The notes under the pieces were generated by a model that worked only from the letters and a program-made list of their open reading frames with translations, had not been told where the DNA came from and made no database searches. A stretch of 60,159 nucleotides of DNA from Burkholderiales bacterium (GTDB lineage Bacteria > Pseudomonadota > Gammaproteobacteria > Burkholderiales > Burkholderiaceae_C). Position 1 is the stretch's first letter. Every line of letters starts with the position of its first letter. The stretch covers positions 1 to 60,159 of the forward strand of contig JAGWLR010000005.1 in NCBI GenBank assembly GCA_028864885.1. The letters are read 5' to 3'. A program made the translations under genes and the position numbers. Positions 1 through 60,159 of this stretch are shown here, in pieces.

Positions 1-251
1 CGCAAAGGCATGGTGGTGCGCGAGGGCGGCACCTGAACCTGGGCGATCTGCTCGTCGGGCACGAAAAACACCAAGCGCCCGCGCATCACGCGCCCGTTCA
101 GACCAACGATTTCACAGGGCTCATGGTCGCTTTGCGGAACCGGCTGGGGATAACAGGCGTAGGGGGGCGTGGGCCAGCGAAACACCCCGGAATCGGACTC
201 CGATGAGGGCTCATCCACCAGCGGGAAAGGTGGTTGTGGGGTGTCAGACAT
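1..251 (-). CDS. Hypothetical protein, C-terminus cut by window edge
   Basis: The reading frame starts with ATG at 251 and stays open for 83 codons to the window edge, so only the N-terminus is visible. It begins MSDTPQPPFPLVDEPSSESD, continues with a Pro/Tyr-rich stretch (FRWPTPPYACYP), and then a more ordered segment (CEIVGLNGRVMRGRLVFFVP) that looks like a small beta-rich regulatory domain. I cannot assign a family. It reads in the same direction as the tol operon but is separated from tolA by a hairpin, so it is probably its own transcription unit. Its position is where tolB would be expected, but the sequence is not TolB: it has no signal peptide and no beta-propeller repeats. Confidence 0.6.
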   Translation of the reverse strand, partial: MSDTPQPPFPLVDEPSSESDSGVFRWPTPPYACYPQPVPQSDHEPCEIVGLNGRVMRGRLVFFVPDEQIAQVQVPPSRTTMPL

Positions 252-311
252 GGCGCAGTGATCCTATTCAACCACTGCCATCTTATGAAAAAGGGCCGAA
301 TTTGATCGATT

Positions 312-339
312 CAACTGCGGAGAAAACGCCCCGCAGTTG
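312..339 (-). terminator. Hairpin downstream of tolA
   Basis: A perfect 9-bp inverted repeat (CAACTGCGG / CCGCAGTTG) with a 10-nt loop lies 20 bp past the tolA stop codon. No long U-tract follows on the minus strand, so it is only a candidate intrinsic terminator. Its place suggests that the tol transcript ends here. Confidence 0.45.
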
Positions 340-359
340 GTGATTCAACCTGTCGCGAA

Positions 360-1250
360 TCAGAAATCCAGCGAGTTGAAAACAAATTCAAATGGACACG
401 GCACGATCTTGTTTTCGTTCATGGGAAGCACCTGAGTGCGCTCAAGAGCCCGAATCACCGCTTCATCGTAGCGAGGGTTCCCCGAAGAAGCCATGATGGT
501 GCTGCGGGTGATTTTGCCGTCCTTGGTGCACTCGACTCGGACCAGCACTTTGAAATTGGTGCTTCCCTCTTGCGCAAACACGATGTTGGGTCGGATCCGC
601 GCCACCAGGCGGCCCTTGTAGCTGTCGCTCATGCCAGCCGCAGCTGCCTGATCTTGCGCCAGGTTCCGCATCAGTCGATCCAGATTGGCTCGTCGCTGCG
701 CCGCCAGCTTTTCGGCTTCGCGCTTGGCTTGCGCGTCTTCCGCGGCTTTGGCTTTCGCCGCTGCCTTGGGATCGATCAGGGGCTTGGGCGGGATCGGCTT
801 TTCAGGCTTGACCTCTGGCTTGGGCGGCACCTTCTTGGGCGGATCGGGCAGGAACACCTCTTTGGGTTCCTTCTTCGGATGCTTCTTGATCTCTTTTTCG
901 ACCTTCGGCTTCGGTTTGGGTTTCACCGGCGTCACCTGGATGTCGGCAGGCCGCTCCTCCTGCGATTCGGCAGCAGGTTGATCCGGCTCGACCGGCTTCG
1001 GGGGTGGGGTGACCTCCGCAGGTTGCGGGTCAGGCACAGGCTTGATCGGCTCTTGCACCCGCGGCACTTCGGTCCAGACTTCGGCTTCGACGGCAGGCGG
1101 CTCTTGAATCTTCCAGCGAACGCCCAGGGCCAGGGCCCCCACCAACAACAGGTGAAAGAACACCGCCAAAGCCAAGCCAGGCTTCCAGCCTCCCGCATCC
1201 TGCGGGTGGAAACGGACCGGTTCAGAATGCACAGCACCCCCGAGGGACAT
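360..1250 (-). CDS. tolA: TolA, cell envelope integrity / energy-transducing protein
   Basis: This is the periplasm-spanning member of the Tol-Pal system, linking the TolQ-TolR proton motor to outer-membrane partners during constriction and envelope maintenance. The 296-aa product has one N-terminal membrane helix (about residues 24-45, GLALAVFFHLLLVGALALG). A long Pro/Lys/Glu-rich arm follows (about 50-165), then a short Ala/Lys/Arg coiled segment (165-200) and a TolA/TonB-like C-terminal domain (about 205-296, with YKGRLVARIRPN). It starts 2 bp after tolR in a ybgC-tolQ-tolR-tolA operon. The arm is Pro/Lys-rich and TonB-like rather than the Ala-rich helix of E. coli TolA. A TonB paralogue is a weaker alternative, because the partners are clearly of the TolQR type. 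Confidence 0.9.
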   Translation of the reverse strand: MSLGGAVHSEPVRFHPQDAGGWKPGLALAVFFHLLLVGALALGVRWKIQEPPAVEAEVWTEVPRVQEPIKPVPDPQPAEVTPPPKPVEPDQPAAESQEERPADIQVTPVKPKPKPKVEKEIKKHPKKEPKEVFLPDPPKKVPPKPEVKPEKPIPPKPLIDPKAAAKAKAAEDAQAKREAEKLAAQRRANLDRLMRNLAQDQAAAAGMSDSYKGRLVARIRPNIVFAQEGSTNFKVLVRVECTKDGKITRSTIMASSGNPRYDEAVIRALERTQVLPMNENKIVPCPFEFVFNSLDF

Positions 1251-1252
1251 GA

Positions 1253-1693
1253 TCAGCCACCCGTGGTTCGCACCGACAACCCGACCCGGGCCACCCCCGC
1301 ACGCTGCAAGGTGTCCATGATCTTGACCACGGCGTCATATCGAACATCCTTGCGAGCCGAGATGATCACCGGCACCCCAGACACGCCGCCTTCCGCGCTG
1401 TTCTGGACCTCTTTCACGCGCGATGCCAGGTCGTCAAGCATGACCATGCCCGCGTCCTGACTGTTGACCTTCATCTTCACGCGGCCCTCGTCCTCGACGA
1501 TGAGTTCAACCACCTTTTCAGGCGCTTTTTGGGCCTTGCCCATGGTCGGAAGGTCGATCACCCCTGTGGGCAGCAAGGGTGCACTGACCATGAAGATGAT
1601 GAGCAGCACCAGCATGACGTCGATGAACGGCACCATGTTGATTTCGCTCTTGGTACGGCGGCGTCGACCGCCCTGCCCAAAGTGTTCTGCCAC
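1253..1693 (-). CDS. tolR: TolR, proton-channel subunit of the Tol motor (ExbD/TolR family)
   Basis: The 146-aa protein has one N-terminal membrane helix and a periplasmic domain. The helix carries the family's essential aspartate in the motif INMVPFIDVMLVLLIIFM (about residues 19-36), the residue thought to shuttle protons through the TolQR channel. The soluble domain runs to the end (KDVRYDAVVKIMDTLQRAGV). It sits between tolQ (16-bp gap) and tolA (2-bp gap), which favours TolR over a generic ExbD. A separate exbD at 29163-29600 belongs to the TonB system. Confidence 0.93.
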   Translation of the reverse strand: MAEHFGQGGRRRRTKSEINMVPFIDVMLVLLIIFMVSAPLLPTGVIDLPTMGKAQKAPEKVVELIVEDEGRVKMKVNSQDAGMVMLDDLASRVKEVQNSAEGGVSGVPVIISARKDVRYDAVVKIMDTLQRAGVARVGLSVRTTGG

Positions 1694-1708
1694 GATGTCG
1701 GCTCCAGT

Positions 1709-2413
1709 TTAAGCAGAGCGACCCACGTCGGCTGGCATCGCATTGCGCGCCAGGATGTTGGAGAACTCTTCGACAAAGGACTCCATTTGGATGGCAATGC
1801 GATCGATGTCACGAGAGAGTCGGTTGTAGGCCAACACCGCGGGAATCGCCGCGAACAAGCCAATGGCCGTGGCCACCAGCGCCTCGGCAATCCCCGGGGC
1901 CACAGTGGCCAACGTCACTTGCTGCAGGTTCGACAAACCGGTGAAGGCGTGCATGATCCCCCACACGGTGCCGAACAAGCCGATATATGGCGACACCGAA
2001 CCGACCGACCCCAGAAAATCGAGCTTGGCTTCGATCACGTCCATTTCACGCTGGTAGCTGGCCCGCATGGCGCGACGCGACCCATCCAGCAAAGCAGCCA
2101 CATCGGTCACGCGGCGCTCACGCAGTTTCATGAACTCGCGCATGCCTGCAGCAAAGATCCGTTCTTGGGGCGACACTGGCCCATCACCGCGCTGGGCGTC
2201 TTGATACAGCTCTTGCAAGGTTCGCCCGGTCCAGAATGCCTGGTCGAACTCCTCGTTGTCGGCCTTGACCCGCCGCAAGCCAATCACCTTGCCAAAAATC
2301 ACGGTCCAGCTCGCCAGGGACACGGTCAGCAGCAAAGCCATCACCACTTGCACCACCGCACTGGCATGCAGGACCAATGCAATGATGGACAAATCCTGGT
2401 TCATGAACGTCAA
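1709..2413 (-). CDS. tolQ: TolQ, motor subunit (MotA/TolQ/ExbB family)
   Basis: The 234-aa inner-membrane protein forms the stator-like channel with TolR. One N-terminal helix (about residues 15-40) is followed by a cytoplasmic segment and two helices that carry the family signature. These are SVSPYIGLFGTVWGIMHAF around 137-155 and the Ala/Gly-rich GIAEALVATAIGLFAAIPAV around 174-193. It lies 10 bp downstream of ybgC and is the second gene of the tol operon. The length is typical of TolQ. Confidence 0.94.
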   Translation of the reverse strand: MTFMNQDLSIIALVLHASAVVQVVMALLLTVSLASWTVIFGKVIGLRRVKADNEEFDQAFWTGRTLQELYQDAQRGDGPVSPQERIFAAGMREFMKLRERRVTDVAALLDGSRRAMRASYQREMDVIEAKLDFLGSVGSVSPYIGLFGTVWGIMHAFTGLSNLQQVTLATVAPGIAEALVATAIGLFAAIPAVLAYNRLSRDIDRIAIQMESFVEEFSNILARNAMPADVGRSA

Positions 2414-2423
2414 CCTCCAAAAT

Positions 2424-2885
2424 TCAGTTGTGATCCCTGGCTGGATCGCCTGTCAGCGCCGCCAACATGTCTGCCGGGATGCGGCCAGGTCGAAAGCCGT
2501 CCGGGCCGGGTTGTACCCAACCGATCCGGATCTGCCCTTCTGTGAGCACCTCATCCCCTCGTAATACCTTCTGATCGAACACCATCGAAGCCTTGCCGGC
2601 CTCCACCACCCGCACCGTCACAGTCAACCAATCATCCAGTCGTGCCGGACGCAGGTAGCGAACCTGGGTTTCGCTGACCACGAACATGCCCCCACCGGAT
2701 TGCCGGGCGGCTTCTTGTCCATGCCCCAAACTGCGCAGCCATTCGGTGCGAGCCCGTTCCATGAAGCGAAGGTAATTGGCGTAAAACACGATGCCACCGG
2801 CATCGGTGTCTTCCCAATACACCCGTACGTGGATCTGAAATGCCGGCGGTGGGTTCCCTGAGCCGGCAGTGGTCTTGGCTTTCAT
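2424..2885 (-). CDS. ybgC: YbgC, tol-pal-associated acyl-CoA thioesterase
   Basis: This 153-aa hot-dog-fold protein hydrolyses acyl-CoA thioesters. The family signature VYWEDTDAGGIVFYANYL, with the catalytic aspartate of the DTDAGG motif, is at about residues 22-39 and is followed by FMERARTEWLRSLG. It is the first gene of the ybgC-tolQRA operon, its normal neighbourhood in proteobacteria, where it is associated with phospholipid metabolism near the Tol complex. The first ~18 residues (Lys/Thr/Pro-rich) extend beyond the conserved fold and have only a weak ribosome-binding site, so a slightly later start is possible. Confidence 0.92.
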   Translation of the reverse strand: MKAKTTAGSGNPPPAFQIHVRVYWEDTDAGGIVFYANYLRFMERARTEWLRSLGHGQEAARQSGGGMFVVSETQVRYLRPARLDDWLTVTVRVVEAGKASMVFDQKVLRGDEVLTEGQIRIGWVQPGPDGFRPGRIPADMLAALTGDPARDHN

Positions 2886-2926
2886 CGGGCTCGATTATCG
2901 CGGGTTTACGCCCCGATCTCGGCCCC

Positions 2927-3445
2927 TCACAGCCAATCAGGTGACTGAACAGCCTGTAAAGTAATCTGAAGATCGCCGTCGCGCTCGCGGCGGCGCAACC
3001 ACCACACCCCACCTTTTTTGACGGACCAGGCCAGATCCTGCCCCGTGAGCAAGCGGGCGGCCAGCATGCCCAAGGTGGGTTGGTGTCCCACGATCAAGAC
3101 GGGGTCGCGGCCATCCGGCCATTTAGCCGCCTTGAGCAGGTCATCGACGCTCCCTTGCGGGTTGAGCGATTTCACGGTCTTGAACGAGCGCCCCAGGGCC
3201 AAAGCCGTTTGCTGGGTGCGCTGCGCAGGACTGACGATAACCCGGGTGGACTCGGGCAGGCGCTGGTTGAGCCACGCGGCCATGCGCTCGGCCTGCTTGT
3301 GGCCCTTGGCGGTCAGGCAACGCGCGAGGTCGCGCTCCGGGTCGATGTGATAGGTGAGAGGCTGGCCGCTGGCGACCGCCTGCGACTGTGCCTCGTCAAG
3401 AGGGAGGTCTTCGGCTTGTGCGTGGCGCCACAGAATCAGATCCAT
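2927..3445 (-). CDS. sixA: SixA-type phosphohistidine phosphatase
   Basis: The 172-aa protein belongs to the histidine phosphatase superfamily. The N-terminus has the RHG-type motif LWRHAQAED, with catalytic Arg-His at residues 7-8. The second conserved histidine lies in LIVGHQPTLG near residue 120. SixA removes phosphate from phosphohistidine, for example on HPt domains or PTS components. It lies 25 bp downstream of ppk1 and is co-directional, so it is probably co-transcribed with polyphosphate kinase. The closeness is observed; a functional link to polyphosphate is inference. Confidence 0.88.
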   Translation of the reverse strand: MDLILWRHAQAEDLPLDEAQSQAVASGQPLTYHIDPERDLARCLTAKGHKQAERMAAWLNQRLPESTRVIVSPAQRTQQTALALGRSFKTVKSLNPQGSVDDLLKAAKWPDGRDPVLIVGHQPTLGMLAARLLTGQDLAWSVKKGGVWWLRRRERDGDLQITLQAVQSPDWL

Positions 3446-3470
3446 CCCCCTTCTCCCGTTCTCGCTCAGA

Positions 3471-5519
3471 TCAAAGTGCGGCGCGGTAGCGGGCCATCAA
3501 GGCCTGCTGGGCGCTGAGCCCTTCTGCCCCGACCCGGGTGTAGAAGCCTTCGCTGTCCTGCACCCAGGCATCGCGCCCGTCCATCAAATACGGAATCAGG
3601 CATTCGTCGATGACGCGCTGCCGCAAGGCGTTGTCTCGCACGGGCCAGGCCAGTTCGATGCGACGGGTCATGTTGCGGTTCATCCAGTCGGCGCTGGAGA
3701 GGAACAAGACCTCGTCGTGCTCGCTTTCACCCCAACGGAAATAGATGACCCGGGTGTGCTCCAACATGCGCCCCACCACCGATCGCACCCGGATGCGATC
3801 CGTCAGCCCGGGAACCCCAGGCGGCAACACGCAGGCCCCGCGGACGATCAGATCGATCTCGGCACCGGCCTGCCCGGCTTCGATCAGGGCCCGAATCAGG
3901 GGTTCGTCGGTCAGGGCGTTGACCTTGACCACGATGCGCGCCACTCGGCCTTCTCGCGCGGCTTCGGCCACCCGACCAATGTAGCGAATGAAGGCCTTTT
4001 GCAGATTCGAGGGCGCCAACAACAGTTGCTTGGCGGTCTTGAGCTGGGCCATGCTGGACAACTGGGTGAACAGCATGTCGACGTCGGCGGTGATGTCCGG
4101 GTTGCTCGTCAGATAACCAACGTCGGTGTACAGCCTGGCCGTTTTGGGGTTGTAGTTACCTGTCGACAAGTGCGCATAACGCCGCAGGCGTCCCGCTTCG
4201 CGCCGGGTCACCAGCATCATCTTGGCGTGAGTCTTGAGCCCGACGATGCCATACACCACCTGAGCCCCCAAGGCCTCCAGCCGCTCAGCCCAGTTGATGT
4301 TGGCCTCTTCATCGAAGCGGGCCTTCAACTCCACCACCGCCAGCACTTCCTTGCCGCGCCGCACAGCTTCCAGCAACAGATCCATCAGGACTGATTCGCT
4401 GCCAGTTCGGTAGATGGTCTGCTTGATGGCCAGCACATTCGGGTCGTAGACCGCCTCACGCAGAAACTGAACCACCGCATCGAACGACTCAAATGGATGG
4501 TGCAACATCACATCCTGCTGTCGCAGATATTCGATCATGCCGCCGTGCTGAGGTAAGCCTTCTGGCCAACTGGGCTGGTAGGCCGGGAAGCGCAAATGAT
4601 CACCCTCGACCTGATCCACCACCTGAGACAGACGCACCAGGTTCACCGGCCCGTTGACATGAAACAAGGCGTGGTGGGAGAGATCAAACTGTTCCAACAG
4701 GAAATCCGACAGATCCTTGGGGCAACTGCGCACCACTTCCAGCCGAATGGCCTGCCCGAACTGACGGGTGCTCATCTTCGAGCGCAAGGCCACCCGCAGA
4801 TCGGTGACATCATCCTCATCGACTTCGATGTCAGAGTCGCGTGTCAGGCGAAATTGCGAAAACGCCTTGATTTCACGCCCGGGGAACAACTCATGCAGGT
4901 GGGCCCGAATCACGCTGGACAAGAGCACGAAGCTCTGATTGCCGTCGCTGATGTCGTCAGGCAGGCGAATCACCCGAGGCAGCACCCGCGGAATGCGCAC
5001 AATCGCGATGTCGTTGTCGCGGCCGAAGGCATCTCTCCCGCCCAGGCGCACAATAAAGTTCAGCGTCTTGTTGGCCACCTGCGGAAACGGGTGCGAGGGA
5101 TCCAGCCCGATCGGCACCAACAGCGGCTGCACCTGCTTCTGGAAAAAACCGGACACCCACTCACGCTGCGCGTTGTTGCGCTCATCGTGGTTGAGGATGA
5201 CGATCCCCGCTGCGCGCAACTGCGGCCCGAGTTCGTCGTTGAAGACTCGGTACTGATCCTCGACCAGTTGATGGGCCTCTTTGGCCACGTCGGCCAGGTA
5301 TTGGGCGCCGATGCCGGTTCCGCGGGTCTTGGATGCCTCCAAGATGTCGGCATACCGCACCTCGAAGAATTCATCCAGGTTGGACGACAGGATGCAGATG
5401 TAGCGCAGGCGCTCCAGCAGGGGGACATCGCCCCGTTGGGCCTGGGTCAGCACCCGGCGGTTGAATTCGAGAATAGCCTGTTCGCGGCTGAGCAATTTCA
5501 AACGAGGCGCTCCTGGCAC
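3471..5519 (-). CDS. ppk1: Polyphosphate kinase 1
   Basis: This enzyme polymerises the terminal phosphate of ATP into inorganic polyphosphate. The product is 682 aa from the preferred start, close to the usual ~690. The N-terminal domain begins REQAILEFNRRVL and continues LSSNLDEFFEVRYADI. The phospholipase-D-like core has both catalytic-type histidines, in GLKTHAKMMLV and RRYAHLSTGNYNPKTARLYT. The frame stays open upstream to a GTG at 5582, but that codon has no ribosome-binding site and lies between a PhoB-like box and its -10 element. GTG at 5519 has an AGAAGG 7 nt upstream, and TTG at 5501 has AGGAG. I prefer 5519. sixA follows directly. Confidence 0.93.
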   Translation of the reverse strand: MPGAPRLKLLSREQAILEFNRRVLTQAQRGDVPLLERLRYICILSSNLDEFFEVRYADILEASKTRGTGIGAQYLADVAKEAHQLVEDQYRVFNDELGPQLRAAGIVILNHDERNNAQREWVSGFFQKQVQPLLVPIGLDPSHPFPQVANKTLNFIVRLGGRDAFGRDNDIAIVRIPRVLPRVIRLPDDISDGNQSFVLLSSVIRAHLHELFPGREIKAFSQFRLTRDSDIEVDEDDVTDLRVALRSKMSTRQFGQAIRLEVVRSCPKDLSDFLLEQFDLSHHALFHVNGPVNLVRLSQVVDQVEGDHLRFPAYQPSWPEGLPQHGGMIEYLRQQDVMLHHPFESFDAVVQFLREAVYDPNVLAIKQTIYRTGSESVLMDLLLEAVRRGKEVLAVVELKARFDEEANINWAERLEALGAQVVYGIVGLKTHAKMMLVTRREAGRLRRYAHLSTGNYNPKTARLYTDVGYLTSNPDITADVDMLFTQLSSMAQLKTAKQLLLAPSNLQKAFIRYIGRVAEAAREGRVARIVVKVNALTDEPLIRALIEAGQAGAEIDLIVRGACVLPPGVPGLTDRIRVRSVVGRMLEHTRVIYFRWGESEHDEVLFLSSADWMNRNMTRRIELAWPVRDNALRQRVIDECLIPYLMDGRDAWVQDSEGFYTRVGAEGLSAQQALMARYRAAL

Positions 5520-5565
5520 TGGTGAACCTTCTATGACGACTGCGTAACAACTCAATACTAATTTG

Positions 5566-5600
5566 AGTTTATGTTCAACCACGTGTCAGGAGTTTGACAA
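5566..5600 (-). promoter_or_regulatory. Candidate PhoB box and -10 element for ppk1
   Basis: Read on the minus strand, 5600-5583 is TTGTCAAACTCCTGACAC, matching the Pho-box consensus (two CTGTCA-like 7-mers, 11-bp period) at 12 of 18 positions. Eleven bp further is TAAACT (5571-5566), a 4/6 match to a -10 hexamer. That is the spacing expected where PhoB replaces the -35. The predicted transcript would start about 40 nt before GTG 5519. No phoB gene is in the window. The site is predicted by eye. Confidence 0.5.
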
Positions 5601-5743
5601 AACGATGACGGATCAGACCAAGGGTTCTCTCGGCGTTGTCTCCTTGCGTCGTTTGGGGGCATTGAGGGTGTGTGCAGGAGGCCTGGCGGGGCGGATTAGG
5701 ATGACGGCTTCGGGCTCGTTCCCTCAAAAGGAAAACTCCCACC

Positions 5744-6898
5744 ATGTCGGCTTTTGTTTTTGAAACCGCCCCCAAGATCGTCTGCGAACAGGGTGCAGCC
5801 CTGAAATTGGGTGAAATCGCCCGCGGAATGGGGCTGCAGCAGGTGTTTCTGGTGACGGATGACGGACTGGTGAAGGCGGGCGTCACGGATGGTGCGGTGT
5901 CGGCCCTGCGTCAGGCCGGTGTGGCTGTGCATGTGTTTTCCGAGGTGCTGGCCGACCCGCCAGAGGCCTCGGTCGAGTCAGCCGTGGCCCGGGCTCGCTC
6001 GGTTCAAGCCGATGGCGTCATCGGACTGGGGGGCGGCAGCTCAATGGATACCGCCAAGTTGGTGGCCCTGCTGGCCTGCACGCCACAACACCTGACCGAG
6101 GTCTACGGAGTTGGCTTGGCTCGCGGCCCGCGCCTGCCGCTGATTCAGATTCCGACCACGGCAGGAACCGGCTCGGAAGTCACCCCCATCTCGATTGTGA
6201 CTACCCCCTCGCATGAAAAAAAGGGCGTGGTGTCTCCCCTGCTTTATCCCGACGTGGCCGTGCTCGACAGCTTGCTGACCCTGGGCCTGCCTCCCGCCAT
6301 CACAGCCATGACCGGGGTAGATGCGATGGTCCATGCGATCGAAGCCTTCACCTCTCGCCACAAAAAGAACCCGGTTTCGGATGCCTTGGCGCTTCAGGCA
6401 CTGCAACTGCTGTATCAACACATCCGCACCGCTGTGAACGACGGCCGACACGCGGATGCACGCGAGCGCATGCTGCAAGGCTCGCTGATGGCCGGCATGG
6501 CGTTTGCCAACGCGCCGGTGGCGGCAGTGCATGCCCTGGCCTACCCTTTGGGTGGGCACTACCACTTGCCACATGGCTTGTCGAACTCATTGGTGCTGGC
6601 AGCGGTACTGCGATTCAATCTGCCGACGGCCCAATCTGCGTATGCACAACTGGGGCGGGCCATCTTGCCCGAACTGCATCAAAGCGACGACAGCACCGCG
6701 GCCAAGGGCTTCGTCAAAGCCATGAGCGACTTGGTGGCGGCCATGCCCTACCCTCAATCCCTGCGTGAGGCGGGGATCCGGCAAGAAGATCTGCCCATGC
6801 TTGCCCGAGACGCCATGAACGTACAGAGGCTGCTGGTCAACAACCCGCGTGACGTGACCCTCGATGACGCCCTGGCGATCTATCAAGCTTCATTTTGA
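5744..6898 (+). CDS. Iron-containing alcohol dehydrogenase
   Basis: This 384-aa type III Fe-dependent alcohol dehydrogenase oxidises alcohols with NAD(P). The nucleotide-binding motif GLGGGSSMDTAKLVA is near residues 94-108, preceded by DGVI. The metal site is seen as GVDAMVHAIEAF (Asp and His) and the histidine-rich AVHALAYPLGGHYHLPHG. It ends 31 bp before a succinate-semialdehyde dehydrogenase gene on the same strand. That pairing suggests a 4-hydroxybutyrate dehydrogenase or related short-alcohol oxidation, but the family is broad and substrate cannot be read from sequence. 1,3-propanediol, butanol or lactaldehyde dehydrogenases are alternatives. Confidence 0.88.
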   Translation: MSAFVFETAPKIVCEQGAALKLGEIARGMGLQQVFLVTDDGLVKAGVTDGAVSALRQAGVAVHVFSEVLADPPEASVESAVARARSVQADGVIGLGGGSSMDTAKLVALLACTPQHLTEVYGVGLARGPRLPLIQIPTTAGTGSEVTPISIVTTPSHEKKGVVSPLLYPDVAVLDSLLTLGLPPAITAMTGVDAMVHAIEAFTSRHKKNPVSDALALQALQLLYQHIRTAVNDGRHADARERMLQGSLMAGMAFANAPVAAVHALAYPLGGHYHLPHGLSNSLVLAAVLRFNLPTAQSAYAQLGRAILPELHQSDDSTAAKGFVKAMSDLVAAMPYPQSLREAGIRQEDLPMLARDAMNVQRLLVNNPRDVTLDDALAIYQASF

Positions 6899-6929
6899 AT
6901 CGCCACACCCCCATCAGTAAACTGACACC

Positions 6930-8405
6930 ATGAGCGCGCCCACCCCGTCTGATCATTTAACCGATCCACAACTGCTTCGTGCTCAGGCCTACATCGGCGG
7001 ACAGTGGCTGGCGGCCGACGACGGATCAAGCCAAGCGGTCATCAATCCGGCCACCGGCGATGTGATCACGCATGTTCCTGACATGGGCGAGGCGGAGTCG
7101 GATCGGGCCATTGCGGCCGCCCAAAGGGCTTTGCCCGAGTGGCGCGCCCGCACAGCAAAAGACCGCGCGCAAGTGCTACGCCGCTGGTACGACTTGGTCA
7201 TGGCCAATCAGGAGGATCTGGCGCGCCTGATGACCCTGGAGCAAGGCAAACCCCTGGCGGAAGCGCGTGGCGAAGTCGCCTACGGCGCCTCGTTCATCGA
7301 ATGGTTTGCCGAAGAAGGCAAGCGCGTGTATGGCGAAGTCATCCCGTCGCCCACCGCCGACAAGCGTCTGATGGTGATCAAACAAGGCGTGGGCGTGACG
7401 GCCGCCATCACGCCATGGAACTTCCCGATCGCCATGATCACTCGCAAGGTGGCACCGGCCCTGGCGGCAGGGTGTACCTCGGTGGTGAAACCGGCTGAAG
7501 CCACGCCTTTGTGCGCCCTGGCGTTGGCCGAGTTGGCGCATCGCGCGGGCATCCCAGCAGGCGTACTGAATGTGCTCACGACCAGCCGCCCTGCCGTGGT
7601 GGGGCAGGCGCTGACCCGCAGCCCTTGGGTGAAAAAGCTGTCGTTCACCGGCTCCACGCCGGTGGGCAAACGCTTGATGGCCCAATGCGCCGACTCGGTC
7701 AAGCGTGTGTCGCTCGAATTGGGCGGCAACGCCCCCTTCATCGTCTTTGACGACGCAGACCTGGATGCTGCGGTCAAAGGCGCCCTGGCTTCGAAATACC
7801 GCAACGCTGGCCAGACCTGTGTGTGTGCCAACCGCATCCTGGTGCACGACCGGGTGTATGACGCGTTCACCGAGCGACTGGTGCAGGCCGTTTCACAGAT
7901 GAAGGTGGGCAATGGACTGGATGCCGACACTCAGATCGGGCCCTTGATCAATGAGACGGCGCTGACCAAGGTCGAGCGTCTGGTGGCCGATGCCGTGCAA
8001 CAAGGGGCGCAAGTGGCGTGCGGCGGCACCCGCCATGCAGCAGGCGGGCTGTTTTATGCACCTACCGTGCTCACCCAGGTGCATGCCGGCATGGCGCTGG
8101 CGCAAGAAGAAATCTTCGGCCCGGTGGCGCCCATCTTCCGGTTCAGCACCGATGAAGAAGCCGTGCGCATGGCCAACGACACCCGCTACGGCCTGGCCTC
8201 TTACTTCTATTCAAGAGACATTGGCCGGGTCTGGCGCGTGGCTGAGCAGCTTGAATACGGCATGGTCGGCATCAACGAAGGGCTGATCTCCAATGAGGTC
8301 GCACCGTTCGGCGGGGTGAAGGAGTCAGGCTTCGGGCGTGAAGGTTCCCACCACGGCATCGACGAGTACCTGCAGCTCAAATACCTCTGCATGGGCGGGA
8401 TTTGA
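6930..8405 (+). CDS. gabD: NAD(P)-dependent succinate-semialdehyde dehydrogenase
   Basis: The 491-aa aldehyde dehydrogenase matches GabD in length and motifs. The co-factor site has TPWNFPIAMITRKVAPALAAG (about 156-176) and SFTGSTPVGKRLM. The general-base glutamate is in SLELGGNAPFIVFDDADL. The catalytic cysteine is in NAGQTCVCANRILV near residue 295, and the Cys-X-Cys arrangement (CVC) is as in GabD. It converts succinate semialdehyde to succinate, feeding the TCA cycle. It follows the Fe-alcohol dehydrogenase by 31 bp and converges with polA (15-bp gap). No gabT is present, so the semialdehyde may come from the neighbouring alcohol dehydrogenase rather than from GABA. Confidence 0.93.
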   Translation: MSAPTPSDHLTDPQLLRAQAYIGGQWLAADDGSSQAVINPATGDVITHVPDMGEAESDRAIAAAQRALPEWRARTAKDRAQVLRRWYDLVMANQEDLARLMTLEQGKPLAEARGEVAYGASFIEWFAEEGKRVYGEVIPSPTADKRLMVIKQGVGVTAAITPWNFPIAMITRKVAPALAAGCTSVVKPAEATPLCALALAELAHRAGIPAGVLNVLTTSRPAVVGQALTRSPWVKKLSFTGSTPVGKRLMAQCADSVKRVSLELGGNAPFIVFDDADLDAAVKGALASKYRNAGQTCVCANRILVHDRVYDAFTERLVQAVSQMKVGNGLDADTQIGPLINETALTKVERLVADAVQQGAQVACGGTRHAAGGLFYAPTVLTQVHAGMALAQEEIFGPVAPIFRFSTDEEAVRMANDTRYGLASYFYSRDIGRVWRVAEQLEYGMVGINEGLISNEVAPFGGVKESGFGREGSHHGIDEYLQLKYLCMGGI

Positions 8406-8420
8406 GCCCCGCTCTTCGGG

Positions 8421-11264
8421 TCAATGCGCCGCTTCCCAATTAGGGCCCACGCCCACCTCGGCCAGCAAAGGCACTTTCAGCTGGGCCACTGAAGCCATCA
8501 GGCGCGGCACTTCAACTCGGATCCAGTCCACCTCATCATGCGGCACTTCCAGCACCAGCTCGTCGTGCACCTGCATGATCATCGACGAGCGCTTGCCCAG
8601 GCTCTCCAGCGTATCCTGCACGGCCACCATGGCCAGTTTGATCAGATCCGCCGCGGTGCCTTGCATGGGGGCATTGATCGCAGCCCGTTCGGCTGCCGCC
8701 CGCATCGGGCCATTGCCGCTGTTGATCTCGGACAACCACAACCGGCGCCCAAACACCGTTTCAACGTAGCCCTGGTGCTTGGCTGCCACACGGGTTTCAT
8801 CCATGTAGCGCTTCACGCCTGGGTAACGTTGAAAGTACCGTTCGATGTAGGCCGCAGCGGCTGAGCGTTCGATGCCCAGATTGGAAGCCAGACCAAATGC
8901 GCTCATGCCGTAGATCAGACCGAAGTTGATGACCTTGGCGTAACGACGCTGCTCATTGCTGACCTGATCGGGCGCCACCCCGAAGATTTCAGAAGCCGTG
9001 GCCCGGTGCACGTCCATGCCTTCGGCAAAGGCACGCAGCAAGTTCTCGTCTTCCGAGATGTGAGCCATGATGCGCAACTCAATCTGGGAATAGTCAGCCG
9101 AGACGATGACATGGCCCTCAGGCGCGATGAAAGCCTCGCGGATGCGCCGCCCTTCAGCGGTGCGAACCGGGATGTTCTGCAGGTTGGGCTCATTGCTGGA
9201 CAAGCGCCCAGTCACCGCCACAGCCTGGGCATAGTTGGTGTGAACCCGACCGGTTTGTGGGTTGATCATCTGTGGCAACTTGTCGGTGTAGGTCGACTTC
9301 AGCTTGGCCACGCTGCGGTATTCCAGGATGCGCGCCGGCAGGGGATAGTCCTCCGCCAACTTTTCGAGCACCTCTTCATTCGTCGAGGGCGCACCGGATG
9401 CCGTCTTCTTGACCACCGGCAGGCCCTGCTTGGTGAACAGGATCTCACCGATCTGTTTGGGCGACCCGAGGTTGAAAGGTTGGCCCGCGAGTTCGTAGGC
9501 CTGCTGTTCCAACTCCACGATGCGTTGTCCCAGCTCATGACTTTGCTGCTGCAGCAAGGCGCGGTCGATCAACACGCCGTGGCGCTCGATGTGCTGCAAC
9601 ACCCGTGAGGTAGGCATCTCAAAGCGTTGATAGATGTCGAGCAGTTTGGGGTCGGCCTGCAGCCGCGGCCACAGCACCTGATGAACGTGCAGGGTCAGGT
9701 CGCTGTCTTCACAGGAGTACTGTGAGGCACGCTCCACCGCGACTTGTGCAAACGGAATCTGCTGGGCGCCCTTGCCCGCCACATCCTCGTAGCTCAACCC
9801 TTCGCGGTTCAGATAGCGTCGCGCCAGATCCCCCAGATTATGTTTGCGATGGGCTTCGAGCACATAGCTTTGCAGCATGGTGTCGTGACGGTAGCCACGC
9901 GCCGTGATGCCGTGGTTGGCCAACACATGGACGTCGTACTTGATGTGCTGCCCGACCTTGGCGCGATCCGCGTCTTCCAGCCAAGGCTTGAGCTTGGCCA
10001 GCACCTCTTCCATCGGTAATTGAGTCGGAGCATCGGGCCCCTCATGGCGCAAGGGGATGTAGCACGCATGACCCACCTGATCGCTGAACGACAAGCCCAC
10101 GATGCGGGCTTGCATCGCATCCAAGGAGTCCGTCTCGGTGTCAAAGGCCACGAGATCAGCTGCCTGGATGCGGCTCAACCAGCGATCAAACGTGGCCCAG
10201 TCCAGCACGGTTTCGTAATGTGTTTGAATGGCGCCCCCTTCGGACCCAACGGGCACAGCGGGGTCGGCCGAGGCCGGATCGGCAAACAGATCCCCTGTGG
10301 CACCGGCAACCACCTGGGGGGCAGCCACGGGCAACGTGCTGGCCGATCCGCCTTTGACGCCGCCAGTCAGTTGCTTTTCAAGTTCGGCCCGGGCGCTGCG
10401 GAAGCCATAGCGGGTATAAAAATCGAGCAGTCCCGGCTGATCCGGTGCGCGCAGCGCCAAGGGATCGAGCGAAGGCCAAGGTGCGATGTAGCCGCTGAGA
10501 TCGCAATCTGTCACCACAGTGATGAGGCGGCGCCCCTGCGGCAGCCAATCCAGTGCCTTGCGCAGGTTCTCCCCCGCGACACCCTTGATCTGATCGGCCG
10601 CAGCCATCACGCCTTCCAGCGAGCCGTATTCGGCAATCCACTTGGCAGCCGTCTTGGGGCCCACCTTTTCGACACCGGGCACATTGTCCACGGCGTCCCC
10701 GATCAGCGTCAGGTAGTCGATGATTCGGTCCGGCGGCACCCCGAACTTGGCCATCACCCCGGCCTGGTCCAGGGTCTCATTGCTCATGGTGTTGACCAAG
10801 GTGACGTCCTCGGTCACGAGTTGGGCCAGATCCTTGTCGCCGGTGGAGATCACAACGCGGTGACCGCTTTCAGCGCCGAACTTGGCCAGCGTGCCGATGG
10901 CATCGTCGGCTTCGATGCCGGGCACCTCCAGAATCGGCCAGCCCAGCAGTTTCACCACCTCATGGATCGGCTCGATTTGGGCCCGCAAATCATCAGGCAT
11001 CGGCGGTCGGTGGGATTTGTACTCTGGATACCACTCGTCTCGGAACGTGGGGCCCTTGGCATCGAACACACACACGGCATGCTCGGCCTGGACGTCCTTT
11101 CGCAAACGCCCCAGCATATTGACCATGCCATGAATGGCCCCGGTGGCCTGTTGCTCGGGCCCGCGCAAATCGGGCATGGCATGGAAGGCGCGGTAGAGAT
11201 AGCTGGAGCCATCTACCAGCAAAAGGATGGGGCGAGATTCAGTAGGGCGGGCCGTGTCGTTCAT
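8421..11264 (-). CDS. polA: DNA polymerase I
   Basis: The 947-aa product has all three PolA domains. The 5'-3' exonuclease is at about 1-300 (LLLVDGSSYLYRAFHA; TGDKDLAQL). The 3'-5' proofreading domain is at about 350-540, and its metal ligands look intact (VAFDTETDSL, GQHIKYDVHVLANHG, YSCEDSDLTL). The polymerase is at about 560-947 (SADYSQIELRIMAHIS, RRYAKVINFGLIYGMS, MQVHDELVLEVP). The frame is open to 11414, but the conserved fold begins after ATG 11264 (MNDTARPTESRPILLLVDGS). It acts in Okazaki-fragment maturation and excision repair. Transcribed alone, with gabD convergent downstream and thrB divergent upstream. Confidence 0.96.
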   Translation of the reverse strand: MNDTARPTESRPILLLVDGSSYLYRAFHAMPDLRGPEQQATGAIHGMVNMLGRLRKDVQAEHAVCVFDAKGPTFRDEWYPEYKSHRPPMPDDLRAQIEPIHEVVKLLGWPILEVPGIEADDAIGTLAKFGAESGHRVVISTGDKDLAQLVTEDVTLVNTMSNETLDQAGVMAKFGVPPDRIIDYLTLIGDAVDNVPGVEKVGPKTAAKWIAEYGSLEGVMAAADQIKGVAGENLRKALDWLPQGRRLITVVTDCDLSGYIAPWPSLDPLALRAPDQPGLLDFYTRYGFRSARAELEKQLTGGVKGGSASTLPVAAPQVVAGATGDLFADPASADPAVPVGSEGGAIQTHYETVLDWATFDRWLSRIQAADLVAFDTETDSLDAMQARIVGLSFSDQVGHACYIPLRHEGPDAPTQLPMEEVLAKLKPWLEDADRAKVGQHIKYDVHVLANHGITARGYRHDTMLQSYVLEAHRKHNLGDLARRYLNREGLSYEDVAGKGAQQIPFAQVAVERASQYSCEDSDLTLHVHQVLWPRLQADPKLLDIYQRFEMPTSRVLQHIERHGVLIDRALLQQQSHELGQRIVELEQQAYELAGQPFNLGSPKQIGEILFTKQGLPVVKKTASGAPSTNEEVLEKLAEDYPLPARILEYRSVAKLKSTYTDKLPQMINPQTGRVHTNYAQAVAVTGRLSSNEPNLQNIPVRTAEGRRIREAFIAPEGHVIVSADYSQIELRIMAHISEDENLLRAFAEGMDVHRATASEIFGVAPDQVSNEQRRYAKVINFGLIYGMSAFGLASNLGIERSAAAAYIERYFQRYPGVKRYMDETRVAAKHQGYVETVFGRRLWLSEINSGNGPMRAAAERAAINAPMQGTAADLIKLAMVAVQDTLESLGKRSSMIMQVHDELVLEVPHDEVDWIRVEVPRLMASVAQLKVPLLAEVGVGPNWEAAH

Positions 11265-11280
11265 GCCCACCATTGTGGGC
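11265..11280 (-). other. Hairpin touching the polA start codon
   Basis: A perfect 6-bp inverted repeat with a 4-nt loop (GCCCAC-AATG-GTGGGC in the mRNA sense) ends immediately before ATG 11264. The GGTGGG that could serve as ribosome-binding site lies in the 3' arm. The rest of 11281-11523 holds no gene I can support; it must contain the promoters for polA and thrB, but no pair of good hexamers was convincing. Confidence 0.4.
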
Positions 11281-11523
11281 CCGAATGGCTCATTGCTCAT
11301 GCCTGGCCACGGTCGGTCGGGTTTCGTGAATACCCCCTTCTGCAATGGCACAGCAGCGACATTTCTGACGGAACGCTTGCTCATGATGAAAAAAGTGGCC
11401 GCAACCGGACACAAAAATCACGGCGACCGAAGCGCGCCCGGGCGCCCGGACTTCTACAATCTCGGACTCGCCCCCCAACGTTGCCCGCGGGGGACCGGTT
11501 CATTTTTGTTCCCCCCTTGACTC

Positions 11524-12483
11524 ATGGCCGTTTTCACTGAAGTCACCCCTCCAGAAGCATCTGCATTGCTGGCCGAATTGGGTCTGGGTACGCTGCAATC
11601 CATGCAGGGTTGCGCATCGGGTATCGAAAACACGAATTACTTCGTCTCGACCGACCGGGGCGACTACGTGCTGACCCTGTTCGAGCGGCTCAGCTTTGCG
11701 CAGCTGCCCTTCTACCTGAATCTGATGCACCACTTGGCGGCCAAGGGCATCCCGGTGCCTGCACCGCAGGCCAACGCCCAAGGCGACATCTTGCACACGC
11801 TCAAGGGCAAGCCTGCCGCGGTGGTCACGCGGTTGAAAGGCCGCAACCAACTGGCCCCACAAGCAGCCGATTGCGCCCAAGTGGGCGCCATGCTCGCCCG
11901 CATGCACCTGGCTGGGCAGGACTACCCAGCGCAGCAGCCCAATTTGCGCGGCCTGGCCTGGTGGATCGAGACGATCCCGGTCGTATTGCCCCATCTGAAT
12001 CCCCAGCAAAAGGGGTTGATCGAGTCCGAACTGCGCTTTCAGCAAGAGCTGGCTGCCAGCGAGGCCTACCGCCGGCTGCCGCACGGCCCCATCCATGCCG
12101 ATCTGTTCCGTGACAACGTGATGTTCGATGGCTCCCAGCTATCGGGCTTCTTCGACTTTTACTTTGCCGGCTGTGACACCTTTGGCTTCGACATTGCCGT
12201 GTGCCTCAATGATTGGTGCATCGACCTCGGCACCGGTGCCCTGGACGAAGCGCGGGCGCGGGCGTTTGTGGCAGCCTATGACCAGGTTCGCCCGCTGACG
12301 CCCGACGAGTTGGCCCTGCTGCCTGCCCTGCTGCGATCGGCTGCCCTGCGTTTTTGGACTTCACGCCTGTGGGACTTCTACCTGCCACGGGATGCCGCCA
12401 TGCTCCAACCGCATGACCCGACCCACTTCGAGCGGGTCTTGACCCTGCGACGCGATCAACCCTGGCAGTACACACGGGCTTGA
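11524..12483 (+). CDS. thrB: Homoserine kinase (APH-fold ThrB)
   Basis: This 319-aa enzyme phosphorylates L-homoserine in threonine biosynthesis. It is of the aminoglycoside-phosphotransferase-fold type seen in beta- and alphaproteobacteria, not the GHMP type of E. coli. Evidence is the start MAVFTEVTPPEASALLAELG, the motif GCASGIENTNYFV near residue 29, the catalytic-loop pattern HADLFRDNVMFD (His-X-Asp...Asn) around 193-204, and the metal-binding FFDFYFAGCDTFGFD. Downstream, a BPSS1780 membrane protein begins 4 bp after the stop, so the two are probably co-transcribed. Confidence 0.93.
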   Translation: MAVFTEVTPPEASALLAELGLGTLQSMQGCASGIENTNYFVSTDRGDYVLTLFERLSFAQLPFYLNLMHHLAAKGIPVPAPQANAQGDILHTLKGKPAAVVTRLKGRNQLAPQAADCAQVGAMLARMHLAGQDYPAQQPNLRGLAWWIETIPVVLPHLNPQQKGLIESELRFQQELAASEAYRRLPHGPIHADLFRDNVMFDGSQLSGFFDFYFAGCDTFGFDIAVCLNDWCIDLGTGALDEARARAFVAAYDQVRPLTPDELALLPALLRSAALRFWTSRLWDFYLPRDAAMLQPHDPTHFERVLTLRRDQPWQYTRA

Positions 12484-12487
12484 GAAC

Positions 12488-13267
12488 ATGAAACTTCGTC
12501 TGGTCCCCGCCAGCCAGGGTCTGGTCTGGCTGCGCAACGGTTTGTTGGTGTGCTGGAAGCAATCCATCGGCTACCTGGGGCTGATGGGCCTGCTAGCCAG
12601 CATGGGCTTGTTGCTGTTGGCCATCCCGATCGTCGGCCCCCTGCTGGGTATGGGCGCCATGCCGATCATTTGGATGGGCTTCATGATCGCCACCCGCAGG
12701 GTGGTGACCGGCAAACGCATCACCCCGGGCGTGCTGCTGGAGCCCTGGCTGGCCCCGCAGGCGCCGCGCAAGCAGTGGCTGCAACTGGGCGGGGCCTACA
12801 TTGCCGCCATGATGCTGGCCATGCAAATGGCCGATTGGTTTGGCCCCAGCATGGACGCCCTGAACGCAGCCAGCGACCAGGCCAAAGATGTCATCGACTT
12901 GGCCAGCAACCCGGTGGTACAGGCTGACCTGTTGTGGCTCTGGGCTTTGACGCTGCCAGTCATCCTGCTGTTCTGGCACACGCCGGCGCTGGTCATGTGG
13001 GGTCGAGTCCCTGTCATCAAATCGCTGTTCTTCAGCCTGGTGGCCAGTTGGCGCAACCTGACCGCCTTCGTCGTCTACGGGCTGGGCTGGCTGGGTGTGG
13101 CCACTGCCGTGGCCGTGTTGATCCGCTTGATCGCCTGGATCTTGCCCGTGCCAGTGCTGGCGGAAATCGCCGCCGTGATCATCGGGATGTGGACCGCCGG
13201 GGCGTTTTACGCATCGCTTTACTTCACCGTGATCGACTGCTTCGAGGCCGCCGATCAACAAGCCTGA
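12488..13267 (+). CDS. BPSS1780-family inner-membrane protein
   Basis: The 259-aa hydrophobic protein opens MKLRLVPASQGLVWLRNGLL, characteristic of a conserved Burkholderiales family named after BPSS1780, of unknown function. About six membrane helices are visible, for example GLMGLLASMGLLLLAIPIVG (~35-54), WALTLPVILLFWHTPALVMW (~155-175) and IAAVIIGMWTAGAFYASLYF near the C-terminus. Many residues between helices are amphipathic. The gene starts 4 bp after thrB, so expression is probably coupled. I infer only membrane localisation. Confidence 0.8.
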   Translation: MKLRLVPASQGLVWLRNGLLVCWKQSIGYLGLMGLLASMGLLLLAIPIVGPLLGMGAMPIIWMGFMIATRRVVTGKRITPGVLLEPWLAPQAPRKQWLQLGGAYIAAMMLAMQMADWFGPSMDALNAASDQAKDVIDLASNPVVQADLLWLWALTLPVILLFWHTPALVMWGRVPVIKSLFFSLVASWRNLTAFVVYGLGWLGVATAVAVLIRLIAWILPVPVLAEIAAVIIGMWTAGAFYASLYFTVIDCFEAADQQA

Positions 13268-13293
13268 AGCGTCTCCTCAAGCGGTGAGACGCT
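13268..13293. terminator. Bidirectional hairpin between BPSS1780 gene and oxyR
   Basis: A perfect 8-bp inverted repeat (AGCGTCTC / GAGACGCT) with a 10-nt loop lies between two convergent genes and overlaps the oxyR stop codon (13277-13279). It is well placed to end transcription from both sides. There is no clear T-run, so it is a candidate only. Confidence 0.5.
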
Positions 13294-14200
13294 CCACTCC
13301 CGGCAAGGGGCAGGCGTAGATGGCATTGCGCAAGGCCGCAATCGCTTCATACCGGGTGAAGCTGCGGCGCCAGGCCAGAACCACGCGGCGCGTCGGCACC
13401 GGATCTTCGAACGGAATGTAGCCGATGTGGGGATTCGGCTCAGGTGGCACAGACAACTGAGGCACCACAGTCACCCCCATGCCGGCTGCCACCATGTACT
13501 TGATGGTTTCAAGCGACGAGCCTTCAAAGCTTTTGCGGATGCCCTCGGCATCGCTGGAAAACCGGGCGTACTCGGGGCAGACCTCGAGCACATGGTCGCG
13601 AAAGCAATGGCCGGCGCCGAGTAGCAACATGGTCTCTTTCTTGAGTTCTTCGGCGCTGACCTTGTCACGTTGGGCCAGGTGGTGCGTGCGCGGCACCGCC
13701 ACCATGAACGGCTCTTCGTACAGGGGGGCCACCGCCAAGCCTGCATCCATGAAGGGCTCGGCCATGATGGCGCAATCCAATTCGCCAGCACGCAGCATGT
13801 CGAGCAATTTGGACGTGAAGTTCTCTTGCAACATCAGCGGCATCTGCGGCACATGGGCAATGGCCTCTCGAACCAGATCAGGCAGCAGGTAAGGCCCAAT
13901 GGTGTAGATCACGCCTAAACGCAAAGGCCCGGCCAACGGATCCTTGCCACGCTTGGCGATCTCCTTGATCGATTGCGCCTGCTCCAGCACCGACTGAGCC
14001 TGGCGAATGATGTCCTCGCCCAGTGGCGTCACGGTGATCTCGGCACTGCCTCGCTCGAAGAGCTTGACATCGAGCTCGTCTTCGAGCTTTTTGACCGCCA
14101 CCGACAAGGTCGGCTGGGACACGAAACAGGCCTCGGCGGCACGTCCAAAGTGCTTCTCGCGGGCCACTGCAACGATGTAGCGAAGTTCAGTCAGCGTCAT
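13277..14200 (-). CDS. oxyR: OxyR, peroxide-sensing LysR-type regulator
   Basis: The 307-aa LysR-type regulator has a winged-helix DNA-binding domain at residues 1-60 (LTELRYIVAVAREKHFGRAA, then VSQPTLSVAVKKLEDEL). The decisive feature is Cys199 and Cys208 in GAGHCFRDHVLEVCPEY. They sit at exactly the E. coli OxyR redox-pair numbers and spacing that form the regulatory disulfide on H2O2 oxidation. It should therefore control peroxide defence genes; none of the usual ones (katG, ahpC, dps) is in the window. It is 34 bp downstream of the GH15 gene on the same strand, so its promoter probably lies inside that gene's 3' end. Confidence 0.93.
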   Translation of the reverse strand: MTLTELRYIVAVAREKHFGRAAEACFVSQPTLSVAVKKLEDELDVKLFERGSAEITVTPLGEDIIRQAQSVLEQAQSIKEIAKRGKDPLAGPLRLGVIYTIGPYLLPDLVREAIAHVPQMPLMLQENFTSKLLDMLRAGELDCAIMAEPFMDAGLAVAPLYEEPFMVAVPRTHHLAQRDKVSAEELKKETMLLLGAGHCFRDHVLEVCPEYARFSSDAEGIRKSFEGSSLETIKYMVAAGMGVTVVPQLSVPPEPNPHIGYIPFEDPVPTRRVVLAWRRSFTRYEAIAALRNAIYACPLPGVERLTA

Positions 14201-14234
14201 GCGGCGATCTTATGTCAAAGGTCGGCCAGCGCTT

Positions 14235-16040
14235 TCACACGGCGTGGTCCCAGGGCACCGACAAACGCACCGCACCATTGATGATGCCCACCATCGAGTA
14301 GGTCTGGGGGAAGTTGCCCCACAACTCTCGCGTGGCCGGGGCGATGTCTTCCGACAGCAGGCCCACGTGGTTGCGGCAGGCCAGCAGGGCCTCAAAGATG
14401 GCGCGAGCTTCATCATGGCGCCCGATGCGGGCCAGGGCGTCGATGCGCCAGAACGCACACACATTGAACGCCGTTTCCGGGCGGCCGAAATCGTCCGGCT
14501 CTTCGTAGCGCCGCATGAAGGGGCCATCGCCCAAGGTCTTCTCCAGCGCATCGACCGTCTTGACGAAGCGCTCATCTCGGGGCGAGATGAACCCCACTTC
14601 GGCCATCAGCAACACACTGGCATCGAGGTGCTCGCCGCCGAAGCTTTCCACAAAAGCCTGACGCCGGTCCGACCAGGCCAGAGACAGGATCTTGTCTTGA
14701 ATGATCTGAGCGCGATTGCGCCAACAACTCGCGCGCTCGGCCTGCCCAAAGGCAACTGCAATCTTGGCCAACCGATCGCAGGCCGCCCAGCACATGAGAG
14801 ACGAAGACGTGTGGACGCGGGCTCGGGTTCGCAGCTCCCACATACCGGCATCGGGTTGGTCATGCAATCGCCAGGCTTGTTCACCCATCGCTTCGAGCGC
14901 CTGGAAATCAGTCAAGTCGGCTTGTCTGAACAGGCGGTGGTCGTAAAAAGCTTGCGCAGCGCCCAGCACGATGTTGCCGTAGACATCGTGTTGAAAGTGC
15001 TCATAAGCTTGGTTGCCGACCCGCACGGGGCCCATGCCACGATACCCGCTCAAATGAGCCAATTGGGTTTCATGCAACTCCTTCTCCAGGCCCAGCCCAT
15101 AGAGGGGCTGAATATGCCCTGTGTCGGCCCCTCTCACCACATCGTGCAGCCAACGCAGGTAATCCTCCATGGTGCCCACTTCAGACAAACTGTTGAGGGC
15201 GCGCACCACAAAGAAGGCGTCGCGCAACCAGCAATAACGGTAGTCCCAGTTGCGCTGACTGTGCGGGGCCTCAGGAATGCTGGTGGTCATGGCCGCGACG
15301 ATGGCGCCCGTCTCTTCGAATTGACACAGCTTGAGCGTGATCGCGGCCCGGATGACCGCATCCTGCCATTCGAAGGGCAATGCCAGGCGCCGGGTCCAGT
15401 GGCGCCAGTAAATCGTGGTGTGCTCCTGAAAATCACGCGCGGTTTCTTCGATACCGCCCTCGAAGGTTTCGTCCGGCCCCAAACACAAACTGATGGGGCC
15501 CGACAACGAAAACCACGTTTCGTCAACGACATAGGTAATCGGGGCATTGGTCGTCAAGCGCACCACATAGCTGGACGTGACATAACGAACATGGTTGCTG
15601 CCCCGCGTGATCATGGGCGCTTCTCGCCCCCACTGGCCTCGTGGGCGCACGACGACTCGAATGCGTGGATGCCCCCCGATGGGTTGCACCCGGCGCACCA
15701 GTTGCATGGGACGGAACGTCCGATCCCGCACCACGAAGCGAGGCGCAAAGTCCACGATCTCGACCCCACGCCCCTCGGCATCGAACAAGCGGGTGCGAAG
15801 CACGGCCGTGCCGGCGTCGTAGCTTTGCTCGGACCGAACCATGCCTTCGAGCTCGACACTCAGCGTCCCGTCTTGCCCGATGCCATCGGCAGAATCAAGC
15901 AAGGCATGAAACACGGGATCGCCATCGAATCGAGGCATGCAGCCCCAGACCACACGGGCCTTGGCATCCACCAAGGCACTGATTGCGCAGTTTCCAATCA
16001 CCGCCAAGCTGAGAGAGGCTTCGTCGCCTGTTTCCGTCAT
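14235..16040 (-). CDS. Glycoside hydrolase family 15 protein (trehalase/glucoamylase type)
   Basis: The 601-aa protein has the GH15 architecture: an N-terminal beta-sandwich (about 1-230, beginning LAVIGNCAISALVDAKARVV) and an (alpha/alpha)6 barrel. The barrel carries the signatures RNWDYRYCWLRDAFFV, GYRGMGPVRVGNQAYEHFQ and ELWGNFPQTYSMVGIINGA. Such cytosolic proteins hydrolyse alpha-linked glucosides, and several bacterial members are trehalases. There is no signal peptide. The frame is open to 16229, but family similarity starts at ATG 16040. It is divergent from the otsA fusion gene, which favours a role in trehalose or glucan turnover. Exact substrate is inference. Confidence 0.85.
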   Translation of the reverse strand: MTETGDEASLSLAVIGNCAISALVDAKARVVWGCMPRFDGDPVFHALLDSADGIGQDGTLSVELEGMVRSEQSYDAGTAVLRTRLFDAEGRGVEIVDFAPRFVVRDRTFRPMQLVRRVQPIGGHPRIRVVVRPRGQWGREAPMITRGSNHVRYVTSSYVVRLTTNAPITYVVDETWFSLSGPISLCLGPDETFEGGIEETARDFQEHTTIYWRHWTRRLALPFEWQDAVIRAAITLKLCQFEETGAIVAAMTTSIPEAPHSQRNWDYRYCWLRDAFFVVRALNSLSEVGTMEDYLRWLHDVVRGADTGHIQPLYGLGLEKELHETQLAHLSGYRGMGPVRVGNQAYEHFQHDVYGNIVLGAAQAFYDHRLFRQADLTDFQALEAMGEQAWRLHDQPDAGMWELRTRARVHTSSSLMCWAACDRLAKIAVAFGQAERASCWRNRAQIIQDKILSLAWSDRRQAFVESFGGEHLDASVLLMAEVGFISPRDERFVKTVDALEKTLGDGPFMRRYEEPDDFGRPETAFNVCAFWRIDALARIGRHDEARAIFEALLACRNHVGLLSEDIAPATRELWGNFPQTYSMVGIINGAVRLSVPWDHAV

Positions 16041-16093
16041 CGCTTTCCCTTCGCATAATGCCCTTGCATCAGACAGGTCCCCCGGACCCGTAG

Positions 16094-16111
16094 TACATTT
16101 GTGCAAATGTA
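16094..16111. promoter_or_regulatory. Palindromic candidate operator between GH15 and otsA
   Basis: The 18-bp sequence TACATTTG-TG-CAAATGTA has two perfectly complementary 8-bp arms. It stands in the 122-bp divergent region between the GH15 gene and the otsA fusion. TATATT (16110-16115), which resembles a -10 for otsA, overlaps the right arm. It is AT-rich and not followed by a T-run, so a regulator-binding site is more likely than a terminator. The regulator is unknown. Confidence 0.5.
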
Positions 16112-16162
16112 TATTGATCCTAACACCCTGCGTGTTCAGGCACAGAACCCAAGGGGATGACC

Positions 16163-18400
16163 ATGAACACCTTCCGGTTGCAACTGCGTTTTCTGCTACC
16201 GCTGCTCTTGGCGTTGATCCTGACGGCATACCTGGCTTTGCCGCTGATCGACAAAATGACTCTGCGATGGTTTGCTCGCGATGTCAATCTGCGCGGGGCA
16301 CTGATCACCAACACCTTGTCCGACTCGATTTCAGAGGCGCTGCAGTCCAAGGCCAATGGGCGCTTGCAAGCGCTGTTCAGTCGCGCGTTGCAAGACGAGC
16401 GTCTGGTGGCCATCGGGCTGTGTGATCTGGAGGGGCACTATGTCCTCGAGACCTCGGCCTACCCGGCCAAACTGAGCTGCAACGAGGCCTACCGCATTGC
16501 CGAGTCCAACGAACCGCAGCTCAACATCGACGGCGGCTTTGTGCACGTGGGCAAGCACACGGTGGTGACGGATACGGGGCAACCGATTGCCGAACTGGTG
16601 CTGATGCATGACTTGAGCTTCATTGAAAAGCGCAGCAAAGACACTCAGCAATACCTGATCTTGCTGATCGCCGGGCTGGGCATCGTGGTGGCGTTGATCA
16701 CGATGGTGGTCGCACAGCTAAGTTGGCGCGGTTGGGTCAGGGGCGCGCGCGCGCTGCTGCGTGGCGAGGGACTCCTCAGCCCCTTGCTGTCTCCATCACC
16801 CGAGCTGGCCCCTTTGGCGGCCGACCTGCGAACCCGGCTGCGGGATCTGGAAGACGAATACCGACGCTCGCTCGGCCCGGAAACCAATTGGGATCCCGAG
16901 CGGCTGCGTGCCTTGCTGCGCAGCCAGTTACGAGGCGACGAGTTGATCGTGGTCTCCAACCGTGAGCCCTACATCCACGAAAAGACCGATGACGGGATCG
17001 TCGTCACGCGCCCAGCCAGTGGTCTGGTCACCGCGGTCGAGCCGGTGATGCGCGCGTGCTCGGGCACCTGGATCGCGCACGGCAGCGGCAGCGGTGACAG
17101 GGCCAGCGTCGATGCTCATGACCGAGTCAGGGTGCCTCCAGGGCAAGAGGAATACACCTTGCGCCGAGTCTGGCTGTCTGAGGAGGAAGAGCAAGGCTAC
17201 TACTACGGCTTTGCCAATGAGGGCCTCTGGCCTCTGTGCCACGTGGCGCACGTCCGCCCGGTGTTTCGTGAATCAGACTGGCAGCATTACAAGGCGGTCA
17301 ACCAGCGCTTTGCGGATGCCGTCGTGGCCGAGGCACGCAGCGAAGACCCTGTGGTGCTGGTGCAGGACTACCACTTTGCCCTGCTGCCCGCGATGATCCG
17401 TGAACGCTTGCCACGCGCCACCATCATCACCTTCTGGCACATCCCATGGCCCAACCCTGAATCCTTCGGGATCTGCCCCTGGCGGCAAGAGATCCTCACC
17501 GGCATGTTGGGCAGCACCATCCTGGGCTTCCACACCCGATTCCATTGCAAGAACTTCATTGAAACGGTGGATCGCTATCTGGAAGCGCGGATCGAACACG
17601 AGCACTCGACCATCACGTACCGAGACATCGACACCTTCGTCGAAAGCTATCCGATCTCGATTTCGTGGCCCTCTGAGAAGACCACGTCCACCTGGGATTC
17701 GATTGCACACTGCCGCGCAGCGGTCTTCGAGCGGCTGGGGCTCAAACCCAATCAGAAACTGGCGGTGGGGGTCGATCGCTTTGACTACACCAAGGGCATT
17801 CTGGAACGCCTGCATGCGGTCGAACGCCTGCTTGAAAAACATCCTGAATGGATTGGTGTGTTCAGCTTCGTGCAGGTGGCCGCTCCTTCACGCAGTTCGC
17901 TGGAAGAGTACCAGGCCTTTCAGGCTCGGGTTCACAGCGTCACCGACCGCATCAACCAGCGTTTTGGGCGCGAAGGCTATCAACCGGTTCATCTGCTGGC
18001 CAAACACCACGATGAGCAGGCCATCAACGAACTCTACCGTGCGGCCGATGTCTGCGTGGTCACCAGCCTGCACGACGGCATGAACCTGGTGTGCAAGGAA
18101 TTCATTGCCGCACGCAACGATGAGCGGGGTGTGCTGATCCTGTCGCGCTTTGCCGGTGCTGCTCGCGAACTCAACGAAGCCTTGGTTGTCAACCCATACC
18201 ACGTTGAAGAAACCGCCGACGCCTTGCACCGCGCCTTGACCATGCCTGAGGCCGAACAACGCGAGCGCATGGCCAGCCTTCGCATGACCGTGCGCGAATT
18301 CAACGTCTACCGTTGGGCTGGGCGCATGTTGACCGACGCTGGCCGCTGGCGGCTGCGCGAACGCATCGAAGCCCGACTCAAGCATCACCAGAACCACTGA
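16163..18400 (+). CDS. otsA: Trehalose-6-phosphate synthase fused to a membrane sensor-like N-terminus
   Basis: The 745-aa protein joins a GT20 trehalose-6-phosphate synthase (about 255-740) to a ~250-residue extension. The extension has one membrane helix (about 8-28), a ~130-residue extracytoplasmic domain, a second helix (about 163-186) and a HAMP-like/coiled linker. The catalytic part is complete by motif: ELIVVSNREPY, VLVQDYHFALLPA, TFWHIPWPNPE, VGVDRFDYTKGILERL (Arg and Lys for phosphate) and SLHDGMNLVCKEF. It makes trehalose-6-P from UDP-glucose and glucose-6-P. ATG 16157 directly abuts AAGGGG, so ATG 16163, six nt after it, is the better start. otsB follows by 10 bp. A soluble OtsA is ~470 aa, so this tethering is unusual. 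Confidence 0.9.
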   Translation: MNTFRLQLRFLLPLLLALILTAYLALPLIDKMTLRWFARDVNLRGALITNTLSDSISEALQSKANGRLQALFSRALQDERLVAIGLCDLEGHYVLETSAYPAKLSCNEAYRIAESNEPQLNIDGGFVHVGKHTVVTDTGQPIAELVLMHDLSFIEKRSKDTQQYLILLIAGLGIVVALITMVVAQLSWRGWVRGARALLRGEGLLSPLLSPSPELAPLAADLRTRLRDLEDEYRRSLGPETNWDPERLRALLRSQLRGDELIVVSNREPYIHEKTDDGIVVTRPASGLVTAVEPVMRACSGTWIAHGSGSGDRASVDAHDRVRVPPGQEEYTLRRVWLSEEEEQGYYYGFANEGLWPLCHVAHVRPVFRESDWQHYKAVNQRFADAVVAEARSEDPVVLVQDYHFALLPAMIRERLPRATIITFWHIPWPNPESFGICPWRQEILTGMLGSTILGFHTRFHCKNFIETVDRYLEARIEHEHSTITYRDIDTFVESYPISISWPSEKTTSTWDSIAHCRAAVFERLGLKPNQKLAVGVDRFDYTKGILERLHAVERLLEKHPEWIGVFSFVQVAAPSRSSLEEYQAFQARVHSVTDRINQRFGREGYQPVHLLAKHHDEQAINELYRAADVCVVTSLHDGMNLVCKEFIAARNDERGVLILSRFAGAARELNEALVVNPYHVEETADALHRALTMPEAEQRERMASLRMTVREFNVYRWAGRMLTDAGRWRLRERIEARLKHHQNH

Positions 18401-18410
18401 CCCAAAGGAC

Positions 18411-19175
18411 ATGAGACACCTGTTTTCCCCACTGGGGCATCAATCCCTCAGCACCGTCATGCAGCTCAAGCCTCTGCTGGCGTTTGATTTCGACGGCACG
18501 CTGGCCCCCATTGTTCCGCGACCTGACGACGCCAAGGTCTCGATCAGCATCGCCAACAAATTGGCGCAGTTGGCCGAGCGCCTGCCGGTCGCGATCGTGA
18601 CTGGGCGCAGCATCGCCGATGTGCAGCCCCGGCTCGGATTCGAGCCTGCCTACATCATCGGCAACCATGGTGCCGAAGACCCATTCGACGCGGCATTGGA
18701 CACCGATCGTCTGGCCCACATCGAGCAACTGAACTGGCTTCGTCATAAGGTGTCGCTGGAAGCAGATCGCTTGTTGGCGGCCGGGGTTTCGGTGGAAGAC
18801 AAACTCCACTCCATCGCGATCCATTACCGGCTGGCCAAAGATCGCGAACTGGCGCGCGCCACCATCGAATCGATTCTGCAGGACATGCCGCTCGGGCTTC
18901 ACATCTTCGGGGGCAAATGCGTCGTCAACGTCGTCTCAGAAGCCGCGTCAGACAAAGGCAAAGCCGTTCAACACCTTTTACAGAGAACCGGGCGCAGCGC
19001 GGCAGTCTTCATGGGCGATGACCTGAATGACGAGGCGGTGTTCACCATCGCCCCAGCCCATTGGCTGACAGTGCGAATTGGCCGAGAGAATCCGGCCTCA
19101 AAGGCCCAGTTCTTTCTGGACAGCCACGCGGAAGTGGCCACCATGTTGCAGCAACTGCTGGATGCGGCACCCTGA
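18411..19175 (+). CDS. otsB: Trehalose-6-phosphate phosphatase
   Basis: This 254-aa HAD-superfamily phosphatase releases trehalose from trehalose-6-phosphate. HAD motif I is LLAFDFDGTLAPI (about residues 23-35; nucleophile and acid/base aspartates of DFDGT). Motif II is VAIVTGRSIADV. The late motif is VFMGDDLNDEAVF. Family-typical ENHGAE-like text appears as IIGNHGAEDPF. It lies 10 bp after the otsA fusion gene, forming an otsAB operon. The first ~16 residues precede the conserved start, and MQLKPLLAFDFDG (ATG 18459) is an alternative start. Its stop codon directly abuts that of glk. Confidence 0.93.
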   Translation: MRHLFSPLGHQSLSTVMQLKPLLAFDFDGTLAPIVPRPDDAKVSISIANKLAQLAERLPVAIVTGRSIADVQPRLGFEPAYIIGNHGAEDPFDAALDTDRLAHIEQLNWLRHKVSLEADRLLAAGVSVEDKLHSIAIHYRLAKDRELARATIESILQDMPLGLHIFGGKCVVNVVSEAASDKGKAVQHLLQRTGRSAAVFMGDDLNDEAVFTIAPAHWLTVRIGRENPASKAQFFLDSHAEVATMLQQLLDAAP

Positions 19176-20156
19176 TCAATCCAGCAGGCCTCGCGCGATC
19201 ACGGCGGCGCCCAGCAGACCCAAATCGGGATGGGTCACCACATGGACGGGCATGGATTCAAGCAGCGCTGAATAGGGGCCGGTGCGGTGAAATCCAGCTA
19301 AAAAGGCACCGTCCTTGACGGGCTCCATCAGCCGCGTCACCATCCCGCCGGCTACGAATACACCGCCTCGAGCCAGCAAGGTCAAGGCATGGCTGGCCGC
19401 TATGGCCCCATAAGACAGGAAGAACTCTTTCACCGCCGACAGCGCACGCGGCTCGGACTGCTCCCGCGCCCGACGCACCACCTCTTGCGCAGACAATCCA
19501 GAGTCATCCAATGACATGCTGAAGGGGGCACCTTCATCCAGGGCCCGATAGAGATGGACCAGTCCAGGCCCCGAAACGACATGCTCGGCCACCACGCGGT
19601 CCACAACTCCACGCATGCGCGCCATACACCGGGCCTGCACCTCATTGATGGGCGAGTAGCCCACGTGCCCGCCCTCGCCGGTCAGCACTTCGTAGCGCCC
19701 TTGCCGCCACACCCGCCACGCCACCCCTAAGCCCGTGCCCGCCCCGATCACCAGCTGATTGCCGCCAGGTGTGGGACGTCCAGGCTGCAACTCAAACAGG
19801 TCCTGTGGCGACAGGCTATCGATGCCGGAAGCGGCCGCTTCGAAATCATTCACCAGACGAATCGGGATCGGCCCCAGGGTCTGCTTCAGCCGAGCCGAGT
19901 CCAAAGTCCAGTTCAGATTGGTCATCCGCACTACGCCAGCATCAACGGGCCCAGCCACCCCCAGACACGCGGCACGGATCGGTCGAACTTGAATCAGGCT
20001 TTGATGCTGACGCAAGAAGTCATCCAGCAACGCATCAAAGCTGGGCCAATCCCGCGCAAGGTATCGCTGTTGAACAATGGCCTGCCAAGCCCCCCCTTGG
20101 GCATCGAACAAGCCCAGCAGGGTTTTGGTGCCGCCAACGTCTGCGCAAAGAATCAT
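19176..20156 (-). CDS. glk: Glucokinase
   Basis: The 326-aa ATP-dependent glucokinase belongs to the bacterial Glk family (PF02685 type). The phosphate-binding motif is at the very N-terminus (ILCADVGGTKTLLGLFD). Substrate and second phosphate motifs are LRLVND-like text (IPIRLVNDFEAAA), GAGTGLGVAWRV and GEGGHVGYSPINE. It makes glucose-6-phosphate, one of the two OtsA substrates, and could rephosphorylate glucose released by the GH15 enzyme. It converges with otsB with no intergenic base, and recG lies 20 bp upstream on the same strand in the opposite order, recG being after glk's start. Confidence 0.9.
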   Translation of the reverse strand: MILCADVGGTKTLLGLFDAQGGAWQAIVQQRYLARDWPSFDALLDDFLRQHQSLIQVRPIRAACLGVAGPVDAGVVRMTNLNWTLDSARLKQTLGPIPIRLVNDFEAAASGIDSLSPQDLFELQPGRPTPGGNQLVIGAGTGLGVAWRVWRQGRYEVLTGEGGHVGYSPINEVQARCMARMRGVVDRVVAEHVVSGPGLVHLYRALDEGAPFSMSLDDSGLSAQEVVRRAREQSEPRALSAVKEFFLSYGAIAASHALTLLARGGVFVAGGMVTRLMEPVKDGAFLAGFHRTGPYSALLESMPVHVVTHPDLGLLGAAVIARGLLD

Positions 20157-20176
20157 GTTCGCCCCTCTGTATCACT

Positions 20177-22312
20177 TCAGGCCTTGAGGTATTCAGACTT
20201 CTGCCCCAACCATCGTGCTACTTGTTTCTCCGCCACGCGAGGATGATCGCGCAGCAGTTTTTCAGCCACCGCCCGGGCACGCCCGATCATGGCCTGATCT
20301 TCGGCCAGATCGGCAAAGCGCAACAAGGCCGCCCCGGACTGTCGGGCTCCCATGAATTCACCCGGCCCTCGAATCTCCAGATCGCGCCGCGCGATTTCAA
20401 AGCCATCGTTCGTCTCTGCCATGGCCTTGAGCCGCGACTTGCCTGTTTCTGACAACGGCGAGGCATACAGCAGCACACACACACTGGCGACCGCCCCGCG
20501 GCCCACGCGCCCGCGCAGCTGATGCAACTGGCTCAGCCCAAAGCGCTCGGCGTGCTCAATGACCATCAAGCTGGCGTTGGGCACGTCCACCCCCACCTCG
20601 ATCACGGTGGTGGCCACCAGTACCGACAAGGCACCTGAGGCAAACTGTCCCATCACCTCGGCCTTCTCTGCGGCCGGCAGGCGCCCATGCAACAAGCCCA
20701 CCCCAAAGCCTTGCAAGGCTTCGCTCAGCTCCTGGTGAGTCTGGGTCACATTGCTCAGATCCAGCGGAGGGCGCTTGTTGCTGACCCGCCCGGCCTTTTC
20801 TTCCAAGGCTTGGTCTGACTCCTCCGTTTCATCGATCAAGGGGCACACCCAGTACACCTGCCGCCCCTTGGCCACTTCATCTCGGATCTTTTCAATCACT
20901 TCAGGCCGGCGTGTGTCGGCAAACACCTTGGTCACGATCGGAGTGCGCCCCGGTGGCAATTCATCGATGGTGCTGACCTCCAGATCAGCCAGATACGTCA
21001 TCGCCAGCGTGCGGGGGATCGGGGTGGCGCTCATCATCAGCAGATGCGGCTCCAGTTCACTCGATTCGAGTTTGCGCCGCAACTGCAAGCGCTGCGCCAC
21101 GCCAAATCGATGTTGCTCATCGATCAATGCCAAGCCCAATCGCGCGAACTCGACCTGATCCTGAATGACCGCGTGGGTGCCCACGACGAGTTGCGCCTCG
21201 CCGCTGGCCACCAAGGCCAGTTGCTCTTTCTTGGTCTTGGCCTTGAGGCTGCCCGTCAACCAGGCCACCTTCACCCCCAGGGGCTCCAGCCACGCCACGA
21301 GCTTGCGAAAGTGTTGCTCGGCCAGAATCTCGGTGGGGGCCATCAGCGCACACTGCCACCCCGCATCCATGGCCACCGCCGCTGCAATCGCCGCCACCAC
21401 GGTCTTGCCCGATCCCACATCGCCTTGCAGCAATCGATGCATGGGCTGTGGTTTGGCCAGATCCAGTGCAATCTCATCGCACACCCGGCGTTGGGCCGCT
21501 GTCAGCTCAAAAGGCAGCACCGCCAGGAGCTTTTCATGCAGCCCCCCGCGCCGAGCCTGCAAGGCTGGAGCCTTCAAATGGGCGCGCTCCCGGCGAGCTT
21601 GCATCTGCGACAGCTGCTGCGCCAGAAGCTCTTCGAACTTCAGGCGCTGCCAGGCGGGATGCGAGTGATCTTCCAATACGGTGACCGACACCTCCGGGCT
21701 GGGGTGATGCAGAAAATGCAAGGCCTCGCGCAGGGTGGGCCAGCCGGCAGGCACCAAGGAGGCAGGCAGGATTTCCTCCAGAGAAGCACGCGCCAACCCC
21801 GCCTCGACGGCCTTGCGCAGATACGCCTGAGGCAAGCCTGCACTGGTGGGATAGATGGGGGTCAAGGCCGTCGCCAAGGGCGTGTCTTCCTTGACGATTC
21901 GTACGGTGGGATGCACCATCTCGCGCCCAAAGAAGCCATGACGCAAGTCGCCCCGCACGCGCAAGCGCACGCCAGGGGCCCAGCTCTTTTGCTGCGATCC
22001 GTAAAAATTCAGGAACCGCAACAGCACTTCGCCAGTGCCGTCATCCAACCGAACGATCAATTGACGGCGGCCGCGCATCTCGACACGGTTGTCCCGCACT
22101 ACGCCTTCGATCTGCACGGTCTGCCCATCACGGGCATCGCGCAGCAAGGTCAAGCGGGTCTCATCCTCATAGCGCAAGGGCAAATGCAATGCCAGGTCGA
22201 TGTCACGGATCAGGCCGAGCTTGTCCATGGCCTTTTGCGGCCCGGATCGTTTGTCGGCCTGTGCCGCGGTCTTGCTGGCAGACGCACCTTGCGCCAATTG
22301 AAAAGCTCCCAT
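20177..22312 (-). CDS. recG: RecG, ATP-dependent branched-DNA helicase
   Basis: This 711-aa helicase remodels replication forks and Holliday junctions. The N-terminal wedge domain starts near LHLPLRYEDETRL. The helicase core follows with motif I GDVGSGKTVVAA, motif II as LIDEQHRFGVAQ, motif III MMSATPIPRTLAM, and motif VI HQLRGRVGRGA, plus the TRG-like region near 640-700. The open frame extends to 22417, but that start overlaps the queA start codon on the other strand. ATG 22312 gives a normal N-terminus and leaves a 103-bp divergent promoter region with queA. Confidence 0.94.
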   Translation of the reverse strand: MGAFQLAQGASASKTAAQADKRSGPQKAMDKLGLIRDIDLALHLPLRYEDETRLTLLRDARDGQTVQIEGVVRDNRVEMRGRRQLIVRLDDGTGEVLLRFLNFYGSQQKSWAPGVRLRVRGDLRHGFFGREMVHPTVRIVKEDTPLATALTPIYPTSAGLPQAYLRKAVEAGLARASLEEILPASLVPAGWPTLREALHFLHHPSPEVSVTVLEDHSHPAWQRLKFEELLAQQLSQMQARRERAHLKAPALQARRGGLHEKLLAVLPFELTAAQRRVCDEIALDLAKPQPMHRLLQGDVGSGKTVVAAIAAAVAMDAGWQCALMAPTEILAEQHFRKLVAWLEPLGVKVAWLTGSLKAKTKKEQLALVASGEAQLVVGTHAVIQDQVEFARLGLALIDEQHRFGVAQRLQLRRKLESSELEPHLLMMSATPIPRTLAMTYLADLEVSTIDELPPGRTPIVTKVFADTRRPEVIEKIRDEVAKGRQVYWVCPLIDETEESDQALEEKAGRVSNKRPPLDLSNVTQTHQELSEALQGFGVGLLHGRLPAAEKAEVMGQFASGALSVLVATTVIEVGVDVPNASLMVIEHAERFGLSQLHQLRGRVGRGAVASVCVLLYASPLSETGKSRLKAMAETNDGFEIARRDLEIRGPGEFMGARQSGAALLRFADLAEDQAMIGRARAVAEKLLRDHPRVAEKQVARWLGQKSEYLKA

Positions 22313-22415
22313 GGATTCGTTGAGGTTAGCCGTGCCATTGTGCCGGCACGATCCCCCAGTTTGACGGAGAATACGGGCTTTTCCTTGGCACGGGGCTCGT
22401 CCGCCCCTCAACGGC

Positions 22416-23474
22416 ATGCAAACTCCCTACACCCTGAGCGATTTCGACTTCGAGCTGCCGCCCGAGCTCATCGCCCAACACCCGGCTGCCGAGCGCAGCG
22501 CCTCCCGCCTGCTGGATGGCCGCGGCCCCACCCCCATCGACCGCATCTTTCGCGACCTGCCCGGCCTGCTGAACCCAGGCGACTTGCTGGTCTTCAACAA
22601 CACCCGCGTCATCAAGGCGCGGCTGTATGGCCAGAAACAATCGGGCGGGGCGGTCGAAGCCCTCATCGAGCGTGTGCTACCCGACAACGAGGTCTGGGCC
22701 CACATGCGTTCGAGCAAATCGCCCAAGCCTGGCAGCGTGGTGCGTTTCGCCCAGGCGTTTGACGCCGAAGTGCTGGGCCGCTGCGGCCCGGACAACGGTC
22801 TGTTCCACCTGCGCCTGTCGGGCGACCCGCTGACCTTGCTGGAACAGCATGGCCACGTGCCCTTGCCTCCTTACATCACCCACACCGATGAAGAAGACGA
22901 TGTGCGCCGCTACCAGACGGTGTTCGCCGCCCAACCCGGCGCGGTGGCGGCGCCGACAGCCGCGCTGCACTTTGATGAGCCTCTGCTGCAAACGCTGAAG
23001 GATCGCGGCATCCACACGGCTGCGGTGACCCTGCACGTGGGCGCCGGCACCTTCCAGCCGGTTCGCACCGACAACATCGCCGAGCACAAGATGCACAGCG
23101 AGTGGTTCAACGTACCGGAAGAAACCGTGCAAGCCATTCGCGCCACCAAGGCCGCTGGTGGCCGTGTGATCTCGGTCGGCACCACCACCCTGCGTGCGCT
23201 GGAGTCTGCGGCGCTGCATGCCAACGCGGCGAACATCCTGGACGCCGGCAGCCGCGATACCGACATCTTCATCACCCCAGGTTTTGACTTCAAGGTGGTC
23301 GATGTGCTGATCACCAACTTCCACCTGCCCAAAAGCACGCTGATGATGCTGGTCAGCGCCCTGGCAGGCTACGACCACATTCGCGCGCTGTATCAGCACG
23401 CGATCGAACAACGCTACCGCTTTTTCAGCTATGGCGACGCCATGCTGATCCAGCGCACCGCTCAGAACGCCTGA
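22416..23474 (+). CDS. queA: QueA, SAM:tRNA ribosyltransferase-isomerase
   Basis: The 352-aa enzyme transfers and isomerises the ribosyl group of S-adenosylmethionine onto preQ1 in tRNA to make epoxyqueuosine. The N-terminus [18 protein letters not shown] is diagnostic, followed by [16 protein letters not shown], then [16 protein letters not shown] and [18 protein letters not shown]. It is 17 bp upstream of tgt, the preceding step in the same pathway, so the two form a queuosine operon. Length is normal. Confidence 0.97.
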
Positions 23475-23482
23475 TTGAATGA

Positions 23483-25154
<1,672 letters not shown>

Positions 25155-25179
25155 AACGCCACAGAGGCCACGCCAGCTG

Positions 25180-25863
25180 TCACCAGAAGGCCCAGTTGCC
25201 CCACACCACCACCCAGATGCCCAGGATGCCATTGGTCACCCCATGCGCCACAACGGGGGCCCACAACGAGCCGGTTCGCTTGTACAACCACGCATAGAGC
25301 AAGCCGGCGATGATCGCAGCCAGCCACAAAGTGTGGGCCAGCATGAATGCCAACGACGACAACAACAAGGCCTTCAGGCTGACAGTTTGAGGCTGGACCG
25401 ATTCAAAGTCTGGATTGTCGATCCAGCGCATGAAAAACGAGCGCCAGAACAACTCTTCCATCACGGGCACCATCAAAGCCGCCCCCACCCAGCGAATGGC
25501 GATCAACCCCCACAACAGGCTGCCATCGTCATCTACCGGTCGAAACGTGGCCGTAGGGTGTCCCAAAAGCATCCAAGGATCGGTGAGATGGATCCACAAC
25601 TCAAACACGACGACGCCAATCAGAATCGACAACGTCCACCCTGACCAACCCAGTCGCCGCTGATCTGACGCCAGCTCCCTGAACTGAGGCCAAGACAGAT
25701 ACAAAGCCCCTGACACCACCAGCACCCCCACGCCGTACAACCACCGCGGATCCAGCATCGATTGCATGGACGCAGGCCAGTTGCCACGAAGGGCCAGAAT
25801 CACGATGAACAGGACAAAAGGGATCACGCGAGCCCACGCGGCTCGATTCAACATCTGAGTCAT
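25180..25863 (-). CDS. CPBP-family intramembrane glutamic protease
   Basis: The 227-aa polytopic protein carries all three motifs of the CPBP/Abi (CAAX-protease-like) family: EELFWRSFFMRW (EExxxR) near residue 135, FMLAHTLW (FxxxH) and VAHGVTNGILG (HxxxN). These residues form the intramembrane active site. At least six membrane helices are likely. Family members process prenylated or small membrane peptides, but the substrate here is unknown; no bacteriocin or exosortase gene is adjacent. It converges with the tgt-associated membrane protein gene (25-bp gap). Confidence 0.85.
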   Translation of the reverse strand: MTQMLNRAAWARVIPFVLFIVILALRGNWPASMQSMLDPRWLYGVGVLVVSGALYLSWPQFRELASDQRRLGWSGWTLSILIGVVVFELWIHLTDPWMLLGHPTATFRPVDDDGSLLWGLIAIRWVGAALMVPVMEELFWRSFFMRWIDNPDFESVQPQTVSLKALLLSSLAFMLAHTLWLAAIIAGLLYAWLYKRTGSLWAPVVAHGVTNGILGIWVVVWGNWAFW

Positions 25864-25905
25864 CTGTCGATCATCTTTCTGTTTCGTGTCACCCGGTTGA
25901 CGGGA

Positions 25906-27804
25906 TCAGGGCATGGGTTCATCCAGCAAGGACTGCACCGTGGCTTGCAATTTTTCTGGCGTCACCTGCTCGGGCGGGATTGCCGGCCCCACGACCAGGC
26001 CCACCCGGTTGAACAGACCACGTCGCAAGGGCTTGGCCATCGCCACGCCCTCGATGCGCGAAAAGCTGGACCCCCACAGATTGTGCAATGCCGACGGGAT
26101 CACCGGCACCGGAGTCTCTTCGAGGATCTTCATGATTCCCGCCTTGAAGGGCTGCAGCTTGCCGTCACGCGTGATCCCGCCTTCGGGGAACAGGCACAGC
26201 AGTTCGCCGTCACGCAAGACCTGCTTGGCACGCTCGAAGGCTCGTTCATAAGCCTGAGGGTCTTCTTTTTGGGGCGCAATCGGGATGGCTTTGAGCATAC
26301 GGAACAGCCAGCCCAACACCGGTGTACGGAAGATGCGATGGTCCATGATGAAAATCATCGGCCTGGGGCTGACGATGCCAAGGATGACCGCATCCACAAA
26401 GCTGACGTGATTGCACACCAGAATCGCGGCGCCATCGGTCGGCAGGTGCTCGTCACCCCGCACCTTCACGCGGTACACCAGGCGTGTCACCACCAACATG
26501 AAAAGCCGGAAGATGTATTCGGGCATCAGCCAGAACACATAGCCCACCACGACCACATTCAACACCGCCGTCGCGCCGAACACTTCAGGAATGCTGAAGC
26601 CGCGCCCCAGCAAGGCGCCGGCCATCAGGCTCGACACAATCATGAACAGCGCGTTGAGGATGTTGTTGGCTGCGATGATCCGAGCGCGATGGCTGGGCTT
26701 GGCGCGCAACTGGATCAAGGCGTACATGGGCACGCTGTACAAACCGGCACTGAAGGCCAGCAGGGCCAAATCCCCCATCACGCGCCAAACTCCGCGCAGC
26801 GCCACGAACTGGGTCACCGACAAAAATGTGCTGTCGGTGTGTTGCATGCCGCGGGTTGCCAGGTAGAGGTCAAAGGCAAATACGGTCATCCCCACCGCGC
26901 CGATGGGTACCAGGCCGATCTCCACATGGCGATGTGAAAAGGTTTCGCACAGCAACGAACCTACTGCAATCCCCACCGAGAACACCACCAGCAGCAGCGA
27001 GGCCACCTGCTCGTCACCGCCTAGTACGTCGCGCGCAAAAGACGGGAACTGCGACAAGAACACGGCGCCAAAGAACCACATCCAAGATATGCCCAGCAAC
27101 GAGCGGAACACGCTGGGATATTCAGCCGCGAGCTTGAGGTTGCGCCATGTTTCGCTGGCAGGGTTCCAATTCAGTTTCAGATTCGGATCTGACGAGGGTG
27201 AGCGTGGAATTTGCAAAGAAACCACCCACCCGATGACGGCAACAACCAAGCAGCTGATTGCGACCCAATGGGTGCCTCGTCCCGCCACGCTCATCAGCAT
27301 GCCGCCGCCTACATTGCCCAAGAGGATGGCGACGAACGTGCCCATCTCCACCAAGCCATTGCCGCCGGTCAATTCGCGCTCGCTGAGGTGCTGAGGCAAG
27401 TACGCGTACTTGACCGGTCCGAACAAGGTTGAGTGCAGCCCCATCAGAAACACGCACCCCAGCAACACGGGTACCCACTGAAACCAGAACCCGACGGCCG
27501 CAATCAGCATGACCACCACTTCCAGCACCTTGACGGACCGCATGATGGTCGCCTTGTCATACTTGTCAGCCCACTGCCCTGCGGTGGCAGACATCAGCAC
27601 GAAGGGCAAAATGAACAGGGCGCCGATCACCAGCCCCGCCATCTTGGGCTCCAGCCAACTGACCTGCAGCTGATACGTCACCAACACCGTGAACGCAAAC
27701 TTGAACAGGTTATCGTTCGCCGCCCCCAGAAACTGGGTCAGGAAAAACGGGGCAAATCGCCGCTGCGACAACAAACCGAACTGGCCACCGGAGGGCTGAC
27801 TCAC
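25906..27804 (-). CDS. MFS transporter fused to PlsC-type acyltransferase (LplT-like + acyltransferase)
   Basis: The 632-aa protein has an N-terminal 12-helix major-facilitator domain (about 1-415), beginning RRFAPFFLTQFLGAANDNLF as in the lysophospholipid flippase LplT. A C-terminal acyltransferase domain follows (about 425-630) with NHVSFVDA (HX4D) and FPEGGITRDGKL. It lacks the acyl-ACP synthetase domain that completes Aas in E. coli. A plausible job is flipping lysophospholipid inward and reacylating it. The frame opens at 27852, but GTG 27804 has AGAGAGGA about 8 nt upstream and is preferred. Confidence 0.87.
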   Translation of the reverse strand: MSQPSGGQFGLLSQRRFAPFFLTQFLGAANDNLFKFAFTVLVTYQLQVSWLEPKMAGLVIGALFILPFVLMSATAGQWADKYDKATIMRSVKVLEVVVMLIAAVGFWFQWVPVLLGCVFLMGLHSTLFGPVKYAYLPQHLSERELTGGNGLVEMGTFVAILLGNVGGGMLMSVAGRGTHWVAISCLVVAVIGWVVSLQIPRSPSSDPNLKLNWNPASETWRNLKLAAEYPSVFRSLLGISWMWFFGAVFLSQFPSFARDVLGGDEQVASLLLVVFSVGIAVGSLLCETFSHRHVEIGLVPIGAVGMTVFAFDLYLATRGMQHTDSTFLSVTQFVALRGVWRVMGDLALLAFSAGLYSVPMYALIQLRAKPSHRARIIAANNILNALFMIVSSLMAGALLGRGFSIPEVFGATAVLNVVVVGYVFWLMPEYIFRLFMLVVTRLVYRVKVRGDEHLPTDGAAILVCNHVSFVDAVILGIVSPRPMIFIMDHRIFRTPVLGWLFRMLKAIPIAPQKEDPQAYERAFERAKQVLRDGELLCLFPEGGITRDGKLQPFKAGIMKILEETPVPVIPSALHNLWGSSFSRIEGVAMAKPLRRGLFNRVGLVVGPAIPPEQVTPEKLQATVQSLLDEPMP

Positions 27805-27918
27805 AATCTGGTCCTCTCTGTTAAGGTAATCCGAACTGTATAGGCAAGACATGAACCTGTCTCGCCCGCTCGAGTGGCACTCACAGGGATATGTACTGGC
27901 CTTGTCCGATCGGGGCTA

Positions 27919-29154
27919 TCACGTACTCCAGCATGACGGTTGAAGTCTGGACAGCACGTCGTCAGTGTCTTCGCCCAGCAAAGGCCCGCGTCGCGTGATC
28001 GCACCTGGGGTACGCGACAGCTTCGGCACGATGCCCGGCACTTCCACCGTCAAGCCATCTTGCGTGGTCACGGGCAAGATCATCTCTCGGGCCCGGTAGT
28101 GGGGGTCATGCGCGATGTCGGCTGCGTTGTAGATCCGGCCCACCGGCACACTCACCTCGTTGAGCACGGCCAGCACATCGTCCACCGATCGCGCTTTCGT
28201 CCAGGCGCCAATGGCCTCGTCAATTTCAGCGACGCGTTTGACGCGACCCGGGTTGCTTGCCAACTCCGGATCACCCGCCAGATCGGCTCGACCGATGGCC
28301 TGCATCAACCGCTTGAAAATGGAGTCGCCGTTGCCGCCAATCACCACCATGCCATCCGCACAGGGATAGGCATTGCTCGGCGCGATCCCTGGTAGCGCCG
28401 ATCCCGCAGGCTGGCGCACCGCACCAAAGGCGCTGTATTCAGGCAAGAGGCTTTCCATGCAGTTGAAGACGGCCTCATACAGGGCCACATCCACCACCTG
28501 GCCGAGGCCCTTCGGGGCCTGCGCCGACACACTGCCATGGCGCGCCTGCAAGGCCAGCAACACGCCGATCACCCCGTGCAGCGCCGCCAAGGTGTCGCCC
28601 AGGCTCACGCCCGAACGAACCGGCACCCGCCCGGGTTCACCATTGAGGTAACGCATGCCCCCCATTGCCTCGGCCACGACCGCAAAGCCAGGGCGCTCGC
28701 GATAAGGCCCTGTCTGGCCATAACCGCTGATGCGCAGCATGATGAGCCCAGGGTTGGACTGGCTCAACACCTCATAGCCCATGCCCCACTTCTCCAGCGT
28801 GCCGGGCTTGAAGTTTTCGATCACCACGTCGGCTTCATCGATCAGGCGCCGTGCCACCTCACGCCCCTCCTCGGTGCGAAGGTCCAGCACGACGCTTTTC
28901 TTGTTTCGGCTTTGCACCTGCCACCACACGCTGGTGCCCTTGTGCAGCATGCGCCACTGGCGCAGGGGGTCACCCCCACTACCCTCATCGGCCCCCTCCG
29001 CAGCAGGAGGTTCGATCTTGATGACTTCGGCACCAAAATCAGCCAGGGTTTTGCCGGCAAAAGGGCCGGCAATCAACTGCCCCAGCTCAATGACCTTGAT
29101 GCCAGCCAGCGCCTGGGGGGGGATCGGAGAAGAATGGGTCGTGCTCATGGGCAC
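27919..29154 (-). CDS. CaiB/BaiF family (family III) CoA-transferase
   Basis: This 411-aa protein has the family III CoA-transferase pattern. It starts GIKVIELGQLIAGPFAGKTL, with the adjacent GAEVIKIEPP. It continues KKSVVLDLRTEEGREVARRL, ADVVIENFKPGTLEKWGMGY (the catalytic aspartate region of the family lies further along, near GVSLGDTLAALHGVIG) and DPHYRAREMI. Such enzymes move CoA between organic acids such as formate/oxalate, carnitine or succinate derivatives. No partner genes identify the substrate. The tonB-exbBD operon reads into it from upstream, 8 bp away, which may give some read-through. Confidence 0.9.
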   Translation of the reverse strand: MPMSTTHSSPIPPQALAGIKVIELGQLIAGPFAGKTLADFGAEVIKIEPPAAEGADEGSGGDPLRQWRMLHKGTSVWWQVQSRNKKSVVLDLRTEEGREVARRLIDEADVVIENFKPGTLEKWGMGYEVLSQSNPGLIMLRISGYGQTGPYRERPGFAVVAEAMGGMRYLNGEPGRVPVRSGVSLGDTLAALHGVIGVLLALQARHGSVSAQAPKGLGQVVDVALYEAVFNCMESLLPEYSAFGAVRQPAGSALPGIAPSNAYPCADGMVVIGGNGDSIFKRLMQAIGRADLAGDPELASNPGRVKRVAEIDEAIGAWTKARSVDDVLAVLNEVSVPVGRIYNAADIAHDPHYRAREMILPVTTQDGLTVEVPGIVPKLSRTPGAITRRGPLLGEDTDDVLSRLQPSCWST

Positions 29155-29162
29155 GCATGGTA

Positions 29163-29600
29163 TTACTTCTTCGCGACCGGCTGCGCTGTTTCCGGATCGG
29201 TCATGAAACCGATCTTGCTCAGTCCAGCCTTGGAAGCATCGGCCAGGGTTTCTGCCACAAAGCGATAGGGCACGTCTTGATCAGCACGCAGGTGCACCTC
29301 AGGCTGCGGCTGCTTTTGCGCCTCGGCTTGAAAGCGAGCGGCGGCTTCGGCCCGGCTCACGGCCGCCCCGTTCCAGTACAGCACGCCATGCGCATCGATC
29401 GTGAAATCGATCGTCTCGGCTTTGGCCGCCGTCACAGGGGCACCGGTCTTGGGCAGATCGACCTTGACTGAATGGCTCAACAGGGGCGCCGTCACGATGA
29501 AGATCACCAGCAGCACCAGCATCACGTCGATGAGCGGCACCATGTTGATTTCTGCCAGGGGGGCACCTCCCCGTTTGTCGTCAAAACTTGCGAAGGCCAT
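29163..29600 (-). CDS. exbD: ExbD, TonB-system proton channel subunit
   Basis: The 145-aa product has one membrane helix with the essential Asp (INMVPLIDVMLVLLVIFIVT, about 17-36) and a periplasmic domain (VHLRADQDVPYRFVAETLAD). It works with ExbB and TonB to energise outer-membrane receptors. It follows exbB by 10 bp in a tonB-exbB-exbD operon, so it is the ExbD paralogue, not TolR. Confidence 0.93.
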   Translation of the reverse strand: MAFASFDDKRGGAPLAEINMVPLIDVMLVLLVIFIVTAPLLSHSVKVDLPKTGAPVTAAKAETIDFTIDAHGVLYWNGAAVSRAEAAARFQAEAQKQPQPEVHLRADQDVPYRFVAETLADASKAGLSKIGFMTDPETAQPVAKK

Positions 29601-29610
29601 GGCTACCCCC

Positions 29611-30444
29611 TCACTTGTTCAGCGGCTTGATCGGGCGCACATTGGGCGTGTTCCCCTCACCACCATGACTGCCTTTGAGGGTCTGGCCAGTGGACAAGAA
29701 AGTGAACAACTCAAAGGCAAACGCATCCAGCCGCGCCGCCCACACCCGGTTGCTGCGGGTCAACCAGTTGTAGCCCATCACCGCGGGAATGGCGACCGCC
29801 AACCCCACCCCCGTCATGATCAAGGCTTCCCCAACCGGACCGGCCACTTTGTCCAGCGTACCAGCACCGGTGGCACCAATGGCCAACAGGGCGTGATAGA
29901 CACCCCACACTGTCCCAAACAACCCCACAAACGGCGCCGTGGCGCCAATGGTCGCCAGCACACTCAAGCCGCTTTCCATGCGCATGGTGTCTTCGTCCAG
30001 CACCTTTTTGATCGTGCGGGTCAAAAACTCTTGCGCCGTACCTGCCTCCTCGAGCTTGGCCGCCCCATAACGCGCGTGGTGCGCCTGAGCATGCATGGCG
30101 TGCGAGGTCAGATGCGCAAAGGGCTCGCGCACCCCATGGGTGGCGATTTCATGCTGCACGGCTTCCAGCGACGTGGCATTCCAGAAGAAGTCCAGGAACG
30201 CCTTGCTGCGGCGCTGCCGCTGAAATAGAGCAACCCCCTTGGTCACGATCAGGGCCCAGGAAATGATCGACATCAGCACCAGCACAGCAAACAACACCAA
30301 TCCCACTGCATCAGTTCGCGAAATGAAATGCTCAAAACCCAACTGTGGGGCTACTGGATCCGATGTCGGCCGCATCATGACGGGGGCTGAGGCTACCAAA
30401 GAAGGTGACAGGACCGAGAGCAACTCATTTGCTAAGAAAGGCAT
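29611..30444 (-). CDS. exbB: ExbB, TonB-system motor subunit
   Basis: The 277-aa MotA/TolQ/ExbB-family protein has an N-terminal helix near residues 30-65 (AVGLVLFAVLVLMSIISWAL), a cytoplasmic loop and two more helices. Signature stretches are ATIGATAPFVGLFGTVWGVY and VGEALIMTGVGLAVAIPAVM. It forms the proton channel with ExbD. tonB ends 2 bp before its start and exbD begins 10 bp after its stop. Confidence 0.93.
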   Translation of the reverse strand: MPFLANELLSVLSPSLVASAPVMMRPTSDPVAPQLGFEHFISRTDAVGLVLFAVLVLMSIISWALIVTKGVALFQRQRRSKAFLDFFWNATSLEAVQHEIATHGVREPFAHLTSHAMHAQAHHARYGAAKLEEAGTAQEFLTRTIKKVLDEDTMRMESGLSVLATIGATAPFVGLFGTVWGVYHALLAIGATGAGTLDKVAGPVGEALIMTGVGLAVAIPAVMGYNWLTRSNRVWAARLDAFAFELFTFLSTGQTLKGSHGGEGNTPNVRPIKPLNK

Positions 30445-30446
30445 GA

Positions 30447-31220
30447 CTATCTAGAACGAAGGTTAAACGTGATGGATGCGGTTGCTGCCTGTTGCCTTGC
30501 AACACCATTTCGGACTTGAGGCAAATAAACAGCTTGCATCACAGCCCGCTTGGCAGCCTCATCTAGGCGTGGGTAGCCAGAAGATTTCTTGACTGTTGCA
30601 CTCAAAGGGATTCCTCGCTCATCGACAAGTACCGATAAAACCACTTCACCAGACTCCCCGAGCGCTTGGGAAAGAGCAGGAAATTGGGGATGAGGATGGC
30701 GAGCGTACTGGACTTGCGACTCCGGTACCGAGATGGGTCCATCTGAGGCCGTCTCTCTCGATGTAGGTTCGATGTGCTCCGGCAAAGTCGGCGCCGAAGC
30801 CGACGCCCCCCCCTGCTGTCCGAGCATGGCCACCGGCGGTAAGGCCATTGGTTTGCCGGGTGGTCCAGCATGAGATTCGACAGACACGTCATCGGATCTA
30901 GGTGGGGTCGACACCACCAAAGGCTGCTCAAGAATTGTTTGAGGGGCTGGCGACGCTGGTTGCACCGTAGCTGACCTCGCTCGAGGACTCATCTCGATTG
31001 GAACTGGCGCGGTCGCTCGATGTGCTTCCTCAGACAACAAAGCCACCGTGATCGGCGCCGGTTCGCCCACGACCGTCTGCTGACGTGAGCTATGGACCAC
31101 CACAGCAGCCACCCCCGCGTGCAACGCGATCACCCCCACGAGCAGGCCCCATCGCCCAGCACGACTGACGTCCTGAGGCATCTCGGGCGTGAGAGGAGAA
31201 AGAGACGCAACGGCACCCAT
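30447..31220 (-). CDS. tonB: TonB, energy transducer for outer-membrane receptors
   Basis: This 257-aa protein has one N-terminal helix (GLLVGVIALHAGVAAVVVHS, about 24-43), a Pro/Ser/Ala-rich spacer, and a C-terminal TonB domain. The domain reads YARHPHPQFPALSQALGESG ... VDERGIPLSATVKKSSGYPRLDEAA. The frame extends to 31361, but ATG 31220 gives the normal TonB start just before the helix. exbB and exbD follow at once. I looked for a Fur box upstream and did not see a convincing one. No outer-membrane receptor gene is nearby. Confidence 0.9.
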   Translation of the reverse strand: MGAVASLSPLTPEMPQDVSRAGRWGLLVGVIALHAGVAAVVVHSSRQQTVVGEPAPITVALLSEEAHRATAPVPIEMSPRARSATVQPASPAPQTILEQPLVVSTPPRSDDVSVESHAGPPGKPMALPPVAMLGQQGGASASAPTLPEHIEPTSRETASDGPISVPESQVQYARHPHPQFPALSQALGESGEVVLSVLVDERGIPLSATVKKSSGYPRLDEAAKRAVMQAVYLPQVRNGVARQQAATASITFNLRSR

Positions 31221-31352
31221 GTTGGCAGCGTAACAGACGATTACTTTTGAGCGCAGATTTAACCCGTACCCCTTGCTGTGGGGGATGCCCGTGCGGCCGT
31301 CAAACAAACGCTTCGTGGGATGATTGAGGCAGCAGAAAGATACAGGGAAGTC

Positions 31353-32423
31353 ATGAAACAAGAAGACTTGCTGTCGCCGATTTCGGCCGAACAGCCAGGG
31401 GGTGAGGACTTGTCGTTCTCGTCCGAATTTGACCAGATTGCCGAGATGCGGCGTGAAGATGATCCCACCCTCGACCAGGGGGAATGGGTCACCAGTCTCA
31501 AGGTCGCCAACTGGCCCGGCGTGGTGGCGTTGTGCTCAGACCTGCTCCAGCACCGCAGCAAAGATTTGCGCTTGGCTATGTGGCTGACCGAATCCCTGGC
31601 CTTGACCGAGGGCTATGCGGGCCTGCACACCGGCCTGGCGGTCTGCGCTGCCTTGAGCGAGCGCTTCTGGGATCACCTGCATCCCACCATCGAAAATGGC
31701 GACATGGAAGAGCGCGTCGGCAACCTGTCGTGGCTGCTGCAGCGCCTGGTGTCCCTGTCCGACACCCTGCCCGTGGTCCGCCAAAAGCAAGGGGCCTCGT
31801 TCAGCCTGCAAGATTGGCAGATGGCCAAAAGCCAGACGGGTGCAGCAGACTCGAATGCCCCCGCAGCCGACAAGGCGCAACTGGAAACCTTCCGCAAGGC
31901 CTTGCGCGACACCCCGCTGGATCACCTGCAGCGGCATCTCGACGGCTTGAAGTCCTGCCTGGCGCAATTGTTGGCCTGGCAATCGATCATCGACGACAAG
32001 ATGGGCGCCGAGGGCCCCAGTTTCGTGTCGGCCAAAGAAGCCTTGAGCCGCGCCTTGCACGATATGGAAAGGCTCGCCAAAGAAGCGGGCCTGCATCTGT
32101 CGCCGATCGAGCCAACCCAAGCTGACCCCGCTGTGTCAACTGATTCGCCAGGCACCCCAGATCTCGATGGCCGTGCATCCAACCACGCCAGCGGCCCGAT
32201 CCGCAGTCGCCCCCAGGCCCTGCAACAACTGCGTGAAGTCGCCGCGTTCTTTCGCCGGACCGAGCCACACAGCCCGGTCGCCTACCTGGCGGAAAAGGCC
32301 GTCAAATGGGGTGACATGCCATTGCACGAGTGGCTGCGAAAGGTCATCAAAGACCAAGGGTCGATGTCTCACCTGCAGGAGCTGCTGGGGCTGGACGCCG
32401 AGCCCGGCGAATCCAGCACCTGA
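31353..32423 (+). CDS. tssA: TssA, type VI secretion assembly chaperone/cap protein
   Basis: The 356-aa protein matches TssA by its N-terminal ImpA-type domain: LLSPISAEQPGGEDLSFSSE, then FDQIAEMRREDD, GEWVTSLKVANWPGVVALCS and DLRLAMWLTESLA. WDHLHPTIENGDMEERVGNL follows. The C-terminus is also typical (PVAYLAEKAVKWGDMPLHEW; ELLGLD). TssA helps recruit baseplate and coordinate tube/sheath growth. The frame is open to 31278, but ATG 31353 follows AGGGAAG and starts the conserved region. It is divergent from tonB and convergent with the hybrid kinase. It is the only + strand T6SS gene here. Confidence 0.92.
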   Translation: MKQEDLLSPISAEQPGGEDLSFSSEFDQIAEMRREDDPTLDQGEWVTSLKVANWPGVVALCSDLLQHRSKDLRLAMWLTESLALTEGYAGLHTGLAVCAALSERFWDHLHPTIENGDMEERVGNLSWLLQRLVSLSDTLPVVRQKQGASFSLQDWQMAKSQTGAADSNAPAADKAQLETFRKALRDTPLDHLQRHLDGLKSCLAQLLAWQSIIDDKMGAEGPSFVSAKEALSRALHDMERLAKEAGLHLSPIEPTQADPAVSTDSPGTPDLDGRASNHASGPIRSRPQALQQLREVAAFFRRTEPHSPVAYLAEKAVKWGDMPLHEWLRKVIKDQGSMSHLQELLGLDAEPGESST

Positions 32424-32449
32424 ACCCGGCCCTGAACCCGGCAACAGCC

Positions 32450-34456
32450 TCAGCCTTGCATCAATTCATCGAGGCAGCGCAGCACGGCCACCACATCCAG
32501 TGGCTTGGTCAGATAGGCCGCAAAGCCGCGGGCCTTGGCCTCGTGGATGGTGTCAGGCATCGCATCCGCTGAGAGCGCCACCCGCGGCAATCCCGCCGTG
32601 GCTGGATTACGGTCCAAGGCGTCGGCCACATCAAAGCCGGTCATGTCACCCAGGTGCATGTCCAGCAAGACCAGATCCGGGCGCTGCAAGCGCGCCAGCT
32701 CCAATGCCTGCCGGCCGCTCTGCGCCACCATCAGGCGACATTGCGGACGCAGAGACATGACCTGCTTGAACAGCGCCACGTTCACTTCATTGTCTTCGGC
32801 GTACAAGACGGTGTAGCCATGCTCAGGCCCATTGAGCGCCCCCGAAATCGTGGTCTGCTCCCCCTCATGAACCAGGGCATCAGCCGCGTCGGCATGCGGC
32901 AAATGGACCACGAAGCGCGTGCCCACCCCCAACTTGCTGCTCACCTCAATGCGGCCTTGCATCAGCGCCAGCAAACGCCGAACGATCACCAACCCGATGC
33001 CGGTCCCCTCAATGCCTGTGTTCTCGGCCCCCAGACGATTGAACGGCTCAAACAAGTGCTCGCACTGTTCCGGGCTCAAGCCACGGCCGGTATCGCTGAC
33101 CTCAACGGCCACCTGATCCGCCTCTGACCAGACCGACACCATCACGCGCCCGCCGCGCCGGTTGTACTTGATCGCATTGGTCAGCAGATTGACCAGAATC
33201 TGCCGAAGGCGCAGGCGATCGGCAAAGACGGTCAAGCCTCGAGGGGCCTGCGGCGGCACCAGGATCACACCCGCTTCCGATGCACCAGCACCCACCATCG
33301 AGACAGCTTCATCCAACACATGCGACACCAGCACCGGCTCGATCGACAAGGGCAAGCTGCCCGAATCGATGCGCGAAAGATCCAATACATCGCTGATCAC
33401 CCCGAGCAGATGCCCGCCAGCGCGCTCGATCAATTCAACTTTCGAGCGCTGGCCATCGGTCAGCGGATGTTGACGATCCAGACGCAGCAACTGCGCAAAC
33501 CCCAGCACCGCGTTCAATGGGGTTCGCAACTCATGGCTCATGCGTGACAGGAACTCACTCTTGGCTCGATTGGCCGCCTCGGCAACCTGGGCCGCCAGGC
33601 GTGCCTCTTGATAGAGCTTGTGTTCGGTCAAATCAGCGGTGTGCCCATACCAGACGAGGCTGCCGTCGGCTTCGATCTCGGGCAAAGCCCGTCCGCCATA
33701 CCAGCGAACTCCTTTGCCCTCCAGCACGACACGGTACTCAAAATCGACTGGCCGCAAGGGCGTACCCGGTTTGGGCTTTTTCGCCAAGCGACGCACATAT
33801 GGCAGATCATCCGGGTGCACACGCTGATGGTGGGCGGTGTAATCGGCGGCCATCAACTCGGGAGAGAGTTGGAACATCTCCATCGCCCGGTCGCTGATGT
33901 ACTGAAATTGAGCCCGGCCTTCAGCGTCATACCCGACTTTGTGAATGATGCCCGGCACGAACTGGCCCATGCTGCTCAGCAGCGCCTCTCGTTCTTTGAG
34001 CGCTGCTTCGGCCGCCTTGCGATTTTCGATGTCTTCGATGACCGCCATGAATTGCTCAGCCCGACCATGCTGATCCCGCAGAACAGATGCCGCCAGCGAC
34101 ACCCACAGCAGCGTGCCATCGGGTTTGACATAGCGCTTTTCCATGCGCAAGTGCGGAATCCGCCCGGCGATCAAGTCGCGCGCGCCCTGATCGCTGTCAT
34201 CGCGGTCATCTGGGTGGGTGATGTCCTGAAATCGACGACCCAACAGCTGTTCAGGCGAATAGCCGGTGATCTCACACAAACGGGCGTTCACTTGAAGAAA
34301 GCGCCCATCCAATGCCACCAGCGCCATGCCCGACGCTGAGAGCGAAAACATGCCCTTGTAACGCGCGGCCTCAGCACGCGCCAAAGCCAACTGCTCTTTC
34401 AAGACGGCCACGTCCTCAGGCTGCGGTCCAGCCTGGTCGACATGGTTCTTGCTCAT
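32450..34456 (-). CDS. Hybrid sensor histidine kinase (PAS-PAS-HisKA-HATPase-REC)
   Basis: This ~668-aa protein has no membrane helix, so it is a cytosolic sensor. An N-terminal coiled start (~15-35) is followed by PAS 1 (~38-160, with SASGMALVALDGRFLQVNAR), PAS 2 (~165-290), and the phospho-acceptor box RMSHELRTPLNAVLGFAQLL near 310. Then come the ATP-binding motifs (NLLTNAIKYNRRGG; DTGRGLSPEQ; GTGIGLVIVRRLL) and a C-terminal receiver (LYAEDNEVNVALF; phospho-Asp in LVLLDMHLGDMTG). TTG 34465, with GGAG 6 nt upstream, is an alternative start. It lies between tssA and the other T6SS genes, but regulation of them is only suggested by position. Its 169-bp upstream gap holds no gene. Confidence 0.9.
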   Translation of the reverse strand: MSKNHVDQAGPQPEDVAVLKEQLALARAEAARYKGMFSLSASGMALVALDGRFLQVNARLCEITGYSPEQLLGRRFQDITHPDDRDDSDQGARDLIAGRIPHLRMEKRYVKPDGTLLWVSLAASVLRDQHGRAEQFMAVIEDIENRKAAEAALKEREALLSSMGQFVPGIIHKVGYDAEGRAQFQYISDRAMEMFQLSPELMAADYTAHHQRVHPDDLPYVRRLAKKPKPGTPLRPVDFEYRVVLEGKGVRWYGGRALPEIEADGSLVWYGHTADLTEHKLYQEARLAAQVAEAANRAKSEFLSRMSHELRTPLNAVLGFAQLLRLDRQHPLTDGQRSKVELIERAGGHLLGVISDVLDLSRIDSGSLPLSIEPVLVSHVLDEAVSMVGAGASEAGVILVPPQAPRGLTVFADRLRLRQILVNLLTNAIKYNRRGGRVMVSVWSEADQVAVEVSDTGRGLSPEQCEHLFEPFNRLGAENTGIEGTGIGLVIVRRLLALMQGRIEVSSKLGVGTRFVVHLPHADAADALVHEGEQTTISGALNGPEHGYTVLYAEDNEVNVALFKQVMSLRPQCRLMVAQSGRQALELARLQRPDLVLLDMHLGDMTGFDVADALDRNPATAGLPRVALSADAMPDTIHEAKARGFAAYLTKPLDVVAVLRCLDELMQG

Positions 34457-34634
34457 ATCCTGCAAATCGATCTCCGGGGCCCAACGGCAGACCGATGGAA
34501 TATCCGCGACACCTCGGCGCCCGAGGCCAACAACACGCCATGCCGACCGCCCAGGGCTTCAGCATGATCTTTGCGACAATGTGTCACAAATTTGGTGCAT
34601 TCGACCTAGGGGCTGCCCCGGATATTTCACATCG

Positions 34635-35414
34635 TTAAATGAGCAATTTGAACTCAATTCGACGATTTTTCGCCCGCCCCTCTTCTGTGGCGTTGCTGGC
34701 GACCGGTTGATCCGGCCCCATGCCACGTGTCTTCAACTGATTGGCCGCCAGCCCTTTGCCAATCAAATAAGCTTTGACAGATTCGGCTCGCGCCAAGGAC
34801 AAGGCCTGATTCGCGGCACGAGCCCCCAGCCCATCGGTGTGCCCGATCAGCTCAAAAGACCGACCTTTGAACTTCAACAGGGCACGTGCCATCTCATTGA
34901 GCAGTTGGGTGCCCGCAGGCGTCAACACAGCGCTGCCAGGCTCGAACTCCACGGTCCGATTGGCAAGGGCCTGATCGATGAGGACCTGTTCAGGCACGAC
35001 CACCTGCAGATGGTGCCGAACCGAATAAGACTGCCCGGCCGCCTGCGTCAAGTCAGCAATGACTTGTTGACGCACGGCTTCACTACTCACCTCACCGCGA
35101 ATGTCCAGCACCCGGCCTTCCATGGTCAACTGCCCATTGCTCACTTGCTTGATGGAACTGGGCAACAGGCGGTTCACATCCTGCTGCCAGGGCGTAGCAG
35201 CTTTGCCATCGCCAAGGGTCAAGCGATCGACCACGCGCTCACGTCCGTACAAGCTCATCATGCGGGATACCAGGGCCGCACGAACAGCATCGTTCGGCAC
35301 CGTCCCCGAGATTTCCACCGGCGCTGAAGGTTCGCCAGCTGCTACCTGAGCCCAGGCGGATGACCCCACCGAGCAAGCGAGAAGACTCGCCATCACGAAG
35401 CGATCAAAGGCCAA
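34635..35414 (-). CDS. OmpA-family peptidoglycan-binding protein of the T6SS locus
   Basis: The 259-aa protein has a signal peptide (MASLLACSVGSSAWAQ, residues 7-22). A BON-like middle region comes next (EISGTVPNDAVRAALVSRMM; EGRVLDIRGEVSSEAVRQQV), then an OmpA C-terminal domain with RSFELIGHTDGLGARAANQA, LSLARAESVKAYL and RAKNRRIEFKLL. Such proteins anchor complexes to peptidoglycan. Its start overlaps the tagF 3' end by 11 bp, which ties it to the T6SS operon, where it could play a TagL-like anchoring role. Here it is a secreted periplasmic protein, not fused to TssL. Confidence 0.85.
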   Translation of the reverse strand: MAFDRFVMASLLACSVGSSAWAQVAAGEPSAPVEISGTVPNDAVRAALVSRMMSLYGRERVVDRLTLGDGKAATPWQQDVNRLLPSSIKQVSNGQLTMEGRVLDIRGEVSSEAVRQQVIADLTQAAGQSYSVRHHLQVVVPEQVLIDQALANRTVEFEPGSAVLTPAGTQLLNEMARALLKFKGRSFELIGHTDGLGARAANQALSLARAESVKAYLIGKGLAANQLKTRGMGPDQPVASNATEEGRAKNRRIEFKLLI

Positions 35415-36387
35415 GGAACACCTCCTCGTAAGTTCTCAGCACTTGCGCCAACGACATGGCAGGGTCCTTCAAATAATTCGACAGCTTGCGCAACCCGTAG
35501 TCAGCGTCCACCTCGGCTTCAACCCACTCGGCATCGTCCAATGAGACGCCCACGTCTTGCATCACAGCGACATCCACCGACGCGCCCATGGCAGAGACGC
35601 TAGCGCCCTGAAAACTCAGCAGCAGGCAGGGTTGGACGGAGCGCTCGGGCAGAAAGACCCCAAACTCCACCTCGTGTCGCCGAAAAAAGCCGGCGATCAA
35701 TGACAACCAGAAGGCCCCGACCCGCGCACGCACCGCAGGGTCGAGCACAAGGGGCAAACGCAGCACCTTGTTCAAACGCGCAGGCCCCTGAGCCATCACC
35801 GGTTGCAGTAACAAGCCGAGTGCCAGCACAGCCTGACGCACCGACAAGCGATGGCCTGACACCCCCAGCATCTGCTCCAGGCTGGCCACGGTGTGGGATT
35901 CGAGAAATTCGACCAGTTCAACGCGGGAGGTAGAGCGGGGCTCATCGAAGCTCAGTTGCCCTGCCATTGCGCCCTGGATCGCCTCGATGCTGGGCGTAGC
36001 GTAGGCTTGCTGCGCGGTGCGCGATAAGGTTTGCCACACGGGCCTCAAAGCAACAGGGGACAAGGGCACAAAGCCATGAGACTCGGGCAAATCAAAAGCC
36101 GCCGCCAACACAAATGGAAATCGACGCCCGGAGGCATCACGGCTGGCCAGCCATGTGCCGGCCAGACCGACGGAAGACTTGCTGCCCAACACCGCAAACT
36201 GCGTGACCGGCGCGGCGTCGTAGGTCAACTTCCAGCGCGGATCGGTGGCCAGACGCTCCATCAACTGGGCTTGCCAACGATCGATGCTGTCCAGCAAAGG
36301 GGCATGAGGTGTGCTGCGGATGAAATCACCCCGACAGGGCAGCTTGCCGAAATGCATCACATCGGCGGTCCAGGTGGAGACGCTCAT
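35404..36387 (-). CDS. tagF: TagF, T6SS-associated protein
   Basis: The 327-aa product matches the BMA_A0400/TagF family: MHFGKLPCRGDFIRSTPHA near residue 11, LDSIDRWQAQLM, then FAVLGSKSSVGLAGTWLASR and RRFPFVLAAAFDLP. TagF is a post-translational repressor of T6SS firing in Pseudomonas and Agrobacterium-type systems. The tssM stop and tagF start overlap as ATGA (36384-36387), so translation is coupled. No TagF-PppA fusion or separate pppA/ppkA is seen in the window. Confidence 0.9.
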   Translation of the reverse strand: MSVSTWTADVMHFGKLPCRGDFIRSTPHAPLLDSIDRWQAQLMERLATDPRWKLTYDAAPVTQFAVLGSKSSVGLAGTWLASRDASGRRFPFVLAAAFDLPESHGFVPLSPVALRPVWQTLSRTAQQAYATPSIEAIQGAMAGQLSFDEPRSTSRVELVEFLESHTVASLEQMLGVSGHRLSVRQAVLALGLLLQPVMAQGPARLNKVLRLPLVLDPAVRARVGAFWLSLIAGFFRRHEVEFGVFLPERSVQPCLLLSFQGASVSAMGASVDVAVMQDVGVSLDDAEWVEAEVDADYGLRKLSNYLKDPAMSLAQVLRTYEEVFLGL

Positions 36388-39300
36388 GGTTGCACTCCCG
36401 TCACGCTCGCGGCCGACGATACCGTGGTGTCGTCAGGCAGGCCCGCAATGATGGACGGCAACGCCCCGGGCTTGCCCACAGGCGTCGACCCGACTTGGCC
36501 AGCATCGCCGCTGGCGGGCGCTGCGCTGGCCGCACTGCCCGTGTCGGCGTTCGAGATGATGCGCAACTGAAGGGCCACCGCCACATTGTCTTGAGGCCAG
36601 CGCAACTCAAACACGCCGCCATCGAGCTTTTTGCGCTGCGCAGAGTTGATCATTTTTTCCAGCCCATACCGACCGGGCTCGTTGAAAAAGACCAGGGAAC
36701 GACCGTCATGGGTCACCCCCGAGATACGCACCCCTGGTGTCCCAGGGCCTGGCCAGACAAAGTGCGACCAATTGGCCACCCCGTTACGGTAACGCATGCT
36801 CTGGCCATCGATCTCGACCGTGAACTCGGTCAGGCCCGGCGATGCCAAAGGCAGCATCTGGAAGACCGTCTGCGCATCGGTTGCCGCAGCCCCTGCCGCA
36901 GCGCTCTGACCGGAACTCTGTCCGGCCAAGGGGGCGATCCAGGCCCCCAGTCCTGACGCAAACTCCGGTCGCAGGTGAACCCCCATATCGGCCCAGGTCT
37001 TGGCGGTCACGACGTCGCCTCGACGCACCACCAAAGACGACAGGGATTGCTCAGTGAACTTCGCCACGCTGCCCTCAGCACCGAAAACCTTGGCAATTTC
37101 AGCCGCACTGGCCTCGACCTTTGCGCTGCGGTCAAAGGGGTACTTGACTGCCAACGACCGCTGATACGGATCAAACACCTGAGCCATCCAGACTCGATTG
37201 AGCTCAGCTTCAGCCGGCCGCACGATTGCCCCAAATGCCTGCATCAAGGGCCGAACCAGCAAAGGACGAATCGACTGCTTGGATGCTTCGCTCATGCCGT
37301 TGAACATCTGCTCATCGACCAGTTTCAGGGCTTCGGCCAACTCGCCGCCCCCGTCGAACGTTTCCGTCATCATCTTGCGAGCCGCAGGGCCTGGGTCCCC
37401 TTCGGTTTTCATCTGATTGAACCGACCGCGCACCTTGCCCAGCGCTTGCAGATAGGTCTTAATCAGTGGCTCGCTGCCTTCTCGGGGCAGCATCAGCTTG
37501 CTCAAGCCAGCAAACTCCTTGCCAATCGGCCCCATGGGGATGCCCTTGTCATCGGCGTTGAAGTCGAGATTGACATTGACACCGGTGGGAGCTCGCCCCA
37601 GAACGGTTTGCTTGAACCATTCGACAAATGATCTTTTGCCAGCTGCCAAGCCCTCGTTCAACGACGACGGGTTATCCCAAGACGTTTGATCGTAGACCGT
37701 CGCCAAAACCCGTGCCAAGGGTGAGTTGGCCGAATCACCCAGCCGATTCATCCCTGCCACGGCCTGATCGAAACTCGCGAAGTCCACAATGCTGACGCCT
37801 TGGACAAACTTCTTCCACTCTTGTGCGTATTCCGCCTTGTAGAGCTGCGTCAGGCTCTTTTGGATCTGCTCGGGGCTGCCTTCCAGCGTCAGGTCGTCGG
37901 CCGATGCCGTCTTCAACACCCAGTCGGTGGAGTGAGACTCGTTGTTGGCCGCATTCTTGATGGCGTCTTTGACATAGCCGTCCCAGGCTTCTTTGGTGAA
38001 AGCACCCGACACCGCATAGCTGCCGGCCATGATGCTGCGATCCTCGTCTCCGATCAGACGCACCACCGTGATGGGCGCAAATCGCGTGGCCGCCCGAGCC
38101 TTGATCTCGGCGTAAACGCGTTCACGAGCCGGCATGCCCTTGACCACACGTCGCAAGTTGTCACGAGTTTCGTCCACCAGCCCCAGATTCAGTTCGGCCT
38201 CCGGAAACACCGGATCCCCCATCTGTTGCACAGCAAAGGAGAGGATGCGCTCGGCACTCTGGATCATCTGCTCGCGACGCATGTTGCCGCGGTTGGCTTC
38301 CAGCCAGCCTCGCCAGAAGCGCGTCAGCTGATCGCTCATGTGCCCGGGCTCGAGTCGGCTGCGGTCGCCCATCATCAAATAGGTTTTCAGGGCGTTGTAG
38401 GCCTCAGTCACACTCGTGTTGGACGCCTTGGCGTAGCGCGCCTCACTCGGATTGGGAGCAGCCGAATCTGCAGGTGCGCTTGCGACATCACTGGCTGCCG
38501 CGGCCACGGGGGTGGCGGCGCCATCAGCTAGACGGGTCATGGCCTTCAGATCAGATGCGTGCGCATTGACGTCGGCCAAATAAGTCTCGATGGCGCTGGC
38601 CGCCGGCTTGAGCAGCACGGCCTGCAACCCCGAAAAATACTCCTGCTTCAACCGGGTCTCGATGGCGTCGCCCTGATACAGCCCCAAGCCGAGGGTCCAG
38701 GGGCGCTGCTCTCGGTAACGCTGCATTTGCTCCAGTCGATCTTGCAGAATCTCCAATGCATCCAAGCGGGACTGTAGATCGCTACGTCCCTCTTGTACCT
38801 GCTTGGCCTTGATCAGATCCGCCTGGACGTGCGAAACCAGCTGCCGGTTGCCCAGATAAGACCAGGTCCACCCTGCCAGCAACGCGGCCAGCACGACCAC
38901 CCCGCCAAAGAAGGTGGCATAGCGCATGCGAAGCTTGTTGCGACTGGTGTATTGCTGCACCAGTTGCCGATCAGCAAAGATGACTTTCGAAAAAAGCTCC
39001 TTGAGGAAGAAGCCGCTTTGCGAATACACCGCGGCCGAAGTGCCCTGCTGAAGTTGCAGCCCGAACTGCTGGGCAACGCGCTCACTGGCTCGGCTGGTGG
39101 ACACGCCCTCCTGCACCGAGCTGGTGAAGTAGAAGCCACGGAACACCGGCCTGAATTGATACGGGTTGTCCTCAAACAGGGTGGTGATGAAGGTTCGCAG
39201 CGCTGGCTTGAGGGCTGCAAATTCAAGTGGGAAGGTCAAGACTCCCGGCGGCAGTTGCTCACCACGGTGCATCGACATGCGCACCACTGACGCTTCCTTC

Positions 39301-40232
39301 AGGCCATCGAACAGTTCATCGAAATGCCAATCAAACTGCTCGGCTGCATCAGCCTTGGCCGCCAAGTCATAAGGCAAGGTGGCGCCCCACACCTTGTCTC
39401 GCTCTGAACGATCGCGATCCTCGAAAAAATCGACAAAGCCGGCAATGAGATCGGCTTTGGTGAACACCACATACACAGGGGCAAACACTTCGAGCTTTTC
39501 TGTCAGCTCCTGAACGCGCTGCCGCAGCTTGCGCGCCAGATCGATGGCGAACTCAGGTTTGTTCGAGCCCAGTTCGGCCACACTGACCGCGATGATCACG
39601 CCATTGAGAGGCGCCCTCGGCCGGTTCTTTTTCAGCAGGGACAAGAACCCCAGCCATTCAGGGCGGTCTTCTTCGTAAATCGAATACCGGCCGGCGGTGT
39701 CCAGCAAGATCCCTTCGGTGGTGAAGTACCAATCGCAATGCCGAGTGCCACCGATCCCCTGGATCACATGATCGGCGTTGTCGGAGAACGGGAACTTCAA
39801 ACCGGACATCACCACCGCCGAACTCTTCCCAGCGGCAGGATTACCAATCACTGCATACCAAGGCAGTTCGTACAAGGCGGCAGCCCCAGATGTCTCCCCC
39901 AGCTTGGAAGTCTTGATCAGCTTCACCGCTTCGGCCATCTTCTGGCGAACGGCCTCGACCTCGTCCTTCTTTTCAGGTGCAGCCTTTTGAACCGCGCGTT
40001 CGGCGTCCAGGCTCAGCGCACTCTCTAACTGATTGGCGGCTTGACGCGCACGATGGCGCTTGAATAGCCAGATGCCACCACCGATCAGGCCGATCAACAA
40101 GGCCATCACCGCAGCCCAGATCATGCCCAGCTTGAGGGTGTCTGCCCCCACGAACAAAAAGGAAGCCAAGGCAATCAAACCGAAGCCAGTCAAGACGCGA
40201 GGGTCCAAAAGAAACTGCCAAACTCTTTGCAT
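36384..40232 (-). CDS. tssM: TssM (IcmF), T6SS inner-membrane core protein
   Basis: The 1282-aa protein spans the envelope in the TssJLM membrane complex. It has two N-terminal helices (VLTGFGLIALASFLFV; IWAAVMALLIGLIGGGIWLF), a cytoplasmic NTPase-like domain with Walker A GNPAAGKSSAV and LLDTAGRY, a third helix near residue 450 (ATFFGGVVVLAALLAGWTW), and a large periplasmic domain to the end. The Walker motif is intact. The frame is open to 40307; ATG 40232 (MQRVWQFLLDPRVLTG) is the natural start. It is preceded (17 bp) by an unassigned membrane protein gene and followed by tagF. Its partners TssJ and TssL are not encoded in the window. Confidence 0.95.
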   Translation of the reverse strand: MQRVWQFLLDPRVLTGFGLIALASFLFVGADTLKLGMIWAAVMALLIGLIGGGIWLFKRHRARQAANQLESALSLDAERAVQKAAPEKKDEVEAVRQKMAEAVKLIKTSKLGETSGAAALYELPWYAVIGNPAAGKSSAVVMSGLKFPFSDNADHVIQGIGGTRHCDWYFTTEGILLDTAGRYSIYEEDRPEWLGFLSLLKKNRPRAPLNGVIIAVSVAELGSNKPEFAIDLARKLRQRVQELTEKLEVFAPVYVVFTKADLIAGFVDFFEDRDRSERDKVWGATLPYDLAAKADAAEQFDWHFDELFDGLKEASVVRMSMHRGEQLPPGVLTFPLEFAALKPALRTFITTLFEDNPYQFRPVFRGFYFTSSVQEGVSTSRASERVAQQFGLQLQQGTSAAVYSQSGFFLKELFSKVIFADRQLVQQYTSRNKLRMRYATFFGGVVVLAALLAGWTWSYLGNRQLVSHVQADLIKAKQVQEGRSDLQSRLDALEILQDRLEQMQRYREQRPWTLGLGLYQGDAIETRLKQEYFSGLQAVLLKPAASAIETYLADVNAHASDLKAMTRLADGAATPVAAAASDVASAPADSAAPNPSEARYAKASNTSVTEAYNALKTYLMMGDRSRLEPGHMSDQLTRFWRGWLEANRGNMRREQMIQSAERILSFAVQQMGDPVFPEAELNLGLVDETRDNLRRVVKGMPARERVYAEIKARAATRFAPITVVRLIGDEDRSIMAGSYAVSGAFTKEAWDGYVKDAIKNAANNESHSTDWVLKTASADDLTLEGSPEQIQKSLTQLYKAEYAQEWKKFVQGVSIVDFASFDQAVAGMNRLGDSANSPLARVLATVYDQTSWDNPSSLNEGLAAGKRSFVEWFKQTVLGRAPTGVNVNLDFNADDKGIPMGPIGKEFAGLSKLMLPREGSEPLIKTYLQALGKVRGRFNQMKTEGDPGPAARKMMTETFDGGGELAEALKLVDEQMFNGMSEASKQSIRPLLVRPLMQAFGAIVRPAEAELNRVWMAQVFDPYQRSLAVKYPFDRSAKVEASAAEIAKVFGAEGSVAKFTEQSLSSLVVRRGDVVTAKTWADMGVHLRPEFASGLGAWIAPLAGQSSGQSAAAGAAATDAQTVFQMLPLASPGLTEFTVEIDGQSMRYRNGVANWSHFVWPGPGTPGVRISGVTHDGRSLVFFNEPGRYGLEKMINSAQRKKLDGGVFELRWPQDNVAVALQLRIISNADTGSAASAAPASGDAGQVGSTPVGKPGALPSIIAGLPDDTTVSSAASVTGVQP

Positions 40233-40248
40233 ACTCGTATCCAAACGA

Positions 40249-41787
40249 TCAGGTAGGCTGAACGTCAAGGTCAGCCCCACCACACAAGGCCACCACCACA
40301 CGTTCATGGGACGATTGAACGTGTGCGGCCAAAACCATCAACTTCTCTTCTGAAGACCAGATTGCCGCGCAAGCCAACGCGGTGCTCATGAGCGCGTTCG
40401 AGACACCGACGTCACCCAGGCATTCACCTGAGCGCATCACCTGCGTCATGGGATCCAAGCCGGGCTTGACGGCCTGCAAGGCTTCAAACAACTCAGCCGT
40501 GCGGGAGGCCCGGTGATCGGCATCGGCGACCACGATCAGCGCATCAGCGCCGTTGGCCGATACCGAATTCAAAGCCTGAGCCAGGCCGTCAGCCAAGGCA
40601 TTGGCGCCAACCCGACCCACCGCGTCAGCCGACTTCTCGCGTCTGCGAACCACGGGCCGATGCACACGAACCGGAGGCGGTTCATCCCATTGCCCAGACA
40701 AGCGAGACCACAGCCGAGGGCTCACCGCCAGCAAGCCAGCCGCCGCCTCGCCCGGGATCCGCCCAGTTTGATGTCGAGCGGTGAACAAAGCGCCGATGGA
40801 CTGCCAATGTTCGACGGCCGAGGCGTCGATGGCACTGTCTGCAGCGACCACCAACCATAGGCGCTCAGGCCCATCGGCAGACCAATGCCGCACCTCATGA
40901 TCGAACTCCTGCCACCAAGCCTCGGTTGAGGCCGGAGCATCAACTTGCCAGGCAACGGCCTGGTCTTCATGCAAGCGCGCCGAGACTTCCTGCAACATCG
41001 AACGGAGCCAATCGGCCAACTCGGCGCGATCGCTTTCAGTCCAGCCCGCCGGCATCAGCAATCGAACGCCCCATTGCACAAACTGCTGTCCTTGGCCCTG
41101 AGCGGAAGACCCTCGCGCGGACATGCCCGACAGGTGGTTCTTGCCTTCGCTTAAGTTGGCCAACTGGCTGGCGTCGCCATCATCTGTCATGCGTTGACTG
41201 GAGGCTTCATCCGATTGAAGCAAATCGAGCGCATGCAGGGCCTTGTCCGCAAGTTGCTGCACCACGGGCTGCAACAAGGCCTTGGCTCGGCGCACCAGCG
41301 GCGCCTTGACCGCGTCGAGGTCGCCGCCCTCAACAGACTCGTCCTCGCACTTGAGGTCAGCAACTCGGGCCGAGAACACCGGTAAGCCGTCCCAATCCTG
41401 AAGTTCCGGGTCCAGCCCCGGTCTGAGATCGGCCGAACGAACCTGCTCCAGCGTCGAGTAAGGATCCGTCCCCAATCGGGTGTGTGCGGCCGCATCCAGG
41501 ATCCAGGCATGGCCTTGTTGCGCCGCCGAAGTTTCTGAGTCGTCTTGTGCACCCGCTTGAGGCACCGCCGCCGGTGGGGTCGGCGTCATCCGGTTTCGCC
41601 ATTTGTGAATGCCCCACAAAACCCCCAGCCACAGCAGGACCAGGCCTGTGGGGATGATCAGCAGATGCACCACGATGTCAGAGAAGCCGACATCGGCCTT
41701 GCTTTGCTGCCATTGCCACAGCGTGAACAGCCCCACCATGACGCTGACCACCAACCAAATGGCAAAGAATTTGAAAAATCGAAACAT
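40249..41787 (-). CDS. T6SS-locus membrane protein with thiolase-like C-terminal half, unknown function
   Basis: The 512-aa protein has two N-terminal helices (FFKFFAIWLVVSVMVGLFTL; VVHLLIIPTGLVLLWLGVLW), an acidic/polar linker (~70-245) and an ordered C-terminal half. That half has PERLWLVVAADSAIDASAVE, HQTGRIPGEAAAGLLAVS, ADALIVVADADHRASRTAEL and SGECLGDVGVSNALMSTALA, then SSHERVVVALCG. The order of Gly/Ala-rich motifs resembles a beta-ketoacyl synthase or thiolase fold, but I see no convincing catalytic Cys-His-His set. It is 17 bp upstream of tssM and downstream of the PAAR gene, so it is probably a T6SS component or modifier. ATG 41787 has GGGCAG upstream; GTG 41802 is less good. Confidence 0.75.
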   Translation of the reverse strand: MFRFFKFFAIWLVVSVMVGLFTLWQWQQSKADVGFSDIVVHLLIIPTGLVLLWLGVLWGIHKWRNRMTPTPPAAVPQAGAQDDSETSAAQQGHAWILDAAAHTRLGTDPYSTLEQVRSADLRPGLDPELQDWDGLPVFSARVADLKCEDESVEGGDLDAVKAPLVRRAKALLQPVVQQLADKALHALDLLQSDEASSQRMTDDGDASQLANLSEGKNHLSGMSARGSSAQGQGQQFVQWGVRLLMPAGWTESDRAELADWLRSMLQEVSARLHEDQAVAWQVDAPASTEAWWQEFDHEVRHWSADGPERLWLVVAADSAIDASAVEHWQSIGALFTARHQTGRIPGEAAAGLLAVSPRLWSRLSGQWDEPPPVRVHRPVVRRREKSADAVGRVGANALADGLAQALNSVSANGADALIVVADADHRASRTAELFEALQAVKPGLDPMTQVMRSGECLGDVGVSNALMSTALACAAIWSSEEKLMVLAAHVQSSHERVVVALCGGADLDVQPT

Positions 41788-41837
41788 CGAACTGCCCTGC
41801 ACACCCAGCTAGCCGGGCTTTCACCCGCGCGATCGAC

Positions 41838-42104
41838 TCATTGACCTGTAGAGACTGCCTGTGCAGCGATCAAGGTGGCGCCGCATGAACATTTGTCACC
41901 ATGTCGGGCGGCGGGCTTGCCGTCGATGATCATCGTGGGATCACCACTGACGATGACCGAGGTGCCGTGGTATTTGATCGGGCAGGTGACTTGGTCCCCC
42001 ACTCGGGCAATACGCTTGCCATGCGTGTCGGTGACTCCAGATGCTTCGACCACGGTGCCACCGTGATCCGTGCTGTCACCCAATACGATGAAAGGACGAC
42101 CCAT
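41838..42104 (-). CDS. PAAR-domain protein (T6SS spike tip)
   Basis: The 88-aa protein is almost entirely a PAAR domain: GRPFIVLGDSTDHGGTVVEA, then VTCPIKYHGTSVIVSGDPTM and IIDGKPAARHGDKCSCGA. Conserved His and Cys residues (DHGG, ARHGDKC, CSCG) fit the zinc site at the tip of the VgrG spike. There is no C-terminal toxin domain, so it is a structural tip or adaptor. ATG 42104, preceded by GGAG at 9 nt, is preferred over TTG 42113. It stands at the start of the PAAR-unknown-tssM-tagF-ompA series. Confidence 0.92.
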   Translation of the reverse strand: MGRPFIVLGDSTDHGGTVVEASGVTDTHGKRIARVGDQVTCPIKYHGTSVIVSGDPTMIIDGKPAARHGDKCSCGATLIAAQAVSTGQ

Positions 42105-42220
42105 GGCGCCCAACTCCCTGTTATCTGACGTTCTTGTATACGGCCGGGTTTTCCCGACTCGGCGCGAAGTCTATCTGGGCAGGATCGGCGCCTGTTACCG
42201 GGTGTGTCAAAGCCGACGCG

Positions 42221-43069
42221 TCATCGGGCAGATAAGCGCGCCCCAGGCTTTCGCCATTCGACATGGCCCAGGTCCATCATTTGCCAACGCCCCCCCCAGG
42301 TCAGACCCACCTGCTCGGCCACCTCGCCATACAGGGCGTAGCCTCTTTGTGCCCAAGGGTCTTTCTCTGAAATCACCAGGCGCCCGGCCCGCACAAAGGC
42401 GCAGTCGGCGGCCAAACCATACTGGTGATAGCTCTGCCAGGCCTTGGCCTGCGTGACGTGGGAGCCCCTGGCAGCCAGCATGTCCTGCCGTTCGGGGCTG
42501 CGATACCCTTCGAGCAAAGCCATGTCATATCCATGCTCTTCACGCATGATTTTGAACACCAGCAAGAGCCGCTGCACGAAAACCTCATCCATCTGATCCC
42601 AACGTCGATCCGCACTGGACAACATGGGGCGCACCTGCTCGACATCGGCCGATGTGAACACCTCTGGCGGCAGCGCAGGTGGTGGAACCAGGTGCTCACC
42701 CATGAGCAATTGCGCCACCTGCCGGTTACCGGGCTCGACCCGATCATCAAAGCCATCCAGATCGCGCCCCATGTGCAAGGCCCACCACCCAACCAGGCCA
42801 GCCGGTAGCAGCAAGATGACGATCAAACCCAAGGCCCAGCGCCAATGGCTGAGCCAATGCCCTTTGGCCTGCGCCGCCAGCCGAGTGGCATCCTGAGTAA
42901 GGACGTGTCCGCGCTGAAGCGTGCCGCCCACCCAGCGACTTCGCAAGGCCTCGACCCGCCCCATGCAAACCTGTGCATACGACCAGGCCGCGGACCTCCA
43001 GTGCGGAAAGAGCAGCAGTGCCAGGGTCATGACCCCGAACAGGAAAGACAGCCAGACCCAGGTGATCAC
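42221..43069 (-). CDS. Membrane-anchored M15 peptidase (VanY/TagX-like)
   Basis: The 282-aa protein (from GTG 43069) starts with a membrane helix (WVWLSFLFGVMTLALLLFPH). It has a second near residues 72-93 (LSHWRWALGLIVILLLPAGL) and an M15 metallopeptidase domain after ~150. The domain reads HGYDMALLEGYRSPERQDML, then the zinc-ligand motif SYHQYGLAADCAFV (His...Asp) and a final DLGHVEWR (His-X-Glu). M15 enzymes cut peptidoglycan peptides. TagX of Acinetobacter T6SS loci is of this kind, helping the apparatus cross the cell wall. Start is uncertain because the frame is open to 43357 without a better signal. Confidence 0.78.
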   Translation of the reverse strand: MITWVWLSFLFGVMTLALLLFPHWRSAAWSYAQVCMGRVEALRSRWVGGTLQRGHVLTQDATRLAAQAKGHWLSHWRWALGLIVILLLPAGLVGWWALHMGRDLDGFDDRVEPGNRQVAQLLMGEHLVPPPALPPEVFTSADVEQVRPMLSSADRRWDQMDEVFVQRLLLVFKIMREEHGYDMALLEGYRSPERQDMLAARGSHVTQAKAWQSYHQYGLAADCAFVRAGRLVISEKDPWAQRGYALYGEVAEQVGLTWGGRWQMMDLGHVEWRKPGARLSAR

Positions 43070-43191
43070 GTGCGGTTCTGTAACGATTGATTGCAACCCC
43101 GGCGGCCCCGCACCCCCTTTCAGAGCCAGCCTCCGTAGAATGCCCCGACTTGTTGAAGAACAAAACCAAATCGGACAGAGGGAGTACGGCT

Positions 43192-43842
43192 GTGAGCCAC
43201 GATCAGGGGCGCCCGAGCTTGTTTGCGGGCATGGAAGAAGAGGCCTTGCCGCAAGGGGCTGGCCAGCGCGTGCGGATTCTATCGACCCTGGAGTCTTCCC
43301 GACGTCCCGGTAGCCCCGCACGTAAGGGGCATGCCTCTCGACAGGCGAAGGCAGCAACCCCGCATCGCGTGTGGCTGATCTTGTTTGGCATCGGGGCCAT
43401 GAGTTTGTTGGTGAGCTTTGCCATGGTGGTTCAAGGAGAGCGCCATCCGCCTCTGGCCAGCGCCACGCCGGTCACAGCCCCCCTGACGCCCAAGACCACA
43501 ACTCCTGCCCCACCAGAGGAACAAGCTGCGCCCCCCGTCGATGCTCAAGTGGAGCAGATGAACGAACCGTTGCGCACCTTGGCCGAAGCGAACACCAACC
43601 CAGGGGTGCCGACACCTGAGTCCCCCACCGCATCGGCCTTGCCCGAACTGACTGCGCCCAATAGCGAAGCACCGACAACAGTGGTCAAGCAGCACGCTGA
43701 AAAGCGTGCACCGGCCAAGCCGCGCACCCAACCGGCCAGTGTGAAAAAGCACGCTCCGGCATCATCTTCAGATCAGGATGTGGAATTGATCGAAGCCGTC
43801 ATCACCCACGCCTCGTCTCAGCCAGCCAAGCGGGCACGGTAA
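43192..43842 (+). CDS. Pro/Ala/Thr-rich single-pass membrane protein, unknown
   Basis: From GTG 43192 (GAGGGAG 7 nt upstream) the product is 216 aa. A basic N-terminal ~60 residues is followed by one membrane helix (VWLILFGIGAMSLLVSFAMV, ~62-81). A low-complexity Pro/Ala/Thr/Glu tail follows, becoming Lys-rich near the end (KQHAEKRAPAKPRTQPA). The design recalls TonB-like or cell-wall-spanning linkers, but no TonB domain is present. It is divergent from the TagX-like gene (122-bp gap), which holds a TAGAAT (-10-like) at 43136-43141. Its role is unknown; membership in the T6SS locus is inference. Confidence 0.65.
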   Translation: MSHDQGRPSLFAGMEEEALPQGAGQRVRILSTLESSRRPGSPARKGHASRQAKAATPHRVWLILFGIGAMSLLVSFAMVVQGERHPPLASATPVTAPLTPKTTTPAPPEEQAAPPVDAQVEQMNEPLRTLAEANTNPGVPTPESPTASALPELTAPNSEAPTTVVKQHAEKRAPAKPRTQPASVKKHAPASSSDQDVELIEAVITHASSQPAKRAR

Positions 43843-43982
43843 CCCTGACTGTTACCCCTCGTTGCCGAATCCACCCAGATTAGGGGGCATTCAAGCCATG
43901 TCCCCACGCGGCGGGTGGTCGTGCACGATGGCGAGCATCGCGCTAGCATGCGGGTCTGCCTTCAAACAGAACAAGCTCGACC

Positions 43983-44726
43983 ATGACCACTTCCAAGCTG
44001 CGTGCGATAGATTCCCCCTCGCAAAGCGACTCGTCGTCGGATGAGGGTGTGCCGGTCTCGGTCAAGATCCGTCAGCGCATTCAAGAAGCACAAAAGCGCT
44101 TTCATGCCAACGACAACATTGCCGAATTCATCCAGCCAGGCGAACTGGAAAAACTGCTCGATGAAGTCGCCGGCAAAATGGAAGACGTGTTGTCCAGCCT
44201 GGTGATCGACACACAAAGCGATCACAACACCCAAGACACAGCGCGGCGGGTGGCCAAGATGTACCTCAAGGAGATCTTCAAGGGTCGCTTCGAGACCGCT
44301 CCCGAGGTCACAGAATTCCCGAATGTCGAAAGACTCAACGAACTGATGATCGTGGGCCCCATCACGGTTCGCAGCGCCTGCTCGCACCATTTGTGTCCCA
44401 TCATGGGCAAGGTCTGGATTGGAATCATGCCCAACGAGCACTCCAATCTGATCGGCCTGTCGAAGTACGCACGCCTGATCGACTGGATCATGAGCCGCCC
44501 GCAAATTCAGGAAGAAGCTGTGACCCAGGTGGCCGATTTGCTTCAATCTCGCATGAGCCCCGACGGCCTGGCCGTGGTCATGGACGCCGACCACTTCTGC
44601 ATGCAGTGGCGTGGGGTGAAGGACATGGACTCGCGCATGATCAACAGCGTGATGCGGGGCTCCTTCCTGAAAAATCCGAATCTGCGCCGGGAATTCCTGT
44701 CGCTGGTCAACCATCGCAAGGGGTGA
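43983..44726 (+). CDS. folE: GTP cyclohydrolase I (FolE)
   Basis: The 247-aa type IA enzyme turns GTP into 7,8-dihydroneopterin triphosphate for folate. The zinc and active-site motif is SACSHHLCPIMGKVWIGIMP, with Cys and two His. The helix LIGLSKYARLIDWIMSRPQI and DGLAVVMDADHFCMQWRGVK follow. The N-terminal ~40 residues are extra compared with E. coli FolE (222 aa) and polar (Ser/Gln-rich). A BLUF gene starts 3 bp after its stop (TGA-ATC-ATG), so the two are almost surely one transcript. Confidence 0.95.
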   Translation: MTTSKLRAIDSPSQSDSSSDEGVPVSVKIRQRIQEAQKRFHANDNIAEFIQPGELEKLLDEVAGKMEDVLSSLVIDTQSDHNTQDTARRVAKMYLKEIFKGRFETAPEVTEFPNVERLNELMIVGPITVRSACSHHLCPIMGKVWIGIMPNEHSNLIGLSKYARLIDWIMSRPQIQEEAVTQVADLLQSRMSPDGLAVVMDADHFCMQWRGVKDMDSRMINSVMRGSFLKNPNLRREFLSLVNHRKG

Positions 44727-44729
44727 ATC

Positions 44730-45158
44730 ATGCTGGTCCGATTGCTTTATGCCAGCCGCGCCAAAGCGCCATTGACGCAGGACATCATCGATCAGATCCT
44801 GGTCGTGTCGAGAAAAGAAAATCCCGCTCGAGGCATCACGGGCTTGCTTTGTCACAGCGGCGAAATCTTCATGCAGGTTCTGGAAGGGGGCCGTGAGTCG
44901 GTCAGCCAGCTCTACACCAAGATTGCCTCTGACCCGCGCCATCAAGACGTGATCTTGCTGACGTTCGAAGAAATCACTGAGCGACGCTTTGCGGGGTGGA
45001 CCATGGGCCAGGTCAATCTCAGTCGAGTGAACCCGTCGATCCTGCTGAAGTATTCGGAAAAGCCGGTGCTCGACCCCTACGCTGTATCGGGTCAGGTGTC
45101 GATGGCGATGCTCGATGAATTGATTGCGACGGCGTCGATCTGCAGTCGAGCCAGCTGA
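44730..45158 (+). CDS. BLUF-domain blue-light photoreceptor
   Basis: The 142-aa stand-alone BLUF protein binds FAD. The key residues are present: the flavin-contacting Tyr7 (LVRLLYASRA), the Asn/Gly turn (KENPARGITGLLCHSG), the switching Gln in IFMQVLEGGRE, and the C-terminal Trp/Met strand FAGWTMGQVNL. About 45 residues of C-terminal cap follow, with no output domain. Short BLUF proteins act by protein-protein contact. It is only 3 bp after folE, so co-translation is likely, but I know of no established biochemical link, since FAD comes from GTP cyclohydrolase II, not I. Confidence 0.92.
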   Translation: MLVRLLYASRAKAPLTQDIIDQILVVSRKENPARGITGLLCHSGEIFMQVLEGGRESVSQLYTKIASDPRHQDVILLTFEEITERRFAGWTMGQVNLSRVNPSILLKYSEKPVLDPYAVSGQVSMAMLDELIATASICSRAS

Positions 45159-45189
45159 TCGGACGGGCCAACTCGGCGATACTTCGGGG

Positions 45190-46050
45190 ATGAGTGATTC
45201 TCCGTTCCCCCTGATCGATGTCCTGGGCCAACCGGCCCTGAAAATCCAGTCGCCGTGCGGTGCCCAAGCCACTGTGTCGCTGCACGGTGCACACATTGCT
45301 TCGTGGCAGCCCGCTGGCGCCGACGAGCAACTGTATCTTTCCCCCCGAGCCGTAGCTGGTTCTGGTCAAGCGATTCGCGGTGGGATCCCAGTCATCTTTC
45401 CGCAGTTTGAACAACGTGGCCCGGATGTCAGCCTGCCTCGTCATGGTCTGGCTCGGACCCGTTTGTGGCAACTCACAGAGGCGAAACAAGGCACCGATCA
45501 TGCGCAAGCCACCTTGCGCTTGAGCGATGACGACAGCACGCGAGCCTGGTGGCCACACAGTTTTGAGCTGGAGCTCACGCTGTCGATCAGTGGGCCCCGC
45601 CTGGATGTGGAACTGTATGCCCACAACACAGGCACCAGCACCTGGCCATTCTCAGCGGCCCTGCACACCTATCTGGCAGTCAGTGATCTGTCACTGGTTC
45701 GTTTGCAGGGGCTGGATGGCTGCCGCTATATCGACAGCGTCCTGGGTGGCGAGGCCATTGAAGATCATCCAGAAAAGCGCTTTCATAGCGAAATCGACCG
45801 CATCTATACCCGGGTGCGCGATCTGTTGTTGCGCGACGGGCCGCGCCGTTTGCTGATCGAAAGCGAGAACATGCCCGATGCCGTCATCTGGAATCCGGGG
45901 CCGGACAAATGTGCCGCTCTCAAGGACATGCCTGCGGATGACTGGCAGCACATGCTGTGCATTGAAGCTGCGCGGATCATGGATCCGGTCACGCTCGGTC
46001 CCGATGAGGACTGGACCGGCCGCCAGACGCTCATCTTGCAAGCAGCCTGA
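45190..46050 (+). CDS. D-hexose-6-phosphate mutarotase (YeaD-type aldose-1-epimerase family)
   Basis: The 286-aa beta-sandwich protein interconverts anomers of glucose-6-phosphate or similar sugars. Family features are LHGAHIASWQPAGADEQLYL near residue 30, GGIPVIFPQFEQRGPDVSLP, LPRHGLARTRLWQLTE (with His), LHTYLAVSDLSLVRL (catalytic His) and NPGPDKCAALKDMPADDWQH with a late Glu (CIEAAR). The open frame begins at 45124, inside the BLUF gene, but ATG 45190 starts the conserved fold. It converges with the SCO gene (9-bp gap). Confidence 0.9.
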   Translation: MSDSPFPLIDVLGQPALKIQSPCGAQATVSLHGAHIASWQPAGADEQLYLSPRAVAGSGQAIRGGIPVIFPQFEQRGPDVSLPRHGLARTRLWQLTEAKQGTDHAQATLRLSDDDSTRAWWPHSFELELTLSISGPRLDVELYAHNTGTSTWPFSAALHTYLAVSDLSLVRLQGLDGCRYIDSVLGGEAIEDHPEKRFHSEIDRIYTRVRDLLLRDGPRRLLIESENMPDAVIWNPGPDKCAALKDMPADDWQHMLCIEAARIMDPVTLGPDEDWTGRQTLILQAA

Positions 46051-46059
46051 TCGCGGCCC

Positions 46060-46701
46060 TCAGTGGCCGGCCAGCAGCAACTTCAGGTCGGCCGCCAACT
46101 GATCCACGCCCATGCCATAGCGCGCAAATAAGCGAACGTGCCCTTGGGGGTCAAACACAAACGCACCGGCGGTGTGATCGATGGTGTAGCTACCGTCCTG
46201 GCCAGGCACCTGCTGGTAAAACACTTTGAACTCTTTGGCAGCCGCAGCCGTTTCTTCGGCTGTGCCGTGCAGACCCACAAAGGACGGATCCATGCTGGCC
46301 AAGTAGGCCTTCAGCACGGCAGGTGTGTCACGCGCCGGGTCCACCGTGACGAAGACGCCTTGAACGCGCTCGCCATCTTTGCCCAGCTTCTTGCGAGCGG
46401 CGGCAAGATCAGCCATCGTCGTGGGACACACATCCGGGCACTGGGTGTAGCCGAAGAAGAGAAACACCACCTTGCCCTTGAAATCATCCAGGGTACGAGG
46501 ATGTCCATCGACATCTTTCATGGCCAGATGACTGGCATAGTCGGCACCGGTGATGTCGACCGAATTGAAACGCACTTCTGTGCTGGCTGACGCAGCGCTG
46601 GCAGCCGTGCCTTGAGGTGAATTGGGTTTGCAGGCGGACAGGGTCAGCGCCATCAGGCCAGAAAGGATCCCAACCGCGAGCGTACGTTTCAACATGGGCA
46701 T
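46060..46701 (-). CDS. SCO1/SenC family copper chaperone
   Basis: The 213-aa lipoprotein (lipobox LTLSAC, Cys at ~24) delivers copper to the CuA centre of cytochrome oxidase subunit II. The copper motif is YTQCPDVCPTTM (CxxxC), and the partner histidine is in IDHTAGAFVFDP. It is the last gene of the ctaA-ctaB-SCO group; its start codon overlaps the ctaB stop as TGATG, so translation is coupled. Confidence 0.94.
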   Translation of the reverse strand: MPMLKRTLAVGILSGLMALTLSACKPNSPQGTAASAASASTEVRFNSVDITGADYASHLAMKDVDGHPRTLDDFKGKVVFLFFGYTQCPDVCPTTMADLAAARKKLGKDGERVQGVFVTVDPARDTPAVLKAYLASMDPSFVGLHGTAEETAAAAKEFKVFYQQVPGQDGSYTIDHTAGAFVFDPQGHVRLFARYGMGVDQLAADLKLLLAGH

Positions 46702-47624
46702 CAGAGGGTGTAGTAGTGGTCGATCAGCAAGGCAGCAAACAGCAGCATCAAATAGATGATCGAGAATTTGAAGGTCTTACGCGCCAGTTCATCGCTGTAA
46801 GACCGCCACAGTCGGAAGGCATAGACCACGAACAGCCCCCCAAGTACCGAAGCAGAGAGCAGGTAAATCATGCCGCTCATGCCATAAATGAAGGGCAGAA
46901 ACGTGGCGGCCATCAGGATGATGGTGTAGAGCAGCACGTGCAGACGGGTGAACTCGTTGCCATGGGTCACGGGCAGCATGGGCAAACCGGCTCTGGCGTA
47001 GTCTTCAACGCGATACATCGCCAAAGCCCAGAAATGGGGCGGTGTCCACAGAAAAATGATCAGGCACAGCATCAAGGCCTCGGGGTCAACCGACCCCGTC
47101 ATGGAAGCCCAACCCAACACCGGCGGCATGGCCCCGGATGCCCCCCCGATGACGATGTTTTGCGGCGTCAACGGTTTCAAAACGACTGTGTAGACAATGG
47201 CGTAGCCGACGAAGGTGGCCAGAGTCAGCCACATGGTCAAGGCATTGATCCAGACTGCCAGAATGACCATGCCCAGCGCGCACAGGGCTGCGCTGAAGAG
47301 CAAGGTCTGCTTTTGGGTCAATTCGCCCCGAGCGGTCGGGCGCCACGCCGTGCGCTTCATCTTCGCGTCGATGTGCTGCTCAACCAGGCAATTGAAGGCG
47401 GCAGCGGCGCCAGCCACCAACCAGATGCCAACACAAGCGATCAGGGCTTTGCTGACGTCAGCCCAAGAGGGAATGCCAGGCACAGCCAAGGCCATCCCGA
47501 TCAGGGCGCAGAAAACGATCAACTGAACCACGCGAGGCTTGGTCAGAACGTAAAACTGCTGGAAACGGGACGGTAGTGCGGTAGAGGTCGACACAGGAGA
47601 AGCTACGGTTTCAGACATGGGCAT
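46701..47624 (-). CDS. ctaB: Protoheme IX farnesyltransferase
   Basis: This 307-aa UbiA-superfamily membrane enzyme makes heme O from heme B. The motifs are [20 protein letters not shown], the Mg/diphosphate site [20 protein letters not shown] (N-D-x-x-D-type, with D and R/T), [18 protein letters not shown] and [20 protein letters not shown]. About nine membrane helices are likely. It follows ctaA and overlaps SCO. Also called cyoE or cox10. Confidence 0.96.
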
Positions 47625-47669
47625 TCCCTGCGGGATCTCATCGTCATCAAGGTCTTGGGCGTCGGCATT

Positions 47670-48827
47670 TTAAGGCTTTACGCCCAAATGAGGGGGAAAG
47701 TGCCCCTGCCGCCGAGGCAGGATCAGCAAAAGTACCAGCCGCCAGACCATCAAGGCCGCGCCCAGGGTGTGCCCCAGGGCAGATACCAAAGGCCAGTCCA
47801 GAACCACATTGCTCAAGCCAGTGGCCAATTGCCACACCACCAGGCCCCACAGCCATCGGCGATCCGAACGGGTCCACACCTCACGCCGCAGTGCCCAGGC
47901 CAAGCCCCCCAGTGAAGCCAGCGCCACACCGGCCCACAGTCGGTGCACCATGTGAATGGCCGTCAGGGCTGGCAGGGTGATCCATCCTCCCTGCCCATCT
48001 GCACCGAGAGGACGCCACAAAGTGAATGCCGTTGAAAAATCCATGTCCGGCCACCACTGGTTTTGACAGGTGGGAAACTCGGTGCAGGCCAGCACCGCGT
48101 AGTTGGTGCTGACCCATGCGCCCGCGGCCATCTGCAACACACAGACGATCAACACCAAGGCGACCAGGGCCCTCAGGGAAGACTTTCGCCAAGCCTCCCA
48201 GGCCTGGGGCGAAGCACGCCAGTCATCCAGGGCGCGCGCCTGAGCGGTCAGCAGCCCCACCCCCAGCATGGCGCCCAATAGGTGAATCGAAACGATCAGG
48301 GGCTGCAACTTCATTGTCACGGTCAAGGCCCCGAAGGCACCTTGGGCGCACACCCAGATGAACGTAGCCGTGGCCCACCATGGCGACAGCCCCCCAGCCT
48401 GACGCCGCATCCGCCAGGCCAAAACCATGAGCGTCGTGATCAGGGCGCCGACCGTCGTGGCCAGGTAGCGGTGCACCATCTCGATCCAGGCTTTGCTGTG
48501 ACTGACGGGCCCTGTGGGGCGCAACAGTTCAGCGGCGGAGATCGAGGCGTGGGCCCCCACTGGACTGGTATGGCCGTAGCAACCCGGCCAGTCGGGGCAT
48601 CCCAGTCCTGAATCGGTCAGGCGGGTGAAAGCGCCAAACACCACCAGATCCAAGGTCAAAAACAAGGTGGCCACCGTCAATGCCCGCTGCCAGGCTGGCC
48701 ATCCGCGCAAACCTGCACGTCGGGATTGCCACACCACCAGAGACACTGGCACCACGGCCAATCCCAAACCGAGCACGGCCACGTCGAGAGCTGGCCCCAG
48801 GTCGATCAAATCCAAGGGAGAAGTCAT
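47670..48827 (-). CDS. ctaA: Heme A synthase (COX15/CtaA)
   Basis: The 385-aa membrane enzyme oxidises heme O to heme A. It has about eight helices, with conserved histidines in TRLTDSGLGCPDWPGCYGH, MVHRYLATTVGALITTLM, VSIHLLGAMLGVGLLT and HMVHRLWAGVALASLGGL. The cysteine pair region CPDWPGC is present, and a second is CTEFPTC. ATG 48827 (MTSPLDLIDLGPALD) is preferred to 48854. The upstream thioredoxin-like gene ends 5 bp before this start. Confidence 0.94.
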   Translation of the reverse strand: MTSPLDLIDLGPALDVAVLGLGLAVVPVSLVVWQSRRAGLRGWPAWQRALTVATLFLTLDLVVFGAFTRLTDSGLGCPDWPGCYGHTSPVGAHASISAAELLRPTGPVSHSKAWIEMVHRYLATTVGALITTLMVLAWRMRRQAGGLSPWWATATFIWVCAQGAFGALTVTMKLQPLIVSIHLLGAMLGVGLLTAQARALDDWRASPQAWEAWRKSSLRALVALVLIVCVLQMAAGAWVSTNYAVLACTEFPTCQNQWWPDMDFSTAFTLWRPLGADGQGGWITLPALTAIHMVHRLWAGVALASLGGLAWALRREVWTRSDRRWLWGLVVWQLATGLSNVVLDWPLVSALGHTLGAALMVWRLVLLLILPRRQGHFPPHLGVKP

Positions 48828-48832
48828 GGTGA

Positions 48833-49534
48833 TCAACGGCCCGGCTCGTCCCAAGACTCATTGGCTTTCATCAAGCGAGTCAGGTCTTTTTTGATCTGAC
48901 TGGGGTCCTCATGAGCGGGAAAGCGCATCATCCAATCGCCCCGCGGATCAACCAAATACAAATGATCGGCCAGCGCATGGCCAGCTTCAGGCTTGAGCCA
49001 TTGCTGCAGCGCGCTTTCAGACACCCGCAGAACCCACGCCTGGGACAAGGCTGGCAACAGGGCCTCCCGAACGGGATTGGATCCCGTCACGAACCACACG
49101 CGATCCAGGCGATCTTTGTCTTTGCCAAGTATCTCGCGCAACTGCCGCTGCTCGTACAGATGCTGCTCGCAAGCGTGATCGCAAGCGCCATCTGCCACGG
49201 TCACCAGCAACCACTGCCCCTTCAGGCTGGAGGGCAGCACGGCCTGCCCACGCAGATCTTGCAGTGACCAGGCCCGATCAGGCGGCATGCTCACGGTCGG
49301 TTGGATCAGAGTGCCGTAGTTGACCCGCCCCTCAGGCCGAATCACGTAGTAGGTGAGGTAAGACGCGACAACCGGTGCGGCACAGATGAGCCAGACCAGC
49401 AACATCTTCATGCGCCCCATTCGGGTCCGCTGGACGTCTGGCTCGACCGGCGTGGGCAAGTCATGCACGCTGAGTTGAACGACTGAATCGGGTTCAGTCT
49501 GCTCGATGGGGGCGGAGTAATTGGAACCAGACAT
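48833..49534 (-). CDS. Membrane-anchored thioredoxin-like protein in the oxidase assembly operon
   Basis: The 233-aa protein has one helix (KMLLVWLICAAPVVASYLTY, ~43-62) and an extracytoplasmic domain with the order of a SCO/thioredoxin fold. WSLQDLRGQAVLPSSLKGQW leads to LVTVADGACDHACEQHLYEQ, which contains CxxxC like the SCO copper site. The conserved His of SCO may match HALADHLYLVDPRGDW. It sits between SURF1 and ctaA in many Burkholderiales, with no assigned role. A copper- or thiol-handling job in oxidase assembly is inference. Its start overlaps SURF1 by 41 bp; ATG 49420 is a shorter alternative. Confidence 0.78.
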   Translation of the reverse strand: MSGSNYSAPIEQTEPDSVVQLSVHDLPTPVEPDVQRTRMGRMKMLLVWLICAAPVVASYLTYYVIRPEGRVNYGTLIQPTVSMPPDRAWSLQDLRGQAVLPSSLKGQWLLVTVADGACDHACEQHLYEQRQLREILGKDKDRLDRVWFVTGSNPVREALLPALSQAWVLRVSESALQQWLKPEAGHALADHLYLVDPRGDWMMRFPAHEDPSQIKKDLTRLMKANESWDEPGR

Positions 49535-50252
49535 ACAGTCCTGTGATGATCAAGGCCATTGCAAACCACTGCAAGGCGTAAGCACGATGCATGTTGACGC
49601 CGGTATCAGGAGCCGGCCAGTGTCGCTTCAAATCTTCGCTGGGCGAGCCCGGGTCGTCTTGTTGCAACACGGCACCGGGCGCGACGGCCACGCCCAGCCA
49701 TTGGCTCCATGCCTGATGAGGCATATTCTGTCGCAACAATGGCCCCGGCTGCTGCGGCGCCACATCGGGCTCGCGGCCCAAAGCATAGGCCTGGGATAGA
49801 TCTTGAGCGATCAAACCCTTGACTAGCACCCGACCGCCAGCAGTGTGCACCGGAAACAGCCGTTGCCGATCCGTTGCGTCGCGCGGAACCCAGCCGCGCT
49901 GTACCAACACCGTCGCCGGACCACAAACGGGAGATGGATCCAGTTGCAGCGGCGTGACTACATAGAAACCGGCTTGACCGTCCATCATTCGATTGTCAAG
50001 ATAGACCATCCTGGAAGCTATCCAATGCCCGGTTAGCTGGGCCGGTCGGTGCTCTGGCAAAGCTTGCGAGCCCATTGCGCAGGGCCAATCTGGGTTGAGC
50101 AGGGGCCGATCATGCTGTCGCTGTTCGATGAGACGCGCGAGCGCAATCTTGCCGTCTGCCCGGCGTAACTGCCAAAAACCCAACGAGGTCGTCAGGCTGA
50201 CTGATGCCAATGCGGCCAGCAAAATCCAGACACGCCGCGCACTAACAGACAT
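49494..50252 (-). CDS. SURF1-family cytochrome oxidase assembly protein
   Basis: The 252-aa protein has the SURF1 plan: an N-terminal helix (VWILLAALASVSLTTSLGFW, then the conserved QLRRADGK), a periplasmic domain, and a C-terminal helix (QWFAMALIITGLYVWFQLLR). Typical text is TVLVQRGWVPRDATDR and HRAYALQWF. It aids heme A delivery to subunit I. ATG 50252 is preferred to 50282 because the latter runs into the divergent DUF2909 gene. Confidence 0.92.
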   Translation of the reverse strand: MSVSARRVWILLAALASVSLTTSLGFWQLRRADGKIALARLIEQRQHDRPLLNPDWPCAMGSQALPEHRPAQLTGHWIASRMVYLDNRMMDGQAGFYVVTPLQLDPSPVCGPATVLVQRGWVPRDATDRQRLFPVHTAGGRVLVKGLIAQDLSQAYALGREPDVAPQQPGPLLRQNMPHQAWSQWLGVAVAPGAVLQQDDPGSPSEDLKRHWPAPDTGVNMHRAYALQWFAMALIITGLYVWFQLLRPHRAD

Positions 50253-50263
50253 AATCACACACC

Positions 50264-50485
50264 ATGAAAATCGTGATGGCATTGGCCCTGGCGGCCATTA
50301 TCGGGGCCCTCGTTCTGGCGGGCAAAGCCATGCTGCAAGATGGCCGAGATGGCGCGCAAAAAACCAATCGCATGGCCAGAGCGCTGGCCTGGCGAGTCGG
50401 GTTGTCCATCGCTTTGTTCCTCTTTGTGCTCATCAGCTACAAGCTTGGATGGATTCACCCTACCGGGGTTCCCTTGGGGCAGTAG
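50264..50485 (+). CDS. Twin-transmembrane protein of the DUF2909 family
   Basis: The 73-aa protein has two helices (MALALAAIIGALVLAGKAM; VGLSIALFLFVLISYKLGW) joined by a short basic loop (QDGRDGAQKTNRMAR). This is the DUF2909 pattern often seen beside cytochrome oxidase genes; function unknown. Its ATG is only 11 bp from the SURF1 start on the other strand, so promoters must overlap coding sequence. A GTG-ATG at 50273-50278 could be an alternative start. Confidence 0.85.
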   Translation: MKIVMALALAAIIGALVLAGKAMLQDGRDGAQKTNRMARALAWRVGLSIALFLFVLISYKLGWIHPTGVPLGQ

Positions 50486-50496
50486 CCCACAAAGAC

Positions 50497-50518
50497 AAGG
50501 GCGCCTTGGAGCGCCCTT
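50497..50518. terminator. Bidirectional terminator between DUF2909 gene and ctaE
   Basis: A perfect 8-bp inverted repeat (AAGGGCGC / GCGCCCTT) with a 6-nt loop stands between two convergent genes. On the minus strand it is followed by a T-rich stretch (TTGTCTTTG), so it best fits an intrinsic terminator of the ctaC-ctaE operon. Confidence 0.65.
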
Positions 50519-50546
50519 GAGGAAAGCAAGTTCATTCGACCGGGGG

Positions 50547-51431
50547 TCAGGTCCAGTACACCACCAGATAGAGCCCCAGCCAGACCACATCCACAAAGTG
50601 CCAATACCAGGCAGCCCCTTCAAAGCCAAAGTGCTTTTGAGGCGTGAAGTGCCCTTTCATCAGCCGCAGGGTGATGAACAGCAGCATCAACATGCCCACG
50701 AACACGTGCAAGCCGTGGAAGCCGGTCAGCATGAAGAAGGTGGAACCATAGATGCCCGACGACAGCTTCAAGTTGAAGTGGTGATAGGCCTCGAAGTATT
50801 CGAACCCTTGCAAACCCAGGAAGGTGGCGCCCAACAGCACCGTCACCCACATGAAAGCGATGCACTTGCCGCGCAGGTTGTCTCGCAAGGCATGGTGGGC
50901 AATCGTCAAGGTCAGACCCGATGTCAACAACAAGGCGGTGTTGATCGTGGGAATGGGCCAAGGGCCCATGGTGCGGAAGGGCTCGATTGTGCCTGCCGGC
51001 GAAGCTGTAACGCCAGCCATTTCAGAGGGCCAGACGGCCTTGAAGTCAGGCCACAACAAGGCGTTGTCCATGCTACCCAGGTTGGGCACCGAATGCAGAC
51101 GCGCCCAGTACAGGGCCCCGAAGAAGGAGCCGAAGAACATCACCTCGGAGAAGATGAACCAGGCCATGCTCCAACGGAACGACACATCGATGCGATCGCT
51201 GTATTGGCCGGATTCACTTTCGGAAATGGCTTGGGAAAACCATTGCTTCAAGACGGTGAGCCACCACACCAGCCCCAGAGCAACTGAATAGGGGGCCCAC
51301 TGGACACCATTGACCCACTGGCCTGCCCCCAAAACCACAAAAAACAACCCCACGGCCGCCATCATGGGATGCCTGGATGGCCCGGGCACAAAGTAATAAG
51401 GGGCTTGCCCCTTGGGAACCGATGCCGACAT
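50547..51431 (-). CDS. ctaE: Cytochrome c oxidase subunit III
   Basis: The 294-aa membrane protein has about seven helices and family motifs YFVPGPSRHPMMAAVGLFFV, FRWSMAWFIFSEVMFFGSFF, TINTALLLTSGLTLTIAHHA and MLTGFHGLHVFVGMLMLLFI. WYWHFVDVVWLGLYLVVYWT ends the protein. It belongs to the aa3-type complex encoded by ctaC and ctaD upstream. It is the last gene of the operon, followed by a good terminator. Confidence 0.96.
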   Translation of the reverse strand: MSASVPKGQAPYYFVPGPSRHPMMAAVGLFFVVLGAGQWVNGVQWAPYSVALGLVWWLTVLKQWFSQAISESESGQYSDRIDVSFRWSMAWFIFSEVMFFGSFFGALYWARLHSVPNLGSMDNALLWPDFKAVWPSEMAGVTASPAGTIEPFRTMGPWPIPTINTALLLTSGLTLTIAHHALRDNLRGKCIAFMWVTVLLGATFLGLQGFEYFEAYHHFNLKLSSGIYGSTFFMLTGFHGLHVFVGMLMLLFITLRLMKGHFTPQKHFGFEGAAWYWHFVDVVWLGLYLVVYWT

Positions 51432-51458
51432 GTGTAGTGCTCCTCGTTACACCGACCT

Positions 51459-51695
51459 TTAACGGGCCACGCCACTGCTGATCACCCACTGGATCAACAG
51501 GATCAGGCCACCCACAAACAAAATTGCTGCGATCACCCCGGCAATGATCACGTGGACCGGGTTGATCTTCGACACATCATCCGCGTAATCGGATGATTTG
51601 CGGACCCCGAAGAAGGACCAAAACACCGCCTTCATGGTCTGCATGAAAGAACCTTTGCGTCTGACCGCGTCTTTCAGGTCTGACGCCATCATCAT
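51459..51695 (-). CDS. DUF2970 single-pass membrane protein
   Basis: The 78-aa protein has a cytoplasmic N-terminus with the family text TMKAVFWSFFGVRKSSDYAD and one helix (VHVIIAGVIAAILFVGGLIL). DUF2970 proteins lie in the oxidase operons of betaproteobacteria, with no assigned role. Its first codon overlaps the ctaG stop by 4 bp (ATGA). Two further Met codons at the start make the exact start uncertain by 1-2 codons. Confidence 0.88.
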   Translation of the reverse strand: MMMASDLKDAVRRKGSFMQTMKAVFWSFFGVRKSSDYADDVSKINPVHVIIAGVIAAILFVGGLILLIQWVISSGVAR

Positions 51696-52300
51696 CCCCC
51701 CGCCGGGCTTGGCATGCGCCCACCTACTTCAAAGAAGGTGTAGGACAAGGTGATCGTCTGAACATCCTTCGGCAATTTGGGATCGACCACGAAAGTCACA
51801 GGCCAACGCTTCGACTCACCCGGCTTGAGCGTGTGCTCGCTGAAGCAAAAGCACTCCAGCTTCTTGAAATAGGGCGACGCCTGCTTCGGTGCATAACTGG
51901 GAATGGCCTGGGCCACCATCGTCCGGTTCTGCACGTTCTTGAATTCGTACATCACCGTGGTGATTTGTCCGGGATGAATATCGACGTAATGCCGCTCAGG
52001 CTTGAACTCCCAGGGGCCATGGGCATTGGCATCAAATTCGACCGTGATCGTTCGCGTGGTGTCGACCTGTGTGTTGATCTTGCTGCTGGCCAGTACCCCA
52101 GGCGTGTCTTGTTCGCTCAGCGACAGCACATTGATGCCTAATGCCGTGCAGATGTGCTTGTACATAGGCACCATCGCGTAGCCAAAACCAAACATCAAGC
52201 CGACCACCACCACCAATTTACCCACCATGCTGAAATTGGCACGACGCAAGCGCTGACTGAACAACAGGTGCTTGCTGGTGGCTTGCAGGGGTGAATTCAT
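51692..52300 (-). CDS. ctaG: CtaG/Cox11 copper-insertion protein
   Basis: The 202-aa protein inserts copper into the CuB site of subunit I. It has one N-terminal helix (MVGKLVVVVGLMFGFGYAMV) followed by the family's YKHICTALGINVLS segment. A beta-rich periplasmic domain contains TMVAQAIPSYAPKQASPYFK, then the copper motif KLECFCFSEHTLKPGES (CxC) and MPVVFxxD-like text (WPVTFVVDPKLP). It is followed by the DUF2970 gene and preceded by the 42-aa gene (19-bp gap). Confidence 0.95.
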   Translation of the reverse strand: MNSPLQATSKHLLFSQRLRRANFSMVGKLVVVVGLMFGFGYAMVPMYKHICTALGINVLSLSEQDTPGVLASSKINTQVDTTRTITVEFDANAHGPWEFKPERHYVDIHPGQITTVMYEFKNVQNRTMVAQAIPSYAPKQASPYFKKLECFCFSEHTLKPGESKRWPVTFVVDPKLPKDVQTITLSYTFFEVGGRMPSPAGG

Positions 52301-52319
52301 GGTTGGTAGGCCGTTGGCT

Positions 52320-52448
52320 TCAATGGTGCGGAAACCATGCCATCTTGACCAAAAAGCCCAAGAAAAAAACCGCCGCTACCGAGGCCAGAATCAAGGCCAA
52401 GCGCTGATTCTTGGCCTTGAGATCAGCCTGACGATCTACTTCAGACAT
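52320..52448 (-). CDS. Cytochrome oxidase small assembly protein (42 aa)
   Basis: I read this short frame directly: ATG 52448 to TGA 52320. It encodes 42 residues that begin MSEVDRQADLKAKNQRLALI, followed by LASVAAVFFLGFLVKMAWFP and HH. It has a charged N-terminus and one membrane helix. Proteins of this size and shape lie between ctaD and ctaG in Burkholderiales and are called cytochrome oxidase small assembly proteins. It fills the 167-bp gap between ctaD and ctaG. The function is not shown by the sequence. Confidence 0.85.
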   Translation of the reverse strand: MSEVDRQADLKAKNQRLALILASVAAVFFLGFLVKMAWFPHH

Positions 52449-52466
52449 GCTTCAGCCCCTCAAGAT

Positions 52467-54083
52467 TCAGCCAATGACCTTGGTGGCCGTCGCATCGAGC
52501 TTGGGCGGTGTCTCGAACGTGTGGAAAGGCGCAGGCGATGGCACCTCCCATTCCAGACCCTCGGCAGAATCCCAGGGCTTGGCGGGCGCAGGCTCGCCCT
52601 TACCACGCATGGCCGGGATCAAGACGACAAACAGGAAGAACACCTGCGCGAATCCAAACCCGAAAGCGCCGATGGAAGCGATCGCATTGAAATCGGCAAA
52701 TTGCATGGGGTAGTCAGCATATCGACGGGGCATGCCTGCCAGGCCCAGGAAGTGCATGGGGAAGAAGGTGACGTTGAAGGCGATCAACGACCACCAGAAG
52801 TGCAGCTTGCCCTTCCACTCAGGCACCATCACGCCAGTCCACTTGGGGGCCCAGTAATAGAACCCGGAGAACAGCGCGAACAAGGAACCGGCCACCAGAA
52901 CGTAGTGGAAGTGAGCCACAACGTAATAGGTGTCCTGAAGCTGGATGTCGATGGGGGCCATCGCGCAAATCAGACCGGTGAAGCCCCCCATCGTGAACAC
53001 GAAGATGAAGCCCACCGCCCAAAGCATGGGCGACTCAAAAGACATGGAACCGCGCCACATCGTGGCCACCCAGTTGAACACCTTGACCCCGGTGGGCACC
53101 GAAATCAGCATGGTGGCGTACATGAAGAACAATTGACCGGTCACCGGCATGCCCGTGGCAAACATGTGGTGCGCCCACACGATGAAACTCAGGATGGCGA
53201 TCGAGGCGGTGGCATACACCATCGAGGTGTAGCCAAACAGCTTCTTGCGGGCGAAGGCCGGCACAATGTGACTGATGATGCCGAACGCTGGCAGGATCAT
53301 GATGTACACCTCGGGGTGCCCGAAGAACCAGAAGATGTGCTGGTACATCACGGGATCACCACCACCCGCAGGGTTGAAGAAAGTGGTGCCGAAATGACGG
53401 TCGGTCAGGGTCATGGTGATGGCGCCGGCCAGCACAGGCATCACAGCGATCAGCAGGTAGGCCGTGATCAGCCAGGTCCAGCAAAACATCGGCATCTTCA
53501 TCAAGGTCATGCCAGGCGCACGCATGTTGAGGATGGTCACGATGATGTTGATCGACCCCATGATCGAGCTGGCACCCATGATGTGCATGGCGAAGATGCT
53601 GGCATCCATCGAGGGGCCCATCTGCAGGGTCAAAGGCGCGTAAAGCGTCCAGCCGGCCGCTGGGGCGCCGCCAGGCATGAAGAACGAGGACACCAGCAGA
53701 ATGGCGGCCGGAATCAGCAACCAGAAGCTGAAGTTGTTCATGCGGGCGAACGCCATATCCGAGGCGCCGATCTGCAGAGGAATCATCCAGTTCGCGAAGC
53801 CCACGAAGGCCGGCATGATGGCCCCAAACACCATGATGATGCCGTGCATGGTGGTGAACTGATTGAACAGCTCAGGGTTGAAGAATTGCAGCCCGGGCTT
53901 GAACAACTCGGCACGAATGCACAAAGCCAGCACGCCGCCGATCATCAACATCGTCAAGGAAAACAGCATGTACAACGTGCCGATGTCCTTGTGGTTGGTG
54001 GCATAAACCCAGCGGCGCCATCCGTGCGGATGGTCATGGTGGTGGTCGTGTGCGTGATCACCGTGGTGAAGAACTGCGCTCAT
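52467..54083 (-). CDS. ctaD: Cytochrome c oxidase subunit I
   Basis: The 538-aa catalytic subunit holds heme a, heme a3 and CuB. Clear motifs are [34 protein letters not shown], the CuB/crosslink and proton-gate region [21 protein letters not shown]-channel text [16 protein letters not shown], and the heme ligands in [30 protein letters not shown] fits a D-channel, type A1 oxidase. About 12 helices are expected. It lies 34 bp after ctaC. Confidence 0.98.
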
Positions 54084-54117
54084 TGACTATCCTTTCCTGT
54101 TGATCCGAACTCGGCGA

Positions 54118-55311
54118 TCACTTACGAGCAGCCACCACTTCGGATGGCTGAACGGTTTGACCCGTGTGGTTGGACCAATGGTTCTTCGTGAAGGTGATCA
54201 CCGAAGCGATCTCAACGTCTGACAGCTGACGCCATGACGGCATGATGTTGTTGCGCCCATTGAGCACGACCTGGATTTGCTGCAGCTTGTCGTCGCTTTG
54301 CACAATGGCCGAGCCATCAAGTGGCTTGACCGCCCCGCCGCCCTTGCCGTTGGGCTGGTGACAAGCCGCGCAGTTGGCGTTGTAGACCTTTTCACCGCGA
54401 GCCATCAGTTCGTCGTGAGTCCAGGTCTTGTTGGGATCGTCGGCCTTGGCCTGCATTTCCTTTTGCTGCTCGGCCACCCACTTGGTGTAATCATCGGCGG
54501 ACAGCACCTTGACGTGGATCGGCATGTAGGCGTGCTCCTTGCCGCACAACTCGGCACACTGGCCGTAAAAGTCGCCCACCTGCTCTGCACGGAACCAGGT
54601 ATCACGCACAAAACCGGGGATGGCATCTTGCTTGATGCCGAATCGAGGCACCGAGAACGAGTGGATGACGTCGTTGGCGGTGGTGATGATGCGGATCTTC
54701 TTGTCCACAGGCACCACCAGGGGATGATCGACCTTCAAAAGGTAATCGTCGCCTTGAGGCGTGCCGGCATCAGACAGGGCGCGCTGCGACGCATCCAGCG
54801 TAGACAGGAAGGAAATGCCCTCACCCTCACCCTTGATGTAGTCGTAACCCCATTTCCATTGGTAGCCGGTGGCTTTGATGGTGATGTCGGAGTTGGTGGT
54901 GTCCTTTTGCGCCACCACCACCTTGGTTGCCGGCAGCGCCATCCCGATGACGATCAGGAAGGGAATGACGGTCCAGATGATTTCGACCGTGGTCGATTCG
55001 TGGAAGTCGGCCGGCTTGGCACCCTTGGATTTACGGTGATTCAGGATGGAATAAAACATCACCCCGAACACGCCGATGAAGATGGCCCCACAGATGTAGA
55101 GCATCATGTAATGCAGATCGGCTTGCGCTTCCGCGATCTTGGTGGCGCCTGGGGGCAGGTCGATCTGATGAACGGCCGGCCCACCCGGGAGATCGTTCAC
55201 CGCCCAGGCGGTGGAGGCCATCAGCCCTGAACCGATCATCCCCAATTTTGAAATCACACGCCAATACCGAGCCACCCGATACCCAAGATCGTTGATCATG
55301 TCTTCGCTCAT
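54118..55311 (-). CDS. ctaC: Cytochrome c oxidase subunit II with fused cytochrome c domain
   Basis: This ~397-aa protein has a signal-like N-terminal stretch (~20-38), two helices (HYMMLYICGAIFIGVFGVMF; VIPFLIVIGMALPATKVVVA) and a cupredoxin domain. The CuA site is in YGQCAELCGKEHAYMPIHV (C...C...H...M). A C-terminal c-type heme domain follows, with CAACHQPNGKGG and a later Met (NIMPSWRQLSD). The fused heme makes the complex caa3-like. The open frame begins at 55392 but that lies upstream of the predicted transcription start. ATG 55311 is a reasonable start, ATG 55299 another. Confidence 0.95.
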   Translation of the reverse strand: MSEDMINDLGYRVARYWRVISKLGMIGSGLMASTAWAVNDLPGGPAVHQIDLPPGATKIAEAQADLHYMMLYICGAIFIGVFGVMFYSILNHRKSKGAKPADFHESTTVEIIWTVIPFLIVIGMALPATKVVVAQKDTTNSDITIKATGYQWKWGYDYIKGEGEGISFLSTLDASQRALSDAGTPQGDDYLLKVDHPLVVPVDKKIRIITTANDVIHSFSVPRFGIKQDAIPGFVRDTWFRAEQVGDFYGQCAELCGKEHAYMPIHVKVLSADDYTKWVAEQQKEMQAKADDPNKTWTHDELMARGEKVYNANCAACHQPNGKGGGAVKPLDGSAIVQSDDKLQQIQVVLNGRNNIMPSWRQLSDVEIASVITFTKNHWSNHTGQTVQPSEVVAARK

Positions 55312-55395
55312 CAAAGATTGAAATGCCGATCCGATCCGCGCGGCGCACGGTGAATCGAAGCCCACACCCGAACAAAGTATGAGATTTCTCAAGTC

Positions 55396-55424
55396 ATTCT
55401 AGCCAGCGCTTTGCGCTACCTCAA
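55396..55424 (-). promoter_or_regulatory. Predicted sigma-70 promoter of the cta operon, with internal dyad
   Basis: On the minus strand TTGAGG (55424-55419) and TAGAAT (55401-55396) are separated by exactly 17 bp, 4/6 and 5/6 matches to consensus. The spacer contains AGCGC-AAA-GCGCT, a perfect 5-bp dyad that could bind a regulator. The leader to ATG 55311 would be about 80 nt. The remaining 55312-55513 region shows no gene. Confidence 0.6.
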
Positions 55425-55513
55425 GGCTGATTCGAAGTGAATTGGCTATGAATAACCCGCACTTTGAATCTGATTGCCAACACTTTCCGTGCAACCAGAC
55501 ACGTTAGGCTGGG

Positions 55514-56458
55514 TCACCCTGCAGAGCGCGTATCCCGTCGGATCATCGCCCGCATGTCGTCCAGCGACACCTTGGTTTCTGGCCCGAGATGGGCTTTCGG
55601 AACCGGTTTGACAGCATGACCATAAATCACCTCGACCGTCAATCCCAATCGTCCATCAGGTCGTTTCAGTCGACGGTTCAGCACGTCTATCAGTTGCTCA
55701 CGCCAACGCCGTGTACGCAAGCCTGGATGACGTCCCCTCGCGACATTCCCGCCCCAGGTGCGCAACTCGTCGAGCAAGGCCTCGGCTGAGTCCCAAGTCA
55801 GGGTCAAGGTTTCCATGTCCATCACCGGGTCGGAAAACCCGGCCTTGACCAGTTCATCGCCCAGATCATGCATGTCGACGAAATCGATGGTGGGCAAAGC
55901 CCATCCGCAGTCGCGGTACACCGCGCGCAATTCGCGCGCGGTGTCGGGCCCCAAACCCGAGCACATCAAAAATCCATCGATGGCCAGATGACGATGCCAT
56001 TGCGCCATCATCCCGGGCAGATCGGTGCTGGCGTGCAGGGTCATGTTGGCCCACAGCATTTGCACCCCGCCAGGAAGCCATGGCGCCTGAGCCACCGGCT
56101 CGGCAAAAACTGGCACTGCTTCGCGGCGAAACAGGGTACGCCACGACCGCCGCCCGGCTTCTTGCGCCAGACGCTCGCTGGCTTGGGCCAGATCGGTCGT
56201 CGGTTCGACCACCCACCGGGCCGAGCCAGGGTAGTGCGCCTGGACCACGTCAAGCCCACCCCCACTGAACGCCGACCAGTCTATCCAGGACTGGGGGCGA
56301 AGTTTGATCGGCTCCAGCTTCTCGGCCAGGCGACGGGCGACTTCCTGGTGAAGCCAGACTGCCTGCGATGCACTGGCGATACGACGGATTTGCCTGGCAA
56401 CGGCAACAGGATCCGGCGCACAGGCAGGCAGAGCCTGAGAAGAGGGGGTATCTGACAT
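55514..56458 (-). CDS. BioC-like SAM-dependent methyltransferase
   Basis: The 314-aa protein resembles the methyltransferase usually next to comF in Burkholderiales, sometimes annotated as a biotin synthesis protein. A helical start (AVARQIRRIASASQAVWLHQ; EVARRLAEKLEPIKLRPQSW) leads to a weak motif I (DWSAFSGGGLDVVQAHYPGS), then MLWANMTLHASTDLPGMMAQ, WHRHLAIDGFLMCSGLGPDT and FVDMHDLGDELVKAGFSDPV, a typical BioC C-terminal pattern. It lacks the standard GxGxG. ATG 56458 is preferred to 56476. BioC activity is not certain; no other bio genes are present. Confidence 0.75.
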   Translation of the reverse strand: MSDTPSSQALPACAPDPVAVARQIRRIASASQAVWLHQEVARRLAEKLEPIKLRPQSWIDWSAFSGGGLDVVQAHYPGSARWVVEPTTDLAQASERLAQEAGRRSWRTLFRREAVPVFAEPVAQAPWLPGGVQMLWANMTLHASTDLPGMMAQWHRHLAIDGFLMCSGLGPDTARELRAVYRDCGWALPTIDFVDMHDLGDELVKAGFSDPVMDMETLTLTWDSAEALLDELRTWGGNVARGRHPGLRTRRWREQLIDVLNRRLKRPDGRLGLTVEVIYGHAVKPVPKAHLGPETKVSLDDMRAMIRRDTRSAG

Positions 56459-56523
56459 GGTGAAAAACAACTGCAAGCGGCTGCAGTATAGAAAGGTATC
56501 AATGCCCCCGTGAGCCGAATGCG

Positions 56524-57195
56524 TTACCCAGCCAACAAGACCTGTCCGTTTTCCATCCTGAATACGGCCTCACCCAATGCCGCCACATCGTCCGGATCGT
56601 GCGTGATCAAGATCATGGGCACATCCAGACGGCGCTGCAAATCGAGCAGTTCGACCCGCATGGCCCGCCGCAATTGGGCGTCGAGTGCGGCAAACGGCTC
56701 ATCCAGCAGCAATACATCGGGGTGCGTGACCAGTGCTCGTGCCAAGGCGGTTCGCTGCCGCTGCCCGCCGGACAAATCATGTGGGTATTGATTGGCCAAG
56801 TCTTGCAGCCCCATCAGTTCCAGCCATTGCTGAACCCGCTGATCCCGCACCGCCCGACTGGGGTTCAACCACCCGGCTTGAGTTCCAAAGGCGATGTTTT
56901 GCTTGACCGTGAGGTGCGGAAAAAGGGCGTAATCCTGAAACAGATACCCGACCCGTCGAGCACGTGCCGGGACATTGATGTGTGAGCCGGCATCGAAAAC
57001 GGTGTGGCCCGCCATTCGGATGTGGCCGCTGTCAGGCGTCAGCAGTCCGGCGATGGCCTTCAGCGTCATGCTTTTGCCCGCCCCAGAGGGCCCATGAATC
57101 ACCACCCGCTTGCTGGGCGACTGCAAGCGGATCCGAAGGTCGAAAGATCGGGCGCCGGCTTGCAAGGTTTTTTGAAAATCCAGATCGAGTTGCAT
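56524..57195 (-). CDS. modC: Molybdate ABC transporter ATPase, short ModC
   Basis: The 223-aa ATPase has Walker A GPSGAGKSMTLKAIAG, Q-loop FQDYALFPHLTVKQN, signature LSGGQRQRTALARAL, Walker B VLLLDEPFAALDAQ, and switch His in LITHDPDD. It ends soon after the nucleotide-binding domain, so it lacks the ~120-residue C-terminal MOP/TOBE domain of E. coli ModC (352 aa) that binds molybdate. It is third in modA-modB-modC (12-bp gap from modB). In the absence of mod neighbours it could be mistaken for another ABC ATPase, but the operon is clear. Confidence 0.88.
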   Translation of the reverse strand: MQLDLDFQKTLQAGARSFDLRIRLQSPSKRVVIHGPSGAGKSMTLKAIAGLLTPDSGHIRMAGHTVFDAGSHINVPARARRVGYLFQDYALFPHLTVKQNIAFGTQAGWLNPSRAVRDQRVQQWLELMGLQDLANQYPHDLSGGQRQRTALARALVTHPDVLLLDEPFAALDAQLRRAMRVELLDLQRRLDVPMILITHDPDDVAALGEAVFRMENGQVLLAG

Positions 57196-57207
57196 TCCCG
57201 TCTTTCA

Positions 57208-57897
57208 TCAGCGTCGGCGCACGGCATGACCCGGAGCCAAACGGTGCGCGACCCATAACACCACGATGCAGGCCACCGAAATCACCAGCACCAGGTGATT
57301 GGCCACATCGTCTTGCCCGGCCTGAACGGCCTCATACACGGCGATCGACAGCGTTTGCGTCTTGCCCGGAATGCTGCCCGCCACCATCAGCGTGGCGCCA
57401 AACTCGCCCATCGCTCGCACAAAACCCAGCAAGACCCCCGCCAAGATGCCACGCCACGCCAAGGGCAAAGTGACACGGAAGAAGACCGCCCATTCAGTCA
57501 GCCCCAGTACACGCGCCGCCTGTTCCAGTTGGCCGTCGACAGAATCAAACGCGGCCCGAGCGGGTTTGAAGACCAAGGGAAAAGCGACCACCGTCGCCGC
57601 CACGACAGCACCCTGCCAACTGAAGATGAGCTGGACGCCCAAGGTTTGCTGGAGCATCCGCCCGACCCAGCCATGCCGCCCCAGCAAGATCAACAAGTAA
57701 TACCCCAAGACGGTGGGCGGCAAGACCATGGGCAGGGTCAACACCGTGTCCAGCAGTTCGCGCCCTGGAAAGCGGTGCCGTGACAAGGCATAGCCTGAGG
57801 CAATACCGAGCACGCCGGCCAATACGGCGGCACATCCCGCCACCTTCAGGGACAGAGCCAGGGGCACCCAGATTTCCAGCATGCCGATGGCACTCAA
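57208..57897 (-). CDS. modB: Molybdate ABC transporter permease
   Basis: The 229-aa permease has about five to six helices and the EAA-type loop typical of ModB (EQAARVLGLTEWAVFFRVTL, then PLAWRGILAGVLLGFVRAMG EFGATLMVAG). LTLPMVLPPTVLGYYLLILL is also family-like. It overlaps modA by 4 bp (57894-57897) and is followed by modC. Confidence 0.94.
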   Translation of the reverse strand: MSAIGMLEIWVPLALSLKVAGCAAVLAGVLGIASGYALSRHRFPGRELLDTVLTLPMVLPPTVLGYYLLILLGRHGWVGRMLQQTLGVQLIFSWQGAVVAATVVAFPLVFKPARAAFDSVDGQLEQAARVLGLTEWAVFFRVTLPLAWRGILAGVLLGFVRAMGEFGATLMVAGSIPGKTQTLSIAVYEAVQAGQDDVANHLVLVISVACIVVLWVAHRLAPGHAVRRR

Positions 57898-58652
57898 GGC
57901 TGAACGAAACCGTACCGTGCCAAGATGCCCTGCCCCTCAGTCGATAGCACGAAGCCGATGAAACGCTGCGCCTCCGGCAGGTGGAGCCCGCCCGTGATGG
58001 GCGCAATCGGATACGACACCGCCGTATCCAACGGCACCGTGAACGCAACCGAAACTTTGTCTTTCATGATCAGGGCGTCGGTGGCGTAAACAAATCCCGC
58101 GTCCACTTCCCCTCGGGCCACATAGTCGAGGGACTGTCGGACATTTTGGGTGAAGATCATCTTGGGCTGCAGGCCCGACCATTGCTGCGAAGCCACCAGA
58201 GCCCGCTCGGTGTATCGCCCCACCGGGACACTGGCAGGCTGACCCACAGCGATTTTCTGAACGGCCGGCGCGTTGAGATCAGACAGGCTGTGGAGCGGGA
58301 TCTGGCCCGCCGTCGGCACAATCAAGACCAATTGATTGCGGGCAAAGTTTCGAGCTGCCTGTGGCGCCACCACGCCCTGTTGTTGGGCCTGTGCCATGGT
58401 GTCTTGGTCGGCCGCTGCCAGCACATCGACCGGGGCCCCTTTCACAATTTGCTGCAGCAGGGCCCCAGAGGCGCCAAAGTTCAATAGCACCTTGGCATCA
58501 GGGTGGCGCGCCTCGTAGGCTTGAGCCAGCGCTTTGAAAGCGTTGGTCAAGCTAGAGGCAGCCGAGACAGTGATTTCGCCTGCCCACGCACCGTGGATGG
58601 CTAGAGCCGACAGAAGGGCCCCGCTCACCCATTTGAAAACACCCTTTTGCAT
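57894..58652 (-). CDS. modA: Molybdate-binding periplasmic protein
   Basis: The 252-aa binding protein has a signal peptide (VSGALLSALAIHGAWA, ~9-24). Then it shows ITVSAASSLTNAFKALAQAY (oxyanion-binding Ser), VLLNFGASGALLQQIVKGAP (second Ser region), AAADQDTM and DAGFVYATDALI with the conserved Tyr. It captures molybdate or tungstate for ModBC. A ModE-like operator lies about 25 bp upstream. The modB start overlaps its stop as ATGA. Confidence 0.95.
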   Translation of the reverse strand: MQKGVFKWVSGALLSALAIHGAWAGEITVSAASSLTNAFKALAQAYEARHPDAKVLLNFGASGALLQQIVKGAPVDVLAAADQDTMAQAQQQGVVAPQAARNFARNQLVLIVPTAGQIPLHSLSDLNAPAVQKIAVGQPASVPVGRYTERALVASQQWSGLQPKMIFTQNVRQSLDYVARGEVDAGFVYATDALIMKDKVSVAFTVPLDTAVSYPIAPITGGLHLPEAQRFIGFVLSTEGQGILARYGFVQP

Positions 58653-58676
58653 ACAAGCCTCACGGTGACCGATGAA

Positions 58677-58704
58677 ACCGAAATATAGCAGCGTATATAG
58701 CGAT
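58677..58704 (-). promoter_or_regulatory. ModE operator upstream of modA
   Basis: Read on the minus strand this is ATCGCTATATA - CGCTGC - TATATTTCGGT. It matches the ModE consensus ATCGCTATATA-N6/7-TATATAACGAT at 11/11 in the left arm and 8/11 in the right, with a 6-nt spacer. It ends about 24 bp before the modA start codon, so molybdate-bound ModE should block transcription. No modE gene is in the window. Confidence 0.85.
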
Positions 58705-58783
58705 CAAACCTTGACCTGATGCAAGCCGGCTCCCTCGACGGAGCGATTGGCAGGCGGCGTGCCCCTCCGTACAGTGCGCGCCC

Positions 58784-59557
58784 ATGCTGAACCTGCTCGC
58801 CCCAGCCGCCAAACGACTGTCTGCTCTGTGTTGCATGCCCAGCGCCTGCCGACTGTGTGGCACGTGGCAAAGCCAATCAGTCTGTGAGGGCTGCGTGAAG
58901 GGGACAACCCTCAGCGCCCGGCGGTGTCACCGTTGTGGGCTCCATTTGAAAGAAGACGCGATCGAATCAATTTGCCAGAGCTGCGAAGACTATCCGCCCG
59001 AGATGGACGCGGTGGTGGTGGGATTCGACTTCGTACCGCCGTGGTCGAGCATGATCGGGGCCCTGAAATTCAGATCCGACGTGGCACTGGCTCGGGTGCT
59101 GACAGCGCCACTCGCGCAGGCCATCCGGCAATCCGATCCGACAGGCCGCCAAATGCCGGATCTGATCATCCCGATCCCACTGTCGGCGTCACGCTGGCAA
59201 GAGCGTGGCTACAACCAGGCATGGTTGCTGGCTCATCAACTCGCCCGCGAGTGTGGCTGGTTGAATCGTCTGCATCATGGCACCTTGATCCGCCGACAAG
59301 AAACCGGGCGGCTCATGCAAATGCAACGAGACCAGCGCGAGGCCCGCATTCGTCATGCCTTCGCCGTGCAGCCGGAAGAAATCCATCGCGTGCAGGGCCA
59401 ACACGTGGCGCTGGTCGATGACGTGATGACCACAGGCGCCACAGCCAACGAAGCGGCTCGCGTCTTGCTGCAAGCTGGGGCGGCCAGCGTGACAGGATGG
59501 TTTGCCGCCCGAACACCAGCCCCGAAATTGGGTCAGCGTGAACGGGCCGCCCAATAA
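58784..59557 (+). CDS. comF: ComF-family phosphoribosyltransferase-like protein
   Basis: The 257-aa protein has an N-terminal double zinc-ribbon region (CRLCGTWQSQSVCEGCVKG; CHRCGLHLKEDAIESICQSC) and a type I PRTase fold with the PRPP-binding loop VALVDDVMTTGATANEAARV. PIPLSASRWQERGYNQAWLL is family-typical. ComF is needed for natural DNA uptake (single-stranded DNA import) in many bacteria. It diverges from modA across a 131-bp region that holds the ModE site. Its 3' end overlaps the convergent hybrid kinase by 25 bp. Confidence 0.93.
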   Translation: MLNLLAPAAKRLSALCCMPSACRLCGTWQSQSVCEGCVKGTTLSARRCHRCGLHLKEDAIESICQSCEDYPPEMDAVVVGFDFVPPWSSMIGALKFRSDVALARVLTAPLAQAIRQSDPTGRQMPDLIIPIPLSASRWQERGYNQAWLLAHQLARECGWLNRLHHGTLIRRQETGRLMQMQRDQREARIRHAFAVQPEEIHRVQGQHVALVDDVMTTGATANEAARVLLQAGAASVTGWFAARTPAPKLGQRERAAQ

Positions 59558-60159
59558 GCCATGCGTCGGATCAAACGATCCAATAAGATGGGCTTGGCCA
59601 GGTGATCGTTCATGCCGGCGGCCAGGCAAGCCTTTCGGTCATCGTCATAGGCATTGGCGGTCATCGCCAAGATGGGTGTCGACTCGTACCCCGGCAAGGT
59701 GCGAATGATCTTGACAGCATCGACCCCGTTCATCACCGGCATTTGCATGTCCATCAAAATCATGTCGTAGGCGCCAGCTCGGGCTCGCTCAACGGCCTCC
59801 TGACCATTGGCCGCGATGTCGATGAGCACGCCCGTGCTGGCCAGCCCTTCTTTGACAATCATTTGATTGATGGCGTTGTCTTCAGCCAGCATGACCTTCA
59901 GGCCTCGGAGCAATTCGACGTGCTCGATCGATTGCAGGTGATCCAGGGCACGCGCCGCACCCGTGGGTGCCGCCACCGGCTGCACCACCATCAGTGGCAG
60001 TTCGAGCCAGAACACACTACCCTGCCCCGGTGCGCTTTGGACACCGACCTGACCATCCATCAATTCAGCCAAGCGCTTGCTGATGGCCAAACCCAAGCCG
60101 GTGCCTCCGAACTCACGCGCGGTCGAGGCCTCAGCCTGCTCGAAGGCCTGAAACAGCCC
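59533..60159 (-). CDS. Hybrid histidine kinase / response regulator, N-terminus cut by window edge
   Basis: The visible C-terminal ~208 residues contain the end of the HATPase domain (GLFQAFEQAEASTAREFGGT, then GLGLAISKRLAELMDGQVGV, the G2 box) and SVFWLELPL. A ~20-residue linker and a full receiver domain follow (VMLAEDNAINQMIVKEGLAS; phospho-Asp in MILMDMQMPVMNGVDAV; MTANAYDDDRKACLAAGMND with the conserved Thr and Lys later in LAKPILL). This resembles BarA-type hybrid kinases. It is a different protein from the hybrid kinase at 32450-34456. The receiver is the last domain, with no HPt after it. Confidence 0.88.
   Translation of the reverse strand, partial: GLFQAFEQAEASTAREFGGTGLGLAISKRLAELMDGQVGVQSAPGQGSVFWLELPLMVVQPVAAPTGAARALDHLQSIEHVELLRGLKVMLAEDNAINQMIVKEGLASTGVLIDIAANGQEAVERARAGAYDMILMDMQMPVMNGVDAVKIIRTLPGYESTPILAMTANAYDDDRKACLAAGMNDHLAKPILLDRLIRRMAYWAARSR

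Follow-up and report, generated by a model that had tools for sequence, protein, structure and literature searches.

Can the synthesis of a compatible-solute precursor be wired directly to a sensor on the outside of the cell? The question is raised by one gene of the window (the whole stretch of 60,159 nucleotides of Burkholderiales DNA analysed here), an open reading frame of 747 aa at 16157-18400 (+ strand) in which a trehalose-6-phosphate (T6P) synthase domain of the GT20 family stands behind a receptor-like membrane module. A first-pass annotation had suggested that an extracytoplasmic signal could gate trehalose synthesis through this module, and had set the gene start at 16163. This fits an AAGGGG ribosome site lying 6 bases ahead of the second ATG, and 16163 is probably the start codon. 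Residue n of the protein corresponds to position 16157+3(n-1), and the gene is made up as follows.

16157-18400, + strand: tethered T6P synthase gene (likely start codon 16163)
16184-16252, + strand: TM helix 1, residues 10-32, running on as a long extracytoplasmic helix
16253-16651, + strand: PDC/Cache-fold extracytoplasmic sensor domain, residues 33-165
16421-16423, + strand: Cys89, probable disulfide partner, invariant in 98/98 rows
16478-16480, + strand: Cys108, probable disulfide partner, invariant in 98/98 rows
16652-16720, + strand: TM helix 2, residues 166-188
16721-16870, + strand: HAMP-like linker (AS1 helix, connector, AS2 helix), residues 189-238
16871-16939, + strand: coupling segment between linker and GT20, with the invariant Trp245 (W-x-P-E-x-L-R)
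16940-18337, + strand: GT20 catalytic domain by Pfam, residues 262-727

The order of parts proposed earlier (TM helix, extracytoplasmic domain of about 130 residues, TM helix, HAMP-like linker, GT20) was confirmed by hydropathy, with hydrophobic helices at residues 13-31 (mean KD 2.48) and 167-185 (mean KD 3.04), by the structure model, and by 98 other loci from several phyla, some of them near-copies, which share it with the window protein. Since these 98 loci encode the same order, the layout is not the product of chance or of a frame error. One of them, L049 (5001-7124), is without TM2 (about residues 155-191 are missing), which may reflect a real deletion or an assembly error, and it was left out of alignment A2 and of the length counts; L001 and L002 (copies of the window) and L050 and L059 (cut contigs) were dropped before counting. 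Neither HisKA/HATPase nor any other kinase or phosphorelay domain appeared among the Pfam matches of the window protein, in agreement with the earlier suggestion of gating without a phosphorelay.

Pfam GT20 (PF00982) spans residues 262-727 (E 2.9e-128, 429 bits against a cut-off of 32.5), close to the start at about residue 255 first given, and the catalytic motifs are as intact as had been stated: thirteen residues (R269, G289, W305, Y349, W358, D404, H428, R541, K546, R579, D640, N643 and E648) are invariant in 99/99 rows and align with fungal Tps1. For some of them we take the donor or acceptor role to be the one generally ascribed to it; for the others the role comes from the available part of the work on MtrOtsA (PMC6879718). 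The score against the OtsA equivalog TIGR02400 (442.8 bits) falls short of the cut-off (564.85), so the protein was filed as a distinct GT20 subfamily and not as an OtsA equivalog, and the family motifs HIPWPNPESFGICPW and LWPLCH are absent from five fungal sequences aligned with it. Judged from its sequence, the window protein would make T6P, an assignment supported by the genes that adjoin it.

14235-16040, - strand: GH15/trehalase-like gene, divergent (start codon chosen at 16040; GH15 and TREH_N over cut-off)
18411-19175, + strand: otsB, T6P phosphatase, 10 bases downstream of the tethered gene (T6PP TIGR00685, 124 bits, cut-off 68.05)
19176-20156, - strand: glucokinase, convergent with otsB (TIGR00749, 248.9 bits, cut-off 225.45)

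A scan of the intergenic gap for sigma-70 promoters and terminators returned nothing, and neither TreY nor TreS was matched in the genome to which the window belongs. Across 80 loci of the window protein's class (class I), some of them on short contigs, a match to OtsB was present in 66 and to GH15 in 43, while glucokinase was found in only 4. Trehalose phosphatase (17) and GH15 (14) were also the commonest families in the 122 class I neighbour proteins scanned, out of 130 ORFs listed at 27 loci.

The tethered form turned out not to be confined to related Burkholderiales, the range allowed for at first. GT20 scored over the cut-off in 46/300 genomes of the order, and 21/300, the window's own genome included, carry the tethered form, which is the only GT20 protein in 20 of these 21. 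A further match in G201 (L023, E 1.9e-4), read by eye as a chance match opposite a tRNA-synthetase/ribosomal-protein region, was dropped from alignment A1 and from this count. Within the genus the protein was matched in 22/42 genomes, and the module at least partly in 21/42, G333 having the GT20 part only. Two genomes of the genus hold two tethered copies each, with 67% and 55% (G302) and 74% and 54% (G308) identity to the window protein. At a threshold of 1e-5 the N-terminal profile matched in 19/198 genomes of the Geobacter phylum, 29/148 of the Nitrospira phylum and 25/297 of the acidobacterial phylum, counts in which the close class is pooled with diverged relatives, with the sister class described below and with other proteins; 13 of the weaker matches were read, and four were kinases and one more was without GT20. 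L239, an N-terminal match in the Geobacter phylum, has no GT20. Genome titles of module-bearing relatives include Geobacter, Nitrospira, Acidobacteria and Bdellovibrionota, and four contigs titled Geobacter sp. (L053, L058, L061 and L072) carry the tethered family. According to record titles, strains of Massilia, Janthinobacterium, Rubrivivax gelatinosus and Noviherbaspirillum carry the tethered synthase, and cultured hosts therefore exist.

When 36 canonical rows served as the root of the GT20 trees, all tethered forms fell into one clade (SH-aLRT 100; trees of 84/149 and 92/165 rows, built by a quick method with no bootstrap). The rows are not independent events, because near-copies are among them (L003 and L057 are identical in GT20, L008 and L010 nearly so). 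Two further groups were each recovered as one. The first is a sister class of GT20 fusions from the two phyla to which the Geobacter and Nitrospira contigs belong, represented by 15 rows (alignment A3). The second comprises ten members of the same subfamily that sit on a bare TM anchor with no PDC domain (L133, L135, L136, L138, L140-L143, L145 and L146), and it adjoins three PDC-bearing genomes (L137, L139 and L144) that lie outside the window's class. L133 belongs to Aminobacter and the other nine share one family code; this single-TM subclade is probably rhizobial, and would then be alphaproteobacterial. The simplest reading of the trees would be one fusion followed by one loss of the sensor with the anchor kept. 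It may also be that the ancestor, once separated from canonical OtsA, was soluble, because L147 (G056), whose GT20 is about 50% identical and in which neither PDC nor TM was seen by eye, is the earliest branch of the clade, and a long one; rebuilding the tree without it left the groups unchanged.

The predicted structure of the N-terminal module (pLDDT 88.7) has a PDC/Cache sensor fold between the two TM helices, and solved folds near the model include CitA, LuxQ and WalK, also DcuS and CusS. The N-terminus is thus predicted to hold a sensor fold, an assignment that rests on the structure model because a PDB sequence search with the N-terminal profile found nothing below E 0.64. The name PDC/Cache is likewise given by fold only, since the N-terminus of the window protein matched no Pfam Cache family at E up to 10; in the sister class Pfam dCache_3 was called in 4/15 rows (best 8.2e-6). 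NCBIfam cztS_silS_copS matches 48/98 N-termini (best 1.3e-9; the window protein scores 21.3 bits against a cut-off of 292.55), which we treat as a lead to kinship, claiming no metal role, and NCBIfam DgcN matches 6/98 rows weakly. Adeno_E3B, the commonest Pfam match of the 98 N-termini (34 rows, best 2.7e-4), was set aside as a TM-helix artefact.

Exactly two cysteines, C89 and C108, occur in the extracytoplasmic part of class I in 98/98 rows, insertions included, and they are 19 residues apart in 96/98. A pair at the same spacing is present in three PDC forms outside class I and in five diverged acidobacterial members, one of these relatives (L231) having a third Cys. The pair is likely a structural disulfide; a redox role is possible. 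None of the 15 sister-class rows of A3 has a Cys in the sensor from the aligned start onward. An acidobacterial sister-class member, L236 (572-2776), has two sensor cysteines at places unlike those of the class I pair (read by eye). Mean entropy is lowest in core strand 81-89 (0.96 bits), the single most conserved segment of the sensor, followed by AS1 (1.15), the juxtamembrane helices (1.23 and 1.29) and TM1 (1.28), and it rises to about 3 in several distal loops. The polar juxtamembrane residues W38, D42, R46 and R159 are conserved.

The profile search suggested by the first-pass annotation called neither HAMP nor Cache in the window protein, and it is relatives and geometry that make the linker HAMP-like. 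Pfam HAMP (PF00672) was not found there at E up to 10 (HMMER filters drop most matches above about 0.1), nor was it among the best 25 of 47 families matched by the 98 tethered rows. In the model, a helix at 154-201 is followed by a connector and a second helix at 215-238. The segments P15-W38, D152-R159, R159-A186, A186-G203 and W245-N268 each have one length in 98/98 rows, and E216-W245 in 94/98, while the connector G203-E216 takes 12 to 23 residues among its eight commonest lengths; helix-connector-helix after TM2, near-fixed helix lengths and a free connector are the geometry of a HAMP domain. In the ten sensor-less members the anchor-to-Trp distance is not fixed (46 to 57), consistent with a constraint on length tied to the presence of the sensor. 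The sister class can be aligned with the family of the window protein over nearly the full length (255 columns, E 1.2e-26), and the sister-class linker looks HAMP-like (W-S-I-T-G-P-I-A ... L-x-P-L-x-x-E-V), with 33 residues from PLxxE to Trp in 15/15 rows and Pfam HAMP weakly called in 3/15 (A3, best E 0.025). The N-terminal profile also matches four histidine kinases of the acidobacterial phylum (L227-L230) in which HAMP, HisKA and HATPase are all over the Pfam cut-off, and alignment A2 runs through the HAMP domain of L228, the one kinase compared (E 2e-8, 225 columns). When linkers were compared with 16 of the 19 HAMP domains of the window's own genome (L216-L218 were left out), the sister class reached 27.5%, with controls at most 1.8%, and class I 3.4%, with its control segment at 8.3%. 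Four lines, namely the sister class, the histidine kinases, the geometry and the model, speak for a linker that would be a diverged HAMP, and the N-terminal module as a whole has detectable kinship with the corresponding module of true HAMP histidine kinases.

As to the signal, the surroundings of the sister class were informative. MscS-type channel genes lie at 6/16 sister-class loci, all on the same strand as the synthase (a raw count): at five of the 16 a protein matches an MscS-DUF5752 fusion along its length, and at the sixth the end of the MscS gene overlaps the start of the fusion gene. The DUF5752 part alone was matched in five more, and TreT, a second trehalose synthase, in 10/16, in some of them on the other strand. 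With Pfam the MscS-DUF5752 fusion was verified in L193 and L196, and the channel as a separate protein in L194; the others come from tblastn; 20 of the 77 neighbouring ORFs were scanned with Pfam, and several contigs are short. The fusion proteins at L193:3097-4491 and L196:8984-10357, also those of L195, L198 and L199, join an MscS beta-domain to DUF5752 (PF19027) beside the tethered synthase, OtsB and TreT; we found no description of DUF5752 in the CC-licensed PMC literature. BKACE genes (L190, L191) and an iron alcohol dehydrogenase (L186), also beside sister-class fusions, have no evident link to them. The MscS neighbourhood of the sister class suggests osmotic or turgor physiology, but it is not a feature of class I loci (MS_channel_2nd in only 2/122 neighbour proteins).

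We favour, with a probability of roughly 60%, a one-component receptor-enzyme in which the extracytoplasmic state (osmotic, envelope or ligand) sets T6P synthesis. The Cache-type domain, held by two TM helices, would take up the outside state, which would pass through TM2 and the HAMP-like two-helix linker straight into the GT20 synthase, and OtsB would then turn T6P into trehalose. The structure and ancestry of such a receptor-enzyme are well supported; the protein would work as a membrane dimer, the sensor would switch enzyme activity, and the signal may be osmotic or envelope-related. Gating is favoured by the sensor fold, the kinship to histidine-kinase modules and to the sister GT20 class, the fixed helix lengths, the conserved polar juxtamembrane residues, the sole GT20 in 20/21 genomes, the missing TreY and TreS matches and the MscS neighbours of the sister class. 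Against it stand the absent Pfam HAMP, a class I linker not above its control against own-genome HAMPs, the ten PDC-less members, conservation that peaks in core strand 81-89 and not in the juxtamembrane helices, the scarcity of channels beside class I and the unreached OtsA cut-off. From the first-pass proposal the sensor fold, receptor topology and linker were retained, and gating itself is what we infer from them.

The main rival, which we consider unlikely though worth taking seriously, is that the N-terminus serves solely to hold the synthase at the membrane, close to OtsB, to transporters or to the envelope, with no control of catalysis. The single-TM branch strengthens it, the anchor being what PDC and single-TM forms have in common, and the linker geometry weakens it: a plain anchor would not be expected to show near-fixed helix lengths around a variable connector, the conserved W38, D42, R46 and R159 or a receptor module with relatives in kinases. 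Signalling could also run inside-out, in the manner of LapD and c-di-GMP, with the catalytic domain sensing sugar phosphates and altering the periplasmic domain. The enzyme domains of LapD-type receptors are degenerate, whereas the tethered synthases keep their catalytic residues, and no obvious periplasmic partner appeared among the commonest 25 of 68 families in the 122 neighbour proteins, so we give this reversal very little credence. It is similarly improbable that the sensor controls a GT20 enzyme whose acceptor or donor differs from that of the E. coli enzyme and whose product is not T6P; the sub-cut-off OtsA score and the two motifs missing from the fungal sequences would suit such an enzyme, but the substrate residues are invariant, including those of MtrOtsA in the available text of PMC6879718, OtsB is matched at most class I loci, and the adjoining genes include a GH15 trehalase-like one and a glucokinase. 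A frame fusion or assembly artefact can be practically dismissed, given 98 further loci with the same layout in several phyla and additional relatives found with the N-terminal profile.

Compared with known systems, the tethered synthase shares the GT20 domain, substrate residues and the common otsB partner with OtsA/Tps1 (6jbi, 5huv, 5jij, 1uqt), which align only over residues 259-730 of the window protein and have no sensor or TM helices. With Cache-HAMP sensor histidine kinases (CitA, WalK, DcuS and CusS by fold, L227-L230 by sequence) it shares the TM-PDC-TM-HAMP chassis, but their output is a kinase and a phosphorelay, whereas here it is a biosynthetic glycosyltransferase. An outside sensor is coupled directly to an enzyme in one chain in Cache-HAMP diguanylate cyclases (YfiN/DgcN) and HAMP adenylate cyclases; those enzymes make second messengers, while the tethered synthase makes the precursor of a bulk compatible solute. 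To our knowledge, a bulk-metabolite enzyme is an addition to the outputs found behind Cache-HAMP receptors.

For mycobacterial OtsA, the available text of PMC6879718 describes regulation by the cytosolic metabolites 2-oxoglutarate and 2-phosphoglycerate. OtsA of Arthrobacter A3, described as an 'osmotic stress sensor' whose self-assembly is promoted by T6P, ties a T6P synthase to osmotic sensing as proposed here, but the part of its main text available (PMC5685639) describes no receptor module and does not use the word 'transmembrane'. The nearest mention in print of a tethered T6P synthase would be GSU2337 of Geobacter sulfurreducens, which the accessible part of PMC2700814 presents as 'containing a domain' similar to the M. 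tuberculosis enzyme and as a T6P synthase whose phosphatase counterpart is GSU2336; Geobacter contigs carry the tethered family, but that text mentions no sensor and no 'HAMP'. In the parts available, a trehalose paper on R. etli has no membrane OtsA and no use of 'transmembrane', and a Chem Rev review has neither 'HAMP' nor 'membrane-anchored'. No description of a sensor-fused T6P synthase was found in the CC-licensed PMC literature, as far as its accessible text goes.

Accounts of how osmotic change reaches solute synthesis usually invoke transcription or else cytosolic ions and metabolites. In a synthase fused to a receptor the coupling would be post-translational, immediate and testable in a single protein. 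More tentatively, and at odds we would put well short of even, the tethered synthases may form a widespread family, of single origin, of one-component osmo- or envelope-sensors. Their Cache-HAMP receptor would act allosterically as the switch of a compatible-solute synthase, and trehalose production would follow envelope state directly, some lineages having an MscS-type channel in the gene cluster as well. If this broader reading is true, these bacteria would possess a sensor-to-biosynthesis circuit that works without a kinase, a second messenger or transcription.
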